Assembly: GCF_001625445.1 (NCBI RefSeq)
Contig: NZ_LWHG01000001.1
Span: 1 to 64,000, forward strand
Direction: 5' to 3'
Source of the DNA: Haladaptatus sp. R4
GTDB lineage: Archaea > Halobacteriota > Halobacteria > Halobacteriales > Haladaptataceae
DNA length: 64,000 bases
A model generated the notes under the pieces. That model searched no databases. It saw nothing but the letters and a program-made list of their open reading frames with translations, and had not been told where the DNA came from. Each line of letters starts with the position of its first letter. Positions within the stretch are counted from its first letter, which is position 1. Position numbers and translations under genes: made by a program. Of the stretch, positions 1-64,000 are shown piece after piece.

Positions 1-124
1 GTTTGCCGCGCAGTTGGGTGAGCGGGCCACCTGGCAGCAGTCGGATCATGCCGAACGTGAGCGTCACGACCAGCCACAGTGTGAAGATCGCTCGTCCCGT
101 CCGTTTCAAATAATAGTTGACCAT
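1..124 (-). CDS. ABC transporter permease, DppB/OppB type (N-terminal part, runs off the window)
   Basis: The first 41 residues (MVNYYLKRTGRAIFTLWLVV and onward) have the layout of the N-terminus of a DppB/OppB-type permease: a short basic segment (YYLKRTGR), one membrane helix ending in an FGMIRLLPGGP motif, then the start of the external loop. The family normally has about 310-340 residues, so the rest lies beyond base 1. It follows the family-5 binding protein (458-2227) on the same strand, which is the usual order for such transporters. The 333-base gap and TATA-like sequences upstream suggest it may have its own promoter. The motif is seen directly; substrate (peptide or oligosaccharide) is inferred from neighbours. 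Confidence 0.8.
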   Translation of the reverse strand, partial: MVNYYLKRTGRAIFTLWLVVTLTFGMIRLLPGGPLTQLRGK

Positions 125-457
125 ATTACAAACTTATCACTATTGTGTACTTCTCACGCCAAATTCGAATGTTCGGTCCCGTTCGTTCGCTCGAATCCGG
201 AGCAAAGACTCCTCGAACCGAGGTCGAGACCACATCCAGTGGGTGTGACCCCTCCCGTGGTATCTTCCGGCATACGAATGCGCCGATATTTAAATACGTC
301 ACTGCTGCCTATGGATTTGTCTCTCATACCCAATGCAAATTGGACATCGATCGTAAATAAATGTTTGCACAGATTTTCGTTCCGCCGGAGTGCCGTAGTG
401 AAATACCGAGTCCCCGTCCGAAGAGACACGGTGGGGGACTCACCTGCCGTTGGACTA
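125..457. other. Intergenic region, no gene seen
   Basis: This 333-base gap lies between the binding-protein gene and the permease gene. It is locally AT-rich, with TATA-like TTTAAATA on the minus strand near 289-296 and an AT-rich stretch just upstream of the permease start. Open frames here have no haloarchaeal codon pattern. It probably holds a terminator or processing site after the binding-protein gene and a second promoter for the permease. Confidence 0.5.
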
Positions 458-2227
458 CTACGGCTTGTAGTTGTTCTTGCCGAACCGGACCGCCCACGAC
501 TCGGGCCATTTGACCTGCTCGATATCGGAGCCGTCTTCGGGGACCTCCCAGTGGTCGCGTGAGAGGAACGACTGGTCCTGTTTCTCCGCGACGGCGAGGA
601 TGGGGAGGTCCTGATTCGTCACCCACGCCAGATCGAGGATGATCTCGTTGATCTTCTTCTCGTCCGTCGCCTGTGAGAGTTCCTGCAAGCGCTTTGCTGG
701 GTTGATAGTCATCTTGCCCGAACCGGTTCGTGACGGGACCTTCGCGTCGGCGTGTTTCCCGCCACGACTCTGGTTCGCTGGCGGGTAGTTGTACGTGTAC
801 CCGCTGTTCTCCAGCAACTGGTACCGGAGCGAGAAGTACGGGAACGACGCTTGCGCGCCGCCCGGAAGCCACGACCCGGACGCGAGGACGAAGTCCCCGT
901 TCGCCCAAACCTGTCCCGAAAGCGTCCCGTAGCTACGGGAATCGACCGACGATTTGAAACCGAAGCTCTTCAACTGGTCGACGATGGTTTGGGCCGCGGT
1001 CACCCAGTCCGTCCAGTCGGATGGCACCTGAACGGGGAGGTTGACGACGTCACCGTCGCTGTCGTGCCACTTGCCGCCCTGTTTCTTGTAGCCCGCCTTC
1101 TTCAGCACTTTGGCGGCCTTATCCGTCTCGGAACTCGCCTGGCCGTAGGTTTCGAATTTGCTGGCCGAATCCCCGAGGATGCGCTCCTGGTCGCCCGACG
1201 GAATCCCGATCGAGTATTTCGGTGCCTGTTTCGATTCCGGTGCGGCGTTTTTCACGACCGCATCGCGGTTGATGACGTACGCGATGGCCTGTCGAACGGC
1301 GCGGTCTCCGGTGTGCTTGTGGTCCATCTGGGGGACCAACCCGTAGCCCCAGTTCGCCGGGGTTTTGACCTGTTGCCAGTTCTTCGGGAGTTGGTTGACG
1401 ATTCGCGGCGGCGTGAACATGCTGTACACCGAGTCGAGTTGGTTGGCGATCATCGACTGGTGAGCCTGCTCGTTCCCGTTGATGTACCGGAAGGCGTAGG
1501 TTTTGAAGTTGATGTTCTTCGAGTCGGGGTGGTCGTCCCGCCGTGTGAGCACCAGTTCCTGCGTCGTCGCCTGCTTGAACTCGAAGGGACCGCTCGCAAT
1601 CGGTTCTTTCCACGCGAAGTCCTGGAGGGCTCGCGTTCCGTCCTTCTCGTTCTTCTCGATCTTATCCACGTACTTGCCGAACACGCTTTTCGGCTGCCGA
1701 ATCTGGTTGTCGGAGAGGACTTGGAATTTGACGATGGATTTGTTGACTTGGTTTTCGAGGTGCATGACGACGGTCTTGTCGTCCTTTGCCTCGACCGATT
1801 TCGTGTAATCCCCGTACCCGGAACCGGTGTACATCCCGAGTTTCAGTTGGGTAACGATGTCGTCGGCGGTCACGTCGTCGCCGTTCGCCCACGTGAGGCC
1901 GTCGCGGAGGGTGAGTTTGAACGTGTTGTCACCGAACTCCCAATCGGTGATGCCGTAGGGGACGAGTTTGCTTTTCGCGTAATTGTACTTCGCGAACGCA
2001 TCGAAGAGGTAGTAGTGTGAGATTTGTGCGGCGCTCGACGGGTTGCTGATGTTCCACTGGATGTTCTGTGGCACTTGATTTGCCATATCCACGTGTTTCA
2101 CATCGTGGACGTTCTTGTTGCCAGAATCACCCTTCGAGGAGCCATCATCGGAATTACCAGTGCAGCCCGCAAGTGCAGTCGCACCTACCATCCCGGTGAG
2201 ACCGACAAATTGCCGACGATTAATCAT
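458..2227 (-). CDS. ABC transporter substrate-binding lipoprotein, family 5 (DppA/OppA-like)
   Basis: The 589-residue protein starts at the ATG giving MINRRQFVGLTGMVG, a twin-arginine signal (NRRQFVG) followed by a lipobox ending ALAGC and a Ser/Gly/Asp-rich linker. This is the standard haloarchaeal Tat lipoprotein export signal. The longer open frame upstream was rejected because it is AT-rich and would bury this signal. The mature part has family-5 features such as LRDGLTWANGDDVTADDIV (about residues 115-135) and ends in the usual large C-terminal lobe. Family 5 proteins bind peptides, and in archaea also cello- or other oligosaccharides. With a TrmB regulator and a GH3 beta-glucosidase next door, an oligosaccharide ligand is a reasonable inference but not shown. 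Confidence 0.9.
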   Translation of the reverse strand: MINRRQFVGLTGMVGATALAGCTGNSDDGSSKGDSGNKNVHDVKHVDMANQVPQNIQWNISNPSSAAQISHYYLFDAFAKYNYAKSKLVPYGITDWEFGDNTFKLTLRDGLTWANGDDVTADDIVTQLKLGMYTGSGYGDYTKSVEAKDDKTVVMHLENQVNKSIVKFQVLSDNQIRQPKSVFGKYVDKIEKNEKDGTRALQDFAWKEPIASGPFEFKQATTQELVLTRRDDHPDSKNINFKTYAFRYINGNEQAHQSMIANQLDSVYSMFTPPRIVNQLPKNWQQVKTPANWGYGLVPQMDHKHTGDRAVRQAIAYVINRDAVVKNAAPESKQAPKYSIGIPSGDQERILGDSASKFETYGQASSETDKAAKVLKKAGYKKQGGKWHDSDGDVVNLPVQVPSDWTDWVTAAQTIVDQLKSFGFKSSVDSRSYGTLSGQVWANGDFVLASGSWLPGGAQASFPYFSLRYQLLENSGYTYNYPPANQSRGGKHADAKVPSRTGSGKMTINPAKRLQELSQATDEKKINEIILDLAWVTNQDLPILAVAEKQDQSFLSRDHWEVPEDGSDIEQVKWPESWAVRFGKNNYKP

Positions 2228-2550
2228 GTTTTGGAGACCTCTGTCATTGTCCATCATTATACTACTATCAATGATAGAATCCTCTTGATAATAAAATATG
2301 TGGTTTGAATACTCTATACTCATTATTCGACGAATCAATGGACATATGGCCACTTCGAAACTAAATTTGTTTTTAATACAGTCGAATCTTGATGGATTCC
2401 CGGGAAACAACTGGATTCGGTCGTCATACAAATCCGATCCTGTAGAACGTGAGACGAAGTCCGAATTCGTTTTTCACGTACGAAGACATATGAAAATATC
2501 TCCTCAAACAGTGAGAAAATTTATTCGTGGGGACTGCGCGTCTATTGGAC
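2228..2550. other. Divergent promoter region between binding protein and TrmB-type regulator
   Basis: The region is AT-rich (for example the stretch around 2260-2300 and 2460-2525) and separates two divergent genes. It must carry the promoter of the binding-protein gene on the minus strand and the TATA box of the regulator on the plus strand. No convincing gene is present. TrmB-family regulators usually bind palindromes in such regions; none could be assigned with confidence by eye. Confidence 0.5.
2518..2525 (+). promoter_or_regulatory. TATA-like box of the TrmB-type regulator
   Basis: AATTTATT lies 26-33 bases before the ATG at 2551. This spacing fits a leaderless haloarchaeal transcript and is the main reason for choosing 2551 over the in-frame GTG at 2527, which would overlap the promoter. 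Confidence 0.55.
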
Positions 2551-3645
2551 ATGGACGATGACAGGCTCCGGGAAGCCCTTGAGGAAGCGGAGTTGACGGC
2601 GTATCAGTCGGATGCGTACGTCACGTTACTCGAACAGGGGATGGCATCCGCCGTGGAGGTGGCACATCAGTGCTCGGTCCCGGTATCCCAAATCTACGAC
2701 GTGTTGCGGGCGCTAGAACAGAAGGGGTACATCGAGACCCTCGAACAGGACACGCTCCACGCTCGCCCGAAAGACCCCGTATCGATCCTCCAGAAACTCC
2801 GCTCCCGTGGCCAGATGATGGACGAAGCGGCGGACGCCATCGAGGATCGGTGGCGGCGGCCGTCGCTCAGTTCACACATGGTGAGCGTGGTCAAACACGA
2901 GGATACCGTCATCGACCGCGCCCGGGACCTCATCCGTGATGCCGAGAGTTTCATCCAACTCTCGGTGACCGTCGAGCAGTTCGAAGCGCTTACGAACGCG
3001 TTGCAGGACGCACGCAAACGCGATGTCGTGGTGCGGGCCACCGTGTATCCCGACGGTGGGTCCGACGACTGGCTCACGGCTATCGACCTCGAAAAAACCC
3101 TCTCGGAGCTTCGAGTGTGTCATATTCCGGCCTTCCTGACCATCGTCGATCGCACGATGACGTGTTTCACGCCGAACGACTGGGCGAACCGACCGTTCGG
3201 CGTCCTCATCGACGATTACATCCTCTCGTTCATCTTCCACTGGTACTTTCAGACCTGTCTGTGGTCCCTCTGGGACACCGTGTACGTCGATTCGGACGTC
3301 GCACGCGTTTACATGACCCTAGAGGAGTTCGTCCGTGACGCCGTCGCCCTCCAAGCCGACGGCGCACGCATTACCGCTACCGTCCACGGGTTCTGGATCG
3401 ATCGTAACGAGGACTGCGAGATCACCGGCCTCGTCACGGACATATTGTATCCCACCGTACATCGCTCGTCGACGCGTCCGTCGTACGATGAACTGGCGGG
3501 ATTCGTCCGAGTCCAGATGGCGAACGAGGACGGAACGTACAGCATCGGGAGTTGGGGTGCCGTCTACGAGGATATCGAGGCGGTCCGGATCGTGCTGGAG
3601 GACATCGATTACACCTCGTCTTGGGACGGAATTCCCGGACGGTAG
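2551..3645 (+). CDS. TrmB-family transcriptional regulator
   Basis: The protein has 364 residues. Residues about 10-75 form a winged helix of TrmB type (AELTAYQSDAYVTLL, then QIYDVLRALEQKGYIE), followed by a short coiled segment and a phospholipase-D-like sensor half (VIDRARDLIRDAESFIQLSV at about 120-140), then the C-terminal TrmB domain. TrmB proteins sense sugars in the cytoplasm and switch sugar-transport and glycolytic genes. It is divergent from the ABC binding protein and upstream of a GH3 glycosidase on its own strand, so it probably controls this sugar-use cluster. The fold is seen in sequence; the ligand is unknown. Confidence 0.85.
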   Translation: MDDDRLREALEEAELTAYQSDAYVTLLEQGMASAVEVAHQCSVPVSQIYDVLRALEQKGYIETLEQDTLHARPKDPVSILQKLRSRGQMMDEAADAIEDRWRRPSLSSHMVSVVKHEDTVIDRARDLIRDAESFIQLSVTVEQFEALTNALQDARKRDVVVRATVYPDGGSDDWLTAIDLEKTLSELRVCHIPAFLTIVDRTMTCFTPNDWANRPFGVLIDDYILSFIFHWYFQTCLWSLWDTVYVDSDVARVYMTLEEFVRDAVALQADGARITATVHGFWIDRNEDCEITGLVTDILYPTVHRSSTRPSYDELAGFVRVQMANEDGTYSIGSWGAVYEDIEAVRIVLEDIDYTSSWDGIPGR

Positions 3646-3789
3646 TGAGTGTCGAAATTTCTCGGATCTCTCGACCCGCATCCGTGGTCACGTAGTGACC
3701 CGAGGACCTTCGTCGGATGGATGTTCGGGATCGAACTCGGTGTACGCGACGAACTCGATGTACACGGGCGACGATAATCCAAGAAAAGG

Positions 3790-3796
3790 TTATTAA
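3790..3796 (+). promoter_or_regulatory. TATA-like box of the GH3 glycosidase gene
   Basis: TATTAAC is 24-30 bases before the ATG at 3820, consistent with a leaderless transcript of the beta-glucosidase gene. Confidence 0.5.
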
Positions 3797-3819
3797 CAGG
3801 TCACACAAAAATATAGCTC

Positions 3820-6055
3820 ATGGCGGAGCAAGAAGAAAGCCATTCACCACCAGAGACATCGGTCTCGACAGCAGAGCGAGTCACGGATCTCATCGGTCGG
3901 ATGACTCTCGAAGAAAAAGTCGGACAGCTCACTGGATCGTACGTCGGGACGCTCGACGATGGGCCACACGGAATCGAAGACGTCATCGACGAAATCGGGA
4001 CACATCACGTCGGTGCCGTCGCGCCGTTCGGTTGGGGCGGTTCCCCAAACGAACACGCTTCGGAGGCCATCGAAGCCGCGAACGAACTCCAACGGCACGC
4101 CATGGAGAACACGCGGCTCGGAATCCCGCTCCTCTTCGGTGCCGACGCTATCCACGGCCACGCCTACATCAAGGAGGCGACGGTGTTCCTGAACAACCTC
4201 GGTCTCGCGGCAACGTGGGACGACGACCTCGCCGAACGCGTCGCCACCGTAACGAGAACGGAGATGCGGGCGACGGGCGCCGCGCAGAATTATTCCCCGA
4301 CCTGTGACGTGGCACGGGACCAGCGATGGGGCCGAGTCGGGGAGACGTTCGGCGAGAGCCCATATCTCGTCGGCAAGTTCGCCGCGAGCAAGGTACGGGG
4401 ATACCAAGGAGATGGTCCGAGCCCCGAAACCGTCGCGGCGACGGCCAAGCATTTCCCGGCATACGGTGCCCCGACTCGCGGCGAAGACGCCGCGCCGGTC
4501 GAGATATCAACGAAGACGCTTCACGACGTGTTTCTTCCCCCGTTCGAGGAAGCGTTGGATGCCGACGTCGCATCGGTCATGCCGTGTTACAACTCCATCG
4601 ACGGGGAACCGGTTCACGGCTCCCAGCGCTACCTGCTGGAACTTCTCGGCGAAGGGTTGGGATTCGATGGACTCCTCGTCTCCGATTGGGGCGGGGTCGA
4701 TCAACTCCACGCGGAGCACCGTACCGCAGGCTCTCCCATCGAGGCGGCACTGCAGACGCGACTCGCCGGACTCGACATCGCGTCGGTTGCGGGCACCGAC
4801 CACGCCGAACACGTCCTCGAACTCGTCGAGGAGGGTGAACTCTCGGAGGACCTGATCGACGAAAGCGTCGAGCGAATCCTCACGACGAAGTTCCGACTCG
4901 GCCTCTTCGAGGACCCGTACGTCGACCCCGAAACCGCGGAGGACCTGCTCGGCTCCCCGGAGCACCAGCGGGTCGCCCGGGAGGCGGTCGAAAAGTCGCT
5001 GACGCTGCTCCAGAACGACGACGATCTCCTTCCGCTTTCCGACGATATCGGCGAGGTGTTCGTCGGCGGACCGAACGCGGACGAAATCGTCCACCAACTC
5101 GGCGGGTGGAGCAGCAACGACCCCGACGGCGTGCCGGGCACCACCGTCCTCGAAGGGATTCGTGATACCGTCGGTGAGGACGTCACCGTCACCCACGAAC
5201 GGGGGAGCGGTATCAACGAACCGGCCGATATCGACGCGGCAGCGCGAGCGGCGGCGAACGCGGACGATCGCCGTCCTCGCGCTCGGCGAGGATTGGTATC
5301 TCCACGAGTTCGGACCGACGATGGATACCAAGAGCGAGACTGGGGAGTTCCCGACTCGGTCGCAGTTGTCGCTCCCGGAGTCACAGCGTGAACTCGTGGC
5401 CGCCGTCGAGGAGACCGGGACGCCCGTCGTCGCGGTGCTCATCACGGGGCGACCGCTCGCAGTGCAATGGCTCGCGGACACCGTGCCGTCGATACTGATG
5501 GCGTACTATCCCGGAACCGTCGGCGGCGAGGCAATCGCTCGGACGCTCTTCGGCGAGAGCGAACCCGGCGGTCGGCTTCCCGTCTCCATGCCTCGGTCGG
5601 CGGACTGCCTCCCGACGTATTTCAACTATCTTCCGCAACCGCACCCCATCGGCGTGGACGAACATCCCCCGTCGTACGACCCGCTGTTCGAGTTCGGTCA
5701 CGGCCTGAGCTATACGACCATCGAGTACGACTCCGTGGACGTCTCGTCCGACGTGATCCGTCCCGACGAACCGGTGACGGTGGACGTTTCGCTCGAAAAC
5801 ACGGGTGACCGGCGCGGAAGCGAGGTCGTCCAGTTGTTCGCGTGCGACGAGTTCAGTTCGGTTGTGACGCCCGTGCGCGAACAGAAGGGTTTCGAACGTG
5901 TCGAACTCGACCCCGGCGAGCGCACGACCGTCTCGTTCTCGCTCTCCACCGACGACCGACTGTTCGCGCACGAACCCAGTGGGTACGGTGACATCGGCCG
6001 ACTACGGCTCTTCGTCGACGAACACGTCCACGACCTCCGCGTCGATACGAACTGA
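3820..6055 (+). pseudogene. GH3 beta-glucosidase, frameshifted as sequenced
   Basis: The first part (3820 to about 5265) is the GH3 (beta/alpha)8 domain. It has MTLEEKVGQLTGS near the N-terminus, the substrate loop ATAKHFPAYGAP, and the nucleophile in LLVSDWGG (Asp about 289). The frame then breaks near 5265-5267. The second domain continues one frame over with IAVLALGEDWYLHEFGP, ITGRPLAVQWLADTVP and a C-terminal fibronectin-III-like domain ending at 6055. Net change is +1 (or -2). Rejoined, the protein would have about 744 residues, normal for bacterial/archaeal GH3 beta-glucosidases. It has no signal peptide, so it would act in the cytoplasm on imported oligosaccharides. Both halves keep good coding character, so the break is either recent or a sequencing error. 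Confidence 0.85.
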
Positions 6056-7004
6056 ACACCTTTCGAACAGCAGTTCTCACGCACTTTCTCACACCGCTCG
6101 GAGACGAGCGTCGCCGTTGTTCCCGCATATCGTCCGAAAAAGATAGGTTCCAGTTAGTCGTTACAACGTCTGTTCACGCTCTGGCCACGACCGTACATAT
6201 CTACATTTTTATGATTTTTATATTCCCAAATTATATTAGAGAAATGCCAGACACCACCGTGATATAATACTCAAATATCTGTTACGAGGGTAAACAATAG
6301 ACAGATTTCCTATGATACGTAACGGACCATCACTCCGCACCCGGCGGCCATTTTCGAATGTGGAACCGTTCACGAGGCACTGGACACCGACGCTCGTCGC
6401 TCGATGCCACGTACCATTACGGACATAGGCTTGTTCGCATCTGTCTCGTTTTCCCGTATCGTCGGGACCAGCAGCGGTGGCGTCGGATCGGATCGAAACG
6501 ATCGATCGACCGCTCGTTCGATCATCGACCTCACCAATTAATATTGTATGATATTCACAATACTAAACTCCTCAGAAATTCCGAACCTACGGCGCAAAAT
6601 AATCTCCCTCCGTGGCAGTAACAACTAATAATCCGCTAAAAATACAGCTTCGACTATCTACCTTCGAATCTGATCCGACTTTCCACCAAATTTTCGTGAC
6701 TGACTGATCGATAAATCGGCCACTCGGGAAAAGTTGGCAAAAACCGATTTGGAGGGCTCATGTTCGAATATTCGGTGGAAAATCTCTTGAACGGTATACT
6801 GTGTATATCGAACGTTCGCCGCAGTTGTTTAGTCAAGAGTACACAATACTAGGTGGGGCCCGCGACGTTGGTGCTTCTTTTGTGGCGTAAAATCCGGATC
6901 GGTCGTCGAGGACCGTGAGACGTTTTCGAGTGATATTGCGCCGTTCGTTGGAACCCGCTCGGCGAGGTTCGGATTTCGTTTCCGTGCCGGTCACGAAGTA
7001 GCGA
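6056..7004. other. Long gap without a recognisable gene
   Basis: The 949 bases between the GH3 gene and the HAD gene are much more AT-rich than the flanks, especially 6180-6310 and 6530-6640. The short open frames (for example plus 6358-6621 and minus 6654-6836) lack acidic bias and GC-rich third positions, so they look like chance frames. I see no repeat, terminal inverted repeat or RNA gene. Confidence 0.5.
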
Positions 7005-7526
7005 TCACACCCTCCGGAAGGCGGTTCCCGCCTTCCGGGCCGTCACCGCGTCGCTGTCCGAGTCCCCGACGAAGAGGGTTCGTTCCGGAACCGCGTCGAG
7101 ACGTTCCACGGCGGTGAGCAGTGGTTGTGGGTGTGGTTTCCGTTCTGGGACCGAGTCCCGCCCGACGATGACGTCGGTTCCGTTCGGGACGCCGTGTTCC
7201 TCCAGCGCGAGACGGCAGGCCGTTTCACAGTTGAGCGAGCAGATGGCGACCGGTCGTTCCGCGTCGGCGAACTCCTCCAACAGCGGGAGTCGTTCGGATC
7301 GCCGCGCCCCGGCGCGCTCGGCCGCCGCGAGGTGCGGTTCTATCTTCTCCTCGATACCGAGCGATTCCGCGACCGGCAACAGATCCAGCGCGTCGTTCGC
7401 GGTCGCTTCGCCGCCGTGTTCCCGAATTATCGGCTGTATCTCCTTTGCAGCAGCGGCCCAATCCACGGCGAGTCGAACCAGCGTTCCATCGAGGTCGTAC
7501 ACGACTGCATCGTATTCGTCCGTCAC
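7005..7526 (-). CDS. HAD-family phosphatase (phosphoglycolate-phosphatase-like)
   Basis: The 173-residue protein has all HAD motifs: motif I YDLDGTLV (Asp11 nucleophile, Asp13 acid/base), motif II around ICSLN (about residue 96), the Lys of motif III in ERKPHPQP (about 130) and motif IV FVGDSDSD (about 152-159). The small cap is of subfamily IA type. Such enzymes dephosphorylate phosphoglycolate or other small phosphoesters; the exact substrate cannot be read from sequence. It is in the cytoplasm and is followed upstream on the same strand by a small HTH gene, 50 bases away. Confidence 0.8.
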   Translation of the reverse strand: MTDEYDAVVYDLDGTLVRLAVDWAAAAKEIQPIIREHGGEATANDALDLLPVAESLGIEEKIEPHLAAAERAGARRSERLPLLEEFADAERPVAICSLNCETACRLALEEHGVPNGTDVIVGRDSVPERKPHPQPLLTAVERLDAVPERTLFVGDSDSDAVTARKAGTAFRRV

Positions 7527-7576
7527 TTCTTACCGTGCGACGTTCGAGTTGATAAACCTCCCCGCCGAACTGGTTT

Positions 7577-7861
7577 TCAGGCCGTTCCGCCATCGACATC
7601 GCTCGCTTGGACGATGAACGTCCGCTCCGGGTACGGCGCGGCGCGGAGGGTGACGACCTTCGTCAGTCGGTAGTACTTTCGATTCCCCTGCCTGTACGGT
7701 TCGATGAGGTCCGCCCCCTCCAACGCCCGCAGGTGGTGCACGGCCGTCTTCCCGTCCATTCCCACTTCCTCCGCGAGTTCGGAGACGTACATCGGTTCGC
7801 GCGAGAGCAACCGTAGGATTTCGAGACGGGGTTTGCTCCCGAGCATGTCGAGCAGTGACAT
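7577..7861 (-). CDS. Small winged-helix (ArsR-like) transcriptional regulator
   Basis: The 94-residue protein starts at MSLLDMLGSKPRLEILRLL and contains one winged helix: YVSELAEEVGMDGKTAVHHLRALEGADLI (residues about 25-52) followed by a wing (GNRKYYRL). A longer frame exists upstream, but this start gives the usual ArsR-type N-terminus and leaves room for a promoter. A short C-terminal tail (TFIVQASDV) could help dimerise. It has no metal-binding Cys pair, so it is not a classical metal sensor. It is divergent from the amphi-Trp gene at 7955. Confidence 0.75.
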   Translation of the reverse strand: MSLLDMLGSKPRLEILRLLSREPMYVSELAEEVGMDGKTAVHHLRALEGADLIEPYRQGNRKYYRLTKVVTLRAAPYPERTFIVQASDVDGGTA

Positions 7862-7920
7862 CGAACCGGATACGACGGCGACCCCCAAAGAACCACACCA
7901 CGAACTGCCCGCGGGCGTAC

Positions 7921-7930
7921 GATAATTTAA
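7921..7930 (+). promoter_or_regulatory. TATA-like box of the amphi-Trp gene
   Basis: GATAATTTAA lies 25-34 bases before the ATG at 7955, as expected for a leaderless start. It supports 7955 rather than the upstream alternative at 7931. Confidence 0.5.
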
Positions 7931-7954
7931 TTGTCCCCCCGTCGTGGACGCGGT

Positions 7955-8257
7955 ATGGACGACAACGTCGAACTCCCGACGGACGGCAACTCGAAACCAT
8001 CGGAAGTCACCGACGGCTTCTTCGAACGCGAAGTCCAGCTTTCGCGCGAACAGACGGGCACGTTCCTCCGCGAACTCGCCGATCAGATCGAAGCGGGGAC
8101 GAAGCTCACGGTTTCGACGAGCGACTGGGAGATTCCGTTCGAGTACGACGAACCCATCGAGGTCGAAGTCGAGTTCACCGGCGGCCGCGAGGACGAACTC
8201 GAAATCGAACTGGAGTTCACCGAGGCGACGGCCGACGACGACCTCTCCGTTCACTGA
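7955..8257 (+). CDS. amphi-Trp domain-containing protein
   Basis: The 100-residue acidic protein has the amphi-Trp domain pattern: FFEREVQLSREQTGTFLREL (about 25-44), then LADQIEAGTKLTVSTSDWEI with the conserved Trp, then alternating acidic beta strands (IEVEVEF, ELEIELEF). The domain is common in haloarchaea and its function is not established. The gene overlaps the end of the convergent ABC ATPase gene by 7 bases. The start follows a TATA box at the right spacing. Confidence 0.8.
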   Translation: MDDNVELPTDGNSKPSEVTDGFFEREVQLSREQTGTFLRELADQIEAGTKLTVSTSDWEIPFEYDEPIEVEVEFTGGREDELEIELEFTEATADDDLSVH

Positions 8258-8991
8258 TCGGCGTGGAGCGACGACCGGACCGTCGCGACCCGTTCCTGGT
8301 AGGCGTCGGCGTCGAAAACCTCCCCATCTCGGGGACGGGGAAGGTCGATGTCGAACGTCGTTCTAATCCGGCCCGGATCGTTTCCCATCACGACACAGCG
8401 GTCCCCGAGCAACACGGCCTCTGGAACGCTGTGGGTGACGAACAAGACGGTCTTTCGCTCCCGACGCCAGAGGTCCCGAACTTCGATTCCCATCTCCTCG
8501 CGGGTGAGTTCGTCCAGTTCGCCGAACGGTTCGTCCATCAACAGCACGTCCGCACCGAGATGGAGCGCCCGGGCGATGGCCACGCGCTGTTTCATTCCCC
8601 CCGACAGCTCGGCCGGACGGCTACCCTCGAATCCGGCAAGGCCGACCGTCGAGAGTAGTTCGCGCGCATCGGCACGCTTCGGCGATTTTCCCGCCATCCG
8701 TCGCAGGAACACGACGTTTTCGAGGGCCGTCTTCCACGGCAACAGCGTGTGCTGTTGAAAGACGACGCCGATGGTCCCCTCGCTTCGCGCTTCGTCCGGC
8801 GAGCGTCCGTTCAATCGAACCCGTCCGCGCGTCGGCGACTGAAGCCCGCTGACGGTTCGTAACAGGGTCGTTTTCCCGCAACCGGACGGGCCGATGATGG
8901 TGACGAACTCGCCGTCCGGTATCCGGAGGTCGATGCCGCCGAGGGCGGTTACGTCGCCGAACGAAACGCCGACGTCGTCCAGTTCTATCAT
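8251..8991 (-). CDS. ABC transporter ATP-binding protein, SsuB/TauB (nitrate/sulfonate/thiamine-precursor) type
   Basis: The 246-residue ATPase shows Walker A GPSGCGKTT (residues 34-42), Q-loop FQQHTLLPW (about 78-86), signature LSGGMKQRVAIARAL (129-143), Walker B VLLMDEPFGELD (149-160) and the switch His in VTHS. The LLPW Q-loop is typical of the SsuB/TauB/ThiZ subgroup. Its ATG overlaps the stop codon of the upstream HTH/binding-protein gene (ATGA), so the two are translationally coupled. It should energise the fused permease at 11461-13099. Substrate class is known only at family level. Confidence 0.9.
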   Translation of the reverse strand: MIELDDVGVSFGDVTALGGIDLRIPDGEFVTIIGPSGCGKTTLLRTVSGLQSPTRGRVRLNGRSPDEARSEGTIGVVFQQHTLLPWKTALENVVFLRRMAGKSPKRADARELLSTVGLAGFEGSRPAELSGGMKQRVAIARALHLGADVLLMDEPFGELDELTREEMGIEVRDLWRRERKTVLFVTHSVPEAVLLGDRCVVMGNDPGRIRTTFDIDLPRPRDGEVFDADAYQERVATVRSSLHADQ

Positions 8992-10322
8992 CGTTCGGTC
9001 CCCTCGCTTCCGAGCAATCCGACGCCGTCGAGCGCGGTCGATAACCGGTTCCATAGCTCCGCTTCCCCCCATCCCCATCCAAAGTTGCGAACCGCGTCGG
9101 TGGTTCCGAACTCCGCGACGGCCGCTTCGAACGTCCGTCGCTCTCGGACGGGGGAACTGGGTTCGGCGTCGTCGTGTGCTTCGATTGCCTCCTCGACGCG
9201 GGATGGGTTTTGCCGGGCGGTCGTCCATCCGCCCGTCGTCGCCGCGAGGAACGCGGCCAGTTCCGGTTCGCGTTCCGAGAGGGCCTGCTCGCTCGTCACG
9301 ATTGCTGGACCGGGGAGGGGAAACCGTTCCGCGACGGGAATCGACTCGACCGAGATTCCGTCGTCCCGTAGTTTCCGTGGGTCGGAAAACGACCCCGTGA
9401 CGGCGTCGACGGCTCCGGAAAGCAGCGCGGCACGCTCCTCGCCACGGAGGTCCACGATTTCCACGTCGTCCAGGACGCCCCCTTGCGAGAGGAACAACCG
9501 ACCGAGCAGCCCCGTCTCGGCGGTCGATGGCATCCCGATACGGAGGCCACGAAGCTGTTCGGCGCGCTCCAATGGACCGTCGAACGTCGTTCGCAGTCCG
9601 TAGATGGTCGTCATGGCGTGTTGGAACAGCAGGGCGACCGGGACGATTTTCTCGCCCTCCGCTCGCGCCCGAAGGACGGTCGCCGCGCCGCTGACCGCAA
9701 CGTCGGCAGCCTCCGAGACGATGTCGTCGAGTGCGGCCCGCGACCCGTCGTGAACGTCGAACCCAACCGACAGTCCCCATTTTTCGTACAGTCCCGTCTC
9801 GTCCGCGACGAACAGCGGCGCGTGGAGGCCGTTCGGCCGCCAGTTCAGCGCGAGCGAGACCGACGCGTTCGTGGCGTGTGAAATCGGTGCGTCCGGAACC
9901 GGCGAGTCTAACTCGGCGGTGGTGTTCGATTCTGGGCGGTTTGGGAACGCTCCCGCCCGTGCGAGCAACTCGCGGGCGTGCTCGTCGTACGCGGCGTCGA
10001 CCGTCTCCTCGACGCTTCCGGTCGCACGCCACCTCGTCTCCGGTCTACCGGGTGTCTCGTCCCGAACCGTGGTCGTCTCTATCAGTTCCCGTTCCGTCAG
10101 TTCGGCCAGTGCGTTTCGCACCGCCTTCCGATTCGACCCGGTTCCGATCCGAACGGCGAGCAGCGACGCTGGCTCCGTCGTGAACTCTTCCCTTCGGCAC
10201 AACAGATACGCCAGTACCGTCGCCGCCGGTTCCCCAATCCCGCACGCAAGTCTGTCGACGACCGATCGGTCGGCCTCCCCCAAGACCGGAAACTCCCGAA
10301 CCCGCATCCACAGAGCATGCAA
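8988..10322 (-). CDS. Fusion of a winged-helix domain with an NMT1/SsuA-type ligand-binding domain, no signal peptide
   Basis: The 444-residue protein begins with a roughly 110-residue winged helix (SVVDRLACG, LLAVRIGTGSNRKAVRNALAELTERELIET) and continues, after a linker, into a complete NMT1/THI5/SsuA-like periplasmic-type domain from about residue 150 (VSLALNWRPNGLHAPLFVAD). There is no signal peptide, so the binding domain faces the cytoplasm. Proteins of this build would act as one-component regulators that sense the transported compound or a product, as LysR-type proteins do with a different fold. It is coupled to the ATPase (ATGA overlap) and lies downstream of a tandem repeat (10363-10460). 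The start could also be the Met at 10307. Domains are seen; the regulatory role is inference. Confidence 0.8.
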   Translation of the reverse strand: MHALWMRVREFPVLGEADRSVVDRLACGIGEPAATVLAYLLCRREEFTTEPASLLAVRIGTGSNRKAVRNALAELTERELIETTTVRDETPGRPETRWRATGSVEETVDAAYDEHARELLARAGAFPNRPESNTTAELDSPVPDAPISHATNASVSLALNWRPNGLHAPLFVADETGLYEKWGLSVGFDVHDGSRAALDDIVSEAADVAVSGAATVLRARAEGEKIVPVALLFQHAMTTIYGLRTTFDGPLERAEQLRGLRIGMPSTAETGLLGRLFLSQGGVLDDVEIVDLRGEERAALLSGAVDAVTGSFSDPRKLRDDGISVESIPVAERFPLPGPAIVTSEQALSEREPELAAFLAATTGGWTTARQNPSRVEEAIEAHDDAEPSSPVRERRTFEAAVAEFGTTDAVRNFGWGWGEAELWNRLSTALDGVGLLGSEGTER

Positions 10323-10362
10323 TAACTGTGGGTAAAACTCTGTCCCCCGTTTCGGGGCTTCC

Positions 10363-10460
10363 GTCCGTTACTTTCGTCCGTTACTGTTTCCGCCCGTTAC
10401 CGTATCGTCCGCTACCGTACCATCCGTTACCGTACCATCCGTTACCGTACCGTCAGTTAC
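10363..10460. repeat. Imperfect tandem repeat, about 15-bp unit
   Basis: The 134-base gap between the kinase-like gene and the HTH/binding-protein fusion is filled with six to seven imperfect copies of a 15-bp unit, best seen as CCGTTACCGTACCAT. It reaches into the stop codon of the kinase-like gene. In a promoter-proximal position directly before a predicted regulator, it could be an array of binding sites, or simply slippage-prone DNA. Confidence 0.7.
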
Positions 10461-11398
10461 CGCTTCGCCTGTTCGGCCCGCTCGACCTCTTCCCGAATCT
10501 GCTCGGCGTAGAACTCCGTTTCGTACTCCGACAGTCCGTCCATGTCGAGCAGTGCCGCGACGATGTTGGCGAGCGTCTCCACCCGGTAGAGCGGTTCGTT
10601 CCGCTCGAAGGAATCGTCCACGTTTCGCCGTTCCCGATATCCGTCGTAGAACGTTTCCCGGACGTTCCAGTCGGCGTTCGGGTCGTGCATCCAGAAACAG
10701 TTGGCCGCTTTCGCGAGGGCTCTCTGTGCGTTGTTCGCAGTCGCGCGGTCGAAGTCGATGACTCCGGTCACCGCATCGTCCTCGAAGAGGACGTTGTCCG
10801 GCGAGTAGTCGTTGTGGCAGAAGACGGGGCGAAACGCCTCCGGAAGGGTTTCGCCGAACCGGTCGAACGCGTCCTCGACGTCCACTCCGGCCGTTTCCAA
10901 GCCCCCATTTCGCAGGCACGTCGAACTCTCAGCGACGTTATCCAGAACCCACTCCTGCAGCCCTTCCGCTTCGAAGCTCTCGACGGTCGGTTCCCGTCCC
11001 TCGAACCGGAGCCATCCCGCCTCGTCGAAGCGCTCGAACTCGTGTATCCTCGCCAGAACCCGCCCGGCGTTCCGGGTTCGTTCGGGTGAGATGTCCTTCT
11101 CACCCGTGGTTCCCTGGAGTTTCTCGACGATGGTGTACCCTCGGCCGTCGTCCGACGTGACCGTCTCCGTCACGACTTCGGGAATAGGGATGTCGGAACC
11201 GCGCAACGCGATGTAACAGTTGTATCCGCGGCGGAGGGAGTCGTCCCGTTCACCGTCCGAGTCGAACTGCAACACGTATCGTCCGGTCTCGCAACTCACG
11301 TCGTAGGTCTCGTGGAGCAATCCCTCGTCGACTCGCACGACGCTGAACGGCGTCTCCCCCACTTCCCGTTCCACTATCGAGACGATTTCGTCGTCCAT
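10457..11398 (-). CDS. Aminoglycoside/choline-kinase-like phosphotransferase
   Basis: The 313-residue protein has the APH-type kinase core: an N-terminal lobe with YVLQFDSDG (about 41-49) and, in the C-lobe, the catalytic loop FCHNDYSPDNVLF (HND at 195-197, Asn202) and the metal-binding DFD at 215-217. Such enzymes phosphorylate hydroxyl groups of small molecules such as choline, homoserine or aminoglycosides. It sits inside an NMT1-type ABC cluster, so it may phosphorylate the imported compound on entry, trapping it. That is inference from position only. The start chosen (MDDEIVSIVERE) avoids an AT-rich upstream extension that overlaps the promoter. Confidence 0.8.
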   Translation of the reverse strand: MDDEIVSIVEREVGETPFSVVRVDEGLLHETYDVSCETGRYVLQFDSDGERDDSLRRGYNCYIALRGSDIPIPEVVTETVTSDDGRGYTIVEKLQGTTGEKDISPERTRNAGRVLARIHEFERFDEAGWLRFEGREPTVESFEAEGLQEWVLDNVAESSTCLRNGGLETAGVDVEDAFDRFGETLPEAFRPVFCHNDYSPDNVLFEDDAVTGVIDFDRATANNAQRALAKAANCFWMHDPNADWNVRETFYDGYRERRNVDDSFERNEPLYRVETLANIVAALLDMDGLSEYETEFYAEQIREEVERAEQAKR

Positions 11399-11460
11399 CG
11401 AATCCACTGGTTGGTATTTGTGCAGGATGTGTATTACTATTTGAGGCCATCGACGTGATA

Positions 11461-13099
11461 TTACCACGAGACGTACCGTTGGAGCGCGCTCGCCACGGCG
11501 AACAACCCGCCGCCGAGCGCGAACAGGCAGACTGCCGCCGCGAACGTCAACGTTGGCGCGAAATCAGACATTCCCTGCAGGACGAGGACGCCGAATCCCC
11601 GTTCGGCGACGAACCACTCCGCGATGACGGTACCGACGACGGCCGTGACGACGGAGAGTTTGATTCCGGCGAACAGGGAGGGAACGGCGTTCCGAAGGCG
11701 GACGAACAGCAGTTCCCGATGGAGCGGCGCATCGACCGAGCGGAGCAGTGCCAGTTGTTCGTCGGGCGTCGCGGCGAGTCCGGCCGCCGCCCCGATGGTG
11801 ATCGGGAAGAACGTCGATGCCGCGATCATGACGACCGCCGCCTCGAAGGAGACGCCGAGCCAAACGAGCAGGAGCGGCGCGACCGCGACGTGCGGCACGA
11901 CGCGGAACCCGACCAGATACGGATACAGCACGCTTCCCAGTCCCGGGACGACGCGGATGCAGACGCCGAGCGCGAGCCGACCCCCGCACCCAAACACCAC
12001 CCCGCGAGCAGTTTCGTCCCGACGCGTACCCCGCGTGGAGGAACAACCCGGGCGATTCGATCAGCGTCCGGAGAACGGCGAGCGGCGGCGGGAGAAACAC
12101 CGAGGCGTTCGGGACGACGCGCGCGGCGATACTCCACACGACGAGGATTCCGACCAGCGCGACGAACGCACCGGCGATTTCCTCGCGTCCCGTTTCGACC
12201 ACCGTCCGTCCCGTGACGAACGCCTCGCCGAGCGAGTCGGTCCCGTCGCTCATCCTGACGCGACGTTCGGTCCGGACGACCACGCCGAAGAGGGCCAGCG
12301 CACCGACGGCGAGCACACCCAAATACGCGAACAGAAGCGGGGTTTGAAGCAGGCGTGCCGTCTCCAGCAGTTCGAAGCCGACACCCTTCGTCGCGGCGAG
12401 AAATTCGGCGATGAGGACGCCCTCGACGGCGAGCGGCGTGGCGATTTTCACCCCGGTGAACACCTCCGGAAGTGCGTACGGAAGTCGAACCGACAGCAGC
12501 AGTCTCCATTTCGGTGCATCAACGACTCGCCCGAGGTCGAGGTGGGTTTCTGGCACCGACCCGAGTCCGTCGAGCGTCGCCACCGTCATCGGGAAGAAGG
12601 TCAACAGTGCCACGATACCGACCCGAGTGGTGAGCGTCGCGCCGAAGGCGAGGACGAGGAGGGGTGCGAACACGACCAGCGGCACGATGCGAACCGCGAG
12701 AACCGTCGGGTACAGCACGGCGCGAAGTCGGCCGGAGAGCGCCATTACCGCCGCGAGCGTTATTCCGCCAGTCACGCCGACCAGCCATCCCAACAGGATT
12801 TCCGTCCCGGTGTAGACGACCTGCGGATACATCGACCCGGCGTGAGTGATAAACGCGACCCAGACAGCGCTCGGTGATGGAAGGAGGACGGTCGGTAGCG
12901 AAAGCGCGTCCACAGTGAACCGCCAGACGAGTACGACGAGCGCGACGCTACCCAACAGCGTCGCCATGGAGACGAGTCGGTTCGGGAGACGACCGAGGGT
13001 TCGTCCCCCGTTCGATTCGGATTCTCCGCTCGCGTTCGACTCGGATTCCGTGCCCGCGTTCGAATTCGTTTCTCCGTCGGCGCTCCGGGTGTAATCCAT
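11461..13099 (-). pseudogene. Fused double ABC permease (SsuC/TauC type), two frameshifts as sequenced
   Basis: The reading starts at MDYTRSADGE and gives one full SsuC-type permease (about residues 60-310, with EFLAATKGVGFELL as the coupling-loop region), then a second permease half (VVWSIAARVVPNASVFLPPP and onward) whose end (FFPITIGAAAGLAA, EWFVAERGFGVLVLQG) is in a different frame. Two separate losses of one base, near 12018-12020 and 11977-11978 (41 bases apart, both in G runs on the coding strand), account for the break. Between them the third frame reads TKLLAGWCLGAGVG, which fits the family. Repaired length is about 546 residues. Two permease domains in one chain is uncommon for this family, where homodimers are normal. 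Confidence 0.85.
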
Positions 13100-13103
13100 T
13101 CCG

Positions 13104-14164
13104 CTATCGGCCGCTCTCGACGTGCCCTTCGTACGACTCGATGTACTCGTACTTCGTGTCGAGGAAGTCGTTCGTCCACGCTGCCCGAACGCCGGTTTTC
13201 GGCACGACACCCGTCCGGAACAGCGCTTTGCTGACGGTGTTCCACGACTTCGGCCGTTGCCAGCCCCATCGTCCGTTATCGCCCGTGACGAGGTTGTTCG
13301 TCGTGTACTTGATTTTGAAGACGCCCATCTTCCGGGACTGTGCCAAACTCGGCTTGGCATCGACCATCACGTCCATCGCCCTCTTCGGGTTGTTGGCGGC
13401 CCACGCCCATCCCTTGGCGGTCGCACGCAGGAATCCCCGGACGGTCTTCGGATTCCGTTCGGCGAACTCCGGGCGCGAGATGACCGTCGACCGACGGTCG
13501 GCATGTAGTCCGCGAGTCGGATAGCGGACGCGTCGTACCCCTTCCGCCTGAGCGCGGTCGGCGAGTCGAAGATGGCGATGGCGGCGTCGGCGTTCCCCGA
13601 CAGCAACATCGGCGTCTGCTGTTCGGGTGCGACACCGAGGAAGTTCACGCTGTCGAGCACGCCCGCTCGTTTCAACACTGCTTTCGTCAACGTCGTCATC
13701 GGCGAGTCCTTCGGCGCGGCGAGCGTCTTCCCCTGCAACTGTTTCGGCTTTTCGAGTTTTCCACCGAACACCTTCTCGACGGTGTAGACGACGCCGTCGC
13801 TCCGTTGTTGGCTGGTTCCGTACGACCGCACCGGCAGTCCCTTGCTTCGTGCGGTGAGCACCGATGCGGCGTCACTGAGCCCGAACCCTTGGCGTCCCAA
13901 CCCGACCTGCTTGGCCGCGAAGGTGCCGCCCTGTCCGGGGACGAACTCCGTCACGGTCACGCCCTGTTCGTCGTAGAACCCCTTTCGCTTGGCGACGAAG
14001 TAGCCCGCCTGTGTCGAATTCGCGTTCCAGTTCAGCATGACGTCCACGGCGTTCGATTTCCGTGCCGCCCGACTCCCCTGTGCCGTTCCCACGAGGCCGA
14101 GACTCAGTCCGGCCGCCGCGACTTGCAGCGCTCGGCGCCGCCCCATGTTTTTCTCCCCCTTCAT
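13104..14164 (-). pseudogene. NMT1/SsuA-type ABC substrate-binding protein, frameshifted as sequenced
   Basis: The N-terminus (MGRRRALQVAAAGLSLG) is a Tat-type signal. The mature part has the NMT1/THI5 pattern VMLNWNANSTQAGYFVAKRKGFY and GLSDAASVLTARSKGLPV. The frame breaks near 13491: after DYMPTVG the family sequence STVISRPEFAERNPKTVRGF continues one base over and runs to the stop at 13104. A missing G in a GG run explains it. Repaired length is about 353 residues, the family norm. It precedes the double permease by 4 bases and so begins the transporter operon. Family members bind sulfonates, nitrate or thiamine pyrimidine precursors. The start may be at 14164 or at the Met of MGRRR (14146). 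Confidence 0.85.
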
Positions 14165-14532
14165 GCGAAGAGTGACAAACGACGGACATTCGGATAAAGA
14201 TTTCCCACTTCCTTTTTATATCGAACCGACATCACGATCGGACGTCTCGAATCAACCCGGTTCGTCGATGGTTTTCCAGCGACCGTGGATGGAACGGGGG
14301 GTGCGCGGGTGGTTCCGCCGTTACTTAAAAAGGATTCACGAAACCCTTCCCATCACCCGCGGTTGAAGTCCGGTTTTCGGGATACGGTCTCCGTTTTTGA
14401 CGTTGGTATTCCACGGCAGAGTTCGGATCTTACTGTCGAACATTGTGGTTTTCATCCAAGTATTAACAAATAACCAAGTGGATTTGTGTGGGTGGGACTG
14501 ACACAGAGGTCCCGGATGGGGGAGAAAACGAA
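14165..14532. other. Divergent intergenic region, no gene seen
   Basis: This 368-base gap separates the minus-strand NMT1-type operon from the plus-strand PQQ cluster. It has AT-rich promoter-like patches near 14195-14220 and 14455-14475 (ATTAACAAAT). No coding frame with haloarchaeal character is visible. Confidence 0.45.
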
Positions 14533-15441
14533 ATGACCAACTACGCACCGGAGATAGACGACGAGGAACGGCGACGGTTCTTACGAGTACTGGGGGTGAC
14601 CAGCGCCGCTGCCGTCGGGAGCGATCTCACACTCGACGGACTTCGCGGGATGCTACACGGGGATTCGGCCGAAGAGTTGTCCTCGATGGGACACGCGATT
14701 CGGGGGGACGTGACCGGCGAACTCGACGCCGACCTATTGGCGGGCGGCCTTTCGGGTCTCGCCACGCGGATGGGGAGGATCGAGGACGTTCGGGCGGCGG
14801 GAATTCCCGACCGAGACGAGCGCCTCTATCGGGAACTCGCCGCGCCAGCGTGGACGATCAACGACCACCTCGTGGACATCGGATTTTACGAAAGCGTCGA
14901 ATCACACCTTCCGGCGTTCACCGAGAACCACATCGAGAACGTCGCACACGAGTTGATACGTGCGGAACTACTGACGAACACGCTGTCGGACCTCGGGTTC
15001 AGCGAACGGGAGAAGACGGCACTCGTGATGAACGTGGCGAACAACACCGGTCGACTCGCGCTCTGGATGCCGACGAAGAACATCCCCGAGGGTGTCGAGT
15101 TCGACGTCGAACACGTCGCTCCGCTGCACCACCGTGCGGCGGAAGGGTCGCTGTTGTGGGTGGACGACATGGACACGCACCTCTGGCAGAACGAGGTCCT
15201 GTTGACCGACGACATTCTCGACGCGGCGATGTGGGACATTAAGGCGATGCTCGGCGGGTTCCACCTCTTGGGCACCGCCGCCCGGGGAGTGACTGATGGC
15301 TCGCTGACCGACAGCCAGTTGACCGCCGCGCTGACCGCGGGGACGGCGGCGATGATCGTCGGACAGGAGGATTTGACCAACGACGCGTTCCGCATCACCG
15401 ACGAGATGCGTGCACCGCACTCGTGGGAGGTCGAAGGATGA
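14533..15441 (+). CDS. Tat-signal protein of unknown function, coupled to a PQQ-type dehydrogenase
   Basis: The 302-residue acidic protein starts MTNYAPEIDDEERRRFLRVLG; ERRRFLRVLG followed by a short hydrophobic stretch looks like a Tat signal, although the hydrophobic core is weak (SAAAVGSDL). The rest is mostly alpha-helical with many conserved-looking Trp/His residues (WTINDHLVD, HLWQNEVLL, HLLGTAARG), and no family that I can name. Its stop overlaps the start of the PQQ-type propeller gene (ATGA at 15438-15441), so the two are made together. Because the propeller protein shows no signal of its own, this protein may be its export partner. That is inference. Confidence 0.65.
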   Translation: MTNYAPEIDDEERRRFLRVLGVTSAAAVGSDLTLDGLRGMLHGDSAEELSSMGHAIRGDVTGELDADLLAGGLSGLATRMGRIEDVRAAGIPDRDERLYRELAAPAWTINDHLVDIGFYESVESHLPAFTENHIENVAHELIRAELLTNTLSDLGFSEREKTALVMNVANNTGRLALWMPTKNIPEGVEFDVEHVAPLHHRAAEGSLLWVDDMDTHLWQNEVLLTDDILDAAMWDIKAMLGGFHLLGTAARGVTDGSLTDSQLTAALTAGTAAMIVGQEDLTNDAFRITDEMRAPHSWEVEG

Positions 15442-17148
15442 ACATCGAGAACGACGAGGCCGTGAAAGCGGCGAACGAACACGAACTCGAAGAAATAGAG
15501 GAGGGGTACAAGCTACAGGGAACGCCGAGCCAGTCGATAACGCAGCAGTACGCCGTCGACGAGATTCCCAAAAAACCGGTCACGCAGGAGATGTTGAACG
15601 AGACGACGACCGACCAAACCAGTTGGCTGACCTACGGCGGTGGGTACGAACAACAGCGCTACTCCTCGGCGAACGTCATCACGCCGGACAACGTGAAGAA
15701 CTTGGAGTTGGAGTATCTCGTCGAGACGGGCATCGCCGACAGCATGGAGGGAAGCCCCCTCATCGTGCCGGGTGACCCGCCCATCATGTACCAGACGAAC
15801 GGGCCGGATCACGGAAAGGCCATCAACGCCCGAACCGGCAAGGTGCTCTGGAGTTACACGTACGCGAACCCGGACGTCTCATCCTCTGTTGTGACACGAA
15901 CAACCGCGGCTTCGGGATTCTGGGCGACACCCTGTTCATGACGACGCTCGATTCGGGGGTCGTCGCGCTCGACCGATACACGGGCGAACAGAAGTGGTAC
16001 ACGTCCACCGGCAAGTGGCAGGACGGCTACTCCGCGACGTGGGCACCGACGCCGTACAACGGCATGGTCATCACGGGCAGCGCGGGCGGCGAGTACGGCG
16101 TCCGGGGGTTCGTCACCGCGCTCGACGCCAAATCGGGCAAACAGAAGTGGAAGACGGAGACGCGCCCGAAAGACCAGTGGGTCGGGGATAGCTGGAAGCA
16201 GGGGTCGACGACGACGTGGATGTCCCGAACCATCGACCGGCACAACGACGTGATTTTCTCGCCGGTCGGCAACCCCGGCCCGGACTTCGACGGCGCGGTC
16301 CGACCCGGACCGAATCGGTTCAGCGTCGGGACGTTGGCCCTCGACGCCAAATCCGGCAAGCCGAAGTGGAACTATCAGGAGAGCCCCCACGACACGTGGG
16401 ACTACGACTCCTCGTCGCCGAAGGTCCTCATCCGGGACCAGAAAGTGGACGGAAAGAAAAAGGACATCGTCGTCAGCCCCGGCAAGACGGGATGGGTGCA
16501 GACGCTCGACGCCACGAACGGCAAACTCCTGAAGCGGAGCGAACCGACGGTCCAGCACCTGAACACGTTCAAAGAGGTGCCACACGTCGGCGATCAAGGC
16601 ATCTCGTTCGTGCCCGGCGCGCAGGGTGGCAACGACTGGCAGCCGCCGTCCTACAGCCCGAAGACGGGACTCGTCTACATGAAACAGCAGAACACGCCCC
16701 AACAGATCTGGTGGCAACACCAGGAGTACAGCCCCGGTGGCGGCTACTTCGGCGGGCAGTTCCACGACTGGCCGGACGTGAACGAACCGGACGGCTGGAA
16801 CGGCAAGACGAGCGCCGTCGTCGCGGTGAACCCACGGACGGGAAAGCGCGTCTGGCGCGAGTGGATCGAGGACGACAGCTACCTGTGGGGCGGGTCGATG
16901 ACGACGGCGGGCGGGCTGACGTTCCTCGGCACGCAGAAGGGCAATTTCGTCGCCTACGACGGGAAGTCGGGCGACAGGCTGTGGCAGATGCAGTTGGCGC
17001 GCCCATCTGTTCCTCGCCGAGCGGCTGGTACGACCCGGGAACGAACAAACAGTACATCGCCGTGCAAGTCGGCGGGAGCGGGTGGCTCCGTCACGGCCGC
17101 CGTGGCAGCACGGTCGCCGTCTTCGCCATGAAGGGACAGGGGAAGTGA
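15438..17148 (+). pseudogene. PQQ-dependent alcohol-dehydrogenase-like beta-propeller, frameshifted as sequenced
   Basis: The sequence is an eight-bladed quinoprotein dehydrogenase with repeated blade ends of the form ALDxxxGKxxW (VALDRYTGEQKW, TALDAKSGKQKW, LALDAKSGKPKW, VNPRTGKRVW). The frame breaks near 15872-15880, where the next frame supplies LILCCDTNNRGFGILGDTLF. This matches the family's vicinal Cys-Cys plus NRG signature. It breaks again near 16996, where GAPICSSPSGWYDPGTNKQ continues in the third frame; both are single-base losses. A compensating shift may also exist near 17085-17110. Repaired length is about 570 residues, normal for PQQ methanol/ethanol dehydrogenases. No signal peptide is seen at the N-terminus. 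Substrate and true cofactor are unknown. Confidence 0.85.
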
Positions 17149-17153
17149 GTCGG

Positions 17154-18443
17154 ATGCGACCCACGCAGAACAACGCGAACGACACGAGAGCAATGAACGA
17201 ACACCGCGACAGGACAGCGAACTCGGTCTCACGTCGAACCGTCCTCAAACGAACCGCGGCGAGCGGGACGCTCGTCGGTCTCACCGGCACCCTCGCACAG
17301 GGCGGCGGCACGAAGATTCGACTCGGCGGAAAGGTGGCCGGATGGCAAGGGCAGGCTCCGAACTCGATCAAGGGGCAGAAGAACCCGACGCTGAAGCTCA
17401 AACCGGGCAAGAAGTACACCGTCGTGTGGAAGAACCTCGACGGCCAACCGCACGACTTCGTCATCCGGGACAAGAGCGGGAAGCAGTTGGTCAAGACGAA
17501 GATAATGAACAATCGCGGGAAGACCCAGTCGGTCACGTTCACCGCGTCGAAGAAGATGGCGACGTACCTCTGTACGGTCCACCCGACGACGATGAAGGGT
17601 CAGGTGAACACCGGCGGCGGAAACGGTGGCGGGGGCGGCGGGTCCCAAAGCACCACCAGCGCTTCGACGCAATCGGGGAACGACGGCAACTCGAAGAAAC
17701 CCGCCAAACAGATCAAACTCGGCGGGCAGTCCACGGGGTGGAAAGGCATTGCCCCGGAATCGATCAAGGGGAAACTGAACCCGACGTTGAACCTGAAGGC
17801 GGGCCAACCCTACGAAGTCATCTGGATCAACCTCGACGGCTTCGACCACAACTTCATCGCCATGAGCGGGGACGGCAACCCACAGACGGGGGACTACGGG
17901 AGCACCGTCGTTCGGTCGCCGCTGATGAACGTGCAGGGGCAGACTCAAACCGTGCGGTTCACCCCGAAGAAGGACACCAACGAGTACTACTGCGAGATTC
18001 ACCCCGTCGAGATGCGCGGTGCCATCAGCACGGGCGGCAATGGAACCACCCAGACGACCACGAACCAAACGACGCAGGGCAGTCCGTCGAAGACGTTCCA
18101 ACTCGGGTTCAAGGACGGCAAATGGATGGGCCAGTCCTCGGGCATCAAGGGCAAGGCCAACCCGACGCTGAACCTGCAGCAAGGGCAACGGTACGCCATC
18201 AAGTGGACGAACACGACCTCGTACTCGCGGGCCGCGAACCGACCGAACCTCGTGCTCACCACGAACTACCCGAACGGCCCGGCGCTATCCCGCTCGGACT
18301 TCCTGCTGAAGAAGGGAACGTCACAGACGGTGACGTTCACCGCGTCGAAGAAACTGTCCGCGTACTTCGCGGAGAACTACAGGAAGGCACACGGCAAAAT
18401 CGTCGTGAAGGGCGGCGGCGGTTCGACGACCACGACGATGTAG
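17154..18443 (+). CDS. Tat-exported protein with three cupredoxin domains
   Basis: The 429-residue protein carries a Tat signal (SRRTVLKRTAASGTLVGLTG), then three homologous cupredoxin domains of about 110 residues separated by Gly/Ser/Thr/Gln linkers. Domains 1 and 2 each keep type-1 copper ligands: His in QPHDFVI or FDHNFIA, and Cys-His-Met in YLCTVHPTTMKG or YYCEIHPVEMRG. Domain 3 has the same frame (NPTLNLQQGQRYAIKWTN) but AENYRKAHG at the ligand loop, so it has lost the Cys and Met and probably binds no copper. It lies 5 bases after the PQQ-type dehydrogenase and is a natural electron acceptor for it outside the cell. A start at 17193 is also possible. Confidence 0.85.
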   Translation: MRPTQNNANDTRAMNEHRDRTANSVSRRTVLKRTAASGTLVGLTGTLAQGGGTKIRLGGKVAGWQGQAPNSIKGQKNPTLKLKPGKKYTVVWKNLDGQPHDFVIRDKSGKQLVKTKIMNNRGKTQSVTFTASKKMATYLCTVHPTTMKGQVNTGGGNGGGGGGSQSTTSASTQSGNDGNSKKPAKQIKLGGQSTGWKGIAPESIKGKLNPTLNLKAGQPYEVIWINLDGFDHNFIAMSGDGNPQTGDYGSTVVRSPLMNVQGQTQTVRFTPKKDTNEYYCEIHPVEMRGAISTGGNGTTQTTTNQTTQGSPSKTFQLGFKDGKWMGQSSGIKGKANPTLNLQQGQRYAIKWTNTTSYSRAANRPNLVLTTNYPNGPALSRSDFLLKKGTSQTVTFTASKKLSAYFAENYRKAHGKIVVKGGGGSTTTTM

Positions 18444-18467
18444 TTCCGGTCGACGCCGTTCGTCGGC

Positions 18468-19241
18468 TCATTTCGCCCCGTCCAGTTCGACGATGTGCGC
18501 GCCACAGCCCTCACAGGTGGACGTGAACACCGTTTTCGACGGTTGACAGCAGGACGAGACGCGGTGCTCGTCGCGCGTCAACGTCGCGCCACAGGTCGGA
18601 CAGTCCGACAGGAACGTTCGTAAGCGCGTGAGCGCCTCCTCACGCGCGTCCACCCCGATCTCTTCCCATCCGCCGGACCGGTCGCTTCGCGCGCTCAGTT
18701 CGGCTCCTGCGGCCACGTCGGCGACGAGCGCGGCCGCGGACGGCCAGTGAACGAGGCGGTCCCCGGAGACGACGAACGCGCGCCCGCCGATGGACGACAC
18801 GTCGTCCTCGGCAACGACGAGCAGGTCCGCGACATCCCGTGGTCCGATTCCCTCCGGATCGGTCGATTCGATTCGCCGCTGCCACGCATCCCGAAACTCG
18901 GGCGCGAGACAGGTCGAATCGCTCGAACTCCCATCACACGACGACGACGTCATCGACGAGAGGCGTTCGAACTCGTCCGCCGCGACCGTCGATTCCGGTT
19001 CCTTGCCGAACAGTCGTAGCACCTCGCTCGGGAGGTAGTTCGCCGTCAGTTCCGGCGTTCCGGGAACGAGGTAGCCGCGGAGGTAGATGAGGCCGAGGGA
19101 GACGACGAACGTCGTCGCGCCGACGAAAATCGAGAGGCTCGCCAGTAGCAGGCTGATGACGACCGCGATAAAGAGGTTGACTGCGGTACAGGGAAGACAA
19201 CGATTTTCCCCCGTGTACGCCGGTTGCCGTATGGAGTGCAC
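18468..19241 (-). CDS. Membrane-anchored zinc-ribbon protein of unknown function
   Basis: The 257-residue protein begins with a GTG codon. Near the N-terminus there are two hydrophobic segments (NLFIAVVISLLLASLSIFVG and TTFVVSLGLIYLRGYLVPG). A soluble acidic region follows, and a C-terminal zinc ribbon with four CxxC-type cysteines (DCPTCGAT, SSCCQPS, STCEGCGAH). The central region has RAFVVSGDRLVHWPSAAALVAD. No catalytic motif is recognised. It is convergent with the cupredoxin gene and lies just downstream, on the same strand, of the HbpS-like gene, from which it is separated by 2 bases. Confidence 0.7.
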   Translation of the reverse strand: MHSIRQPAYTGENRCLPCTAVNLFIAVVISLLLASLSIFVGATTFVVSLGLIYLRGYLVPGTPELTANYLPSEVLRLFGKEPESTVAADEFERLSSMTSSSCDGSSSDSTCLAPEFRDAWQRRIESTDPEGIGPRDVADLLVVAEDDVSSIGGRAFVVSGDRLVHWPSAAALVADVAAGAELSARSDRSGGWEEIGVDAREEALTRLRTFLSDCPTCGATLTRDEHRVSSCCQPSKTVFTSTCEGCGAHIVELDGAK

Positions 19242-19243
19242 GG

Positions 19244-19663
19244 CTAGTGAGTCAGCGTCTGGAACTGATTGATACCGGCACGCGCGACGGTCATGTCCTC
19301 GTCCACTTGGCCGCCGCTCGACGCAATCGTGCCGACGATTTCGCCGTCCCGTTCGAGCGGGAATCCCCCGCCGAAGATGACGATTCGGCTGTCGTCAGTG
19401 GTCTGGAGTCCGTACAACGAGTTCCCCGGTTGTGACGGCTCGGCGAGTTCGTGGGTCGGCATTTCGAGCGCGGCGGACGTGTACGCTTTGTTCCGCGAGA
19501 TGTTCACGCTGGCGAGCCACGCGTCGTCCATCCGATGCTGTGCGATCATGTTGCCGTCCGGATTGGCGACCGTGATAACCGACGGAACGCCGATTTCCTC
19601 GGCCTTTCGTTCAGCGGCGTCTATCAACTGCTTCGCCGTTTCTAACGTTATCGTCTCGGACAT
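19244..19663 (-). CDS. GlcG/HbpS family haem-binding-like protein
   Basis: The 139-residue protein starts at MSETITLETAKQLIDAAERK and shows the GlcG/HbpS fold: GVPSVITVANPDGNMIAQHRMD, then SVNISRNKAYTSAALEM and the glycine-rich GGGFPLERDGEIVGTIASSGG near the C-terminus. Family members bind haem or act in glycolate/diol pathways; the length (about 140) is typical. The long upstream frame was rejected because it is a chance extension. Stop is 2 bases from the next gene, so the two are probably co-transcribed. Confidence 0.8.
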   Translation of the reverse strand: MSETITLETAKQLIDAAERKAEEIGVPSVITVANPDGNMIAQHRMDDAWLASVNISRNKAYTSAALEMPTHELAEPSQPGNSLYGLQTTDDSRIVIFGGGFPLERDGEIVGTIASSGGQVDEDMTVARAGINQFQTLTH

Positions 19664-20020
19664 GATTCCCCCCACGTCGTGCTCGGTTGGGATTCGCCTA
19701 AACGTTGTGGCGGATCTGCGACATTCACCGTTCTTCGGACCATCTCTCGACGATATTCGTTCTGAGCGTTTCCCCCAAAATTGTACGCGGGAGCGGGACG
19801 ACATCGGTTGGAGTAAACTACAAAAAGTTTCACGGTCGAGGTGGTCAAATAAAGGGATCTCTTACACTTATTTTCTAAAAATTCAATACAATTTGCTATA
19901 ATATCGTACACCTTTTTGGCCTTCTACCGGCAATTATAGACCGTAGTCCGGTTTGGCGACGCTCCTTTGTGGACGCGGATGAGACCTTACCGAACAGCTT
20001 GCTGCTTTTGATTTGACATT
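19664..20020. other. Intergenic region, no gene seen
   Basis: This 357-base gap between divergent genes is AT-rich from 19810 to 19930. It has one weak minus-strand frame (19648-19911) without coding character. Promoters for both neighbours must lie here. No repeat or RNA fold was noticed. Confidence 0.45.
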
Positions 20021-20596
20021 ATGAAAGGCCAATATGCATTCTGTCCGAAAAGCGGCGCACCGCTCTCAGAAAACGTCCATTACGACGAGCTGGGTCGTTC
20101 CAGCCGACACGTCGTGAGTGACGACTCCCTCCAACGAATGGAGACCGAAGGTGAGATGACCAACGGTTCGCTCCGGTCGTCGAAGATAGCGCTGTTCAGC
20201 TACTTCAAACGCTGTTACGAGCGTCACTACGCGGCGAACTCGAAGCTATACTCACGAAGCACCATCGCCCTCGGTCGCCTCAAGCGAACCGCGAGCGGCA
20301 GGGACGCGTGGGATATGTACGTCTGGTACGCGCTGGCCGAACGGCTGGCGCGCCTCGGTTTCGACGCCGAGTGGATGAACGCACACATCGAACCACGCTG
20401 TCCGCAGTGTTCCGGGCGTCTGAAGTACGAGCAGTTGGCGTGTGACGAAATCATCGGCATCTGCGGGACGGACTGTACGGACGACCGGAGCGACCGCCTC
20501 GAAGAGATCCGCGAAACGGTCGCGGACCTGTACAGTCGGGCGTTCGCCGAGGAGTCGGGAGAACAGCTATCCGCGGACGACCTCGTCCGACTGTGA
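20021..20596 (+). CDS. Small protein with cysteine pairs, function unknown
   Basis: The 191-residue protein has a first Cys motif near the N-terminus (FCPKSGAPL), a basic helical middle (FSYFKRCYERHYAANSKLYS) and a second Cys cluster (RCPQCSGRLKY, then GICGTDC) resembling a zinc ribbon near residue 130-155. The C-terminal helix is acidic. I cannot name a family. It may be a haloarchaeal nucleic-acid-binding or zinc-ribbon protein. It precedes the DUF389 gene by 58 bases. Confidence 0.65.
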   Translation: MKGQYAFCPKSGAPLSENVHYDELGRSSRHVVSDDSLQRMETEGEMTNGSLRSSKIALFSYFKRCYERHYAANSKLYSRSTIALGRLKRTASGRDAWDMYVWYALAERLARLGFDAEWMNAHIEPRCPQCSGRLKYEQLACDEIIGICGTDCTDDRSDRLEEIRETVADLYSRAFAEESGEQLSADDLVRL

Positions 20597-20654
20597 TGGG
20601 TTCGTCCAGCCCTCCCTCCGACCGTTTCGCTCGATACAGCCACCGATAGGTATC

Positions 20655-21701
20655 ATGCCACAGGAAGACATGCGACTGGTCGATGTGATGGCGATGTCGG
20701 AGGAAGCACGGGAACGAACCGTCGAGTTCCTCGACCGGGAGGGACTCGACTACACCGTCTCCGACGACACCAACGGGTCCGTTAAATCGGCGTGCATCTC
20801 GCTGCCGGTCCCGGCACAGTACGTCGAGCCCCTTCGTGCCGAATTCGACGACCTCGGCGTCGGGGACGAGGTGTACACCGTCGTCACCAAACCCGAGGCC
20901 ATCGTGTCGTCCCGGTTCGACCACGTCGAAAAGCAGTACGAAGCGACCGGCACCTTCGGGCATCGGCGCGTCGCTCGAAGCGAACTGCACTCGAAGGCGG
21001 CGGACCTCATCCCCGACGACCGCATCCTCGTCATCATGACCGCCATCAGCGCCTTCGTCGCGACCGCTGGCGTCCTGCTCGATTCGGTGTCGGTGATGGT
21101 CGGATCGATGGTCATCGCGCCGCTGCTCGGACCGTCGATGGCGACGAGCGTGGCGACGGTCATCGACGACGAGGATCTGTTCGTGACGAGCGCGCGGATG
21201 CAACTCGTCGGCGGTCTCGTCTCCGTCGCCAGCGCGCTTTCGCTCGCCCTGTTCGTCAGATACACGAACATCGGATTGGGGACCATCGACATCACCGAGA
21301 GCTTGAAGCTCAGCATTCACAGTTCGCCGACCTTGCTCCTCGTCATCGTCGCGTTGTGCGCCGGTGTCGCGGGCGCGGTCTGTCTCTCGACCAGCGGGAT
21401 GACCTCGTTGGTCGGCGTGATGATCGCGGCGGCGGTGATGCCGCCCATCGGCGTCATGGGCGTCGGTCTCGCGTGGATGCATCCGACCGTCGTCCTCGGA
21501 GCGGCCGGAGTGGTGCTGGTGAACATCCTCGCCATCAACCTCGGGGCCATCGTCACGCTCTGGTACTTCGGCTACCATCCCGGCAACCTGTCCGACATCC
21601 GCCGGACCCGGAGCGTGATGCTGCGGCGCATCCTCGCGCTCATCGTCCTCATTGGCGGACTCGTCGCCTTCCTCACCAAAATCTCGACCATCCAGCTATG
21701 A
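20655..21701 (+). CDS. DUF389 family membrane protein (TIGR00341 type)
   Basis: The 348-residue protein has an N-terminal cytoplasmic domain of about 110 residues, then a membrane domain with about six helices. It includes the DUF389 signature region ILVIMTAISAFVATAGVLL and SVMVGSMVIAPLLGPSMA (about 125-165), and MIAAAVMPPIGVMGVGLAW later. DUF389 proteins are widespread and of unknown function. Its stop overlaps the next start (ATGA at 21698-21701), beginning a chain of coupled membrane genes. A start at the Met 15 bases downstream is also possible. Confidence 0.85.
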   Translation: MPQEDMRLVDVMAMSEEARERTVEFLDREGLDYTVSDDTNGSVKSACISLPVPAQYVEPLRAEFDDLGVGDEVYTVVTKPEAIVSSRFDHVEKQYEATGTFGHRRVARSELHSKAADLIPDDRILVIMTAISAFVATAGVLLDSVSVMVGSMVIAPLLGPSMATSVATVIDDEDLFVTSARMQLVGGLVSVASALSLALFVRYTNIGLGTIDITESLKLSIHSSPTLLLVIVALCAGVAGAVCLSTSGMTSLVGVMIAAAVMPPIGVMGVGLAWMHPTVVLGAAGVVLVNILAINLGAIVTLWYFGYHPGNLSDIRRTRSVMLRRILALIVLIGGLVAFLTKISTIQL

Positions 21702-22791
21702 CGAACGCAGGCAACAAATCACTGACAGAGCTACTCCGGTTTGCGAGCACGTTCCTCAAAATGGTGCTCAGGCTCCTCGCGGTCGGGGCGCGCGTGCTCG
21801 TCTCGACGCTTCGGAGCGAGAGGAATCGACGACGCGTTCGGCAGTGGTTGCTGCTGGAGGCCGACCGCTGGACCGTGGTGAACGCCCTCGTCGGCGGCGT
21901 ATTCGTGACGACGTTCGCCCTCGGGCTGACCGACGTCATCGGCGTCCGCGAGAGCGGGTTCGTGACGACGATGTTCAGCACCATCATCGCGGGGCTGTTC
22001 TCGTTCGTCCCGCTCGTCATCGCCATCAACCAAATCTCGGCGTCTCGCGTCCTCGGGTCGCCTGACAGGCTTCGCCGACGCATCGAGAGTGTCGAGCGTT
22101 TCCGCGGCGACTTGGAGGAGATGCTACCCGACGTCGCGGTGAGCACGACCGACCCGGCGGGCTTCCTGCGACTCGTCTACCGAGCGATAAACGAGCGTTC
22201 GACGGCGCTCGAAGCCGCGTGTTCGGGCTGTCCGGACGCGTCCTGTCGGCGGTCCGTCGCCGACTACTCGTCCGCGATTACGGCGCGCACCGAAACGGTG
22301 ACCGAACACCTCGACGACGACCTCCACCTCTGGAGCGTGCTGTTGCCGGTGATGAACGACACCTACTCGAAGCGGCACAACGAGGCGCGGCGGATACAGG
22401 AGGCTTACGCGGACGTGTTGCCGCCGGAGGCCGACGAGTTGCTGTCGGAACTGCAGGAGTTGCTGACCATCGTGGACGTGACCCGGCAGTACTTCAAATC
22501 GGTGTACTTGCAACAGGAACTCGCGCGACTGTCGCGCCAGATAGCGTACAGCGGTGGGGCGGCGTTCCTCATCTCGATGCTCGTCATCATGCTGTACGCG
22601 TCGGGATACCCGCCAGCGGTGGGCGGGATGGTGTTGCTCCTGCTCGTTACCGTTTCGCTGGCCATCGCGTTCAGCCCGTTCGCCATCCTGTTCGCGTACA
22701 TCCTGCGTATCGCGACGATCCTCAAGCGCACCTCCGCGCGGGCGCGTTCACGCCGAAAGGTGAGCGCCCGGCGCAGTTCTGGAAACGATGA
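21698..22791 (+). pseudogene. Four-TM membrane protein, frameshifted near the C-terminus as sequenced
   Basis: The protein (about 364 residues if repaired) has two N-terminal helices (NALVGGVFVTTFALGLTDVI, TMFSTIIAGLFSFVPLVIAI), a long soluble helical middle with a CSGCPDASC cluster, and two C-terminal helices. The open frame as written runs on to 23080 across the next gene, which is unlikely. Near 22740-22742 one missing G in a G run would switch to the frame ending GAFTPKGERPAQFWKR and a stop that forms an ATGA overlap with the propeller lipoprotein at 22788. That repair is convincing. Function is unknown. Confidence 0.75.
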
Positions 22792-23819
22792 CGGGGAATT
22801 CGACCGAACGGGCAGGGAGTTCGACCGGACGGACGGGGAATTCGATCGGGCGGACGAACGGGACGACCAGACGGAACTTCCTCCGTGCGGCGGGCGTGGG
22901 CGTCCTGGCACTCGGTGGCTGTACGGGGAACGACGGTGCGGACCGGTGGATCGCCGTCGAATCGCCCGTCGATGCGGAACTGTACGACGTGGTGATGACG
23001 CAGGGCGGTCCGTACGCCATCGGAGAGGGTGGCTCCGTAGTGGCTCGGCGGAACGGCGAGTGGACTGTCGTCGTCGATGACGGCCCTTCGGGTGCGCAAA
23101 ACAGCCTGCGTGCGGCGGCGGCGTCGGATAACGGACGACACCTGTGGTTTGCGGGCGACAGCGGCGTCGTCGGCGTCTACGACGTGACCAACAGAGCGAT
23201 GACGGACTATTCGGCACCGAAGGGACTGACGAGCACGTGGGAAGCCCTCTCGGTCGTCGGACTCGCCGACGCCGAGTCGGTGTACTTCGCCAACGGGTCG
23301 GGCGAGGTGGTGCGGGCGTCCCACACCGACAGCCAAATCCAGTGGCAGGAACCGGTGAAACCCGGCAGCGGGTCGAGTATCACCAGTCTCCAGTTCACCG
23401 GACGCGGCTTCGGTTTCGTGACGGACACGTCGAGCAACGTGTTCCAGACCGTCGACGGCGCGAAGTCGTGGCGACGGATCGGTATTCGTCGCGGGAGCGT
23501 GAACCTCCACGATATCGCTCCTCTCCCGTCGAACCAGATCAACGTCGTCGGCGACGGCGGGTCGGTGTTCGATTACAACGGGTTCACGTGGACGCGCTCG
23601 CACGCGGGGGAAAACGCCCTTCTCGCCATCGAGCGGGACCATCACCGCGGGGTCGTGACCGACGACTCCGGCGGCGTGTTCCGCCTGACGACACACGGTT
23701 GGAAACGGGAACGCTCGTCGACCGGCGAGACGCTTCACGGGGTGTGCCTCGGGACGGCGGAGCATCCATCGGTCGCCGTCGGCGAGAGCGGAACGATACT
23801 GGAACACCACAAAGCGTGA
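22788..23819 (+). CDS. Tat-lipoprotein beta-propeller (BNR/YCF48-like)
   Basis: The 343-residue protein has an unusual leader: three 7-residue repeats rich in Gly/Ser/Thr, then the Tat motif TTRRNFLRAAG and a lipobox LALGGC. The mature part is a seven-bladed propeller of the Ycf48/photosynthesis-assembly type, with blades of the form DGRHLWFAGDSGVVGVYD, GFVTDTSSNVFQTVDGAKSW and VAVGESGTILEH. It is closely similar to the broken propeller gene at 31198-32259 (shared WxxVESPxD, SAPKxxTSTWEA, VKPGSGSxI). It is coupled to the membrane protein before it. It would sit outside on the membrane and could help assemble a membrane complex; this is inference. Confidence 0.8.
   Translation: MTGNSTERAGSSTGRTGNSIGRTNGTTRRNFLRAAGVGVLALGGCTGNDGADRWIAVESPVDAELYDVVMTQGGPYAIGEGGSVVARRNGEWTVVVDDGPSGAQNSLRAAAASDNGRHLWFAGDSGVVGVYDVTNRAMTDYSAPKGLTSTWEALSVVGLADAESVYFANGSGEVVRASHTDSQIQWQEPVKPGSGSSITSLQFTGRGFGFVTDTSSNVFQTVDGAKSWRRIGIRRGSVNLHDIAPLPSNQINVVGDGGSVFDYNGFTWTRSHAGENALLAIERDHHRGVVTDDSGGVFRLTTHGWKRERSSTGETLHGVCLGTAEHPSVAVGESGTILEHHKA
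22794..22856 (+). repeat. Three 21-bp in-frame repeats in the leader of the propeller gene
   Basis: Three near-identical 21-base units beginning GGGGAATTCGACCG encode GNSTERA, GSSTGRT and GNSIGRT before the Tat motif. Such a repeat before a signal peptide is unusual and could be slippage-generated. Confidence 0.6.
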
Positions 23820-23880
23820 GGGGGATTCGTGTATCGAATTACGGACCCCCTCGGAACAGAAAATAATAATTTCTAGAAAT

Positions 23881-23895
23881 CACAGTTTAACTGTG
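23881..23895. promoter_or_regulatory. Inverted repeat upstream of the metal-permease operon
   Basis: CACAGTT-T-AACTGTG is a perfect 7-bp inverted repeat with a 1-base centre, in the AT-rich 218-base gap before the operon at 24038. A second partial inverted repeat (AGATTTTTATCT) follows near 23918-23929. Either could be an operator. Confidence 0.45.
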
Positions 23896-24037
23896 TCTAA
23901 TTTTTAATTATTTCCCATAGATTTTTATCTGTGGATGTCGTAGTAAGAGTGAGCGACCTGCCCGGACGACGCACCCTCTGCGGATGACCTCCCGGCACAA
24001 CAGCTACTTCTCCGTCTTTCGGTTCACGCACACCACA

Positions 24038-25501
24038 ATGACATTCATCAGTTCGTTACTGCACGGTATCGCGCTCGCCGCCGACATGGCGTGGGAAACG
24101 TGGTGGGCACTCGTCCTCGGGTTCACGCTCACGGGTGCCGTCGAGGAGTTCGTCACCGAACGGCAGATGACGCGCTACCTCGGCGACGACGGGTGGCGGG
24201 AGGCCGGTCTCGGGACGCTGTTCGGGATCGCCTCCTCTAGCTGTTCGTTCTCCGCCGCTGCGACCGCGAAAACCCTGTTCAAGAAAGGTGCATCGCCCGT
24301 CACGAGTCTCGGCGCGTTCCAGTTCGCGGCGACCGACCTCGTGGTCGAACTCGGCCTCGTGATGTGGATACTGCTCGGCTGGCAGTTCGTGGCCGCCGAC
24401 TTCGTGGGCGGCCTCGTCGCCGTCGCCGTTCTCGTCCTCATCTATCGGCGCGTCCCCGATAGCTGGTTCGAACGTGCACGCGAGCACGTCCGGAAACTCG
24501 ACGGCGTGACCTGTGCCGCCTGCGGTATGGACGCGCCGCCCGAGGACGATGATACGGTGACGCTCGAAACCGAAGGAAGAACCCGATATTTCTGCTGTTC
24601 GGGCTGTCAGTGCGTGTACGAGAACCGTGATCACGAGAATCACGACGAATCACCGTCGCTCACTTCCCGAAAAGCGTGGGAGCGCGCCGCGTCGAGCAGC
24701 GTGAAGGAGTGGGACATGCTCTGGGAGGACATCGCCATCGGATACGTCATCTCCGGGCTCATCGCGGCGCTCGTCCCGAAGACGTGGTGGGCCGCGCTGT
24801 TCGGCACGGGCGAAACCGGGTTTTTCCACGTCGCGTCGAATTCCGTCCTCGCAGTGATAATCGGCGTCGTCACGTTCGTCTGCTCGGTCGGGAACATCCC
24901 GTTCGCGCTTGTCCTCTGGCAGAAGGGAATCGCCTTCGGGAGCGTGCTGGCGTTCATCTTCGCCGACCTCATCATTCCGCCACTCGTCAACGCCTACCGA
25001 AACTACTACGGCGACCGCATCGCGGCGACGTTGTTCGCCGCGATGTTCGTCGCCAGCGTCGTCGCTGGTATCGTCGTCCACTACCTGTTTTCGGGGCTCG
25101 GACTGATCCCGCCCCAGGGCGTCGTGAGCGGCACCGCCCCGGACGACTACACGTTCGTCCTCAACCTCCTGGTCACCCCTGTGTTCCTCGCACAGGTGAC
25201 GGTCTCGTACGGCCCGGAGCGCGTCAAAACGCTCTCGACCGACCTGCCGGGAATCGCCGCTCGGAAATGGCGTGACCTCCGGCGTTCCGTGGGGCTCGTC
25301 ACCGATGCCTGTCGCATCGTCGCGTCGGCGACGACGACCGACCTAGGGAGCGAGGCGTGGCGGGCCGGAACCGCGCTACGGAAGGCGGGAAAACAGATCG
25401 TTCTCGCCGTCGGTCTCCTCGGCGAGGCGCTTCGCGGCTTCGCCGATTCGCTGTCACGTGCGGGAACCAAACTGCGGGAAGCCTACGAGGCACTTCGATG
25501 A
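24038..25501 (+). CDS. COG0701 (DUF318) permease with a CxxCGM...CCxGC metal-binding insert
   Basis: The 487-residue protein has two permease halves. Each carries the family loop: SSSCSFSAAATAKTLFKKGA (about 65-85) and FVCSVGNIPFALVLWQKGIA (about 280-300), with about eight to nine helices in total. Between the halves is a soluble insert, VTCAACGMDAPPEDD and YFCCSGCQCVYE (about 160-200). It resembles a YHS/TRASH metal-binding module and is followed by a His-rich stretch. COG0701 members export arsenicals or other species. The insert suggests heavy-metal handling or sensing. The chosen start MTFISSLLHG places the first helix at the N-terminus. It overlaps the next gene by ATGA. Confidence 0.85.
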   Translation: MTFISSLLHGIALAADMAWETWWALVLGFTLTGAVEEFVTERQMTRYLGDDGWREAGLGTLFGIASSSCSFSAAATAKTLFKKGASPVTSLGAFQFAATDLVVELGLVMWILLGWQFVAADFVGGLVAVAVLVLIYRRVPDSWFERAREHVRKLDGVTCAACGMDAPPEDDDTVTLETEGRTRYFCCSGCQCVYENRDHENHDESPSLTSRKAWERAASSSVKEWDMLWEDIAIGYVISGLIAALVPKTWWAALFGTGETGFFHVASNSVLAVIIGVVTFVCSVGNIPFALVLWQKGIAFGSVLAFIFADLIIPPLVNAYRNYYGDRIAATLFAAMFVASVVAGIVVHYLFSGLGLIPPQGVVSGTAPDDYTFVLNLLVTPVFLAQVTVSYGPERVKTLSTDLPGIAARKWRDLRRSVGLVTDACRIVASATTTDLGSEAWRAGTALRKAGKQIVLAVGLLGEALRGFADSLSRAGTKLREAYEALR

Positions 25502-26709
25502 TCCAGAAAAAATCCCTGTCCCCCCTCGCGTTCAGCGCGCTCGTCGCGGTGGCGCTCCGCTACGTCTCCGAATACCTGCGCCTGCTCGGTGCGCGGGCGT
25601 GGCTGGTTGGTCTGTTCGGGAGCGCCGCGCTGGCCCTCCCGTTCGTCGTCCCGACGATCCGGACGAACGTGCGCGACGTGGTCGATTCACGACCCTCGCT
25701 CGTCCTCGGATCGCTGAGCGTTGGCGGCGGCCTCCTGTGGTTATCGGCACCTTACTTCGGCGCGATTTCGCTCGGCCAACGGAATTTCGGACCGTGGGTG
25801 TGGGTGCTGGTCGGACTCCTCTTCCTGTGCTTGCCGCGACTGGAAACCGGCGGCCTCGTCGAATCGATCCACGCTCCCGGCGACCCGACGGAGCGTGGAT
25901 GGTCGGGTGCGAAACGCCGCGTCGTCCTCATCGGCGCGGTCGGCATCGCAGTCGGCCTGTTCGCGGGCGCGCCGGATTTCCTGCCGGGCTATCAGGTGCT
26001 CGTCGCGCTCGCGGCGACCCTCGGCGTGGTGGCGACGGTCGTGAGCGGCCTTCGGGACGAGAGCGGAGGTTCCGAAGGACGGTTCCGGACGTTCACCGAC
26101 CCGCCGTCGATCTCGGACGTTCGATCCGCCCTGCACGACGTTCCGCCGCGATTGCGCTCCGTGCTGATCGGCGACGCCCTGGTGCAGTTCGCGGTCGGCA
26201 TGGTGGCGTACTTCCTCGTCGTCGCCGTCGTCCACCACCATCGACTGCACGCGGACTTGCTGGTCGTCGAGTTCCCTCCCGAAGCGACCTTCGGACTCCT
26301 GCTCGCCGTCGAAACGGCCGTCGCGCTGTTCGGTACTCCCGTCACGACGTGGCTCGCGGAGACGACGAGCGCGAAAACTGTCGTCGCGGGCGGACTGCTT
26401 TCGGTCTCGTTGGTGCCGCTCTCCGTCATCAACGTGCCCAGATTCGGCGTGGCGTTCGTCTCGTTCGCGTTCCTCGGCGGCTATCTGGCGTGCCGTCCCA
26501 CCCGAGAACGACTAGTGGGAACGGTCGCCCGCACGCACGACCTGTTCGACACCTATCGCGTCGCACGGCGGGGGGCCGTCGTCCCCGCGCCGCTTCTCGG
26601 CGGGATGCTCTACGGCTTCAATCCCGAATTCGCGTTCGGGTTCGCCTCCTGCGTCGGCCTGCTCGGCTGTTGGGAGTTCCTGCACTCGATTCGGGGGGCT
26701 GGCGCGTGA
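25498..26709 (+). CDS. Polytopic membrane protein, MFS-like, function unknown
   Basis: The 403-residue protein has 10-12 hydrophobic helices in two halves, with a cytoplasmic stretch in the middle (about 180-215: FTDPPSISDVRSALHDVPPRLRS), as in major-facilitator proteins. Motif A is not clear, so transport is only suggested by layout. It is coupled to the COG0701 permease (ATGA) and its stop directly abuts the start of the oxidase subunit I gene. The three genes almost certainly form one operon. It may move a metal or a small solute needed by the oxidase. Confidence 0.7.
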   Translation: MIQKKSLSPLAFSALVAVALRYVSEYLRLLGARAWLVGLFGSAALALPFVVPTIRTNVRDVVDSRPSLVLGSLSVGGGLLWLSAPYFGAISLGQRNFGPWVWVLVGLLFLCLPRLETGGLVESIHAPGDPTERGWSGAKRRVVLIGAVGIAVGLFAGAPDFLPGYQVLVALAATLGVVATVVSGLRDESGGSEGRFRTFTDPPSISDVRSALHDVPPRLRSVLIGDALVQFAVGMVAYFLVVAVVHHHRLHADLLVVEFPPEATFGLLLAVETAVALFGTPVTTWLAETTSAKTVVAGGLLSVSLVPLSVINVPRFGVAFVSFAFLGGYLACRPTRERLVGTVARTHDLFDTYRVARRGAVVPAPLLGGMLYGFNPEFAFGFASCVGLLGCWEFLHSIRGAGA

Positions 26710-28254
26710 ATGACGGACGAACGACCAGGGGGAATTCGACGGTGGGTAACGACCGTCAACCATCGGGACATCGGCGTCCTCTACCTCATCTTCGGCACGT
26801 GCTCGGGACTGCTCGGCGGCGTGGACGCGATGATGATCCGCACCGACGCGCTCTCGCCGCGCCCGGGCGTCTGGAAGACCGGCACGTACGACGCCCTGTT
26901 CACGACCCACGGGTTGACGATGCTGTTGCTGTTCGCCGGGCCGGTAATCTTCGGCGTGGCGAACTACTTCGTCCCGATCCTCGTCGGCGCGGACGACATG
27001 GCGTTTCCCCGCATCAACGCCGTGGGCTTCTGGGTGCTGCCGCCCGCCGCCCTGCTGATGCGGGCGGGAATCGTCACCGACTTGCTCGGGTTTCCCGACA
27101 CCGGCGGTCCGCTCGCGACGGGATGGACGCTGTACCCGCCGCTCTCGACGGCCATGCCGAACCCGGACATCGACCTCGTCCTCCTCGGCCTCCACCTGTC
27201 GGGGCTGGGAACCATCATGGCCGGAATCAACGTCGTCGTCACCATCTTCGTCTCGCGGGAGGTGTCGTGGGCCGAGTTGGACATCTTCTCGTGGACGATG
27301 CTGGTGACGGGCGGTCTCGTGATCTTCGCGTTTCCCGTGCTCGGGAGCGCACTCGTCATGCTCCTGTGCGACCGCAACCTCGGCACGACGTTCTTCGCGA
27401 CGCCCGGCGGCGGGCCGATGCTGTGGCAGAACCTGTTCTGGTTCTTCGGCCATCCCGAGGTGTACATCCTCGTCCTGCCGCCGATGGGACTGCTGAGCTA
27501 CATTCTGCCGCGGTTCGCGGGTCGGCGGCTGTTCGGCTTCCGCTCGGTGGTGTACTCGACGCTGGCCATCGGCGTCCTGTCGTTCGGCGTCTGGGCCCAC
27601 CACATGTTCGCCACCGGAATGGACCCGCGACTACAGGCCAGCTTCATGGCTGTGACGCTCGCCATCGCCGTCCCGAGCGCCGTCAAGACGTTCAACTGGA
27701 TGGCGACCCTGTGGAACGGAACCCTCCGCCTCGACGCGCCCTTGCTGTTCTGTCTCGGCGCGATAGCCAACTTCGTCGTCGGGGGCGTGACCGGCGTCTT
27801 CCTCGCCGCGATTCCCGTCGATCGGGTGCTCCACGGCACCTACTACGTCGTCGGCCACTTCCACTTCATGCTCGTCGGCACGAGCGTCTTCGCGCTGTTC
27901 GCCGCCTGCTACTACTGGTTCCCGCTGCTGACCGGGCGGCGCTACGACCCGTACCTCGCCAAACTCCATTTCTGGCTCTCGGCGGTGGGCGTCGCGGTCA
28001 CGTTCTCCGTCCTCCTCGTGCTCGGCATGGACGGTTTGCCGCGGCGAATGGCGACCTACCCTCCGCGATTCGCGCCGCTCCAGATGGCCGCGACCGTCTG
28101 CGCCTACGTCCTCGGGGTCGGCCAACTCGTCTGGCTCTGGAACATGGTTCGCTCCCTGCTGTGGGGGGAACCGGCGGGAGACGACCCGTGGAACTGCCGC
28201 GAACTGAACTTCCCCTCGCCCGAGTGGGAGTGGTTCGCGGAGCACCGCCGGTAA
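26710..28254 (+). CDS. Haem-copper oxidase subunit I (cytochrome c/quinol oxidase, A-type)
   Basis: The 514-residue protein has twelve helices and all key residues. These are the low-spin haem ligand His in TTHGLTMLLLF; the CuB His and cross-linked Tyr with the proton-path Glu in FFGHPEVYIL; CuB His pair AHHMF; and haem ligands in VVGHFHFML. The motif GADDMAFPRINAVGFW is typical of A1-type enzymes with a D-channel. It should reduce oxygen to water and pump protons. No subunit II or III gene (no CuA motif) lies nearby; the partner subunits must be elsewhere, or this works with a different partner. It begins at the base after the previous stop. Confidence 0.93.
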   Translation: MTDERPGGIRRWVTTVNHRDIGVLYLIFGTCSGLLGGVDAMMIRTDALSPRPGVWKTGTYDALFTTHGLTMLLLFAGPVIFGVANYFVPILVGADDMAFPRINAVGFWVLPPAALLMRAGIVTDLLGFPDTGGPLATGWTLYPPLSTAMPNPDIDLVLLGLHLSGLGTIMAGINVVVTIFVSREVSWAELDIFSWTMLVTGGLVIFAFPVLGSALVMLLCDRNLGTTFFATPGGGPMLWQNLFWFFGHPEVYILVLPPMGLLSYILPRFAGRRLFGFRSVVYSTLAIGVLSFGVWAHHMFATGMDPRLQASFMAVTLAIAVPSAVKTFNWMATLWNGTLRLDAPLLFCLGAIANFVVGGVTGVFLAAIPVDRVLHGTYYVVGHFHFMLVGTSVFALFAACYYWFPLLTGRRYDPYLAKLHFWLSAVGVAVTFSVLLVLGMDGLPRRMATYPPRFAPLQMAATVCAYVLGVGQLVWLWNMVRSLLWGEPAGDDPWNCRELNFPSPEWEWFAEHRR

Positions 28255-28285
28255 CCGAACGCTCGATCAGACCGCCAACTCACCC

Positions 28286-28756
28286 ATGACCGTCTACGAA
28301 ACCTCGATTCCCGGCGTCGGCCGGAAGTACGAACTCGACTGTGGAACGAACCGCCTCGTCGTCCTCCTGCGCCACGACGGCGAGCGCGAACTGTACCGGC
28401 GAATCGACGACGACCACGAGAAACTGCTTGACCTGCCCGGCGGGGACGCCCGAAAGCTGGCGACGATCCTCGCTGGGGGTTACTTCCAACCCGTCGAACC
28501 CGAGAGCGTGGACCTGCCGCTCGGCGACGCCATCATCGAGTGGGTGGACGTGACGGCGGCGTCGCCCATCGCCGACTCGACGCTCGCCGAGGCGGGTATC
28601 TGGGGCGAGACGGGCGCGACCGTCATCGCCGTCCAGCGCGGCAGCGACACCCATCCGTCCCCGGACCCGGCGTTCGAACTCCGTGCGGGTGACGCCCTCG
28701 TCGCTATCGGTACCCGCGACGAACTGGCGACGCTCGCGGGACTCGCCGAACGATGA
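28286..28756 (+). CDS. KhtT-like regulatory subunit with TrkA-C (RCK_C) domain
   Basis: The 156-residue protein has an N-terminal domain of about 75 residues (ETSIPGVGRKYELDCG, VVLLRHDGERELYRR) and a C-terminal RCK_C domain (STLAEAGIWGETGATVIAVQRG, FELRAGDALVAIGTRDEL). This is the size and order of Bacillus KhtT, the nucleotide-sensing subunit of the K+/H+ antiporter KhtU. It overlaps the antiporter gene by ATGA, supporting a two-component antiporter. It is cytoplasmic. Confidence 0.85.
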   Translation: MTVYETSIPGVGRKYELDCGTNRLVVLLRHDGERELYRRIDDDHEKLLDLPGGDARKLATILAGGYFQPVEPESVDLPLGDAIIEWVDVTAASPIADSTLAEAGIWGETGATVIAVQRGSDTHPSPDPAFELRAGDALVAIGTRDELATLAGLAER

Positions 28757-29940
28757 CGCCGTTCGCGGAAATCGGCATCGTGCTCGCCGCCGTGGCGGTC
28801 GCGGGGGCGGTCGCGGTCCGGACGGGCCAATCGGTCATCCCGGCCTACATCCTTGCGGGCGTCGTCGTGGGGCCGAGCATCCCGACCCACGTCGCGGGAA
28901 TCGGGATCGCAGTCGTATCGAAGACGGAGTTCATCGGCGTGTTCGCCGACCTCGGCGTCGTCCTCCTGCTCTTCTTCCTCGGCCTGCACGTCGATGTTGA
29001 GCGACTCGTAGACGACTGGAATCGCGTCGTCGGAACGGGCGTCGTGGACTTCGCGTTCAACTACGCCGCCGGTCTCGCGCTCGGATTCCTGTTCGGGTTC
29101 TCGCTCGCCCAGACGCTGGTAGTCGCTGGCGTCGTCTACATCTCGTCCAGCGCCATCGTCACCGAGTCGATGCTGAACAACGGGTGGATCGCGGGCCGCG
29201 AGAGCGCCCCGATTCTCGGGGCGCTCGTCTTCGAGGACGTCGTCATCGCCGTCTACATGGCGCTGCTCTCGTCGCTCGTCCTCGGCGGCGGGTCGCCCGT
29301 TGCGGCCGTCCTCACGCTCGGAAAGGGATTCGGATTCCTCGGGGTCGTCGCCGTGACCGGTTGGGTCGGCACCGAACCGCTCGAACGCCTGTTCGCGTCC
29401 CGGTCGGACGAACTGTTCGCGCTTCGTCTGCTCGGCGTCGCGGCCGTCGTCGCGGCGGCCGCCGCGACGTTCGGCCTCAGCAAGGGTATCGCGGCGTTCT
29501 TCGTCGGCGCGGCGCTCGGCCAGACGGATCACGAAGCGCGTATCGAACGAACCCTCGAACCCGCACGCGACCTCTTTTCCGCCGTTTTCTTCTTCGCCAT
29601 CGGACTCGTCACGAAGACCTCGGTCCTGGCCGACGTCCTCCCGCTGTTGCTCGCCGCGCTGGTCGTCACCATCGCCAGCAAGCTCCTGAGCGGGTACGTG
29701 AGTGGCCATATCTACGACCTCGACCGCCGCCGCTCGCTCCGCGTCGGCGTCGGTCTCGTCTCCCGCGGCGAGTTCTCGCTCGTCCTCGCCACGCTCGCGG
29801 GGAGCGCGAGCGTGGGCATGGGGTTCGTTCCCGAGTTCGCCGTCGGCTACGTGCTGGCGACGAGCGTCCTCGGGACGTTGTTCGTGCGCCACGAACCGAG
29901 TCTGGTTCGATTGCTGTCGCGGTTCGGCCACGTCCGGTAA
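28753..29940 (+). CDS. Cation:proton antiporter of the CPA2 family (KhtU/KefB-like)
   Basis: The 395-residue protein has about 12-13 helices. CPA2 features include GQSVIPAYILAGVVVGPSIP near the N-terminus, FFLGLHVDVERL, the ion-binding region VVYISSSAIVTESML, LGALVFEDVVIAVYMALLSSL with the Glu-Asp pair, and SRGEFSLVLATLAGSA near the C-terminus. There is no fused TrkA-N domain, in keeping with the separate KhtT-like partner upstream. It would exchange K+ (or Na+) for H+ to hold cytoplasmic pH and ion balance. The final codons lie inside a tRNA-like fold (29926-29977). Confidence 0.88.
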   Translation: MTPFAEIGIVLAAVAVAGAVAVRTGQSVIPAYILAGVVVGPSIPTHVAGIGIAVVSKTEFIGVFADLGVVLLLFFLGLHVDVERLVDDWNRVVGTGVVDFAFNYAAGLALGFLFGFSLAQTLVVAGVVYISSSAIVTESMLNNGWIAGRESAPILGALVFEDVVIAVYMALLSSLVLGGGSPVAAVLTLGKGFGFLGVVAVTGWVGTEPLERLFASRSDELFALRLLGVAAVVAAAAATFGLSKGIAAFFVGAALGQTDHEARIERTLEPARDLFSAVFFFAIGLVTKTSVLADVLPLLLAALVVTIASKLLSGYVSGHIYDLDRRRSLRVGVGLVSRGEFSLVLATLAGSASVGMGFVPEFAVGYVLATSVLGTLFVRHEPSLVRLLSRFGHVR

Positions 29941-29977
29941 GCAGGCCGGTCGCGGGTTCGACCCCCGCGCGTGGCCC
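29926..29977 (+). other. tRNA-like fold without anticodon arm, overlapping the antiporter stop codon
   Basis: Bases 29926-29932 (GGCCACG) pair perfectly with 29970-29976 (CGTGGCC). Between them is a tRNA T-arm look-alike: CGCGGG, loop TTCGACC, CCCGCG (29951-29969). The remaining 18 bases hold a small CCGG/CCGG hairpin instead of D and anticodon arms. It looks like a tRNA 3' half with a rebuilt acceptor stem. It could be a tRNA remnant, an integration scar, or a processing/termination signal. Confidence 0.4.
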
Positions 29978-30063
29978 TTGGCGGCCCTGCCGCCAGTGAA
30001 AATCCTATGGAGGCTAGCGGAACTCACTCCGGTGTACAGATTTGCCCCCAGCCCCTCGCGGGT

Positions 30064-30359
30064 ATGACGGGGTTCAAACGGGACCTCTTGTTGACGGTCG
30101 CCGCCTGTCGGGCACCAATCCCTACGGGAAGATCATCAAACAGGAACTCGAAGACCACTACGGAGAACCGATCAACCACGGCCGTCTCTACCAGAATCTG
30201 GAGGAACTGGTCGAGGCGGACCTCGTGACGAAACTCCCGCTCGATGGGCGAACGAACGTCTATCGGCTCACCGACGGTGCCGAATCGCAGCTACGCGCCC
30301 ACCGTCGGTGGGAGGACGAATGTTTGCTCGCCGTGACGGAGACCTCCGCCGAATCATGA
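30064..30359 (+). pseudogene. PadR-family transcriptional regulator, frameshifted as sequenced
   Basis: MTGFKRDLLLTVA is followed, one base over, by LSGTNPYGKIIKQELEDHYG, NHGRLYQNLEELVEADLVTK and a wing (GRTNVYRLT). This is the classical PadR winged helix. The break is near 30103-30105 and is a one-base loss; adding a G gives the expected VAGLSG join. Repaired length is about 98 residues, typical of small haloarchaeal PadR proteins. Its stop overlaps the next start (ATGA). It may control the small membrane protein and neighbouring genes. Confidence 0.8.
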
Positions 30360-30670
30360 GCAAAGCCGTCGCACTCTCCGTCCTGCAGTTGCTCGCGCTC
30401 GCGATCCCGCCGATCGCAGTGCTCATCAAGATGCTCCGACAGTCGGAGAACCTGTCGTGGCGCTACCGAAAGTGGAGTTTCGGACTCGCGCTGTCGAGCA
30501 TTACGCTGTTCCTCGCGTCCGGCGTCGCCGTGCTGGCGTACCTCTCGATGAGTTTCCCGTTGTCGCCGCTGCTGAAAATCGCGTTGATGTTCTCCCTGCT
30601 CGGCCTCGTGCCGTTCGCGCTGTTCACCGGCGTGTTGTACAAGGAGCACAAGCTGACCTTCGGTCCGTGA
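30356..30670 (+). CDS. Small three-helix membrane protein coupled to a PadR regulator
   Basis: The 104-residue protein begins MSKAVALSVLQLLALAIPP and has three hydrophobic segments (about 3-22, 42-62 and 70-92) with a short basic loop (MLRQSENLSWRYRKWS). No family is recognised. ATGA overlap with the PadR gene indicates co-expression. PadR regulators often sit next to a membrane protein they control, so this may be its target. Confidence 0.65.
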   Translation: MSKAVALSVLQLLALAIPPIAVLIKMLRQSENLSWRYRKWSFGLALSSITLFLASGVAVLAYLSMSFPLSPLLKIALMFSLLGLVPFALFTGVLYKEHKLTFGP

Positions 30671-30719
30671 CTCGGTCGCCGACCGAACCGCGATCAAACC
30701 GACTACCGACACGAAACCC

Positions 30720-30914
30720 ATGTCAAACACAGACCATACCACTGCTGATGCGGAATCGACTTCCAGAACTGACTCCCAAACCGCAACCGACTTCGGCGAA
30801 ACCCTGAGCGCCTACCACGATTCGATTCAGGACGTGTTCTCCGAAGCACACGAGAAACTGGACGACCTGCTCTCGGAAATCGAGGACGAGTTGGCGGGGG
30901 ACGACGATGCGTAG
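30720..30914 (+). CDS. Small acidic protein, function unknown
   Basis: The 64-residue protein is Ser/Thr/Asp-rich at the N-terminus and ends in an amphipathic acidic helix (YHDSIQDVFSEAHEKLDDLL). It overlaps the next small gene by 8 bases, which supports real translation. It may be half of a small two-protein complex. Confidence 0.5.
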   Translation: MSNTDHTTADAESTSRTDSQTATDFGETLSAYHDSIQDVFSEAHEKLDDLLSEIEDELAGDDDA

Positions 30915-31140
30915 CGAACGCGATGGTGAACGGATCTATCGAGACGACCGCGACGGAGGGACGCTGGTTCGAAAGCGAACCGGTCCCCGATGCGGCGTCT
31001 GGGTCGGCCACTACGCCAGCGACCCGACGAGCGACGCGCTGGAGATTCGGAACGTGTGGGCGGACGAACGCCGAACCCGAGTCACGATTCCGGTGGACGC
31101 GGTGACGGACGTAATCGCCGCGCTCGAATCACGAATCTGA
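30907..31140 (+). CDS. Small protein of unknown function
   Basis: The 77-residue protein has a basic first half (GGTLVRKRTGPRCGVWVGHY) and a second half with DALEIRNVWADERRTRVTIP and a terminal helix (VDAVTDVIAALES). It has the codon bias of its neighbours and overlaps the preceding acidic protein. No family is recognised. It precedes the broken propeller gene by 57 bases. Confidence 0.5.
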   Translation: MRSERDGERIYRDDRDGGTLVRKRTGPRCGVWVGHYASDPTSDALEIRNVWADERRTRVTIPVDAVTDVIAALESRI

Positions 31141-31197
31141 TCGAGCGGAGACGCGACACACGAATCGGCGACGAACGACGCGATTTTGGAGATCAGA

Positions 31198-32259
31198 ATG
31201 GAACTCATCGACACGATACGAACCCTGTTCAGCGACCTGCAACGTGATTCGAACGACAGTTACTTCACCGTCTCGGCCGCCACGCCGAAATCATCGAGCG
31301 GTTCGAAGCCGACGAACGCTTCGAACACCTCGAAGACGTCGTCCGACGGGACGTCGAAGGCCGAGTGGCGCTCGGTGGAGTCACCGACGGACAAGACGCT
31401 CATCGGCGTCACGACGACGACGGAAGGACCGTTCGCCGTCGGAACCGGCGGGAACGTCCTCACGAAGCGCGACGGCGAGTGGCGCTTTGCGATTCGGGAC
31501 GGTCCGGCCACGCGGGAGAACACCCTCACCTGCGTCGACGTCACCGACGACGGCACGCGAATCTGGTTCGCGGGGTCGTCGGGCGCGCTCGGCTGTTACG
31601 ACGCGACCGAGGGCAAGAAGTACGATTACAGCGCACCGAAGGAGAAGACGAGCACGTGGGAGGCCATCGCGGTGTCCGGAAACGCGGGGAGCGAACTGAT
31701 CCGCGTGGCGAACGGCTCCGGCGAGGTGCTCCCGGTGACGGTCGGCGAGCACGGCTGTCGTCGTGGGGCGAGGTGGTCAAGCCGGGCAGCGGCTCGACGA
31801 TTCCCGCGCTCGATTTCGGGAGCGAGGGTGCCTACGCCATCGACACGAGCGGCAACGTCTTCGAGGAAGGCGGTGACAGAACCGAGAGCGACGGAGACGG
31901 GAACAACGACGCTGACAACGGTTGGACGGACATCGGCGTGAAGAACGCGCAGGTGAACTTCTTCGATGTGCTCGCCGGTGACGGGAAACTGCTCGTCACG
32001 GGCAGCGGCGGCCGCGTCTATCGCTACGACCGGCCCTGTGAGAACTGGACGCCCGTCGATGCTGGCAAGGGCGCACTCCACGGCATCGCCGAAGACGAAT
32101 CGACGCTCGTCGTCGTCGGCGCGAGCGGTCGCGTCTACGAGCGGTTGCCCGGGGAAGGCTGGACGCAGTCGCCACGCGGTCGAGGACGATTTACGGGACG
32201 TGACGCTCGGCGACACGGACATCGCAGTGGGCGCTGGCGGGGCCATCATCGAACGATGA
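31198..32259 (+). pseudogene. Cytoplasmic-type beta-propeller protein, paralogue of 22788-23819, several frameshifts
   Basis: The start MELIDTIRTLFSDLQRDSND is followed, after a one-base loss near 31266, by a charged helix (HAEIIERFEADERFEHLEDV) in another frame. Near 31360 the frame returns and gives WRSVESPTDKTLIGV and further blades. A loss near 31753 shifts to SSWGEVVKPGSGSTIPALDF. A gain near 32171 shifts to HAVEDDLRDVTLGDTDIAV and the stop. The four shifts sum to zero, and the repaired protein would have about 353 residues. It lacks the Tat leader of its paralogue. The final stop overlaps the next start by ATGA. Four breaks could mean a real pseudogene or a poorly read stretch. Confidence 0.7.
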
Positions 32260-32897
32260 GCGGGTCGCATACCTACGAACGAACGACGCGCCGGACGCGG
32301 ACCCGCGAACTCTACTGGTACGTGCTCGCAGCGTACCTGCTCGCGGTTGGATCGGGTATCGCCGGATTCCTCGCCCTCGTCGCCTTGACGAACAAACTGA
32401 CCATCATCAGCGTCGGTGCCATCGCCATCCTCGTCGTCCTCTCCCTTCTTAGTCTGGCGACGTTTCCCGCGCTGTATCGGGACGCCGCCTACTTGCGAAC
32501 CACGACCGAGTGGAAGCCGACGTGGTGGTTGTACGTCGTCGGCGGTGGCGTGACGCCGATCATCGGTTACTTCACCGGCGGCGCGCTGTTCGGCCCGCGA
32601 ATCAATCTCCTTCTCTCGGTCCTCTCGTGGGTGGGGAGCGTCTCCTCGATGTGTGTCGTCTACCTGTATCGTCGGCACGCCGCCGTCGGTGTGCGTGATC
32701 GATTGCGAGCGGACCTGACAAAATCCGGGCTTCGAGTGCTTTCAGACACCAAAAATCGGCAACACGATCGAAACGAGGTACCATACAATGTCGAAAGCAG
32801 ACCGATTCAGCACGGACGTACCGACTTCCACACCACACCAACACCGTTGGACCCCCGGCAGCGGAAACACGTCGTCGCGGCTCGCTACCTGCCGTAA
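32256..32897 (+). CDS. Four-TM membrane protein coupled to the propeller gene
   Basis: MSGSHTYERTTRRTRTRELY leads into four hydrophobic helices (YVLAAYLLAVGSGIAGFLAL, IISVGAIAILVVLSLLSLAT, WWLYVVGGGVTPIIGYFTGG, LLLSVLSWVGSVSSMCVVYL). The first 150 residues look real. The last 60 or so are basic and low in acidic residues, and they overlap the following gene by 110 bases. The true stop may therefore be earlier, with a frame error near 32700-32760. As read it has 213 residues. It is coupled by ATGA to the beta-propeller gene, mirroring the membrane/propeller pair at 21698-23819. Confidence 0.6.
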   Translation: MSGSHTYERTTRRTRTRELYWYVLAAYLLAVGSGIAGFLALVALTNKLTIISVGAIAILVVLSLLSLATFPALYRDAAYLRTTTEWKPTWWLYVVGGGVTPIIGYFTGGALFGPRINLLLSVLSWVGSVSSMCVVYLYRRHAAVGVRDRLRADLTKSGLRVLSDTKNRQHDRNEVPYNVESRPIQHGRTDFHTTPTPLDPRQRKHVVAARYLP

Positions 32898-33081
32898 CGA
32901 AACCTGTGACAACGAACACGTCGACCGGGAGTTCGCCCGTATCCTCGGCGACGAGGACGGGAACGTCTACGCCTGCCCCGAGTGCACCTCGTGGACGGCC
33001 CTGCGACACGGCGCGGCCGCGAAACCGGACTTCGAGGCCCGCGTTCGCCACGAGTGGCCGGACCACGGAGTCAACAGATGA
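32788..33081 (+). CDS. Small protein with a two-CxxxC zinc-finger-like motif
   Basis: The 97-residue protein has Cys pairs ATCRNETCDNEH and YACPECTSW about 25 residues apart, compatible with one zinc ion, and a C-terminal helix with several His and Arg. Similar small zinc-finger proteins are common in haloarchaea and lack a known job. It overlaps the DUF2182 gene by ATGA (33078-33081), so it is part of that operon. Confidence 0.65.
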   Translation: MSKADRFSTDVPTSTPHQHRWTPGSGNTSSRLATCRNETCDNEHVDREFARILGDEDGNVYACPECTSWTALRHGAAAKPDFEARVRHEWPDHGVNR

Positions 33082-33914
33082 GTATCGACACGAAATCAAT
33101 CCCCCTCACCCGACTCGACCGGTCGCTCGACCGGACGACTGCCGTCGTCGTCTCGATGGTCGTCCTCGACGTGCTCTGGTGGACGCTGATCTACACCGGT
33201 CGCGTCCCCATGCCGGGGATGATGTGGCTGATGAAATCCGGGATTCCGATGGCCGCCCCCGGGGCGATGGAGGCGGCCGTCTCCCACGCCGGGACGCTCG
33301 GCGCGGTTCTCGGCTACGTCGTCATGTGGGGCGTGATGATGTGGGCGATGATGTTCCCGCCGATGACGCGGTTCACGCGCGATTACGCCGACGCACTCGA
33401 CGGCCGGGTCGGAACGGTCACGGCGACGGTCGCCGCGTTCCTCACCGCCTACAACGTCGTCTGGGCGCTGTCGGCCACCATCCCGCTCGCCGTTCAGGCG
33501 ATCATTCCGGGCGGTATCTACGGCTTTACCGAGACTCACACCACGTTCGTCATCGGGAGCGTGCTCGTTCTGACCGGTTGCTATCAGCAGACCGCGTTCA
33601 AACGCTCGCGGCTACGAACCTGTTGTTCCCGCGTCGCTCCGCACGAGGCGAACGTCGCTCGCGGCTTTCGAACGGGACTGAAACACGGCGTGAGTTGCAT
33701 CCTCGTCTGTTTGGGACCGTTCTTTCTCCTGATGCCGTTTTTCGGGGAGATGAACTTCTTCTGGATGGTCGCGCTGACGACGGTCGTGACCGTCGAGCGC
33801 CTGCCAGCGTCGTGGGGCAGGGAGTTCTCGACGGCGACGGGAATCGTCGCGCTCGTCGCCGGACTCCTCGTCCTGTTCCTCCGGCCGTCGCTCCCCATCG
33901 TCTTCTCGATGTGA
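33078..33914 (+). CDS. DUF2182 integral membrane protein (predicted metal-binding)
   Basis: The 278-residue protein has about seven helices and the DUF2182 hallmark of methionine-rich helices: MPGMMWLM and YVVMWGVMMWAMMFPPMTRF (about 84-105). A CysCys pair (RTCCSRV), a second conserved segment GLKHGVSCILVCLGPFFLLM, and FFWMVALTTVVTVERL follow. The Met and Cys residues are thought to bind metal, possibly copper. The family's function is not established. It closes the co-directional island that includes the metal permease and oxidase subunit I. Confidence 0.85.
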   Translation: MSIDTKSIPLTRLDRSLDRTTAVVVSMVVLDVLWWTLIYTGRVPMPGMMWLMKSGIPMAAPGAMEAAVSHAGTLGAVLGYVVMWGVMMWAMMFPPMTRFTRDYADALDGRVGTVTATVAAFLTAYNVVWALSATIPLAVQAIIPGGIYGFTETHTTFVIGSVLVLTGCYQQTAFKRSRLRTCCSRVAPHEANVARGFRTGLKHGVSCILVCLGPFFLLMPFFGEMNFFWMVALTTVVTVERLPASWGREFSTATGIVALVAGLLVLFLRPSLPIVFSM

Positions 33915-33989
33915 CGCCGGGCCACGACGTCACGTCGGCAACCACCGCACCACCATCCGTCACGTCCACAGCCACCACATCACCGTCCG

Positions 33990-34901
33990 TCACATCGTGC
34001 GGAGCGATTCGGCGACCGAATCCATCGCCTCGTCGGCCGTCGTCACGTCGCCAGTGAGACTCAGGAATCCGTGCGTCATTCCCGGATAGTGGTCGTGTTC
34101 GACCGCTACTCCGGCGTCGTCGAGTCGCTCGGCGTAGGCGATTCCCTCGTCACGAAGCGGGTCGTGACCCGCTGTCACGACCGTCGCGGGCGGTAACCCC
34201 GAGAGGTCATCGGCGAGGAGCGGCGACGCGAACGGGTTCCTGCCGTCGACGGGACTGCGGAGGTAGTGGTCCCAGAACCACTCCATATCCGCGCGGGTCA
34301 ACAGCGGGCCGTCCCCGTTCTCGTCGTAGGAGTCGGTGTCGAAGGCGTGGTTCGTGATGGGATAGAGGAGGCTCTGACGTGAGAGCGTCGGCCCGTCGAA
34401 CTCGCGGGCGTGCAGTGCGACGACGGCCGCGAGGTTGCCGCCCGCGCTCGTTCCCGCGACGCCGAGGCGGGTCGGATCGCCGCCGAACGTCGCCGCGTGT
34501 TCTGCCACCCAGTCGAGCGCGGCCACGGCGTCGTCCACTCCTGCCGGAAACGGGTGTTCGGGCGCGAGTCGGTAATCCACGGAAACGACGGCGCAGTCGG
34601 CGCGGTTCGCCAACTCGCGGCAGACGCCGTCGATGGAGTTCAGCGTCCCGAGCGTCCACCCGCCGCCGTGGTAGAACACGACGACCGGCACGTCCCGTGC
34701 GTCCGGTCGATACACCCGAATCGGGATTTCGCCGCGCGGACCGGGAATCGAGAGGTTTCGAACGAACTCGACGGGGCGGCGGTCGTCGGGGGTGAACACC
34801 TCGTCCTCGACGCGACGCGCGCTTTCAACCGACAGCGCGTGCCACGGCGGCACGCCGGTCGCTTCGATTCGGTCCACCGCATCACTCATCTCGTCGTCCA
34901 T
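33990..34901 (-). CDS. Alpha/beta hydrolase, hormone-sensitive-lipase family (esterase)
   Basis: The 303-residue protein has the oxyanion-hole motif VFYHGGGWTLG (about 75-85), the nucleophile elbow VAGTSAGGNLAAV (Ser about 151), the acid in VVTAGHDPLRDEG (about 250) and the catalytic His in YPGMTHGFLSL (about 279). These define the HSL (bacterial family IV) esterases that split short-chain esters. It has no signal peptide. It is convergent with the DUF2182 gene and divergent from the NUDIX gene. Confidence 0.9.
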   Translation of the reverse strand: MDDEMSDAVDRIEATGVPPWHALSVESARRVEDEVFTPDDRRPVEFVRNLSIPGPRGEIPIRVYRPDARDVPVVVFYHGGGWTLGTLNSIDGVCRELANRADCAVVSVDYRLAPEHPFPAGVDDAVAALDWVAEHAATFGGDPTRLGVAGTSAGGNLAAVVALHAREFDGPTLSRQSLLYPITNHAFDTDSYDENGDGPLLTRADMEWFWDHYLRSPVDGRNPFASPLLADDLSGLPPATVVTAGHDPLRDEGIAYAERLDDAGVAVEHDHYPGMTHGFLSLTGDVTTADEAMDSVAESLRTM

Positions 34902-34954
34902 ATCGAACTTCTCCTAGCATTGGAGTTATACTTTCAGCCTTCGAAAGGGGAATC

Positions 34955-35488
34955 ATGTCACTCGAAGTGCGAACCCGTGACGCGACGACGGACAGCCTCC
35001 GTCGGCTTCGACACGCATACGGCATGTTCCCCGTCCACGACGAGCGAGTCGAAAACGACCCCGATTACTTCCAACACGGCCGAGAGAAGGCCGAAGACGG
35101 CTGGCTCGGCTCCGCTGGCGTCTGGGTTTCGGACGCGGACGACCGAGTCGTGCTGATTCGGCACCCGAAAGCTCCCGACGCGTGGGGCGTCCCCGGTGGC
35201 GGCCACGAACCCGACGAAACGCTCTCCGAGACGGCCCACCGTCAGGTGCGCGAGGAGACGGGGCTCCACTGTCGCCTGACCGACGTGCTCGGCGTTCGGC
35301 GGAAAGAGATTTCGACGGAAACCGATTCGGACGAGCGAATCTTCGCGCTGTTCGTCCTCTTTTCGGGCGTCTGTGTCGGCGGCGAACTGGAAGTCGGCGA
35401 CGACGTCCTCGACGCTCAGTGGTTCGATTCGCGCCCGGACGACGTCCTCGACTTCATCGAGCCACAAGTCCAGCGCTGGTGGTGGTAG
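34955..35488 (+). CDS. NUDIX hydrolase
   Basis: The 177-residue protein has a full Nudix box, GGGHEPDETLSETAHRQV followed by REETGLHC (about 73-98), inside a typical Nudix fold (VVLIRHPKAPDAWGVPGGG). Nudix enzymes hydrolyse nucleoside diphosphates linked to another group. The substrate cannot be told from sequence. The N-terminal 50 residues (RLRHAYGMFPVHDERVEND) are a haloarchaeal extension. It is 56 bases upstream of kynureninase and may be co-transcribed with it. Confidence 0.88.
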   Translation: MSLEVRTRDATTDSLRRLRHAYGMFPVHDERVENDPDYFQHGREKAEDGWLGSAGVWVSDADDRVVLIRHPKAPDAWGVPGGGHEPDETLSETAHRQVREETGLHCRLTDVLGVRRKEISTETDSDERIFALFVLFSGVCVGGELEVGDDVLDAQWFDSRPDDVLDFIEPQVQRWWW

Positions 35489-35544
35489 GGGGGACGAGTC
35501 GCCGGTGCGCGTACAATCAAGTGCTCGTCGCCGAAACGTCCGGT

Positions 35545-36795
35545 ATGGATACGGGTGCCGACGACGCCAGACGACGTGACGACGCCGACCCGCTCTCACA
35601 CCTCCGGGAGCGATTCGTGGTGCCGGACGACGAGTTGTACATGGACGGGAACTCGCTCGGCGTGTTCTCGACGGATGCGGAGGGGGCGCTATCGAACGCT
35701 ATCGAGGAGTGGCGGGAACTGGGTATTCGCGGTTGGACGGACGCGGACCCTGACTGGTTCCACTACGGCGAGCGATTGGGTGACCGCCTCGCGCCGCTCG
35801 TCGGTGCGGACGAACGCGAAGTCGTGGTTGGCAACTCCACGACGGTCAACATCCACGCGCTGTTTTCGACGTTTTACGACGGCGGGGAGGTCGTCGTCAA
35901 CGAACTCGACTTCCCGACCGACCACTACGCCATTCGAGCGCGGATGGCGAATTTGGGACTCGACCCGGACGAACACCTCGTCGTGGTCGAAAGCAGGGAC
36001 GGACGTACCATCGAGGCGGAGGACGTTATCGACGCGCTCTCGGACGAGACGTCGATTTTGTTCATGCCGTCGGTGCTCTACCGGAGCGGCCAGTTGTTCG
36101 ATATCGAGCGATTGACCGCGGTCGCACACGACCACGACGCGCTGGCGGGGTTCGACCTCGCTCACTCGGTCGGGGCCGTCCCACACCGACTTTCGGACTG
36201 GGACGTGGATTTCGCCGTCTGGTGTAGCTACAAGTACCTGAACGCCGGGCCGGGTGCGGTCGCTGGCCTGTACGTCAACGAGCGCCACTTCGGAACCGAA
36301 CCCGGATTGGCCGGTTGGTGGGGTCACGACAAGGAAACCCAGTTCGAGATGGAGACGAAGTTCACGCCCGCCGACGATGCTGGCGCGTGGCAGATCGGAA
36401 CGATACCCGTCTTCAGCGCCGCACCGCTCTGGGGGTCGCTCGAACCGTTCGAGGCGGTCGGCATCGATGCGGTACGCGAGAAATCGTTGGCGCTCACGGA
36501 GTACCTCATCGAACTCGTCGACGACCTCCCGGAGTACGAGGTGGGAACGCCGCGCGACCCCGAACGACGCGGTGGCCACGTCGCGGTCGAACACGAGGAG
36601 GCGTACCGAATCGGGGAGGCGCTCAAGGAACGCGGCGTCGTCGTCGATTTCCGCCCGCCGAACGTGATTCGGATCTGTCCGGCACCGCTGTACGTCCGTT
36701 TTCAGGACGTTTGGCGGGTGAACGAACATCTGAACGAAATCGTCGAGACTGGGGAGTACGAGTCGTTCGATCGTCGCAGTGGTGGTGTCACGTAG
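35545..36795 (+). CDS. kynU: Kynureninase
   Basis: The 416-residue PLP enzyme matches kynureninase along its length. It has the N-terminal YMDGNSLGVFSTDAE, NSTTVNIHALFSTFYDGG, DFPTDHYAIRARM, FDLAHSVGAVPHRL, and the PLP lysine in VWCSYKYLNAGPGAV. The C-terminal domain ends with VVDFRPPNVIRICPAPLY. It cleaves L-kynurenine (or hydroxykynurenine) to anthranilate (or hydroxyanthranilate) and alanine in tryptophan breakdown. No other kynurenine-pathway gene is in the window. The start MDTGADD was chosen because the upstream frame overlaps the NUDIX gene. Confidence 0.93.
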   Translation: MDTGADDARRRDDADPLSHLRERFVVPDDELYMDGNSLGVFSTDAEGALSNAIEEWRELGIRGWTDADPDWFHYGERLGDRLAPLVGADEREVVVGNSTTVNIHALFSTFYDGGEVVVNELDFPTDHYAIRARMANLGLDPDEHLVVVESRDGRTIEAEDVIDALSDETSILFMPSVLYRSGQLFDIERLTAVAHDHDALAGFDLAHSVGAVPHRLSDWDVDFAVWCSYKYLNAGPGAVAGLYVNERHFGTEPGLAGWWGHDKETQFEMETKFTPADDAGAWQIGTIPVFSAAPLWGSLEPFEAVGIDAVREKSLALTEYLIELVDDLPEYEVGTPRDPERRGGHVAVEHEEAYRIGEALKERGVVVDFRPPNVIRICPAPLYVRFQDVWRVNEHLNEIVETGEYESFDRRSGGVT

Positions 36796-36833
36796 CCATA
36801 GGACGTATTACGGTTGCTGGCAATCGTTTTCGT

Positions 36834-37496
36834 ATGAGTACGATAGCGGAAATAGAACTCCCCGCGAAGGAGTTCGCGCTCAGAACTGCGCTGGAGCGTA
36901 CCTCGAACGCCGAATTCGACGTGGTTCGTGTGGCGGCACACGATTCCGACCACGTCATGCCCTACCTCTGGGTGTCGGCGGACGACATGGACGCGCTGGA
37001 TTCGGCGCTCCGAGAGGACAGGAGCGTCGAGGAACTCACCCTCATCGAAGATCTCGACGATGAACGTCTATATCGGATGCATTGGGTGGACCAGATTCAC
37101 GTCGTCATCCACATCCTCGTCGAGGAACAAGCGACCATCCTGAACCTACACGGCAAGGATGACCGCTGGCGCCTTCGAATTCTGTTTCCCGACCGAGATT
37201 CGCTGTCGGCGACGTACGATTTCTGTCAGGACACGGGTCTCTCGATCGACGTGCGAAACATCTACGAGATAAGCGACACCCGCCACGGACTGTATGGGTT
37301 GACCGAGGAACAACACGAGACGCTGATGATGGCGCTCGAAGGGGGGTACTACGACGTCCCACGCGAATCGACGGCCGACGATCTCGCGGACAATCTCAGT
37401 ATCTCCCATCAGGCGGTGTCCGAGCGACTCCGCCGCGGGCATCGAAGCCTCGTGAAAAACGCGCTCGCGGTGTCGCCGAACGACGGTCGGGACTGA
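36834..37496 (+). CDS. HTH-10 (bacterio-opsin-activator type) transcriptional regulator
   Basis: The 220-residue protein has an N-terminal sensor-like half (IAEIELPAKEFALRTALE, about 4-22) and the C-terminal HTH-10 domain: LTEEQHETLMMALEGGYYDV then DDLADNLSISHQAVSERLRR (about 160-210). These haloarchaeal regulators often control a neighbouring catabolic gene. It lies 38 bases after kynureninase on the same strand and may regulate it. The ligand is unknown. Confidence 0.85.
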   Translation: MSTIAEIELPAKEFALRTALERTSNAEFDVVRVAAHDSDHVMPYLWVSADDMDALDSALREDRSVEELTLIEDLDDERLYRMHWVDQIHVVIHILVEEQATILNLHGKDDRWRLRILFPDRDSLSATYDFCQDTGLSIDVRNIYEISDTRHGLYGLTEEQHETLMMALEGGYYDVPRESTADDLADNLSISHQAVSERLRRGHRSLVKNALAVSPNDGRD

Positions 37497-37697
37497 TCAG
37501 GCGTTGTTCATCCGGCGGGCGGTTTCCTCGCCGCACACCGTACAGACGGTGATTCGGTACGGCTCACGCGAAAACGAACTGTGTTCCGCCTCCTCGTTTT
37601 CGGTGCGGATTTCGACGCTGACAGTGTGCGGTGTGTCCGTCGCACAGGTCCGACATCCCTCGACCCGATCCCCGTTCCCTCGTGTTTTTGAGGTCAT
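37497..37697 (-). CDS. Small zinc-ribbon protein (DUF7835-like)
   Basis: The 66-residue protein has two CxxC pairs (GCRTCATDTPHTVSVEI and ITVCTVCGEETARR), a compact zinc ribbon of a type common in haloarchaea. It begins MTSKTRGNG at 37697 and overlaps the stop of the upstream gene by 4 bases (ATGA type), so both are co-translated. Function unknown. Confidence 0.65.
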   Translation of the reverse strand: MTSKTRGNGDRVEGCRTCATDTPHTVSVEIRTENEEAEHSSFSREPYRITVCTVCGEETARRMNNA

Positions 37698-37903
37698 TGT
37701 CGCCCCTCGACGCTTTTCCGAAAGGCGAGACAGTCGAGCCAAAGGTCCGTGACCCCGTCTGTGGCCGTTTCGTTTTCGTGCTGCGGTGTACCGTACAGTC
37801 GCTCGGGGTCGGAATCGGCATCGACCTCGTGCTGCGGGTCGCCGTACAATCGGCGTTCGTCGTCCGTCTCTCCCGGAGTCCCTCCCACCGACATCGTAGT
37901 CAT
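37694..37903 (-). CDS. Small acidic protein with an internal repeat, function unknown
   Basis: The 69-residue protein contains two copies of a short unit (RRLYGDPQHEVD and ERLYGTPQHENE) about 18 residues apart, followed by an amphipathic end (DLWLDCLAFRKSV). It is coupled to the zinc-ribbon gene. The repeat and the coupling suggest a small interacting pair. No family is known to me. Confidence 0.5.
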   Translation of the reverse strand: MTTMSVGGTPGETDDERRLYGDPQHEVDADSDPERLYGTPQHENETATDGVTDLWLDCLAFRKSVEGRQ

Positions 37904-38009
37904 ATTTTCACCTCTATTGAAACGAAGTGGCTCCCGTCGGAGGTGACTCTTGCCTGCCTCAGCAAGCGGATAAAGAGGGGTTCCGTTCGAGAACTGACCG
38001 AAATCGAAA

Positions 38010-39628
38010 TCAGTTGCCGCCGAAGACCGATCCGAGTTGGTCGCGCCACTCGTTGAGTTCCTTCATCTCGCTCTCGATGGATTCGATGTCCGCACGGAGC
38101 GTCTCGATCTTTTCGTCCATTCGCGTTTCCGCGGCCGAAACGGAACCGGAGAGTTCGGACACGTCGTTCGAGACCGATTCGATTTCGTCTTCGAGCGATC
38201 CGACGGTTTCGAAGTCGTCTCGAAGTTCTTCGATCTCCGCTTCGATCGACCCGATCGCTCCGAAGTCGTCCCGTAGGTCTTCGAGTTCGTCGTCCAAGGC
38301 CGAAGCCTCCTGCGTGTTCGTCGCGACGAGGTCCTCCAGATCGTTCAGTTGTGATTCGAGGCCATCGAGGTTCGACCCGACCTCGTCCAACTCCTCGACG
38401 TCCGATTCGAGGTCTTCGAGGTCGGATTGAAGCCCCGTTTCGAGATCGTCGAGGTTCGTTTCGAGATCGGCGACGCGGGCACGGGCCTGTGCGCCTTCGT
38501 CCTTCGCGCTCTCGATATCGTCGCCCATCTCGCCGAGTTCCTCGCGCACCGATTCGACTTCGCTCTCGAAATCCTCGATGAGGGTCTTTGCCGTTCCGTT
38601 GTCGTCGATGAACTCCTCCAGCGCTTCGGTGTAGGCCGCGAGGTCGTCCACGCGCGACTGCAGGTGACGGATTCGGACGTTCGTGCTCTCGGGCGTGTCC
38701 AAATCGAGTTCCTGCTGGATGAGCGAGAGATCCTCGGAGTCGACCGCTCCCGCGCGAATCTCGTCGGCGAGCGCGGCGGCGACGCTTCCGGGGCGTGGCG
38801 GCGAGGCCGTCTGTTCCTCGCTCGTCTCGACCGGCGCTTCGAGGATATCGTCGTCGGTATCCGACGCCTCGAATTCGTCCGCCTCGTCTACCGTATCCGT
38901 GAACAGGGAATCGTCCCCGTCGTCATCGGAGACCTCGGACTCGTCCTCGTCGGTGCTGGCGTCGGAATTCGTCTCGACCGTCTCGTCGAGCGGGTCGGCT
39001 TCGGCGTCAGCGAGCGGGTCAACCTCGGAGTCCGCTAGCGGGTCAGCCACGGTCTCAGCAAGTGGATCGCTTCCCATGTCGGCGAGCGGGTCCGCGGGTT
39101 CGTCCGACGCTTCGGTTTCGTCCGCGTCGTCGTTTAGCCCCGGAAGTCCACCCTCTCCGCGATGACGTCGCGGACGACCTGGCTGCTGTCCTCGGAGACG
39201 ATGTCTGTGATGGTGTGTTCCTCCATGCGCTCTTCGCCGTCGGGTTCGGCGTCGCCGGTGACCGGGGTGACCTCTTCGAGTTCCGGTTCGATGAGGAAAT
39301 CCTCGGCGTCCGACCAGTCCGAAAGTCGAATTCCGTACACCGTCGTCAGCGACTCGTTCGGTTCGAGCGTCCGCTCGAACTGAACGCGGTGGTCCTTGTA
39401 GGCCGTCCAGTTTTCGTTCTCGTACTCGGGGTGAAACCCGACGTTGTCCATCGGGAACTCGTCCGGAATTCTATCGGTGATGCGGACCGTCACCGCATCG
39501 TCGTGGTCCGACCGGAGTTCGAACCGAATCGCCGGGACGGCGAACTCATCGCCGTCGAACGATTTTTCGATCGTGACCCCACTCTCGGACTGTGAGAGCA
39601 CTTCGTTCCCGCTGCTGAAATCACTCAT
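38010..39628 (-). pseudogene. Acidic coiled-coil protein with N-terminal beta domain, frameshifted as sequenced
   Basis: The N-terminal part (MSDFSSGNEVLSQSESGVTI to about residue 160) is a beta-rich domain (FHPEYENENWTAYKDHRVQF, TTVYGIRLSDWSDAEDFLIE). It ends DSSQVVRDVIAER. Near 39151-39153 a missing G in a G run ends the frame. One base over, the sequence continues GGLPGLNDDADETEASDEP into a DPLAD-repeat region and a long coiled coil (about 38010-38700) full of heptads. The coiled-coil half has no good start of its own. Repaired length is about 539 residues. Such proteins resemble SMC-like or partition-associated haloarchaeal coiled-coil proteins. Function is not known. The promoter TATA is at 39651-39658. 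Confidence 0.75.
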
Positions 39629-39650
39629 ACTGTGCACATCCAAGAATGGA

Positions 39651-39658
39651 TATATAAA
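39651..39658 (-). promoter_or_regulatory. TATA box of the coiled-coil gene
   Basis: TTTATATA on the minus strand lies 23-30 bases before the ATG at 39628, fitting a leaderless transcript. It favours this start over the TTG at 39643. Confidence 0.55.
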
Positions 39659-39808
39659 TCATACGCCGATGGACTTATCGAAATTCTAGTACTAAGAGGA
39701 ATTCTACTACCAGACAGAACACAACGCAATTTTATTAACGCTGTTTTACGGTCGTTATGGGGACTATATTCGAATTTGATGCACCATGCAACTCGAAATC
39801 ATGTTGTA

Positions 39809-40657
39809 TCAGTCAATGACAGACAGTCGAATAGTAATCCTATCCGTATCAGACACTTCGAATCCGCGTTCGGTCGGCGTCGTGGCGATTCCCCGTTCGA
39901 TACAACGCTCCCGTATCCTTTCGAGTGACTTTCGGTCGGGGACCACCAGTTCGAACCACGCCAAGCCCCGTCCCGTCGCCGGTTCACTCCGTCCGTTCCA
40001 CGTGTTCATGCCGACGTGATGGTGGTAGCCGTCGGCCGCGAGAAAGAGCGCGGACGGGCCGAACTCCTGTCGAACTCGCAACCCCAGCGTCCCGGCGTAA
40101 AACACCCGTGCGGCGGGAATCGACGAAACTTCGAGATGGACGTGTCCGACGACCGTCTCCGGTGGGACCTTCCCCTCCTCCGTCGATTCCGTTCGGAGTT
40201 CATCGATATCGAGCGGAAGCGTGTCCATCTCGACGTGGCCGTCCCCGTCGGTCGGCCACCCCTCGCGAGGGCGGTCACGATACACTTCGACGCCGTTGCC
40301 TTCCGGGTCCGTGAGGTAGAGTGCTTCGCTCACGCGATGGTCGGACGCACCGCTTAGCTCCCATTCCTCCTCGATACGCACGAGTACGTCGGCCAGGGCA
40401 CGTCGTGATGGAACCAGAAACGCCGTGTGGAACAAGCCCGTTTCGGGTGCCGTTCGCGGCGACGCGTCGGAGTCCCCCACGAGTTCGAGCAGTGGCCGTC
40501 CTCCTGCGCCGAGAACGACGGTTCCGCCGCTCTCACGCTGGCGTTCGAGACCGATCACACTCTCGTAGAATCTGCTCGTTCGGTCGATGTCGGTGACGCG
40601 TAGCGCGACACGACCGACCCTCGTTTCCGGAACTATTTCGAACTCCGTCCCAGTCAT
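39809..40657 (-). CDS. VOC-family dioxygenase/glyoxalase (CatE-like, two VOC domains)
   Basis: The 282-residue protein has two VOC modules: VGRVALRVTDIDRTSRFYES with LFHTAFLVPS and DPEGNGVEVYRDRP, and VGHVHLEVSSIPAARVFYAG with HHVGMNTWNG and GRGLAWFELVVPD. Metal ligands His/His/Glu can be placed at HLEV, HHHVGM and ITIRL in the second module. Similar two-module proteins (CatE) cleave catechols or hydroquinones. It is monocistronic here. Confidence 0.82.
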   Translation of the reverse strand: MTGTEFEIVPETRVGRVALRVTDIDRTSRFYESVIGLERQRESGGTVVLGAGGRPLLELVGDSDASPRTAPETGLFHTAFLVPSRRALADVLVRIEEEWELSGASDHRVSEALYLTDPEGNGVEVYRDRPREGWPTDGDGHVEMDTLPLDIDELRTESTEEGKVPPETVVGHVHLEVSSIPAARVFYAGTLGLRVRQEFGPSALFLAADGYHHHVGMNTWNGRSEPATGRGLAWFELVVPDRKSLERIRERCIERGIATTPTERGFEVSDTDRITIRLSVID

Positions 40658-40707
40658 CCGAAGGAACGAACGGGCGAGAAGACCGTGGCTCTTGCGAAAC
40701 GAGCGGT

Positions 40708-41315
40708 TTATTCCTCGTCTTCGTCGTCAGTTCCAGTCGTGTCTTCGTCGTGGTCGCCGGACGGTTCGTCCGAGATGTCCTCGACTTCGATACTCACGGG
40801 TTCCGTTTCGGACACCTCGTCGTTCAGGTGGTCGTCGAGGTTGAACACGGTGTTGAGTTCCCGTTGAACTTGGTCCACGATGCCGCCGACGAGTTCGCTC
40901 GGTGCGATTGCGGTATACTCGTACGGGTTGTTTCCGGCACCCGAACTCTCGCGTTTCTCGCGCGCGACGTTCTCCTCCTCGTGGAGTTCGGCGAGCGACT
41001 CGCGTACCGTGCTCGGGTACAGGCCCGTTCCTTCGGCGATTTCCTCGCTCGTGCTTCCCGGATTCTGCCGGAGGTAGACGTAAATTCGGGCGCGGGTCTC
41101 CGTGTCGAGCACCCACGAAAGGAGGTCCACGATTCCTTGGTCGAACCCTTCGACGCCCGGTCGGCCTCCTCGTTGAGGCGCTTGCGACCACGCGACAGTG
41201 GTTTTTCCTCGTCTCCTTCCTCCTCCATCTCGTCCATACCGCTCGTATCGACGGGAATCTCGTCGCCGGTATCCTCGATCTCGTTTCGTTCGTTGTCAGT
41301 GTCGTCCCCAGACAT
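40708..41315 (-). pseudogene. Winged-helix regulator with acidic tails, frameshifted as sequenced
   Basis: An acidic N-terminus (SGDDTDNERNEIEDTGDE) runs into GRKRLNEEADRA, where the frame breaks near 41153-41157. One base over it reads VEGFDQGIVDLLSWVLDTET and a winged helix (IYVYLRQNPGSTSEEIAEGT, YPSTVRESLAELHEEE), then a helix with NPYEYTAIAPSELVGGIVDQ and an acidic tail. The break is a one-base loss. Repaired length is about 202 residues. The build is like haloarchaeal ArsR/TrmB-type local regulators. Target unknown. Confidence 0.75.
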
Positions 41316-41360
41316 GTCGTTCCCAGAAGGACAAAAGTCGGTAGCGGGTAAAAAACTTGC

Positions 41361-42431
41361 TTACAACAGAAGCGATTCGCACAGCGCCTCGAAGCTCTCC
41401 TGCTCGTTGAGTCGCCGTTGACGCGCCGCACCGCTTTCCCCGTCGAAGATGTCGCCGATTCCGGAGACGCCGAGACGGTCACATTCCCGTTCGACCACTT
41501 CGCCGAGCGAGATTTCGCCGTCACAGTCACGATTGATGAACGACGCGTCGTGCCCGTAGCGGAGCGCGCGCCACTTGTTCTCGTCCAGCAGTTCGCGTCG
41601 GTGTCGGTACCCGGACTCGCCGTCCTCGTAGCGTTCCACGAGGTCAGTGACGAGTGCGTGGGTGTACTCCACGAATGCGAGCACGCGCTCCGGGTCGGCC
41701 TGCCCGTCCGGCGTGCGGACTTCGACCGTGCCGTGACCCGAGTGCGGGCGCACGTCGTACCAGAGTTCGCCGCGGTCGTTTATCGATCCGGTTTCCACCA
41801 TCGTCCGCTCGAACTCCGAGAACGCCTCGTAGTCCTCGAAGTACGTCGGCATGCCGGTGTTCGGCAACCCTTCGAATATCTTCGCCCGTGCCGATTGGAG
41901 GCCCGTATCGTAGCCGTCCCAGTACGGCGAGTTGGCCGACAGCGCCAGCATGACCGGGAGATACCAGCGAATCTCGTTCGCCACCCAGACGGCCGCGTCG
42001 GCGTCGTCTACCCCGACGTGGACGTGCAGACCCGCCGTAGTGTTGCGGTGTTGCGGGTACTGGATTCGGTCCAGTTGTGCCCGATATCGCGGCTTTTCAG
42101 CGTGGTCCAATTCGCGCCACTTCGCGCCGGGGTGGAGTCCCGCCGCCGCGATACCGTAGCCGTTCGTCCTCGCGTGTTCGACGAGTGCCTCCCGAACCGC
42201 ACGGACATCGTCCTCGACGTCGGACGGCGCCGTCTTCGGCGTCTGTGTCTCGATGACGCATTTGAACAGTTCGTGATCCAGTCGCCCCTCCAGTATGCCC
42301 GGCGGGTCGGTCTCGTAAACGAGTTCGTCGGTACCCGCGGTTGGGACACCTCGGTCGTTCACGACGTAGAACTCCTCTTCGACGCCGAGCGTGCCCATGT
42401 CGGTGAAATTCTCGGCCGAACCCAAATCCAT
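41361..42431 (-). CDS. gshA: Glutamate-cysteine ligase, GCS2 family
   Basis: The 356-residue enzyme shows GCS2 motifs: [15 protein letters not shown] near the N-terminus, [51 protein letters not shown] and [19 protein letters not shown]. Haloarchaea use gamma-glutamylcysteine in place of glutathione, and this enzyme makes it from glutamate and cysteine with ATP. The start [11 protein letters not shown] was chosen over the earlier Met. The gene lies 45 bases after the flpA stop on the same strand, so it may be read from the same transcript. Confidence 0.9.
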
Positions 42432-42476
42432 TTTTCGAGAGTTAGCCACCACACACGTAAATACTTCCGGAGACGG

Positions 42477-43127
42477 TCAGGTCTTCCGGGGAACCGCGAC
42501 GATACCCAGGTGATCCACGTGGAACGGTTCGAGTCGCCGCGTTTCGAGGATTTCGTACCGCTCGCGGAGGATTTCGAGCGCGTCCTCGAACACCGATTCG
42601 GGGTCGCTCGCCACGTCCTCGCTTCGGGCTTTGATCGCCAGTAAGAGTCGGCCATCCTCCCGAAGGAATCGTGCGTTCTCACACGCGACGCGTGCCTGTC
42701 CGCGCGTCGCCACGTCCTGGACGATTACGTCCACGTCGGACTCCACGACGTGAGCGTAGCTCTCCGGTTTCCGTGCGTCCTTCAGAAGCGGAAAGAGGTT
42801 CCCGCGCGCTTCGACCGCATCGAGCAGGTCGCGGGTCGGGCGGGGTGCGAACTCCACGGCGTACGTCGGTCCCGAGAAGTCGGCGACGTGGCTTACGGTC
42901 GTTCCGCTGGCGGCACCGAGATAGAGCACCGTTTCGTCGCCCTGCAAACCGGTGTCCATGCCGTGTTCGAGCATCGCGGCCAACTTGGAGCGCCGGGCGT
43001 CCCAACACCGCCAGTCGCCGTCGGTCGGTTCGCCGTAGACCGGACTGCCCGTCGTCGCCAGTCGCACCCCACCGCCGAACGTGTGTCGTTCGACGCCGTT
43101 TGGAAGTGTCTCATCAGAATTCGTCAT
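42477..43127 (-). CDS. flpA: Fibrillarin-like rRNA/tRNA 2'-O-methyltransferase
   Basis: The 216-residue protein has the fibrillarin fold. The N-terminal beta hairpin leads to YGEPTDGDWRCWDARRSKLAAML, then SAM motif I VLYLGAASGTTVSHVAD, YAVEFAPRPTRDLL, and motif DVIVQDVATRGQARVACENA. It is the catalytic subunit of C/D-box sRNPs that methylate 2'-OH of rRNA and tRNA, guided by Nop5-bound RNA. Its start overlaps the Nop5 stop (ATGA), the conserved archaeal order. Confidence 0.95.
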   Translation of the reverse strand: MTNSDETLPNGVERHTFGGGVRLATTGSPVYGEPTDGDWRCWDARRSKLAAMLEHGMDTGLQGDETVLYLGAASGTTVSHVADFSGPTYAVEFAPRPTRDLLDAVEARGNLFPLLKDARKPESYAHVVESDVDVIVQDVATRGQARVACENARFLREDGRLLLAIKARSEDVASDPESVFEDALEILRERYEILETRRLEPFHVDHLGIVAVPRKT

Positions 43128-43969
43128 TGTTCACCCCGCGAATGAATCGTTTCCATCCGCCGATCGAGTTCCTCCTTCAGTTCGGGGTTGGGTTCGCCCG
43201 AGTAGTGGTCGATCCGTGCGGCGATAACGAGTTTGCCCGAGAGCGTGCGTGCCGCCGACCCGCGCTGGTCGTGCGGGGCCGCACGGATGGCCTCGTGTGT
43301 GTAGATGATTCCGTGCTTCGGCGACGAGGCGTGGCCGCGCAGGTGGGCGAACAGCGCGTTCTCCGCGCCGAGTACCTGTACCGTTCCGCCGGGCATCTTC
43401 GCCAGCGATTCCAGCCCACCAGCCAGCGCGATGAGTCGCGCGGCCAGCACCGGGTCGGCCAGCGTGGCGAGGTTCGGTGCGACTGCGGGGGCCTGCCGTT
43501 CCACGAACGCCCGGAGGTCGTCGCGCTCGGCCGCGAGGTCGGCGACGCGCTCGGCCAGCGACACGACCTGTTTTTCGACCGGCGTCTCCGGGTCGGTTTC
43601 CGCGAGTTCACGGGCGTACGCGATCCCGGTTCCGGCGTCGGGATACAGCGTTCCGGCCCATTCTGCAACGCGTTCGGCGAGTTCGTTCGCTTCCGATTCA
43701 CAGTCGTCCATCGCCCGCACCGCGTGGACGAGTTGACGGTCGTCCGCCCGTTCGCGCTCCGTCACGGCCTCGCGGGTCGCGCGGATGCTCGCCTCACGGA
43801 GCGTGGCGTAGTACTCCGCCTCGTCGTCCGCGAATCCGGTTTCGACGGCCCGCTCGGGCCAGTCGGCGGGGGCGTCGGCGCTCCCCTCCTGGATGGCGCG
43901 TGCTCCGGACTCCACATCGTCCGGTTCGACGCCCGCGAACCACCCCTCGTCTCCGTCCGATTCGGTCAT
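43124..43969 (-). CDS. Nop5/Nop56 family C/D-box sRNP core protein
   Basis: The 281-residue protein starts at MTESDGDEGWFAGVEPDD; the upstream basic frame is not coding. It has the coiled-coil region (about 85-170) and the NOP domain, with LAGGLESLAKMPGGTVQVLG, GAENALFAHLRGHASSPKHG and ARTLSGKLVIAARIDHYSGE. It bridges the guide RNA/L7Ae end and fibrillarin. It is shorter at the C-terminus than eukaryotic Nop56, as usual for haloarchaea. Confidence 0.93.
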   Translation of the reverse strand: MTESDGDEGWFAGVEPDDVESGARAIQEGSADAPADWPERAVETGFADDEAEYYATLREASIRATREAVTERERADDRQLVHAVRAMDDCESEANELAERVAEWAGTLYPDAGTGIAYARELAETDPETPVEKQVVSLAERVADLAAERDDLRAFVERQAPAVAPNLATLADPVLAARLIALAGGLESLAKMPGGTVQVLGAENALFAHLRGHASSPKHGIIYTHEAIRAAPHDQRGSAARTLSGKLVIAARIDHYSGEPNPELKEELDRRMETIHSRGEQ

Positions 43970-44253
43970 GGCCGTGGGTTGTGCGTCTTCTCTTTTAAAC
44001 CTACGTTTACGGGTTCTCGAACGAGGATTGAGACCGGGGTTCTTCCACTCGGGCGGACGGATTGCGCGATACTGACCACTCACATGGCGTGCACCAGCGA
44101 CCCCGAGGCTAGCAATCGGTCGAGGATTTTCTGGGACTTCATCGCAGTAGTTACTGAAATCACGGTTCCGGAAAATCCATCCCGTACAAACGTTCTCTCA
44201 ACGGTTCCCATCATGATACGAGTAGTTAAGACCCGTCCCCAGAGTGAGAACCT

Positions 44254-45024
44254 ATGGCCGGTCTCTATGCGCATCCTGACTACTACGAGATTGCCTTCGA
44301 TTTCCGCGACGTGGCGGCAGAGGTAGATTTCTTCGAAGCCTGCATGGACCGATTCGGTGAACACTCGAACCGTCCCGACTCCGTCCTCGAAATCGCCTGT
44401 GGCCCGTGTCCGTACCTGCTCGAATTCGATTCGCGGGGGTACGATTTCACGGGGCTGGACAACTCCTCGGAGATGATTTCCCACTCCATCGGAAAGGCGC
44501 GCGAACACGACATCGAGGCGACGTTCCTTCGGCGGGATATGGCCGACTTCGTCCTTCCCGACGACGTCGACTTCGCGTTCTGCGCGCTCGGATCGCTGTA
44601 TCTCGACTCGAACGAGGCCCTTCTCTCACACCTCGATTCGATGGCCGACGCGATGACGCCGGGGTCGCTGTACTGCATCGACGGTTCCATCGACTTCGCT
44701 GGCGGGACGTCCTCCGGGAGCGAATGGGAGACGACGCGCGGGGAAACGACGGTTCGCTTTACCATCGAGCAGGAACCGGTTCACACGACCGAACAGTTGG
44801 TTCGCCAGACCTTGACGACGCGGGTCGAGACGCCGACTGACACCGAACGTTTCCGCGAGGAGTACGTCATCAAGACGTTCGCTCCCCAGGAGCTACGTTT
44901 GCTCCTCGAAAAGACCGAGTTCGAACACGTGGGCTGGTTCGATAGCTTCGACTTGTCGACTCCCGTCGAGAGTTGTGAACCGGGGACGCTCCACCGCCCA
45001 GTGACGGTCCTCCGGAGGCAGTGA
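44254..45024 (+). CDS. Class I SAM-dependent methyltransferase
   Basis: The 256-residue protein has motif I SVLEIACGPCPYLLEFDSRG (about 43-62), the acidic loop GLDNSSEMI, FLRRDMADFVLPDDVDFAFC (motif III region) and a C-terminal domain of the type seen in UbiE-like enzymes (FREEYVIKTFAPQELRLLLE). Substrate unknown. Stop overlaps the start of the MGMT gene by 1 base (TGATG), so they are coupled. Confidence 0.82.
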   Translation: MAGLYAHPDYYEIAFDFRDVAAEVDFFEACMDRFGEHSNRPDSVLEIACGPCPYLLEFDSRGYDFTGLDNSSEMISHSIGKAREHDIEATFLRRDMADFVLPDDVDFAFCALGSLYLDSNEALLSHLDSMADAMTPGSLYCIDGSIDFAGGTSSGSEWETTRGETTVRFTIEQEPVHTTEQLVRQTLTTRVETPTDTERFREEYVIKTFAPQELRLLLEKTEFEHVGWFDSFDLSTPVESCEPGTLHRPVTVLRRQ

Positions 45025-45413
45025 TGTTCGTCGACGTTTGGGAATGGCGGATGGAAATCGACGAATCGCTGGTGGCGGCCGACGAGGCGGAAATCCGGGA
45101 GCAAGTCGCCGAATACACGGTCGGTGAGCGCGAGGAATTCGACCTCGACGTCGACTATCCGGATTCGTTCACCGGACGGGTCATGACCGCGATGGCGGGC
45201 GTCCCCCGTGGCGAGACCCGAACCTACGGGGAAATCGCCGGAGAACTCGACACGGCGGCGGTCGCGGTCGGTCAGGCGTGTGGCCGCAACCCCGTGCCGC
45301 TCGTCGTCCCGTGCCATCGTATCGTCGGAGCCAACGGCTTGGGCGGTTTTTCCGGCGGGGACGACGACCGTCTCGGGCTAAAAGAACGGTTGCTCGAACT
45401 CGAATCGGCCTGA
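45024..45413 (+). CDS. Methylated-DNA-protein cysteine methyltransferase (MGMT/Ogt), short form
   Basis: The 129-residue protein holds the catalytic domain: PRGETRTYGEIAGELDTAAV, the arginine-finger/HTH helix AVGQACGRNPVPL and the active site VVPCHRIVGANG (Cys97), then GGFSGGDDDRLGLKERLLEL. The usual N-terminal ribonuclease-like domain is reduced to about 45 residues. It repairs O6-alkylguanine by transferring the alkyl group to its cysteine. A GGAGG sequence lies 10 bases before the start, within the upstream methyltransferase gene. Confidence 0.9.
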   Translation: MFVDVWEWRMEIDESLVAADEAEIREQVAEYTVGEREEFDLDVDYPDSFTGRVMTAMAGVPRGETRTYGEIAGELDTAAVAVGQACGRNPVPLVVPCHRIVGANGLGGFSGGDDDRLGLKERLLELESA

Positions 45414-45626
45414 TCACTCGTTCGGCGCGATGCGTTTGACGCGCCCGGTAATCCCGGACTGCAGTTGGACTTTCACTCCGCCGGGTTCGGTGTGCTCCTC
45501 GGAGAGGACCTTCGCGATTTCGCCACGGAGCGGTTCGGCCTCGTCCGCGTTCTCTGCGTTCGTCTGTTCTATTTCGACGGTCATACCACGACTCAAATCC
45601 TCTCGCGTCGGTCGGTCTACGGACAT
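45414..45626 (-). CDS. YwbE-like DUF2196 protein
   Basis: The 70-residue protein matches the DUF2196/YwbE pattern: LSRGMTVEIEQT, GEIAKVLSEEHTEPGGVKVQ and TGRVKRIAPNE. Members are small, beta-rich and of unknown function. The start MSVDRPTRED was preferred over a longer, hydrophobic non-coding extension. The gene is convergent with the MGMT gene, with no gap. Confidence 0.75.
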   Translation of the reverse strand: MSVDRPTREDLSRGMTVEIEQTNAENADEAEPLRGEIAKVLSEEHTEPGGVKVQLQSGITGRVKRIAPNE

Positions 45627-45792
45627 ACGCTGGACTGCAACGGACACCGGAAAAAACGTGATGGCCACCGCCGGTCGTGGTATCGTGTTTATATATCCGA
45701 TACTCGTAGAAAACGGTTATACGATTCACGTCCCTCCTCTGGAGTGCGGCGGCGGCGGCGGTAGCCCGTAGCCGAAAACGTACCCCTATCCA

Positions 45793-45960
45793 CTATTCGA
45801 ACTTTTCGAAGGGTTGTTCGCAGGCGTCACAGAAGTGCATCGACCGACAGAGCGACGGCCCTTTCGGGTGTTCGCGGTGGGTGTCCGTCGAACCGCAGTA
45901 CGGACACTCCGCGCCCTTGTCCTCGCCGCTCGTCGTCACGCTGGGGTCGAGTCGTCTCAT
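45793..45960 (-). CDS. PaaD-associated zinc-ribbon protein
   Basis: The 55-residue protein has a zinc ribbon AECPYCGSTDTHREHPKGPS and SMHFCDACEQPFEKFE (two CxxC pairs). In bacteria this ribbon is the C-terminal part of PaaD; here it is a separate gene, overlapping the paaD stop by 4 bases (ATGA type). It is the last gene of the paa operon and probably works with PaaD in Fe-S or metal delivery to the epoxidase. Confidence 0.8.
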   Translation of the reverse strand: MRRLDPSVTTSGEDKGAECPYCGSTDTHREHPKGPSLCRSMHFCDACEQPFEKFE

Positions 45961-46430
45961 ATGCTCAATCCGAACTCCCTGAGGTCGTCTTTGCCCTGCT
46001 CGGTCACCATCTCGATGGACCACGGCGGGTTCCAAACGAGTTCGAGGTCGGCGTCTTCGACGCCCTCGACCGCCGCGACCCCGTTCACGATGTCCTCGGT
46101 TAGCATCTTACGGGCCGGGCAGCCAGTGTAGGTCAACGTCATGATGACGGTGACGTTCGCTCCGGCGGCGTCGCCGCCTTCGTCACGGGACGCCGACGGA
46201 GTCTCGCCGTCCACTTCTACCCCGTAAATCAACCCCAAATCCACGATGCTGATGGGCATCTCGGGGTCCTCGATGTCGAACAGCGCGTCCCAGACGCGCT
46301 GTTCGAGACCCGTCGCTCCTTCACCCGTGGCGGGCAAATCCTCCGGAGAGCGTCCGGTTTCCGAGTAGTCGGTGTACGCACACGCGGTCGGTTCGGAGTC
46401 GATATCGTACTCCTGTGGTTGGTTACTCAT
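45957..46430 (-). CDS. paaD: Phenylacetyl-CoA epoxidase maturation protein PaaD (MIP18/DUF59 family)
   Basis: The 157-residue protein has an N-terminal haloarchaeal extension of about 40 residues. The MIP18/DUF59 domain follows: VWDALFDIEDPEMPISIVDL, VTVIMTLTYTGCPARKMLTE with its conserved Cys, and VWNPPWSIEMVTEQGKDDLR. A 25-residue acidic insert (about 78-100) is unusual. DUF59 proteins help insert iron-sulfur clusters. PaaD is needed for a working PaaABC(E) epoxidase. It overlaps the paaC stop by 8 bases. Confidence 0.88.
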   Translation of the reverse strand: MSNQPQEYDIDSEPTACAYTDYSETGRSPEDLPATGEGATGLEQRVWDALFDIEDPEMPISIVDLGLIYGVEVDGETPSASRDEGGDAAGANVTVIMTLTYTGCPARKMLTEDIVNGVAAVEGVEDADLELVWNPPWSIEMVTEQGKDDLREFGLSI

Positions 46431-47268
46431 CGTCTGGGTCCGGCATGATCCGGTGGGTTTCGGTTCGCCCGAGTTCCCGGTACGTCCGCGTCATGTCGTC
46501 GTGAAGGTCTGCCCAGTCGTCGGTGTGGGTTCCGTCTCGTCCGATGTGCTCGGGGAGCAGTTCGTCGATGTCGCCGTCCTCGACTTCCGTCGGCAGTTCG
46601 ATGCCGAGCGACGTCAAAAACGGCACCACGACGTCGAGCCATTGGTCGCGCATCGAGTCGAGCGAGTCGGTTCGGATTCCGAACTCGTCGATGTCCTCGC
46701 TCGCGTCGCCCGCCTCGAACAGCGTCAACGCGTACGGGAATAGCCGGTCAACCGCCGCCTGCACGCGTTCTGTTCCCTCGTCGTCGCTCGTCAACCGTTC
46801 GAGCCAGTTCTGGGAATGCTCGCGGTGGTAGTTCTCCTCGCTCAGGATTTTCGCCACGCGGTCCGCGATTCGTGGATACGACGTCCCTTCGAGGGCTTCG
46901 AGTCGGAGTTCCTCGGCGACGTCGTAGAGGTAGCCACGCACGATGGCGTCGGCCCAGTCGCCAGTTTCGAACGCCCCCTCGACGAGCGTCGAGTGGCGGA
47001 AGTCCGCGGGGTCGCGCTCGAAGATGAGTTCCGATTCCGTGTAGCCGAAGTCCTCCAGCAGGTCGTACCAGAGGCGGGCGTGACCGAGTTCGTCCTGTGC
47101 GATGTTCGAGATGGCGAGGTCGGATTCCAGTGTGGGAGAGCGAACCTGCCATTCCGTGTAGCGCTCGGCGAGGACGAGTTCGTCGTCTGCGAGTCGGCGG
47201 AGCAGGGATTCGACGGCGGCCCGTTCGTCGTCGCTCAACTCCTCGGGACCGGCGAGTTGCGCCGACAT
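46423..47268 (-). CDS. paaC: Phenylacetyl-CoA 1,2-epoxidase, structural subunit PaaC
   Basis: The 281-residue helical protein has the PaaC pattern: LADDELVLAERYTEWQVRSP, LESDLAISNIAQDELGHARL, WYDLLEDFGYTESELIFERD, and ILSEENYHREHSQNWLERLT. PaaC is a ferritin-like partner of PaaA that lacks catalytic activity. The start overlaps the paaB stop by one base (TAATG). Confidence 0.93.
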   Translation of the reverse strand: MSAQLAGPEELSDDERAAVESLLRRLADDELVLAERYTEWQVRSPTLESDLAISNIAQDELGHARLWYDLLEDFGYTESELIFERDPADFRHSTLVEGAFETGDWADAIVRGYLYDVAEELRLEALEGTSYPRIADRVAKILSEENYHREHSQNWLERLTSDDEGTERVQAAVDRLFPYALTLFEAGDASEDIDEFGIRTDSLDSMRDQWLDVVVPFLTSLGIELPTEVEDGDIDELLPEHIGRDGTHTDDWADLHDDMTRTYRELGRTETHRIMPDPDDE

Positions 47269-47588
47269 TATGCCTCACCTCGTCGCCGTTCGGCGTCTTC
47301 CTGTTCGCTCTCGGACTCCTCGATTTCCTTGGCGAAACTGGTGTCGATGCGGTTGTACGCCATCACCCATCGGTAGGATTTGTCCGTCGTGCCGCCGAAC
47401 GTCGTCTCGTCGGCATCCACTTCGCCGATTTCGTCCTTCGGGACGACCCAGATGCTGTTGGTCGGCTTCCGTCGCCCGTGTTGAATCTGGGCGAACATGA
47501 GCGCCATATCGCGGTCGGGCGCGTGGACGTTTCCGCAGTGGGTGTGATACTTGCCAGCTTCTTCCTGTCGGAACACTTCCCAGATCAT
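47268..47588 (-). CDS. paaB: Phenylacetyl-CoA 1,2-epoxidase subunit PaaB
   Basis: The 106-residue protein contains the PaaB core: WEVFRQEEAGKYHTHCGNVH, APDRDMALMFAQIQHGRRKP, NSIWVVPKDEIGE and YRWVMAYNRIDTSFAKEIEE, with a haloarchaeal acidic tail. PaaB is a small subunit required for the epoxidase complex. It is one base after paaA. Confidence 0.93.
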   Translation of the reverse strand: MIWEVFRQEEAGKYHTHCGNVHAPDRDMALMFAQIQHGRRKPTNSIWVVPKDEIGEVDADETTFGGTTDKSYRWVMAYNRIDTSFAKEIEESESEQEDAERRRGEA

Positions 47589-47589
47589 C

Positions 47590-48530
47590 TTAATCAGCCG
47601 CCACCGGCGTGTTCGAACCGCTCGATTCCCAGTCGTCCATCACGTCGCGGACCCACTCGGCCGCGTCCTGTGCGGCCTTGCGGCCGTTTATCTGACCGAG
47701 GCCGGGTTCGTAATCGTTCTTGGCGATCTGGAAGAACTCGTCCCAATCGAGGTCGTCCTCGCGCACCTTGTACGTCTTCGTCTCCTCGTCGTACTCGATG
47801 CGTGGTTCGTCCGGAATCTCCAAGCCGTACTTCTTCGCCTTCGGGATGTAGGCGGTAAGGAACGCGCTACGGAGTTCGTCGTTCGACATCGTCTTCAACC
47901 CGACTTCGGACGAGAAGTCGTGGTGAGTGCTCTTGTCGTTGGTCGGGCCGAAGAACTGGATGATGCGCGGCCACCATTCCTCGAAGGCGTCCTGCATGAG
48001 TTCCTGTTCCTTTTTCGATCCCATCGACAGTTCGCGCATGATGTCCTCGCCGTGCTTGACGTGGAAACCCTCCTCGAAACAGACTTTGTCCATCGCGTGT
48101 GCGTAGGGTTCCCAACTCGTGCGCTTCAGGGTCGCCTGTCGGCGCATCGCGGCACCGTCCACGAAGAAGGCAATCATCGGCGTCTCCCACCAGTCTTCCA
48201 TCTTGTAGTGGAAGCAGTTCAGGAACTTGCCCTCGCCGTTCGCCAACTCGTCCAACATCTGATCGCGGGTCTTGATGCCGAGCGATTCGGCGGCCCGGTA
48301 GAGCAGTTGCCCGTGGCCGATTTCGTCCTGCACCTTCGCGCTGCAGGCTAGCTTCCGGTCGAGGCTCGGAGCCTGTCGGATGAACGGGCGTTCGAGATAC
48401 GCGCCCATGATCTCCGAGTTCGCGTGGAACTGAATCATCCGGGTCGCCGCCTTTCGGTACTCCTCGGGCATGTCTCCTTCGGACTAAATTGCCGAGGACC
48501 GGCACGCTCCTTGACGGTCTCTATGTCCAT
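47590..48530 (-). pseudogene. paaA: Phenylacetyl-CoA 1,2-epoxidase catalytic subunit PaaA, one-base frameshift near the N-terminus as sequenced
   Basis: The diiron subunit is complete from MPEEYRKAATRMIQFHANSE onward, with the ligand motifs KVQDEIGHGQLLYRA and CFEEGFHVKHGEDIM. The natural start is upstream: MDIETVKERAGPRQFSP at 48530 is in frame except for one missing base near 48480-48481. Adding a G gives FSPEGDMPEEY, the usual join in haloarchaeal PaaA. Translation from the internal Met at 48471 would give a shorter 293-residue product lacking 20 residues. The repaired protein has 313 residues. PaaA adds oxygen to the ring of phenylacetyl-CoA. A sequencing error is more likely than inactivation, since the rest of the operon is intact. 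Confidence 0.88.
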
Positions 48531-48548
48531 GGTCGATAATTATCGACC
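48531..48548. promoter_or_regulatory. Perfect 18-bp palindrome next to the paaA start
   Basis: GGTCGATAATTATCGACC is a perfect palindrome immediately upstream of the paaA start codon (48530) and 67 bases from the divergent regulator's start. It overlaps the expected paaA transcription start and is a good candidate operator for the neighbouring HTH-10 regulator or another repressor. Confidence 0.65.
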
Positions 48549-48583
48549 CCGACCCATACCAATTCGCCCGCCCATAGACGGGG

Positions 48584-48591
48584 TTTAAATA
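48584..48591 (+). promoter_or_regulatory. TATA box of the paa regulator gene
   Basis: TTTAAATA lies 24-31 bases before the ATG at 48615, as expected for a leaderless haloarchaeal start. Confidence 0.55.
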
Positions 48592-48614
48592 CTGTCCCTG
48601 CCTACATACGCTCC

Positions 48615-49256
48615 ATGATAGACGAATGCCTCGTCGTGGAATTCGCCGTCACGGGCGACGACTGTCCGCTCGCCGAGGCATCACGCGAGGCGGAGACGCG
48701 GATCGATTGCAAGCCCCCACAGCACCGTGACGACGGCTACACGCTCCTCCGATTCAGCGCCCCGGCTGAAAACGATTCGCTCGTCGACGTCCTCGACGGG
48801 GACGACCGAATCAGATACCTGCACGTCACCACGACGGACGGCAGACGGAACTTCCGCTGTCTCTCCAAACACGCTTGTGTCGTCCACGAACTCACCAACG
48901 TCGGGTTCATGGCCGAATCGCTTCGCTACCGGGAGGGGAACGCGAAGTTCACGGGTGCGGTCGTGGGTCACGACGTGCTCCAAGGCGTCCTCGAAGCAGC
49001 GGGAGAGACTGTCGGCATGCGACTCGAACGCGTCCATCAACTCGGATCCGAGGACGAAAACGCCGTGGCCCAACAATGGGACGTGACGCCCGCACAGGAA
49101 CGCGCTCTCCGAACAGCCCTGGAGTTCGGCTACTTCAGCGTCCCCCGCGAGACCACTGCAAGCGACGTAGCTGACGAGTTGGGAATCAGCAAATCGGCGT
49201 TTCTGGAACGGCTCCGTCGCGCCGAGCGGTCGATGTTCTCGCAGATGTTCGCGTGA
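48615..49256 (+). CDS. HTH-10 (bacterio-opsin-activator type) regulator, likely of the paa operon
   Basis: The 213-residue protein has the same build as the regulator at 36834. A variable N-terminal sensor half (LVVEFAVTGDDCPLAEASRE) leads to a C-terminal HTH-10 domain (WDVTPAQERALRTALEFGYF, ASDVADELGISKSAFLERLR, about 155-205). The N-half has Cys residues and a YLHVTTTDGRRNFRC stretch. It is divergent from paaA with the palindrome between them, so it is the natural candidate for control of phenylacetate breakdown. Confidence 0.85.
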   Translation: MIDECLVVEFAVTGDDCPLAEASREAETRIDCKPPQHRDDGYTLLRFSAPAENDSLVDVLDGDDRIRYLHVTTTDGRRNFRCLSKHACVVHELTNVGFMAESLRYREGNAKFTGAVVGHDVLQGVLEAAGETVGMRLERVHQLGSEDENAVAQQWDVTPAQERALRTALEFGYFSVPRETTASDVADELGISKSAFLERLRRAERSMFSQMFA

Positions 49257-49330
49257 TACTGTTCACGCGATACTGTTCACGATCCGACTAGACGCAAGAT
49301 TCTTGTCCCTCTCCCTGATATTTTCAGTTC

Positions 49331-49528
49331 GTGCCTTCCCTCGAAGTCCCTTCCCGCCCCGAACCCCTCCTCCTCGTCCTCGGGTATCTCTGTATTTCAC
49401 AAGCCCACGTGCTACCCGATGGATTCGCGCTGTTGGGCTACGTAATCGGTTTTTTCCTGATCGTATTGATTCCCCTGTCGATACTGGAAAACGCCGATTC
49501 GCGTTCGGACGCCAGTAGCGCGAAATAG
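49331..49528 (+). CDS. Small two-helix membrane protein, function unknown
   Basis: The 65-residue frame starts at GTG and has two hydrophobic stretches (PLLLVLGYLCISQAHVLP and LLGYVIGFFLIVLIPLSI) and a Ser/Asp/Lys tail. The hydrophobic pattern is stronger than chance, but there is no homology evidence. It may be a real small membrane protein. Confidence 0.45.
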   Translation: MPSLEVPSRPEPLLLVLGYLCISQAHVLPDGFALLGYVIGFFLIVLIPLSILENADSRSDASSAK

Positions 49529-49696
49529 TCTCCCTCGATTTCGCGTGCATCCCGATACGCAACGCTTCGCGGAGCGTGAACTGGATGGATGAAGTGGCGA
49601 ACAGACGGCACGGCCGAACGTGAAGCGGTGTACCGTACTCCCGCGAGTCGCTCCACGGCGTTCGTCAGCGGATACCGGCCGTGGCCGCGTCTTTCC

Positions 49697-50320
49697 CTAT
49701 AAACGTTCGTCTCCAGCAAGCGTCGTGGCGGCGCGTTCGAACTCCTCGCGGGTGTTGAGGTTCTCGAACGAGGTCAACGATCCGTGATCGCGGAGGTCAC
49801 TCCCCTCGATTACTACGTACTCCAGTTCCGACAGCGGTTCGACGGTTCGCCGTTCGCCTCTGCCGAGCGCATCGTCGCACGCTCGAACCATCGGGTCCGT
49901 TCGGTACACCGCATGGGTCGTCTGCAACCAGCCCTCGAATCGAGGTACTGCGGCGTCGTGACCACGTGCTCGATTCAGCAGATAGGAAACGAGTTCCGGG
50001 TCCACGAACGGCATGTCGCAGGCGACGACGGCGGCGTACTCGTGATCGCAGGCCGCGAGACCGGTTCGAATTCCGGCCACCGGACCGGCGTCAGGTACGG
50101 TGTCGATGGCGAATCGGACCGACGGTGAGAAGTCGGACAGCGCGTCGGCGATGGCCGACCGTTGGGCGTTGCGGCAGTTGACGACGAGTTCGTCGATTAC
50201 GCCCTCGATTCCGTCCGCAACGCGGCGCACCATCGGCACCCCGGCGAGCGGTGCGACCGCTTTGTCCGCGTCCCCGAATCGAGTCGAGTACCCTCCAGCG
50301 ATGACGACTCCTGCGGGCAT
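49697..50320 (-). CDS. mobA: Molybdenum cofactor guanylyltransferase (MobA-like)
   Basis: The 207-residue protein has the nucleotidyltransferase start AGVVIAGGYSTRFGDADKAV (residues about 3-22), the metal-binding Asp in VVACDMPFVDPEL (about 105-117), and a C-terminal part with SLTSFENLNTREEFERA, where FENLNT is typical of MobA. It transfers GMP to molybdopterin. The start is placed at MPAGVVIAGG because the upstream frame has no haloarchaeal codon pattern. Confidence 0.85.
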   Translation of the reverse strand: MPAGVVIAGGYSTRFGDADKAVAPLAGVPMVRRVADGIEGVIDELVVNCRNAQRSAIADALSDFSPSVRFAIDTVPDAGPVAGIRTGLAACDHEYAAVVACDMPFVDPELVSYLLNRARGHDAAVPRFEGWLQTTHAVYRTDPMVRACDDALGRGERRTVEPLSELEYVVIEGSDLRDHGSLTSFENLNTREEFERAATTLAGDERL

Positions 50321-50394
50321 ACGTTCGTATACGAGATGCGTCGCTAAGTTCCTGTGGCCGAGCATGCGGTCGAGATACCATCAACAGATGGGCG

Positions 50395-51219
50395 TTATTC
50401 TTCGACCACTTCTATCTCCGAATACCGTTTCGCTACTTGCTCACCTACCTCCCGAGGGACTATTGCTGTCTTATCCTCGGCGAATACGACACGATAGATC
50501 TCAGGGAGTATGTCTGTATCGTGTAATTTCGACATAGTCGGATCACTCGTCTCGATTTTTACATACCCTTCAGGTATTTCACCCACCAACATCGGAACCG
50601 GTTCCTTGAGCAGTTCACGTCGTTGTTTTTCAGTAATATCGAAAAAGAGTCCGAGTCCTCGCGTGAGTTGATGGAGTTCCTTCTCATTGATTTTACCGCT
50701 GACATAGTAGCGTTCTATGACATCCGCTGAAATTTCACCGCTCTGGAGTTGCCGTTCGATCCGTTCTATCGACGGCGATTCCGTGATATTCACCGAGAGA
50801 TCGAGATTCTCGACCGAGATATTGTATGTTTGAGTGTTGTCTTCGGTCTCATACGCGCGAGTGATCGCCTTTTCGATCTCTGCTCTGAGCGCTTCTTCAA
50901 CGACACCCATAGCGAGACCCGAACCTTTCGAGTGATCTGGAGATGAATTCAGGGAATCACGAATGTGCGTCTGAAGAAAAAATGCGAGTGCATCGACCGA
51001 ATCATTGGATTGTATCTTCTCACGCTCTTCCCTGTCCAACTCACCGAGCAGCAGGGTGTAATCCAGAATCGCCGCGCTTGCACGCTCACGGATCCGATAT
51101 CTCTTGTTCCGCTCTGTACTTTCAGACCAGTCAGGGTCCGCTCCTTCGATGAGATATTCTCTATCTCCCTTCCGTAGGAATCCAACAGGCCGATCACGGT
51201 CGTGTGCTGATTCACTCAT
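50395..51219 (-). CDS. Unknown protein in a lower-GC patch
   Basis: The 274-residue protein is richer in Lys, Ile and Asn than its neighbours, and its codons have more A/T in third position, which suggests recent acquisition. The N-terminus (SAHDRDRPVGFLRKGDREYL) leads into a helical part (IRERASAAILDYTLLLGELD) and a middle with NISVENLDLSVNITESPSIE; a C-terminal region has GLGLFFDITEKQRRELLKEP. No motif is recognised. The gene is alone on its strand. Confidence 0.65.
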   Translation of the reverse strand: MSESAHDRDRPVGFLRKGDREYLIEGADPDWSESTERNKRYRIRERASAAILDYTLLLGELDREEREKIQSNDSVDALAFFLQTHIRDSLNSSPDHSKGSGLAMGVVEEALRAEIEKAITRAYETEDNTQTYNISVENLDLSVNITESPSIERIERQLQSGEISADVIERYYVSGKINEKELHQLTRGLGLFFDITEKQRRELLKEPVPMLVGEIPEGYVKIETSDPTMSKLHDTDILPEIYRVVFAEDKTAIVPREVGEQVAKRYSEIEVVEE

Positions 51220-51276
51220 GTTGCATCATGATGAAACGGCGTCACACTTATATCTTTCTGGCGAGGAACCAGTACT

Positions 51277-52350
51277 GTGAAAATGACCGGATCAACACGA
51301 TCTGAAACTGACAAAAAGACGGTTCTCGTCACCGGTGGCTCCGGATTCGTCGGTTCTCATGCTATCCTTCAACTTCTTGAGTCTGGGTATCGCGTCCGCA
51401 CGACGGTCCGATCCCTCTCGCGCGAGTCCGATGTCCGCACGAAGCTCCGCGGAGGCAACGTAGACGTAGGTGACGTAGACGTAGGTGACGAACTTTCGTT
51501 CGTGGAAGCCGACCTCACGACTGATGAAGGGTGGGTCGATGCGGCCGAGGGTTGCACCTACGTTCTACATATCGCCTCGCCGTTTCCCTCAACCCCGCCA
51601 GAGCACGAGGACGATGTCATCGTTCCAGCCGTCGAGGGTACTCAGCGAGTACTTCGAGCGGCACGCGACGCCGGTGTTAGCCGGGTCGTCATGACCTCGT
51701 CCTTTGCTGCGGTTGGGTACGGACACTCGCCCACTGACCGACCTTTTACAGAGGACGATTGGACCAACGTTAACGGACCCGATGTCAGTGCATATGTCAA
51801 ATCAAAGACGCTTGCAGAGCGGGGAGCATGGGACTTCATCGAGCGTGAGGGGGACGAGTTGGAACTCGCAGTCATCAACCCAGTCGGGATTTTTGGTCCT
51901 GCGCTGGGACCTGATCTCTCGTCATCGGTCCAGATCATCCAGCAGTTGCTTGATGGTGATATGCCTGCGGTCCCGAAAATTTCGTTCAATGTCGTGGACG
52001 TGCGCGACGTGGTCGATCTCCATCTCCGCGCGATGACGGAACCCGAAGCTGCGGGGGAGCGGTTCCTCGCGGTTGCGGGTAACCCAGTCTCGATGCCGGA
52101 GATCGCCCAGACGCTGAGAACCCAACTAGGTGAGTCCGCAAGCCAAGTACCGAAGTGGACCCTCCCGAACTGGTTCATCCGGATTGCTGCTCCATTCGTA
52201 CCTTCTCTTCAAGAGATGGCCTCTCAACTCGGGAAAACTCGTCGGGCTAGCAACGAGAAGGCCCGACGGGTCCTCGACTGGTCGCCGCGAGCGAGCGAGG
52301 ACGCCTATCTCTCAACAGCGGAGAGTTTGACGCAACTCGAACAGTCATAG
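51277..52350 (+). CDS. NAD(P)-dependent epimerase/dehydratase-like reductase (extended SDR)
   Basis: The 357-residue protein has the Rossmann motif TVLVTGGSGFVGSHAILQLL (about 15-34), YVLHIASPFPSTPPEHEDD, and the catalytic region VVMTSSFAAVGYGHSP with AYVKSKTLAERGAWDFIERE, though the catalytic Tyr/Lys pair reads YVKSK. Similar proteins are dihydroflavonol/cinnamoyl-CoA-reductase-like. The start may be GTG at 51277 or ATG at 51283. A perfect 15-bp tandem duplication (51460-51489) adds five residues before the Asp-rich loop, and another duplication covers the stop codon. Confidence 0.85.
   Translation: MKMTGSTRSETDKKTVLVTGGSGFVGSHAILQLLESGYRVRTTVRSLSRESDVRTKLRGGNVDVGDVDVGDELSFVEADLTTDEGWVDAAEGCTYVLHIASPFPSTPPEHEDDVIVPAVEGTQRVLRAARDAGVSRVVMTSSFAAVGYGHSPTDRPFTEDDWTNVNGPDVSAYVKSKTLAERGAWDFIEREGDELELAVINPVGIFGPALGPDLSSSVQIIQQLLDGDMPAVPKISFNVVDVRDVVDLHLRAMTEPEAAGERFLAVAGNPVSMPEIAQTLRTQLGESASQVPKWTLPNWFIRIAAPFVPSLQEMASQLGKTRRASNEKARRVLDWSPRASEDAYLSTAESLTQLEQS
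51460..51489 (+). repeat. Perfect 15-bp tandem duplication inside the SDR gene
   Basis: GTAGACGTAGGTGAC occurs twice without spacer and encodes VDVGD twice in frame. It looks like a recent replication-slippage event that kept the frame. Confidence 0.8.
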
Positions 52351-52387
52351 CGGCCTTGGTGAAGGGTCATAGCGACCTTGGTGAAAT
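52344..52387 (+). repeat. 22-bp tandem duplication across the SDR stop codon
   Basis: Copies 52344-52365 and 52366-52387 differ at three positions; the shared core is GTCATAGCG.CCTTGGTGAA. The stop codon TAG (52348-52350) lies in the first copy. Confidence 0.75.
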
Positions 52388-52544
52388 AGTTCCCTGATAT
52401 CCCTTCACTCTCTGGATACTACTCATGTGGAGGCTGGGACTAACACAGCCGTCTAACGATGATCCCGACAGCCCCGGCCACGTCCACCTTGTCGGCATCG
52501 AACCAGAACGTCTGTCCTAGCGTTTCTCGTCCCGGAGTTTCTGC

Positions 52545-53159
52545 TCAATCCGTGGTTAGTCCTTTCGCGAGCGACGGGATGTGGAGGTCGTAGAGGACCG
52601 AGCCATTCCCGTCGTCGGTGTCTATGTCGTGGGCGTGTTCCCCGAATCGGGCTATCGTTTCGATCTCCTCTAAAAGGTAGCCCAGTTGCCCGGCAGAGAG
52701 GTCGGGAAATTCCTCGCCCGTCTGTTCACGGAGCGTGTCGAGGATCGGTTGAAGCCGGGAGACGAATCGCTCGTACTCGGCGTCCCGTTCCTCCCGGTCG
52801 GGTCGGCGGTCGTACGACTTCATGAGGTCCTCCGTGTCGGCATCGGAGAAGAGGTCGTCCTCGACATCGCGTGCCCACGTCGCAAAGAGCCGTTCTAGCC
52901 CTTCCGTTGCGTCGGTCACGTCTTCGAGTTCGTCCTCGATACGGTCGAAGCGCCGGTCATGTTCGCGGGATATTAGTTCGAGAAAGAAGTCGGACTTCGA
53001 GTCGAAAAAGCGATAGAACGTCCCTTTGGCGACGCCAACGGGCTCCGTGATGTCGCTGACCGTCGTCTTCTGGAAGCCGTAGACGCTGACGAGTTCCCGG
53101 CCCGTTTCGAGGAGTTCCTCCCTGATAGCCTCTCGCTCGTCCTCGGTGAAATTTCGCAT
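52545..53159 (-). CDS. TetR/AcrR family regulator
   Basis: The 204-residue protein has the TetR DNA-binding domain: AIREELLETGRELVSVYGFQ, KTTVSDITEPVGVAKGTFYR and FFDSKSDFFLELI (about 10-55). The variable ligand domain follows. It is divergent from the ABC-exporter remnants and the MFS efflux pump, and most likely represses them. The gap carries an AT-rich block near 53215-53235 suited to both promoters. Confidence 0.88.
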   Translation of the reverse strand: MRNFTEDEREAIREELLETGRELVSVYGFQKTTVSDITEPVGVAKGTFYRFFDSKSDFFLELISREHDRRFDRIEDELEDVTDATEGLERLFATWARDVEDDLFSDADTEDLMKSYDRRPDREERDAEYERFVSRLQPILDTLREQTGEEFPDLSAGQLGYLLEEIETIARFGEHAHDIDTDDGNGSVLYDLHIPSLAKGLTTD

Positions 53160-53256
53160 GGTCGGATATCGGCGTCATGAACACATGACGATTGTGGTCA
53201 CGAGTCTGACCCTATGAACAAAAAGACATATACAGTCATACGGTCAGTGCTGAGGT

Positions 53257-53361
53257 ATGGATCGAGAGAAACCCGACGCGTTGGTCGCGAACGACGTGCA
53301 CGTGACGTACGCGGCTGACACCGAGACCGCGGATAGCGCAGCAGTGGAGGTCGAGCCGTGA
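53257..53361 (+). pseudogene. N-terminal remnant of an ABC exporter ATPase
   Basis: Thirty-four residues starting MDREKPDALVANDVHVTYAA match the first strand of a haloarchaeal multidrug-type ABC ATPase (ALVAxDVxVTYADGTE). The sequence then leaves the family pattern and stops before Walker A. The stop overlaps the next short frame by GTGA. This appears to be the left end of a deleted efflux operon. Confidence 0.55.
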
Positions 53362-53531
53362 GTACCACCGACGAATCGTTCGGGCCGAGCCGTCGGCAGT
53401 TCGCCGCTGAACAGACTCGCGTACTCCATCCCTCCGGACGTTCGGTCGGTAGTAAGCGACTGAATCCGCCGCAATCTCCGCGACCGCGAACCGCGCGGAA
53501 CCGAACAGTGAGGAGTCACGCTGATGCCTGA
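53358..53531 (+). pseudogene. N-terminal remnant of an ABC-2 type permease
   Basis: The frame starts at GTG and reads MSTTDESFGPSRRQFAAEQT, the usual cytoplasmic N-terminus of haloarchaeal ABC-2 permeases (SRRxFxAExxxVL). After about 23 residues it changes to a Pro/Arg-rich non-family sequence and stops over the start of the MFS gene. With the ATPase remnant it shows that an ABC exporter pair was lost here and the MFS gene now follows its promoter. Confidence 0.5.
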
Positions 53532-55068
53532 GCCGACGGGCGGGTCGCTCGACGGTCGTATGGTGTACGTCGCGTTCGCAGGGCTCGGACTCTCGATGCT
53601 CCTCGGTGCGGTCGACCAGACCATCGTCGCCACTGCCCTCCCGTCGATCGCAACGGACCTCGGATCGCTCGACCAAGTCTTCTGGGTCGTCACCGCATAT
53701 CTCATCACCTCGACGGCCGTCACGCCGCTTTACGGGAAACTCTCCGATATCTACGGGCGGCGTCGGCTCACTCAGGCGGCGATTCTAGTCTTCCTTGTCG
53801 GTTCGGTTCTCTCCGGGCTCTCCCAGTCCATGCTCCAGCTCGCTCTCTTCCGCGGCCTCCAAGGCATCGGGGGTGGCGGGCTGATGGCAATGGCGATGGC
53901 GGGCATCGGCGACATCTTCACCACCCGCGAACGCGGCAAATACATGAGCTACCTCCAGCTCGTCAACGGGGGCGCCATCATGATAGGGCCGCTCTTCGGC
54001 GGCTTCCTCGCTGACCAGTTCACCTGGCGGTGGATCTTCTACATCAACCTCCCGCTCGGCCTCCTCGCGTTCGGGCTCGTGCAGGTCGCGCTCGACGTCC
54101 CCGTTCCCGGCAAGAGCCATCGGATCGACTACGGAGGTGCCGGACTCCTCGTCATCGCCGTCTCCGCACTCGTCGCCGTCTCCTCTTGGGGCGGCAGCCG
54201 GTACGCGTGGACGTCCCCGACGATCCTCAGTCTCACGGTCATCACCGTCGTCGGCACCGCGCTGTTCCTCGTTCAAGAGCGACGCACCGTGGAACCGATG
54301 GTCTCTCTCGACCTGTTCCGTAACCGGTCGGTCCTCCTGATCACCGTGCTCTCGGTGCTCCTCGGCGGCGTCATGCTGGGCGTGGTCAACTATATCCCCA
54401 TCTTCATGAAGACGGTTCTCGGGGAAAGCGGCGTGAACACGGGCGCGCTTCTCATCCCGTTCACCCTCGGTTCCATCGGGAGTGCGATTCTCGCCGGCCA
54501 GCTTATGAGCCATCTCGGACGGTATAAATCGCTCACCGTCGCTGGACTGGTTGTCACCACGATCGGTTGCTATCTTCTCTCGACGATGGGCACAGAAGTC
54601 AGCTTGCTCCAGACGGCGATTTACATGTTCATGACCGGGACGATAGGGATGACGGGACCGACGCTCGCAACCGCGATCCAGAATGCGGTGAGCGGTGACG
54701 ACATCGGCGAGGTGAGTTCGCTCTACTCGTTCGCCCGGAACCTCGGTGAGGCGCTCGGTGTCTCCGCGTTCGGGATCGTCTTCAATCGTCGGGTCACTGC
54801 CGAACTGCGCGACGTTCTCCCGGCAGGCACGAGTCCACGTTCGATCTCACAGAGCCCGAAAGCGATTCACCAGTTCCCCCCACAGCTTCAGCAACAGGTC
54901 GTTCAGGCCCTCGTCGACGCGTTCCACGACGTCTTCCTCGTCGGCGCCCTCCTCCTCGTCGCCGCGCTCGTCGCGTCGCTCGCCCTCCCGAACCACGACC
55001 TGAAGGAGGAATCCGGTGCGGAGCGACGCGCGACGACCAGCGATGCTCCTGCGGAGAGTGAGGACTGA
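53524..55068 (+). CDS. MFS drug transporter, DHA2 (14-TM) family
   Basis: The 514-residue protein has 14 predicted helices and the DHA2 motifs GAVDQTIVATALPSIATDLG (motif D1, about 21-40), GKLSDIYGRRRLTQAAILVF (motif A, about 66-85) and FRGLQGIGGGGLMAMAMAGI (motif B region). These EmrB/QacA-type pumps export drugs and other toxic compounds using the proton gradient. It lies divergently from a TetR regulator, the usual arrangement, with ABC-exporter remnants between them. Confidence 0.92.
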   Translation: MPEPTGGSLDGRMVYVAFAGLGLSMLLGAVDQTIVATALPSIATDLGSLDQVFWVVTAYLITSTAVTPLYGKLSDIYGRRRLTQAAILVFLVGSVLSGLSQSMLQLALFRGLQGIGGGGLMAMAMAGIGDIFTTRERGKYMSYLQLVNGGAIMIGPLFGGFLADQFTWRWIFYINLPLGLLAFGLVQVALDVPVPGKSHRIDYGGAGLLVIAVSALVAVSSWGGSRYAWTSPTILSLTVITVVGTALFLVQERRTVEPMVSLDLFRNRSVLLITVLSVLLGGVMLGVVNYIPIFMKTVLGESGVNTGALLIPFTLGSIGSAILAGQLMSHLGRYKSLTVAGLVVTTIGCYLLSTMGTEVSLLQTAIYMFMTGTIGMTGPTLATAIQNAVSGDDIGEVSSLYSFARNLGEALGVSAFGIVFNRRVTAELRDVLPAGTSPRSISQSPKAIHQFPPQLQQQVVQALVDAFHDVFLVGALLLVAALVASLALPNHDLKEESGAERRATTSDAPAESED

Positions 55069-55175
55069 TGGAGTGGGTGCATATGTCCGATAAAATATCG
55101 ACCACCTTCCCTCGATGGCCACTGGTGTCCATACGGTCCAAAAAGGAACGACTCGTCGGAACGTGTTCGACTCTG

Positions 55176-56735
55176 TTATCGCGTTTCGCTACACGCACCG
55201 CTCGGGCATCGGCCTTCCGCGTGTGCGCGGAACTCGGGTTCGAATTCGTCCATCGCGGTCGTCACCGGCCGCGATGCGTCCTTGCCGAACTGGCAGATAC
55301 TCGTCTCTCGCATCGTGCGGCCGAGTTCGCGGAGCATGTCGTCCTTGAAATCGCCGGAATAGACATCCCGTACGAGGTTCGTCAACTGTTTCGACCCTTC
55401 ACGGCACGGGACACAGCGCCCGCAGTTTTCCTCCTCCGCGAACTTCGCCCGTGTTCCGGCGGTGGCAACGGCACAGCGGGACTGGTCGAACAGTTCGACC
55501 ACGCCGTCTGTCCCGAGATGTGCGCCAGTTAGTGCGGGTGCGCTCGGCGTGTGATCGAGCGTGCGCGTGACGCCGCCGAACTGGCCGCCGACGCAGGCCA
55601 TCTTGAATTCGCTATCGAGGCTCACCGCGTCCCGAACCGTCTCCAGACTCCCGCCGGTCGGGAGTTCGAGCGTTGCTGGCGCAACCACGTCACCCGTCAC
55701 CGTCACGAGTCGGGTTCCGGGGTCCGCATCTTCCGAATCGAAGGCGTCGGGCGAGCGCAGTGCGTGGCGTACTTGCGCGAACGTCCGCGGCGTGTGGACG
55801 ATGGTCGGCCGCCCGTACAATCCGTATTCGCCGGGCGATGGCGGTCGGAGGCGGGCTTCCAGCCGGTCGTTGCCCTCCAGCGCTTCGAGGGTCATCGTCG
55901 GTTCCGCCGCTATGTATGCGTCCGGTCCGGCGGCCGTTCGAATCGTCACGTCCTCGCCGACATCCGTCTCGGAAAACACCTCCATCGCGTCTCGAACGCG
56001 CCCGCTGGTGGCGTGGGCCGATTCCGGAACGTAAACGATGATGTCCTCCGCGCCGACGGCGTGTGCGACGGCCGTCGCTCCGTCGAGGACCGAAATCGGG
56101 TCGGCTTCCAGCAGGAGTCGGTCGGTTCCGTTGCGGTCGTTGGTCTCTCCCCCGTTTACGACGACGACGGGGTCACCGTCGGTTTCACGGGCGACGGTCC
56201 ACTCCTCGGCGATGGGTTCGTCCATCGATGCGTCGCCGCGTCCCCGGCCCAGCAAGCCGAGGGTTTCGACACGTTCGAGGACTGTCTCGGGAGCGTCCGC
56301 CGCCTCTTCTGCGACGAATCCGTCGTAGCCGTCCGCTGTCGTCGGGTCCGTCCATCCACAGCGTCCGAGTACGTCCCGATGACCGACCGCGAGGGGACCG
56401 TCGTCCGGAACCGGAAGTTCCGTTTCCCCTTCGTTGTGGGAGACGACGGCATATGCGTCCTCCTCGACGACGGTACCATCCTCCAGCGCTTCGACGAGGG
56501 TGCGGGCGTGTTCGGGCGTACAATTCGCATGAAAGGCGGTCGTTCCGTCGTTCGTAACCGCTGCGAGCGGTGTTAGCTCCTCGATTCCGACCGGACCGAC
56601 GTTCACCACTGCGACCGTTTCCGCCGCGTCGCGTGCACCATCGAGCACTACCTCCGCGTCCTCGCGTCCCGCCCCATCCGAGACGCGAAGAACGGGTGCA
56701 TCAGGTGCAGACGAATCAGAAGTTCCCATTCCCAC
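55176..56735 (-). CDS. NuoF-like protein (SLBB and 4Fe-4S NADH-oxidoreductase-F domains)
   Basis: The 519-residue protein has an N-terminal half with diverged FMN/NAD-binding regions (VVVVNGGETNDRNGTDRLLL, VAHAVGAEDIIVYVPESAHA), a SLBB domain (LVTVTGDVVAPATLELPTGG, about 355-375) and the C-terminal 4Fe-4S domain with EENCGRCVPCREGSKQLTNL and TSICQFGKDASRP. The classic GRGGAGFP NADH-binding loop is replaced by LGRGRGDA, so NADH use is doubtful. Related haloarchaeal proteins are paired with formate dehydrogenases or other soluble oxidoreductases. No such partner is adjacent here. Confidence 0.82.
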   Translation of the reverse strand: MGMGTSDSSAPDAPVLRVSDGAGREDAEVVLDGARDAAETVAVVNVGPVGIEELTPLAAVTNDGTTAFHANCTPEHARTLVEALEDGTVVEEDAYAVVSHNEGETELPVPDDGPLAVGHRDVLGRCGWTDPTTADGYDGFVAEEAADAPETVLERVETLGLLGRGRGDASMDEPIAEEWTVARETDGDPVVVVNGGETNDRNGTDRLLLEADPISVLDGATAVAHAVGAEDIIVYVPESAHATSGRVRDAMEVFSETDVGEDVTIRTAAGPDAYIAAEPTMTLEALEGNDRLEARLRPPSPGEYGLYGRPTIVHTPRTFAQVRHALRSPDAFDSEDADPGTRLVTVTGDVVAPATLELPTGGSLETVRDAVSLDSEFKMACVGGQFGGVTRTLDHTPSAPALTGAHLGTDGVVELFDQSRCAVATAGTRAKFAEEENCGRCVPCREGSKQLTNLVRDVYSGDFKDDMLRELGRTMRETSICQFGKDASRPVTTAMDEFEPEFRAHAEGRCPSGACSETR

Positions 56736-56827
56736 TATACTGGCACTGCCAGTGGATAAAAGATTATGACCAAAAAACCGACAGGATGGTGAAAAATGCG
56801 TCGTCGAATACGGTCACCGTGACGTCG

Positions 56828-56938
56828 TCAGAACGGCGGTTCGAGTTCCGGTTTGGACTCCTTTCGTCGGACGACGGCGACCGCAATGACGGCCGCGAGA
56901 ACGAGCAGCGTAATGAGTGCTGAGTGACATCGTTTCAT
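56828..56938 (-). CDS. Very small single-helix membrane protein
   Basis: Thirty-six residues: a basic start (MKRCHS), one strong hydrophobic helix (ALITLLVLAAVIAVAVV) and a charged tail ending KPELEPPF. It begins 5 bases after the stop of the hotdog thioesterase gene on the same strand and keeps GC-rich third positions, so it is likely real and co-transcribed. Function unknown. Confidence 0.45.
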   Translation of the reverse strand: MKRCHSALITLLVLAAVIAVAVVRRKESKPELEPPF

Positions 56939-56942
56939 CGTC

Positions 56943-57325
56943 TCACCCCGTTTTGTAGACGCCGCGTGCTTCCGCGATGTGTTCGCCGTCCTCGTCGTAG
57001 ACGTTCACATCGACGTCCCGACGTCGCTCCCGTTTCGCACCACGTCGGCCTCGGCGCGGAGGTCGCCCGTACCCGCGCTGAGGTAGTCGATTCGCATGTC
57101 GATGGTCGGAACCGGTTGATCGTTGAGCGACACCAGCGCCGCGCCGCCGACCGTGTCCGCGAGGGTGAACGCGACGCCGCCGTGGGCCATGAGCCGGTCC
57201 TGATTCCACGAGAGTTCCTCGCGCATTTCGAGTCGCCCCTCGGCGTGTCCGTCCGCCGCTTCCGTCACCTCGACCCCGAGGAGGTCGGCGAACGGCATTC
57301 CTTCGAAGAACGCTTCGATGTCCAT
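56943..57325 (-). pseudogene. PaaI-type hotdog thioesterase, frameshifted as sequenced
   Basis: The protein starts MDIEAFFEGMPFADLLGVEV and has the hotdog core with LSWNQDRLMAHGGVAFTLAD (catalytic loop) and YLSAGTGDLRAEADVVRNGS. The frame stops early at DVGTSM, but one base over it continues VDVNVYDEDGEHIAEARGVY, the expected last strand. The break is a one-base loss near 57010-57012. Repaired length is about 127 residues, normal for PaaI-like enzymes, which hydrolyse hydroxyphenylacetyl-CoA or similar dead-end thioesters. Confidence 0.82.
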
Positions 57326-57347
57326 ACCACGATTGCACACGGGAAGT

Positions 57348-57355
57348 AATTAAAT
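57348..57355. promoter_or_regulatory. Shared TATA element between hotdog thioesterase and enoyl-CoA hydratase genes
   Basis: TAATTAAA on the plus strand (TTTAATTA on the minus) lies 25-32 bases before the plus start (57380) and 23-30 bases before the minus start (57325). The two starts are only 54 bases apart, so one near-palindromic box may serve both directions. Confidence 0.5.
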
Positions 57356-57379
57356 GTGCTTGGGGCGACCCTCTCCAGT

Positions 57380-58144
57380 ATGCACGTTTCCGACGACGAC
57401 GGCATTCGGACGATAACCTTCGACCGCCCCGAGGTTCGAAACGCCTTCACGCCCGAGGCGGCCGGCGAACTCGCCGAAATCCTCGCCGAGAGCGACCCGA
57501 AGAAACACGACGCGGTCGTGTTGACGGGCGAAGGCAAGGCGTTCAGCGCGGGCGGCGACATCGAGTCGATGGCCGAGCGCGAGGAGAACGTCCGAGAAGC
57601 TTACGAACGCGTCCGCGACACGCTCTCGCGCGTGGTGGAAGAAGTCCTCACCGCGCCCGTTCCGGTCGTGGCGAAGGTCAACGGCGACGCGGTCGGTGCG
57701 GGGATGGCGCTCGTCACGGCGGCGGACTTCGCCTACGCCGCCGAATCCGCGCGATTCGCGGCGTCGTTCATCAACGTCGGTCTCATCCCCGACATGGGTG
57801 GGACGTTCATCCTCCCGCGACTCGTCGGTCTACGGAAGGCGAAGGAACTCGCCTTCACCGGCCAGCTAATCTCGGCCGAGGAGGCGGCCGAGTTGGACAT
57901 CGTGAACGGTGCCGTCTCCGAGGAGCAACTCGACATCCGCGTCGAGGAACTGACGAGCCAACTGGCCGACCAGCCGACCCACACCATCGCGCTCGGCAAG
58001 CAGGCGCTTCACGAGAACCTGGGCAAGGACTGGCGCGAAGCGCTCGACTACGAGACGATGGTCCAATCGCAGGCCTACGACATGCCCGCCCACATGGAGG
58101 GCGTCACGGCGTTTTTGGAAGGTCGGGAACCCGACTTCGAGTGA
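57380..58144 (+). CDS. Enoyl-CoA hydratase/isomerase family protein
   Basis: The 254-residue crotonase has the family motifs: ITFDRPEVRNAFTPEAAGEL (about 11-30), LTGEGKAFSAGGDIESMAER (oxyanion hole, about 54-73), KVNGDAVGAGMALVTAADFA with FINVGLIPDMGGTFILPRLV (about 100-150, carrying the usual general acid region). It adds water to enoyl-CoA or isomerises ring-derived CoA esters. Together with the paa operon 9 kb away and the adjacent PaaI-like thioesterase it could act in phenylacetate or fatty-acid breakdown. Confidence 0.9.
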   Translation: MHVSDDDGIRTITFDRPEVRNAFTPEAAGELAEILAESDPKKHDAVVLTGEGKAFSAGGDIESMAEREENVREAYERVRDTLSRVVEEVLTAPVPVVAKVNGDAVGAGMALVTAADFAYAAESARFAASFINVGLIPDMGGTFILPRLVGLRKAKELAFTGQLISAEEAAELDIVNGAVSEEQLDIRVEELTSQLADQPTHTIALGKQALHENLGKDWREALDYETMVQSQAYDMPAHMEGVTAFLEGREPDFE

Positions 58145-58471
58145 ACCGCCCCGGAAGGGTTCCTCGTAGTCGGTGGATCGACCGGACTTATTATTTTTAC
58201 CTGTCAATTTCCCGTGATGGGGTGTCGAACGTCGAACTGATAAACTTCATTTCGCTCTATAGAATTCCTCTATCTCGACCATCACAGTTTCGGAGGATAG
58301 GCTAGTTTCGGGTCGAATCTCCGCTGGTTCGGGGTCCATCACCCTACGAAGTGCTCGATTTCTGCTATTCTGAAGTAGATGATCGAGCGAGCATGAGAAA
58401 TTGCGCGGATTTTGGTGCTCCTACAGAGTGTCGCCACTCCCAAGCGGCGAACCCGGAGGGGAATCGGTCGC
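58145..58471. other. Intergenic region, no gene seen
   Basis: This 327-base stretch is locally AT-rich (58185-58290) and has no coding frame. It may hold flanking debris of the gene fragment that follows. Confidence 0.4.
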
Positions 58472-58922
58472 TCAGTCAGGTGGGGTCGATGCCGAGACGA
58501 CGATTTCGACGCATTCACCCGCAGTTAACACAGGCGCGTAGTCCATCTCACCGGTCTTGACGAGCTCACGGACGGCGTCATCAAAACGCTCACGCCACAT
58601 CCACGAGAGCACAGACGGGCCCGGCGTCTTTTCGAGATCAAACTCGTCGGCCAGCTCGGGATACTGGTCGATACGTTGGTAACTCTCAGCAGTGATCTCG
58701 CGGTAAATGAAGCTGCGCGGAGCATCCCTCTGAACGAATATGGGGGGCGGATGCCATGCTGGATTGGAGTCGTCCAGGGTTTCGATCGAACTGATACCTG
58801 ACCGATGGCTGTGACGAGGGACGTTCCATGGCGCGGTACGTGTCTTCAATCTCGATACCGACGCTATACGCGTCAGCCAGCCGCCGTTCCCGTTCGAGGG
58901 TATCTCGGTGAGACTTGGGCAT
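58472..58922 (-). pseudogene. Broken gene fragment, possible transposase or unknown protein
   Basis: Two overlapping frames on the minus strand each look coding in part. MPKSHRDTLERERRLADAYS (upstream) reaches about VRYQFD, and the second (FIYREITAESYQRIDQYPEL, VLSWMWRERFDDAVREL) runs to the stop at 58472. A frame change of +1 between about 58770 and 58810 would join them. The sequence is less acidic than the neighbours. I cannot name a family; an insertion-sequence remnant is one possibility. Confidence 0.4.
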
Positions 58923-59119
58923 AGCGACCCTTCGATATTGACGCTGTTATGAGGGTGTCATAGAAAGAGTCCCAACCCCCATAGTAGATGGTCGAATCGT
59001 TAGATGCAGCTAGCGTACGTATCGCGAGCGCAGGAAAAGGTCGCAGTCGAACTTAGCAAAGACTCGCTGCCTAACCTCACGGGACAATTTGTGTTTGGCA
59101 AGTACGGAGGACTGACCAA

Positions 59120-59127
59120 ATTATATA
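59120..59127 (+). promoter_or_regulatory. TATA box of the LysE-type exporter gene
   Basis: ATTATATA lies 24-31 bases before the ATG at 59151 and supports that start over the long frame beginning at 59004. Confidence 0.55.
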
Positions 59128-59150
59128 CGCCTTTGTCTCCTGCCCCTGAC

Positions 59151-59788
59151 ATGGTCGAGATATCGAATCTTCTCGCGTTCGTTTCCGCCGCATTGGTCCT
59201 CGTCGTGGCTCCCGGTCCGGATTCGATCTACGTGCTGACGCAGAGCCTCAAGAGCGGGCGGCTAGCTGGACTGAGCGCTGGCTTCGGCGTGGCGAGCGGC
59301 GTCCTCGTTCATACGACGGCGGCCGTTCTCGGTCTCGCCGCCCTCCTCAGAACGAGCGCGCTTGCGTACACCGTCGTGAAGTACGTCGGCGTCCTCTACT
59401 TGCTCTACCTCGGCGTCCAAATGTTCCGGAGCGACGACGAGTTCGACGTTGATGTCGAGGCACTCGACGGCGAGCGCTCTCCCGTGGAAGCGTACAAGAA
59501 GGCGGTCGTCGTGAACGTCTCGAACCCGAAGGTGGCGATGTTCGTCTTGGCGTTCTTCCCCCAGTTCATCCCGGCGCGGGCGAACGTCACCGTCAGATGG
59601 TACTGCTCGGTGTCCTGTATGCCGCGTTGAGTCTCGCGTACCTCTGTGGCGTCACCCTGTTCGCCGCGCAGGTCCGCCACCACCTGCTCGATTCAGCGCT
59701 CGCCCGGAAAGCAGTTCAGTACGCCAGCGGCAGCGTGATCCTCGGATTCGGTGCGAAACTCGCGCTCGAAAAGCGTCCGACACACTGA
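59151..59788 (+). pseudogene. LysE/RhtB family exporter, frameshifted as sequenced
   Basis: The protein begins MVEISNLLAFVSAALVLVVAPGPDS, with the LysE family PGPD motif. It has GLSAGFGVASGVLVHTTAAV, VGVLYLLYLGVQMFR and KKAVVVNVSNPKVAMFVLAF. After FFPQFIPARANVT the frame breaks near 59592-59594. One base over it continues MVLLGVLYAALSLAYLCGVT and a last helix to 59788. The break is a one-base loss. Repaired length is about 213 residues and six helices, normal for the family, which exports amino acids. Confidence 0.82.
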
Positions 59789-59953
59789 AACACAGTAGCA
59801 CAACTGACCCACCCTCCGAATTGAGCCGTGGCAAAGACGCAGAGTTCTCGGTGGAAACTCTGTGGCCGTGTTGTATTCTCGTTCCCCGCGGCGATTTCCA
59901 TGGGTTCGAGTGGGTTGACGGGGAATAACGGGCTTACTCAATGGCCATCGATC

Positions 59954-60901
59954 TCACTTGAGGTCGTTGGTGGATCGTGCCTCTGACACAGTAAGTTTGG
60001 GGAGCTGTTGGGTAATCATCTCCCGGTCTGGCTCGTACTGCGGTGGAAGTTGTAACGATGTCCCCAGGTTCGATCGATCTTCGTCAACCGTAAACCCAGG
60101 ATCGTCGGTTGCGATCTCGAACAGGATACCGCCCGGTTCCCGGAAGTAAACCGACTCGAAGTAACGGCGGTCTTTGATCCAGGTCGGCTCTAGCCCTGCG
60201 TCCATTAGTCGGTCATGCCACTCGGAGAGCGTACGTTCGCCGGTACGGAACGCGACGTGATGGACCGTTCCGATTCCTTCCCGTCCGTACGACGCTTCGA
60301 CGTCTAGAAGATCGACAATCGTAGCGGACGATCCCGGTGCACGATACCGGACACGATCACCCTCCTGGTCAATTAACGAAAAGCCCAGCACTTCTAGCGT
60401 CGCCGCAGTGTGGAAGACGCTCGCCGATAGCAGCGTGACGCTGTGAAGGCCACGGAGCGCGTATTCTGAGGGAATCGATTCCGTCACCGGGGGCAAGTCG
60501 GTGTCGTGTTCGACAACCTCCAGTGGCTGGCCATCTTGGTCGCGGAACTTGAGTACGGTTTCGCCGAAACGCTCGCTGGACTCTTCGACATCTACGCCAC
60601 GACTATCGAGTCGGTCGTACCAGTACTGCGCGGCGCGGATCGGAATCGTAAATGCCGTCGAAGAGGGCTGCGGCTGACCAATTCGACCCTCCGTGCCCCG
60701 TTGGTAGGGGAAGAAGGTGATGAGCGACCCCGGCGAGCCACTGTCGTCCCCGTAGTAGAGGTGGTACATGAACTTATCATCGAAGCTCACCGTTTGCTTG
60801 ACGAGCCGAAACCCGAGGATATCGGTGTAAAAGGCTGCGTTTTCTTGGGGGGCTCCTGCGATCGCTGAGACGTGGTGAAGACCCGGGGTGGATTCGCTCA
60901 T
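59954..60901 (-). CDS. Ring-cleaving dioxygenase, VOC family (MhqO-like)
   Basis: The 315-residue protein has two VOC modules: GLHHVSAIAGAPQENAAFYT, LRLVKQTVSFDDKFMYHLYY (as FRLVKQTVSFDDK), GSLITFFPYQ, and GLHSVTLLSASVFHTAATLE, GTVHHVAFRTGERTLSEWHD, YFREPGGILFEIATDDPGFT. Metal ligands His, His and Glu are at HHVS/HSVT, VHHVAF and FEIAT. This is the layout of Bacillus MhqO/MhqE/MhqA, linked to quinone detoxification. It is about 44% identical by eye to the homologue at 61640-62581 and probably arose by duplication. Confidence 0.9.
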   Translation of the reverse strand: MSESTPGLHHVSAIAGAPQENAAFYTDILGFRLVKQTVSFDDKFMYHLYYGDDSGSPGSLITFFPYQRGTEGRIGQPQPSSTAFTIPIRAAQYWYDRLDSRGVDVEESSERFGETVLKFRDQDGQPLEVVEHDTDLPPVTESIPSEYALRGLHSVTLLSASVFHTAATLEVLGFSLIDQEGDRVRYRAPGSSATIVDLLDVEASYGREGIGTVHHVAFRTGERTLSEWHDRLMDAGLEPTWIKDRRYFESVYFREPGGILFEIATDDPGFTVDEDRSNLGTSLQLPPQYEPDREMITQQLPKLTVSEARSTNDLK

Positions 60902-60999
60902 GATGTGTCGTGTATTCTCAGTTGTGACGTTAGTGTAGCTTGGACTGATGACGAGGGCAGCTCAATTACGCCGGTCTACTACGGCGGATGGCGGCTGGC

Positions 61000-61638
61000 T
61001 TACTCCACGAGGCTGGCGACCATCCCCGAGACATGGTCGATCTCGTCTTGGTCGATGCCGTGCCCCATCCCTTCGTAGAGGCGCTTGGTTACGTCACCGT
61101 CCCGCTGCTCGAAGATTGTCGCCGACTCGTGAACCCGCTCTTCGGGAATGTGCGGGTCGACGTCGCTGCAACCGAGGAACACGGGAGTTCCTTCGAGGTC
61201 ACCCTCGTAGTCGCCTTGATCGACGGTGTCACCGATGAGGCCGCCGCTCAATACTGCAAGCCCACCGTATTGCCGGGGATTTCGCGCGACGTACTCGCTG
61301 GCCAGACATGCACCCTGGGAGAATCCCAGCACCATGACCCGCTCGATCGGAATACCTGCGGCAGTGGCCTCGGCCACGGCGTCGTCGATGGCCTGTAATC
61401 CCGACGTGCGACCGGGTTCGTTCGCTTCGACGGGCGCGGTGAACGCGTTCGGGTACCACGTGTTGCGGGCCGCCTGGGGCGCGAGATACGCGACCCCATG
61501 CTGGTGGAATTCATCGGCCATCTGGACGATACTCTGGGCGGTCGCTCCTCGTCCGTGGACGAGTACGAGAGCAGCCTCAGCGACATCGAGGGGTGCGCCC
61601 GCGGTCACGAGGGGCTGATCTTGATGTGGGCCGGTCAT
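61000..61638 (-). CDS. Carboxylesterase/phospholipase family hydrolase (MhqD-like)
   Basis: The 212-residue alpha/beta hydrolase has LVLVHGRGATAQSIVQMADE, the nucleophile VLGFSQGACLASEYV (Ser about 119), Asp in FLGCSDVDPHIPEERV and the His in EGMGHGIDQDEIDH. Bacillus MhqD has the same size and motifs and is made with VOC dioxygenases under quinone stress. The gene sits between two VOC genes on the same strand, reinforcing that match. Confidence 0.9.
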   Translation of the reverse strand: MTGPHQDQPLVTAGAPLDVAEAALVLVHGRGATAQSIVQMADEFHQHGVAYLAPQAARNTWYPNAFTAPVEANEPGRTSGLQAIDDAVAEATAAGIPIERVMVLGFSQGACLASEYVARNPRQYGGLAVLSGGLIGDTVDQGDYEGDLEGTPVFLGCSDVDPHIPEERVHESATIFEQRDGDVTKRLYEGMGHGIDQDEIDHVSGMVASLVE

Positions 61639-61639
61639 A

Positions 61640-62581
61640 TTAGTTTACTACCGCGCCGGAGACACTTATCTCAGAGAGTCGCTCTTCGAGCCGTTCGCGT
61701 TCGTTCTCTAGCCACGGCGGCAGTTTTAATTCCGTTCCGAGCTCCGCCTCGGATTCGTCACGGGCGAATCCCGGCCCGTCGGTGGCGATCTCGAAGAGGA
61801 CGCCCCCGGGTTCCCGGAAGTAGATCGATTTGAAGTACTGCCGATCCTTCTGTGGCGTGACTCGGAGTCCGCTGTCGTTAAGCTGCTCGCGCCACTCTAG
61901 TTGCGTCTCCTCATCGGGCGCACGGAACGCCACGTGGTGGACGGTGCCGACGCCCTGTCGTCCCTGCGGTGCGTCCGAGCGGTCACGAACGTCAACGATC
62001 ACCGCATTATCACCGGGCGCGCTATACCGCGTCCGATCACCGGTCTTCTCGACTAGTTCGTATCCCAGGATGTCGAGGATCTGTCCCGTTTGCCCGGGGC
62101 TGAGCGACTCAAGCGTAACGCTGTGGAACCCGCGAATCGCGTGTTCCGCAGGAACCGGACCGTCTGCCCACGGTTCGATGTCGGTCGTGTCCGTCACGAG
62201 TTCGAGCGGCTGACCGTCGTGATCCCGGAACGGGACGACGGTTTCGTCGAATCTAGTTCGAGTTGAGTCGACCTCGATGTCATGGGACTCTAGACGGTCT
62301 ATCCAGTACTCGACCGATCCCTTGGGAATGACGAATGCAGTCGAACTCGCTTGGCCACGGCCGACGCTGCCGGGATGACCGTTCTCGAAGGGGAAGAACG
62401 TTAGAATCGTTCCGGGGGTTCCCACCTCGTCCCCGTAGTAGAGGTGGTAGGTGTACTTATCGTCGAAGTTGACAGTCTTCTTGACGAGACGCAGTCCGAG
62501 GACCTCGGTATAGAAGTCCACGTTCTGCTGGGGGTCGCTTGCGATGGACGTCACGTGGTGGATTCCAGTTGTGTTGACCAT
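61640..62581 (-). CDS. Ring-cleaving dioxygenase, VOC family (MhqO-like)
   Basis: The 313-residue protein has the same two VOC modules as the homologue at 59954-60901: GIHHVTSIASDPQQNVDFYT, LRLVKKTVNFDDKYTYHLYY, FHSVTLESLSPGQTGQILDI, GTVHHVAFRAPDEETQLEWR and YFREPGGVLFEIATDGPGFA. It is one base from the MhqD-like gene. The motif set fits extradiol-type dioxygenases that act on hydroquinones or catechols. Confidence 0.9.
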   Translation of the reverse strand: MVNTTGIHHVTSIASDPQQNVDFYTEVLGLRLVKKTVNFDDKYTYHLYYGDEVGTPGTILTFFPFENGHPGSVGRGQASSTAFVIPKGSVEYWIDRLESHDIEVDSTRTRFDETVVPFRDHDGQPLELVTDTTDIEPWADGPVPAEHAIRGFHSVTLESLSPGQTGQILDILGYELVEKTGDRTRYSAPGDNAVIVDVRDRSDAPQGRQGVGTVHHVAFRAPDEETQLEWREQLNDSGLRVTPQKDRQYFKSIYFREPGGVLFEIATDGPGFARDESEAELGTELKLPPWLENERERLEERLSEISVSGAVVN

Positions 62582-62608
62582 GTTGGTTAGAGAGGTGCCC
62601 GCGTGTGT

Positions 62609-63022
62609 TTACAGGCCGATACCGAGGCCGACTGCCCAACTCTGGGTAGCCAGCGCGCCGATGGCGAGCGCACCGCCTGCCATGACGACGTTCTTCAGGA
62701 AGGACGTCATCTCGTCCTGCTGCTGGTCCTCGTCAACGGCCCAGAAGTCGTGCATCATGAGCGCGGAGACGATGAGGAAGCCAGCGACTGCGAGCGCGCT
62801 CACTAATGGGAACACACCTACGATGATGCCGAGTCCACCCAGAACGAGCACTGCCCCTGACGCCACAACCGACAGTTTCGGCGCTGGGAGGCCCTTGAAC
62901 TCGGCGTAGCCGGTCATCTGATCGAGTTGAAGGAAGTGGTTCAATCCCATGAACGCGATCACTCCACCGAAGAGGAGGCGTGCGACCGAGAGCAGGACGC
63001 TTTCGATTCCGGTAGCCACCAT
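62609..63022 (-). CDS. DoxX family membrane protein (MhqP/CatD-like)
   Basis: The 137-residue protein has four helices: VLLSVARLLFGGVIAFMGLN, LSVVASGAVLVLGGLGIIVG, FPLVSALAVAGFLIVSALMM and VVMAGGALAIGALATQSWAV. It has the DoxX signature GLNHFLQLDQMTGYAEFKGL near residue 27-45. In Bacillus, DoxX proteins (MhqP, CatD) are encoded with VOC dioxygenases in quinone-responsive operons. Its start overlaps the stop of a 27-residue leader frame (TAATG). Confidence 0.88.
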   Translation of the reverse strand: MVATGIESVLLSVARLLFGGVIAFMGLNHFLQLDQMTGYAEFKGLPAPKLSVVASGAVLVLGGLGIIVGVFPLVSALAVAGFLIVSALMMHDFWAVDEDQQQDEMTSFLKNVVMAGGALAIGALATQSWAVGLGIGL

Positions 63023-63105
63023 TACACGTGCACCTCCGTGATGAGCATGGTTCGGTCAACGACTGCGATCCGCGCATTCGATTCCGCTTGGATAGCTGAT
63101 TTCAT
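63022..63105 (-). CDS. Short upstream open frame, possible leader peptide of the DoxX operon
   Basis: Twenty-seven residues (MKSAIQAESNARIAVVDRTM then LITEVHV) end in a TAA that overlaps the DoxX ATG by one base. A TATA-like box (CATATG at about 63132-63137) lies 27-32 bases upstream, so the transcript should start at this frame, not at the DoxX start. It could couple or tune DoxX translation. Confidence 0.4.
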   Translation of the reverse strand: MKSAIQAESNARIAVVDRTMLITEVHV

Positions 63106-63131
63106 TACGTTACCTACTTCGCTCCCGAACC

Positions 63132-63137
63132 CATATG
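63132..63137 (-). promoter_or_regulatory. Likely TATA element of the DoxX/VOC operon
   Basis: CATATG is the AT-rich element 27-32 bases before the leader frame at 63105. The 69-base gap to the divergent HxlR-type gene also holds AT-rich bases suited to the opposite direction. Confidence 0.4.
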
Positions 63138-63173
63138 TACTCTCGGCAACATAGGTGATAGTAGATAACACCG

Positions 63174-63515
63174 ATGTCATCGACAGATCCACAGACTGAG
63201 AATACGCACGAAGACGGGAACCCGAACGCGTGTTCGGTCGTCGAAGCCGTGAACGAGATCGGGTCCGAGTGGCGACTGCTCGTCCTCCACGATCTCGTCG
63301 ATGCAGACGAGAAGCGTTTCAACGAACTCAAGCGATCGACGGATGCTAGTTCTCGAACGCTCTCGCGCGTCCTCGACGATCTCGAAGAGGCAGGACTCAT
63401 CGAGCGACGCGTCGAGGACAAACCGATCGCCACCTACTACTCGCTTACCGAAAGCGGAGCGTCACTGTGTCCCGTGTTCAACGAACTCGAAACCTGGGCG
63501 GACGAGTATCTGTAG
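63174..63515 (+). CDS. HxlR-family winged-helix regulator (YodB/CatR-like)
   Basis: The 113-residue protein has NACSVVEAVNEIGSEWRLLV (about 18-37), RFNELKRSTDASSRTLSRVL and VLDDLEEAGLIERRVEDKPI with a wing ATYYSLTESG. This is the HxlR/DUF24 pattern. Cys20 sits nine residues before GSEW, the position of the redox-active Cys6 of Bacillus YodB, which senses quinones and diamide. It is divergent from the DoxX/VOC operon and most likely controls it. Confidence 0.9.
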   Translation: MSSTDPQTENTHEDGNPNACSVVEAVNEIGSEWRLLVLHDLVDADEKRFNELKRSTDASSRTLSRVLDDLEEAGLIERRVEDKPIATYYSLTESGASLCPVFNELETWADEYL

Positions 63516-63617
63516 TTCGATACGAGGTCTTCCCGCGTAATATTGTTGGAGAATCGAGTGGACACAGTCCAGAGTCGAACGCACTTCGTCGGAGTATAAG
63601 ACACCGGTGAATCGCGG

Positions 63618-64000
63618 TCAGGACATGAGGTTGAGGATGTCACGTGCTTGGTCAGGAGTCGCAACCTCCCGTCCGAGTTCGTTTGCGATACGAACGACTC
63701 GTTCGACCAGTTGCGCGTTGCTCGTCGCAAGCTCCCCCTTGCGATAGTAGACGTTGTCCTCTAGGCCGACACGGACGTGTCCACCAAGCACGAGTCCCAT
63801 CGACGTGAACGGTAGTTGATGCCGTCCAAATGCGAGCGTGTTGAAGAGTACGCCGTCCGGGAGATTGGAGATGGAGTTCAGAAGGTTACGCGGCCGAGGT
63901 CGCGTAAGTGTACCGCCGCCAAAAATGAGGGTGGCGTACACCGGGCAGGCGAGTTCGCGCCGCTCTAGTAGGCCGTGAACCTCGTTGATATGGCCGTCAT
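63618..64000 (-). CDS. BKACE-family (3-keto-5-aminohexanoate cleavage enzyme-like) protein, C-terminal part
   Basis: The readable C-terminal 127 residues include NLPDGVLFNTLAFGRHQLPF, TSMGLVLGGHVRVGLEDNVY and ELATSNAQLVERVVRIANEL, close to the BKACE (DUF849) consensus. The metal-binding His/Glu pair of the family lies in the GGHVRVGLEDN region. The enzymes condense a beta-keto acid with acetyl-CoA. The gene runs off the window at 64000. Confidence 0.88.
   Translation of the reverse strand, partial: DGHINEVHGLLERRELACPVYATLIFGGGTLTRPRPRNLLNSISNLPDGVLFNTLAFGRHQLPFTSMGLVLGGHVRVGLEDNVYYRKGELATSNAQLVERVVRIANELGREVATPDQARDILNLMS

Follow-up and report, generated by a model that had tools for sequence, protein, structure and literature searches.

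An operon-like gene island around a distinct haem-copper oxidase subunit I in Haladaptatus sp. R4 and other Halobacteria, with putative copper-handling proteins

Several described systems resemble parts of a gene island found in the haloarchaeon Haladaptatus sp. R4. It has been reported that PpoB2 (COG5486) of Marinomonas mediterranea takes part in delivering copper to a tyrosinase whose gene shares its operon (PMC2855505); the DUF2182 protein of the island belongs to the same Pfam family and is likewise encoded beside a copper enzyme, but its target would be a membrane oxidase rather than a tyrosinase. CcoA, an MFS copper importer for the cbb3 oxidase, is defined by an MxxxM/HxxxM motif pair (PMC5829832), and the island MFS protein, which is also linked to an oxidase gene, differs in being without this pair. 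The orphan CcoN4 cluster of P. aeruginosa has a catalytic subunit encoded away from the genes of its partner subunits and a regulator of its own, as the island does, but CcoN4 is of the cbb3 type and lacks the conserved copper, transport and propeller set (PMC10790758). The photosystem II assembly factor Ycf48/HCF136 is a secreted propeller of the same general kind, similarly linked to a cofactor-rich membrane enzyme; however, the island propellers stay below the family cut-offs and the enzyme is a different one. The island permease scores above the cut-off of ArsP_1, and the SO_0444 Cu/Zn efflux family is its nearest NCBIfam model, although it remains far under the cut-off of the latter. Finally, in comparison with the A-type subunit I CtaD/CoxA, island Cox1 is about 60% identical to other haloarchaeal Cox1 and keeps the haem, CuB, Tyr and K-channel residues, but it forms a separate branch below the family cut-off, has mostly lost one Mg-site residue and, in about half of the sequences (the one from R4 not among them), the D-channel, and usually has no subunit II in its cluster. 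No description of this cluster was found in the open-access literature on DUF2182, DUF389, Ycf48 and orphan Cox1 in haloarchaea.

The window, that is, the whole stretch of 64,000 nucleotides analysed from contig NZ_LWHG01000001.1, carries 16 genes between 20655 and 33914, all on the + strand, as are all genes given below, and a 17th at 20021 joins the set. This additional gene (20021..20596) encodes a zinc-ribbon-like cytosolic protein of 191 aa, in which five Cys are kept in at least 33/34 sequences, and because a homologue stands at the same place in 44/48 related islands, the left edge is set at 20021. The initial annotation had delimited the block as 20655–33914, which holds except that the set starts one gene earlier; it had also described at least 15 co-directional genes, many of which overlap by ATGA or abut, in agreement with the seven stop/start overlaps of 4 nt and the single abutting pair counted here. 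All the parts that it had named were found, namely DUF389, a permease with a C-x2-C-x-M...CC-x2-C insert, Cox1, KhtT/KhtU-like proteins, PadR, two propellers and DUF2182; its "10-12 TM partner" is also present, with a fold identified here as MFS, and the gene at 21698..22791, which encodes a membrane family found in every island, had gone unnamed. The widest spacing within the island core is 219 bp, just before the permease gene. The DUF389/TIGR00341 membrane protein (20655..21701; PF04087, 8e-31; TIGR00341 above cut-off) follows the zinc-ribbon gene, while the right-hand part contains an acidic ORF of 64 aa (30720..30914), which is an open frame only, with no homologue in the loci searched; a 77-aa ORF (30907..31140) with homologues in loci L069 and L106; a membrane protein of the tm12/tm32256 family (32256..32897), with an uncertain C-terminus and homologues in L106, L069 and elsewhere; and a DUF7563 zinc-ribbon protein (32788..33081; PF24444, 4e-11).

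A search of 391 Halobacteria by Cox1, propeller 1 and the new membrane protein (g3TM), together with a scan of named genomes and plasmid records, placed the island in 48 distinct haloarchaeal genomes after duplicate loci had been merged, 39 of them among the 391 sampled (about a tenth). These genomes belong to at least six families, and some island copies are plasmid-borne; in Haladaptatus halobius, for instance, a rearranged island lies on a plasmid with almost the whole core still together. In locus L075, the island is cut by a contig end. g3TM, propeller 1, the permease, the MFS protein and Cox1 are present in 48/48 islands, and since the loci were picked by Cox1 and propeller, or in other cases by g3TM, the counts for these three are partly selected; the permease and MFS genes were not used in picking. 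DUF389 is present in 47, the zinc-ribbon protein in 44, PadR in 42 and the 3-TM protein in 40 of the 48, while the minority genes are HMA (16), KhtU (8), KhtT (7) and subunit II (4). The common order is zinc-ribbon, DUF389, g3TM, propeller 1, permease, MFS, Cox1, PadR, propeller 2, 3-TM, DUF2182, with the MFS gene overlapping Cox1 by 4 nt (gap −4) in 27/47 islands; in Natrialbaceae, the island is split into two halves of divergent orientation, and PadR is followed by propeller 2 and DUF2182. The linkage goes beyond chance, given that 48 genomes retain the core set. Conservation of the gene neighbourhood across Halobacteria, the check suggested in the initial annotation, was thus found in two arrangements, and its idea that the genes are made and used together gains support from the conserved order, the conserved ATGA overlaps and the phyletic co-occurrence. 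A role as a defence island was considered and dropped: PADLOC models for anti-phage defence gave no match among 10 island proteins.

We give about even chances to the explanation that the island acts as one operon-like unit for building and supplying an alternative, dedicated haem-copper oxygen reductase. Cox1 would be the catalytic core of this enzyme, with two haems and CuB, all of whose ligands are kept. We infer copper as the metal, and with it the direction of transport; copper would be handled by the DUF2182 chaperone, the permease with its Cys-rich insert and, where present, HMA, and these proteins may load CuB or hold copper near the oxidase in range. The CuB-loading role is suggested because these genomes are without Cox11. 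On the outer face, the secreted propeller lipoproteins would serve as assembly scaffolds in the manner of Ycf48, and PadR would control expression. The electron donor would be the housekeeping subunit II/halocyanin pool or, for four Natrialbaceae, their linked subunit II; in several lineages, proton pumping may have been relaxed or lost. Several points count against this reading. The island itself shows no path for electrons, because subunit II is absent in 44/48 islands; the permease is under the Cu/Zn cut-off, the MFS protein is without the CcoA motifs, the propellers are under the Ycf48 cut-offs, and two window genes are frameshifted. In addition, DUF389 and g3TM have, to our knowledge, no known role.

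The Cox1 gene (26710..28254) encodes a haem-copper oxidase subunit I of 514 aa (PF00115, 8e-142), assigned to an island-specific branch by tree and residues. In a quick tree, a branch with SH-aLRT 98.5 separates the 45 island Cox1 from 13 haloarchaeal Cox1 from outside the island, a limited sample of the latter, and the window protein reaches 604.9 bits with the CtaD_CoxA model TIGR02891, below the cut-off of 670.75. With residues numbered as in the bovine enzyme and assigned by motif, the ligands of haem a, haem a3 and CuB and the cross-linked Tyr (H61, H378, H376, H240, H290, H291, Y244) are kept in 45/45, window included; the K-channel Lys319 is also kept in all 45, and Arg438/439 are invariant. 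Meanwhile, the Mg/Mn-site Asp369 on the subunit II side is Gly in the window and in 39/45 island Cox1, whereas it is Asp in 12/13 others. E242 is replaced in 20, N80 in 24 and N98 in 21 of the 45, while 13/13 others keep all three, and the four D-channel residues (N80, D91, N98, E242) are kept together in only 21/45, with D/E allowed at 91. Erosion of the D-channel occurred more than once, since parsimony needs four changes for N80 and two for E242; in the window protein N, D, N and E are all present and only Asp369 is lost. Judged from these alignments, the island oxidase differs from the standard one in that it usually has no adjoining subunit II and belongs to a family with eroded Mg-site and D-channel residues, and the family offers a natural series that loses the D-channel and the Mg site while the active site is kept.

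Among the copper-related genes, the DUF2182 gene (33078..33914; PF09948, 3e-34) encodes a protein scoring 118.9 bits with PF09948, above the gathering cut-off of 28.7; this family is now named PpoB2 copper chaperone in Pfam, and a Met-rich MMxAMM stretch and the Cys residues are invariant or nearly so in the island proteins. In 145 sampled genomes, DUF2182 was found in 13/13 with the island and 7/132 others (Fisher p 6.7e-14, a test that ignores shared ancestry, with island genomes spanning at least six families), and its presence in 26/26 further island genomes brings the total to 39/39. By coordinates, its gene is at most a few kb from the island in about 28 of these 39 genomes and at another genomic location in the others, and it is a hidden core gene of the island. 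The permease (24038..25501; PF03773, 1e-67) reaches 228.6 bits with ArsP_1 PF03773 (cut-off 32.3) and 75.1 bits with the SO_0444 Cu/Zn efflux model NF033936 (cut-off 300). Its insert resembles TRASH/ATPase-cat_bd metal-binding domains, with Cys kept in 39–41 of 41 sequences, and both PF12156 (9e-5) and TRASH remain below cut-off. HMA proteins occur in 16/48 island genomes, and no relic of one was seen in the 219-bp gap before the permease gene. No Cox11 was found in the 18 island genomes searched, by a search that was positive in 1/14 control genomes, and SCO1 gave a match in 10/18, which leaves the supply of CuB in these archaea otherwise unaccounted for. By homology, copper handling by DUF2182, the permease and HMA is probable. 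With a PpoB2-type chaperone joined to Cox1 in a conserved operon, CuB loading in archaea that lack Cox11 comes within reach of deletion genetics in strains that can be cultured. As a separate observation, the genome of the window encodes an ArsP-type permease that shares 49% identity with that of the island, about 7 kb from the gene of a different, more distant haem-copper oxidase with an 810-aa open frame (L092, C33:161000-179000).

These genes might instead confer resistance to copper or soft metals, with Cox1 as a non-respiratory electron sink that uses O2 to oxidise Cu(I), or some other reduced metal, at the outer face, the permease as an exporter, and DUF2182 and the propellers holding metal. 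The relation of the metal-binding permease to SO_0444 Cu/Zn efflux, the presence of DUF2182 and HMA, the loss of pump residues in several lineages, and a patchy, sometimes plasmid-borne distribution of the kind often seen for resistance genes all fit; however, there is no P1B ATPase among the core genes, the K-channel and all cofactor sites are kept as in true oxidases, and we know of no precedent for Cox1 as a metal-oxidising electron sink. This explanation is considered unlikely.

The supply of electrons brings in subunit II. No CuA-bearing subunit II is encoded in the island of the window or in 44/48 islands. COX2 (PF00116) is present elsewhere in the genome in 22/22 tested and adjoins the island in only one of these 22; after further loci had been added, linked COX2 with a CuA motif was found in four Natrialbaceae islands of the 48. 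The idea that linked subunit II has lost its Mg-site Glu in correlation was dropped, since this was seen in L101 and L112 but not in L113 and L165. An orphan Cox1 with COX2 elsewhere would also be expected if island Cox1 were an exchangeable isoform that, under a specific stress (low O2, cyanide or sulfide), takes the place of the housekeeping subunit I to give a hybrid complex, its neighbours only tuning production, for which CcoN4 of P. aeruginosa is a precedent (PMC10790758). However, Asp369, which is lost in most island Cox1 and kept in nearly all others, lies at the subunit I/II interface, and some ten other core genes travel along, which is more than an isoform swap needs; a hybrid complex appears slightly less probable than metal resistance. 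Within the preferred explanation of a dedicated oxygen reductase, a bolder version, in which the island defines a haloarchaeal oxidase class without the usual CuA subunit II contact and without D-channel pumping, its own CuB loading by DUF2182, the metal-insert permease and the propellers replacing the Cox11 route, is offered tentatively and may well prove too strong.

It is not unusual in itself for haloarchaea to carry orphan Cox1 genes. The genome of the window contains at least five PF00115 genes and only two PF00116 matches (contigs C1, C21, C32, C33 and C34). In Halorussus loci L125, L132 and L142, non-island orphan Cox1 genes have a second, more distant class of g3TM (about 35% identical) no more than a few kb away, with KhtT/KhtU also nearby in L142. 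Halorussus plasmid loci L148 and L149 carry orphan Cox1 with no COX2 nearby, followed in L149 by a DUF6789 protein, and in Halobaculum plasmids the DUF6789 annotation also occurs under Cox1 matches.

The remaining island proteins are less readily matched to described families. The MFS transporter-like protein (25498..26709) has an AF2 model (pLDDT 74.5) that matches MFS structures, with a Foldseek E of 1e-5 to NorA and others; among the listed island MFS sequences, some of them partial, HxxxM was found in none and MxxxM is absent from the window and all but three others, and the assignment as CcoA was rejected. g3TM (21698..22791), a new membrane family of about 360 aa, matched no Pfam or NCBIfam family, and in a genome scan its matches were in Halobacteria only. 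Its AF2 model (pLDDT 80) gave no significant match in structure comparison; weak helical bundles, TTYH and Csp3 among them, were left unused, the best Z of 11.9 falling in the quoted chance range. Both island propellers are weakly Ycf48-like. Propeller 1 (22788..23819; PF14870, 3e-4) is a TAT lipoprotein with RR and the lipobox Cys in 37/41 sequences, and scores 20.5 against a cut-off of 27 with PF14870 and 19.1 against 326 with NF010237; the lack of any invariant His, Met, or Cys beyond the lipobox argues for a scaffold, not an electron carrier. Propeller 2 (31198..32259) has a propeller counterpart at the same place in most islands. Outside the island, four island-type propeller units stand in tandem in a 1336-aa open frame (L094, G082:C34:30000-43000). 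The PadR regulator (30042..30359; PF03551, 4e-10) overlaps the gene for a small membrane protein of 104 aa (30356..30670; about 3 TM by eye), and a Cys that is near invariant in island PadR proteins (32/34; C94 in the window) may possibly be a metal- or redox-sensing residue. For DUF389, DUF2182 and g3TM, a membrane family that had no name before, the island provides context and suggests a candidate role.

The window also has a KhtT-like TrkA_C protein (28286..28756; PF02080, 1e-13) and a KhtU-like cation/proton antiporter of CPA type (28753..29940; PF00999, 1e-47) with putative K+ selectivity. That this pair and the oxidase jointly set ion balance in a module for pH or K+ stress is suggested by their overlapping genes directly after Cox1, but is very improbable given their presence in only 7/48 (KhtT) and 8/48 (KhtU) islands, mainly in relatives of the window; because of these counts the pair is regarded as accessory. 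On the same grounds, the pH and K+/H+ exchange part of the common role proposed in the initial annotation is not supported, whereas supply or protection of a membrane oxidase during metal stress remains the best-supported direction, given the permease insert, the PpoB2-type chaperone and the HMA genes, with the correction that the oxidase, usually having no adjoining subunit II, is not a standard one. A small membrane protein, c29, lies between Cox1 and KhtT in the close relatives L106 (16438-16806), L070 and L071 and is missing from the window, where just 31 bp separate the two genes.

The window copy has three apparent frameshifts over two genes: a 1-nt deletion near 22737 in g3TM relative to Haladaptatus salinisoli, and two frame changes in propeller 2, near 31800 and 32235. 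In H. salinisoli (locus L106), g3TM is intact and propeller 2 is one open frame; in the draft genome of the window, either assembly indels or real decay may be the cause. These frameshifts would suit an account in which the genes are mere passengers of a variable region, chance neighbours decaying in this genome, but conservation of the same core over several families in two arrangements, with DUF2182 co-occurring even unlinked, refutes it in general and leaves only local decay in this strain, making it the least probable of the explanations weighed. A further Cox1 gene of this genome, on contig C32, is likewise split over frames.
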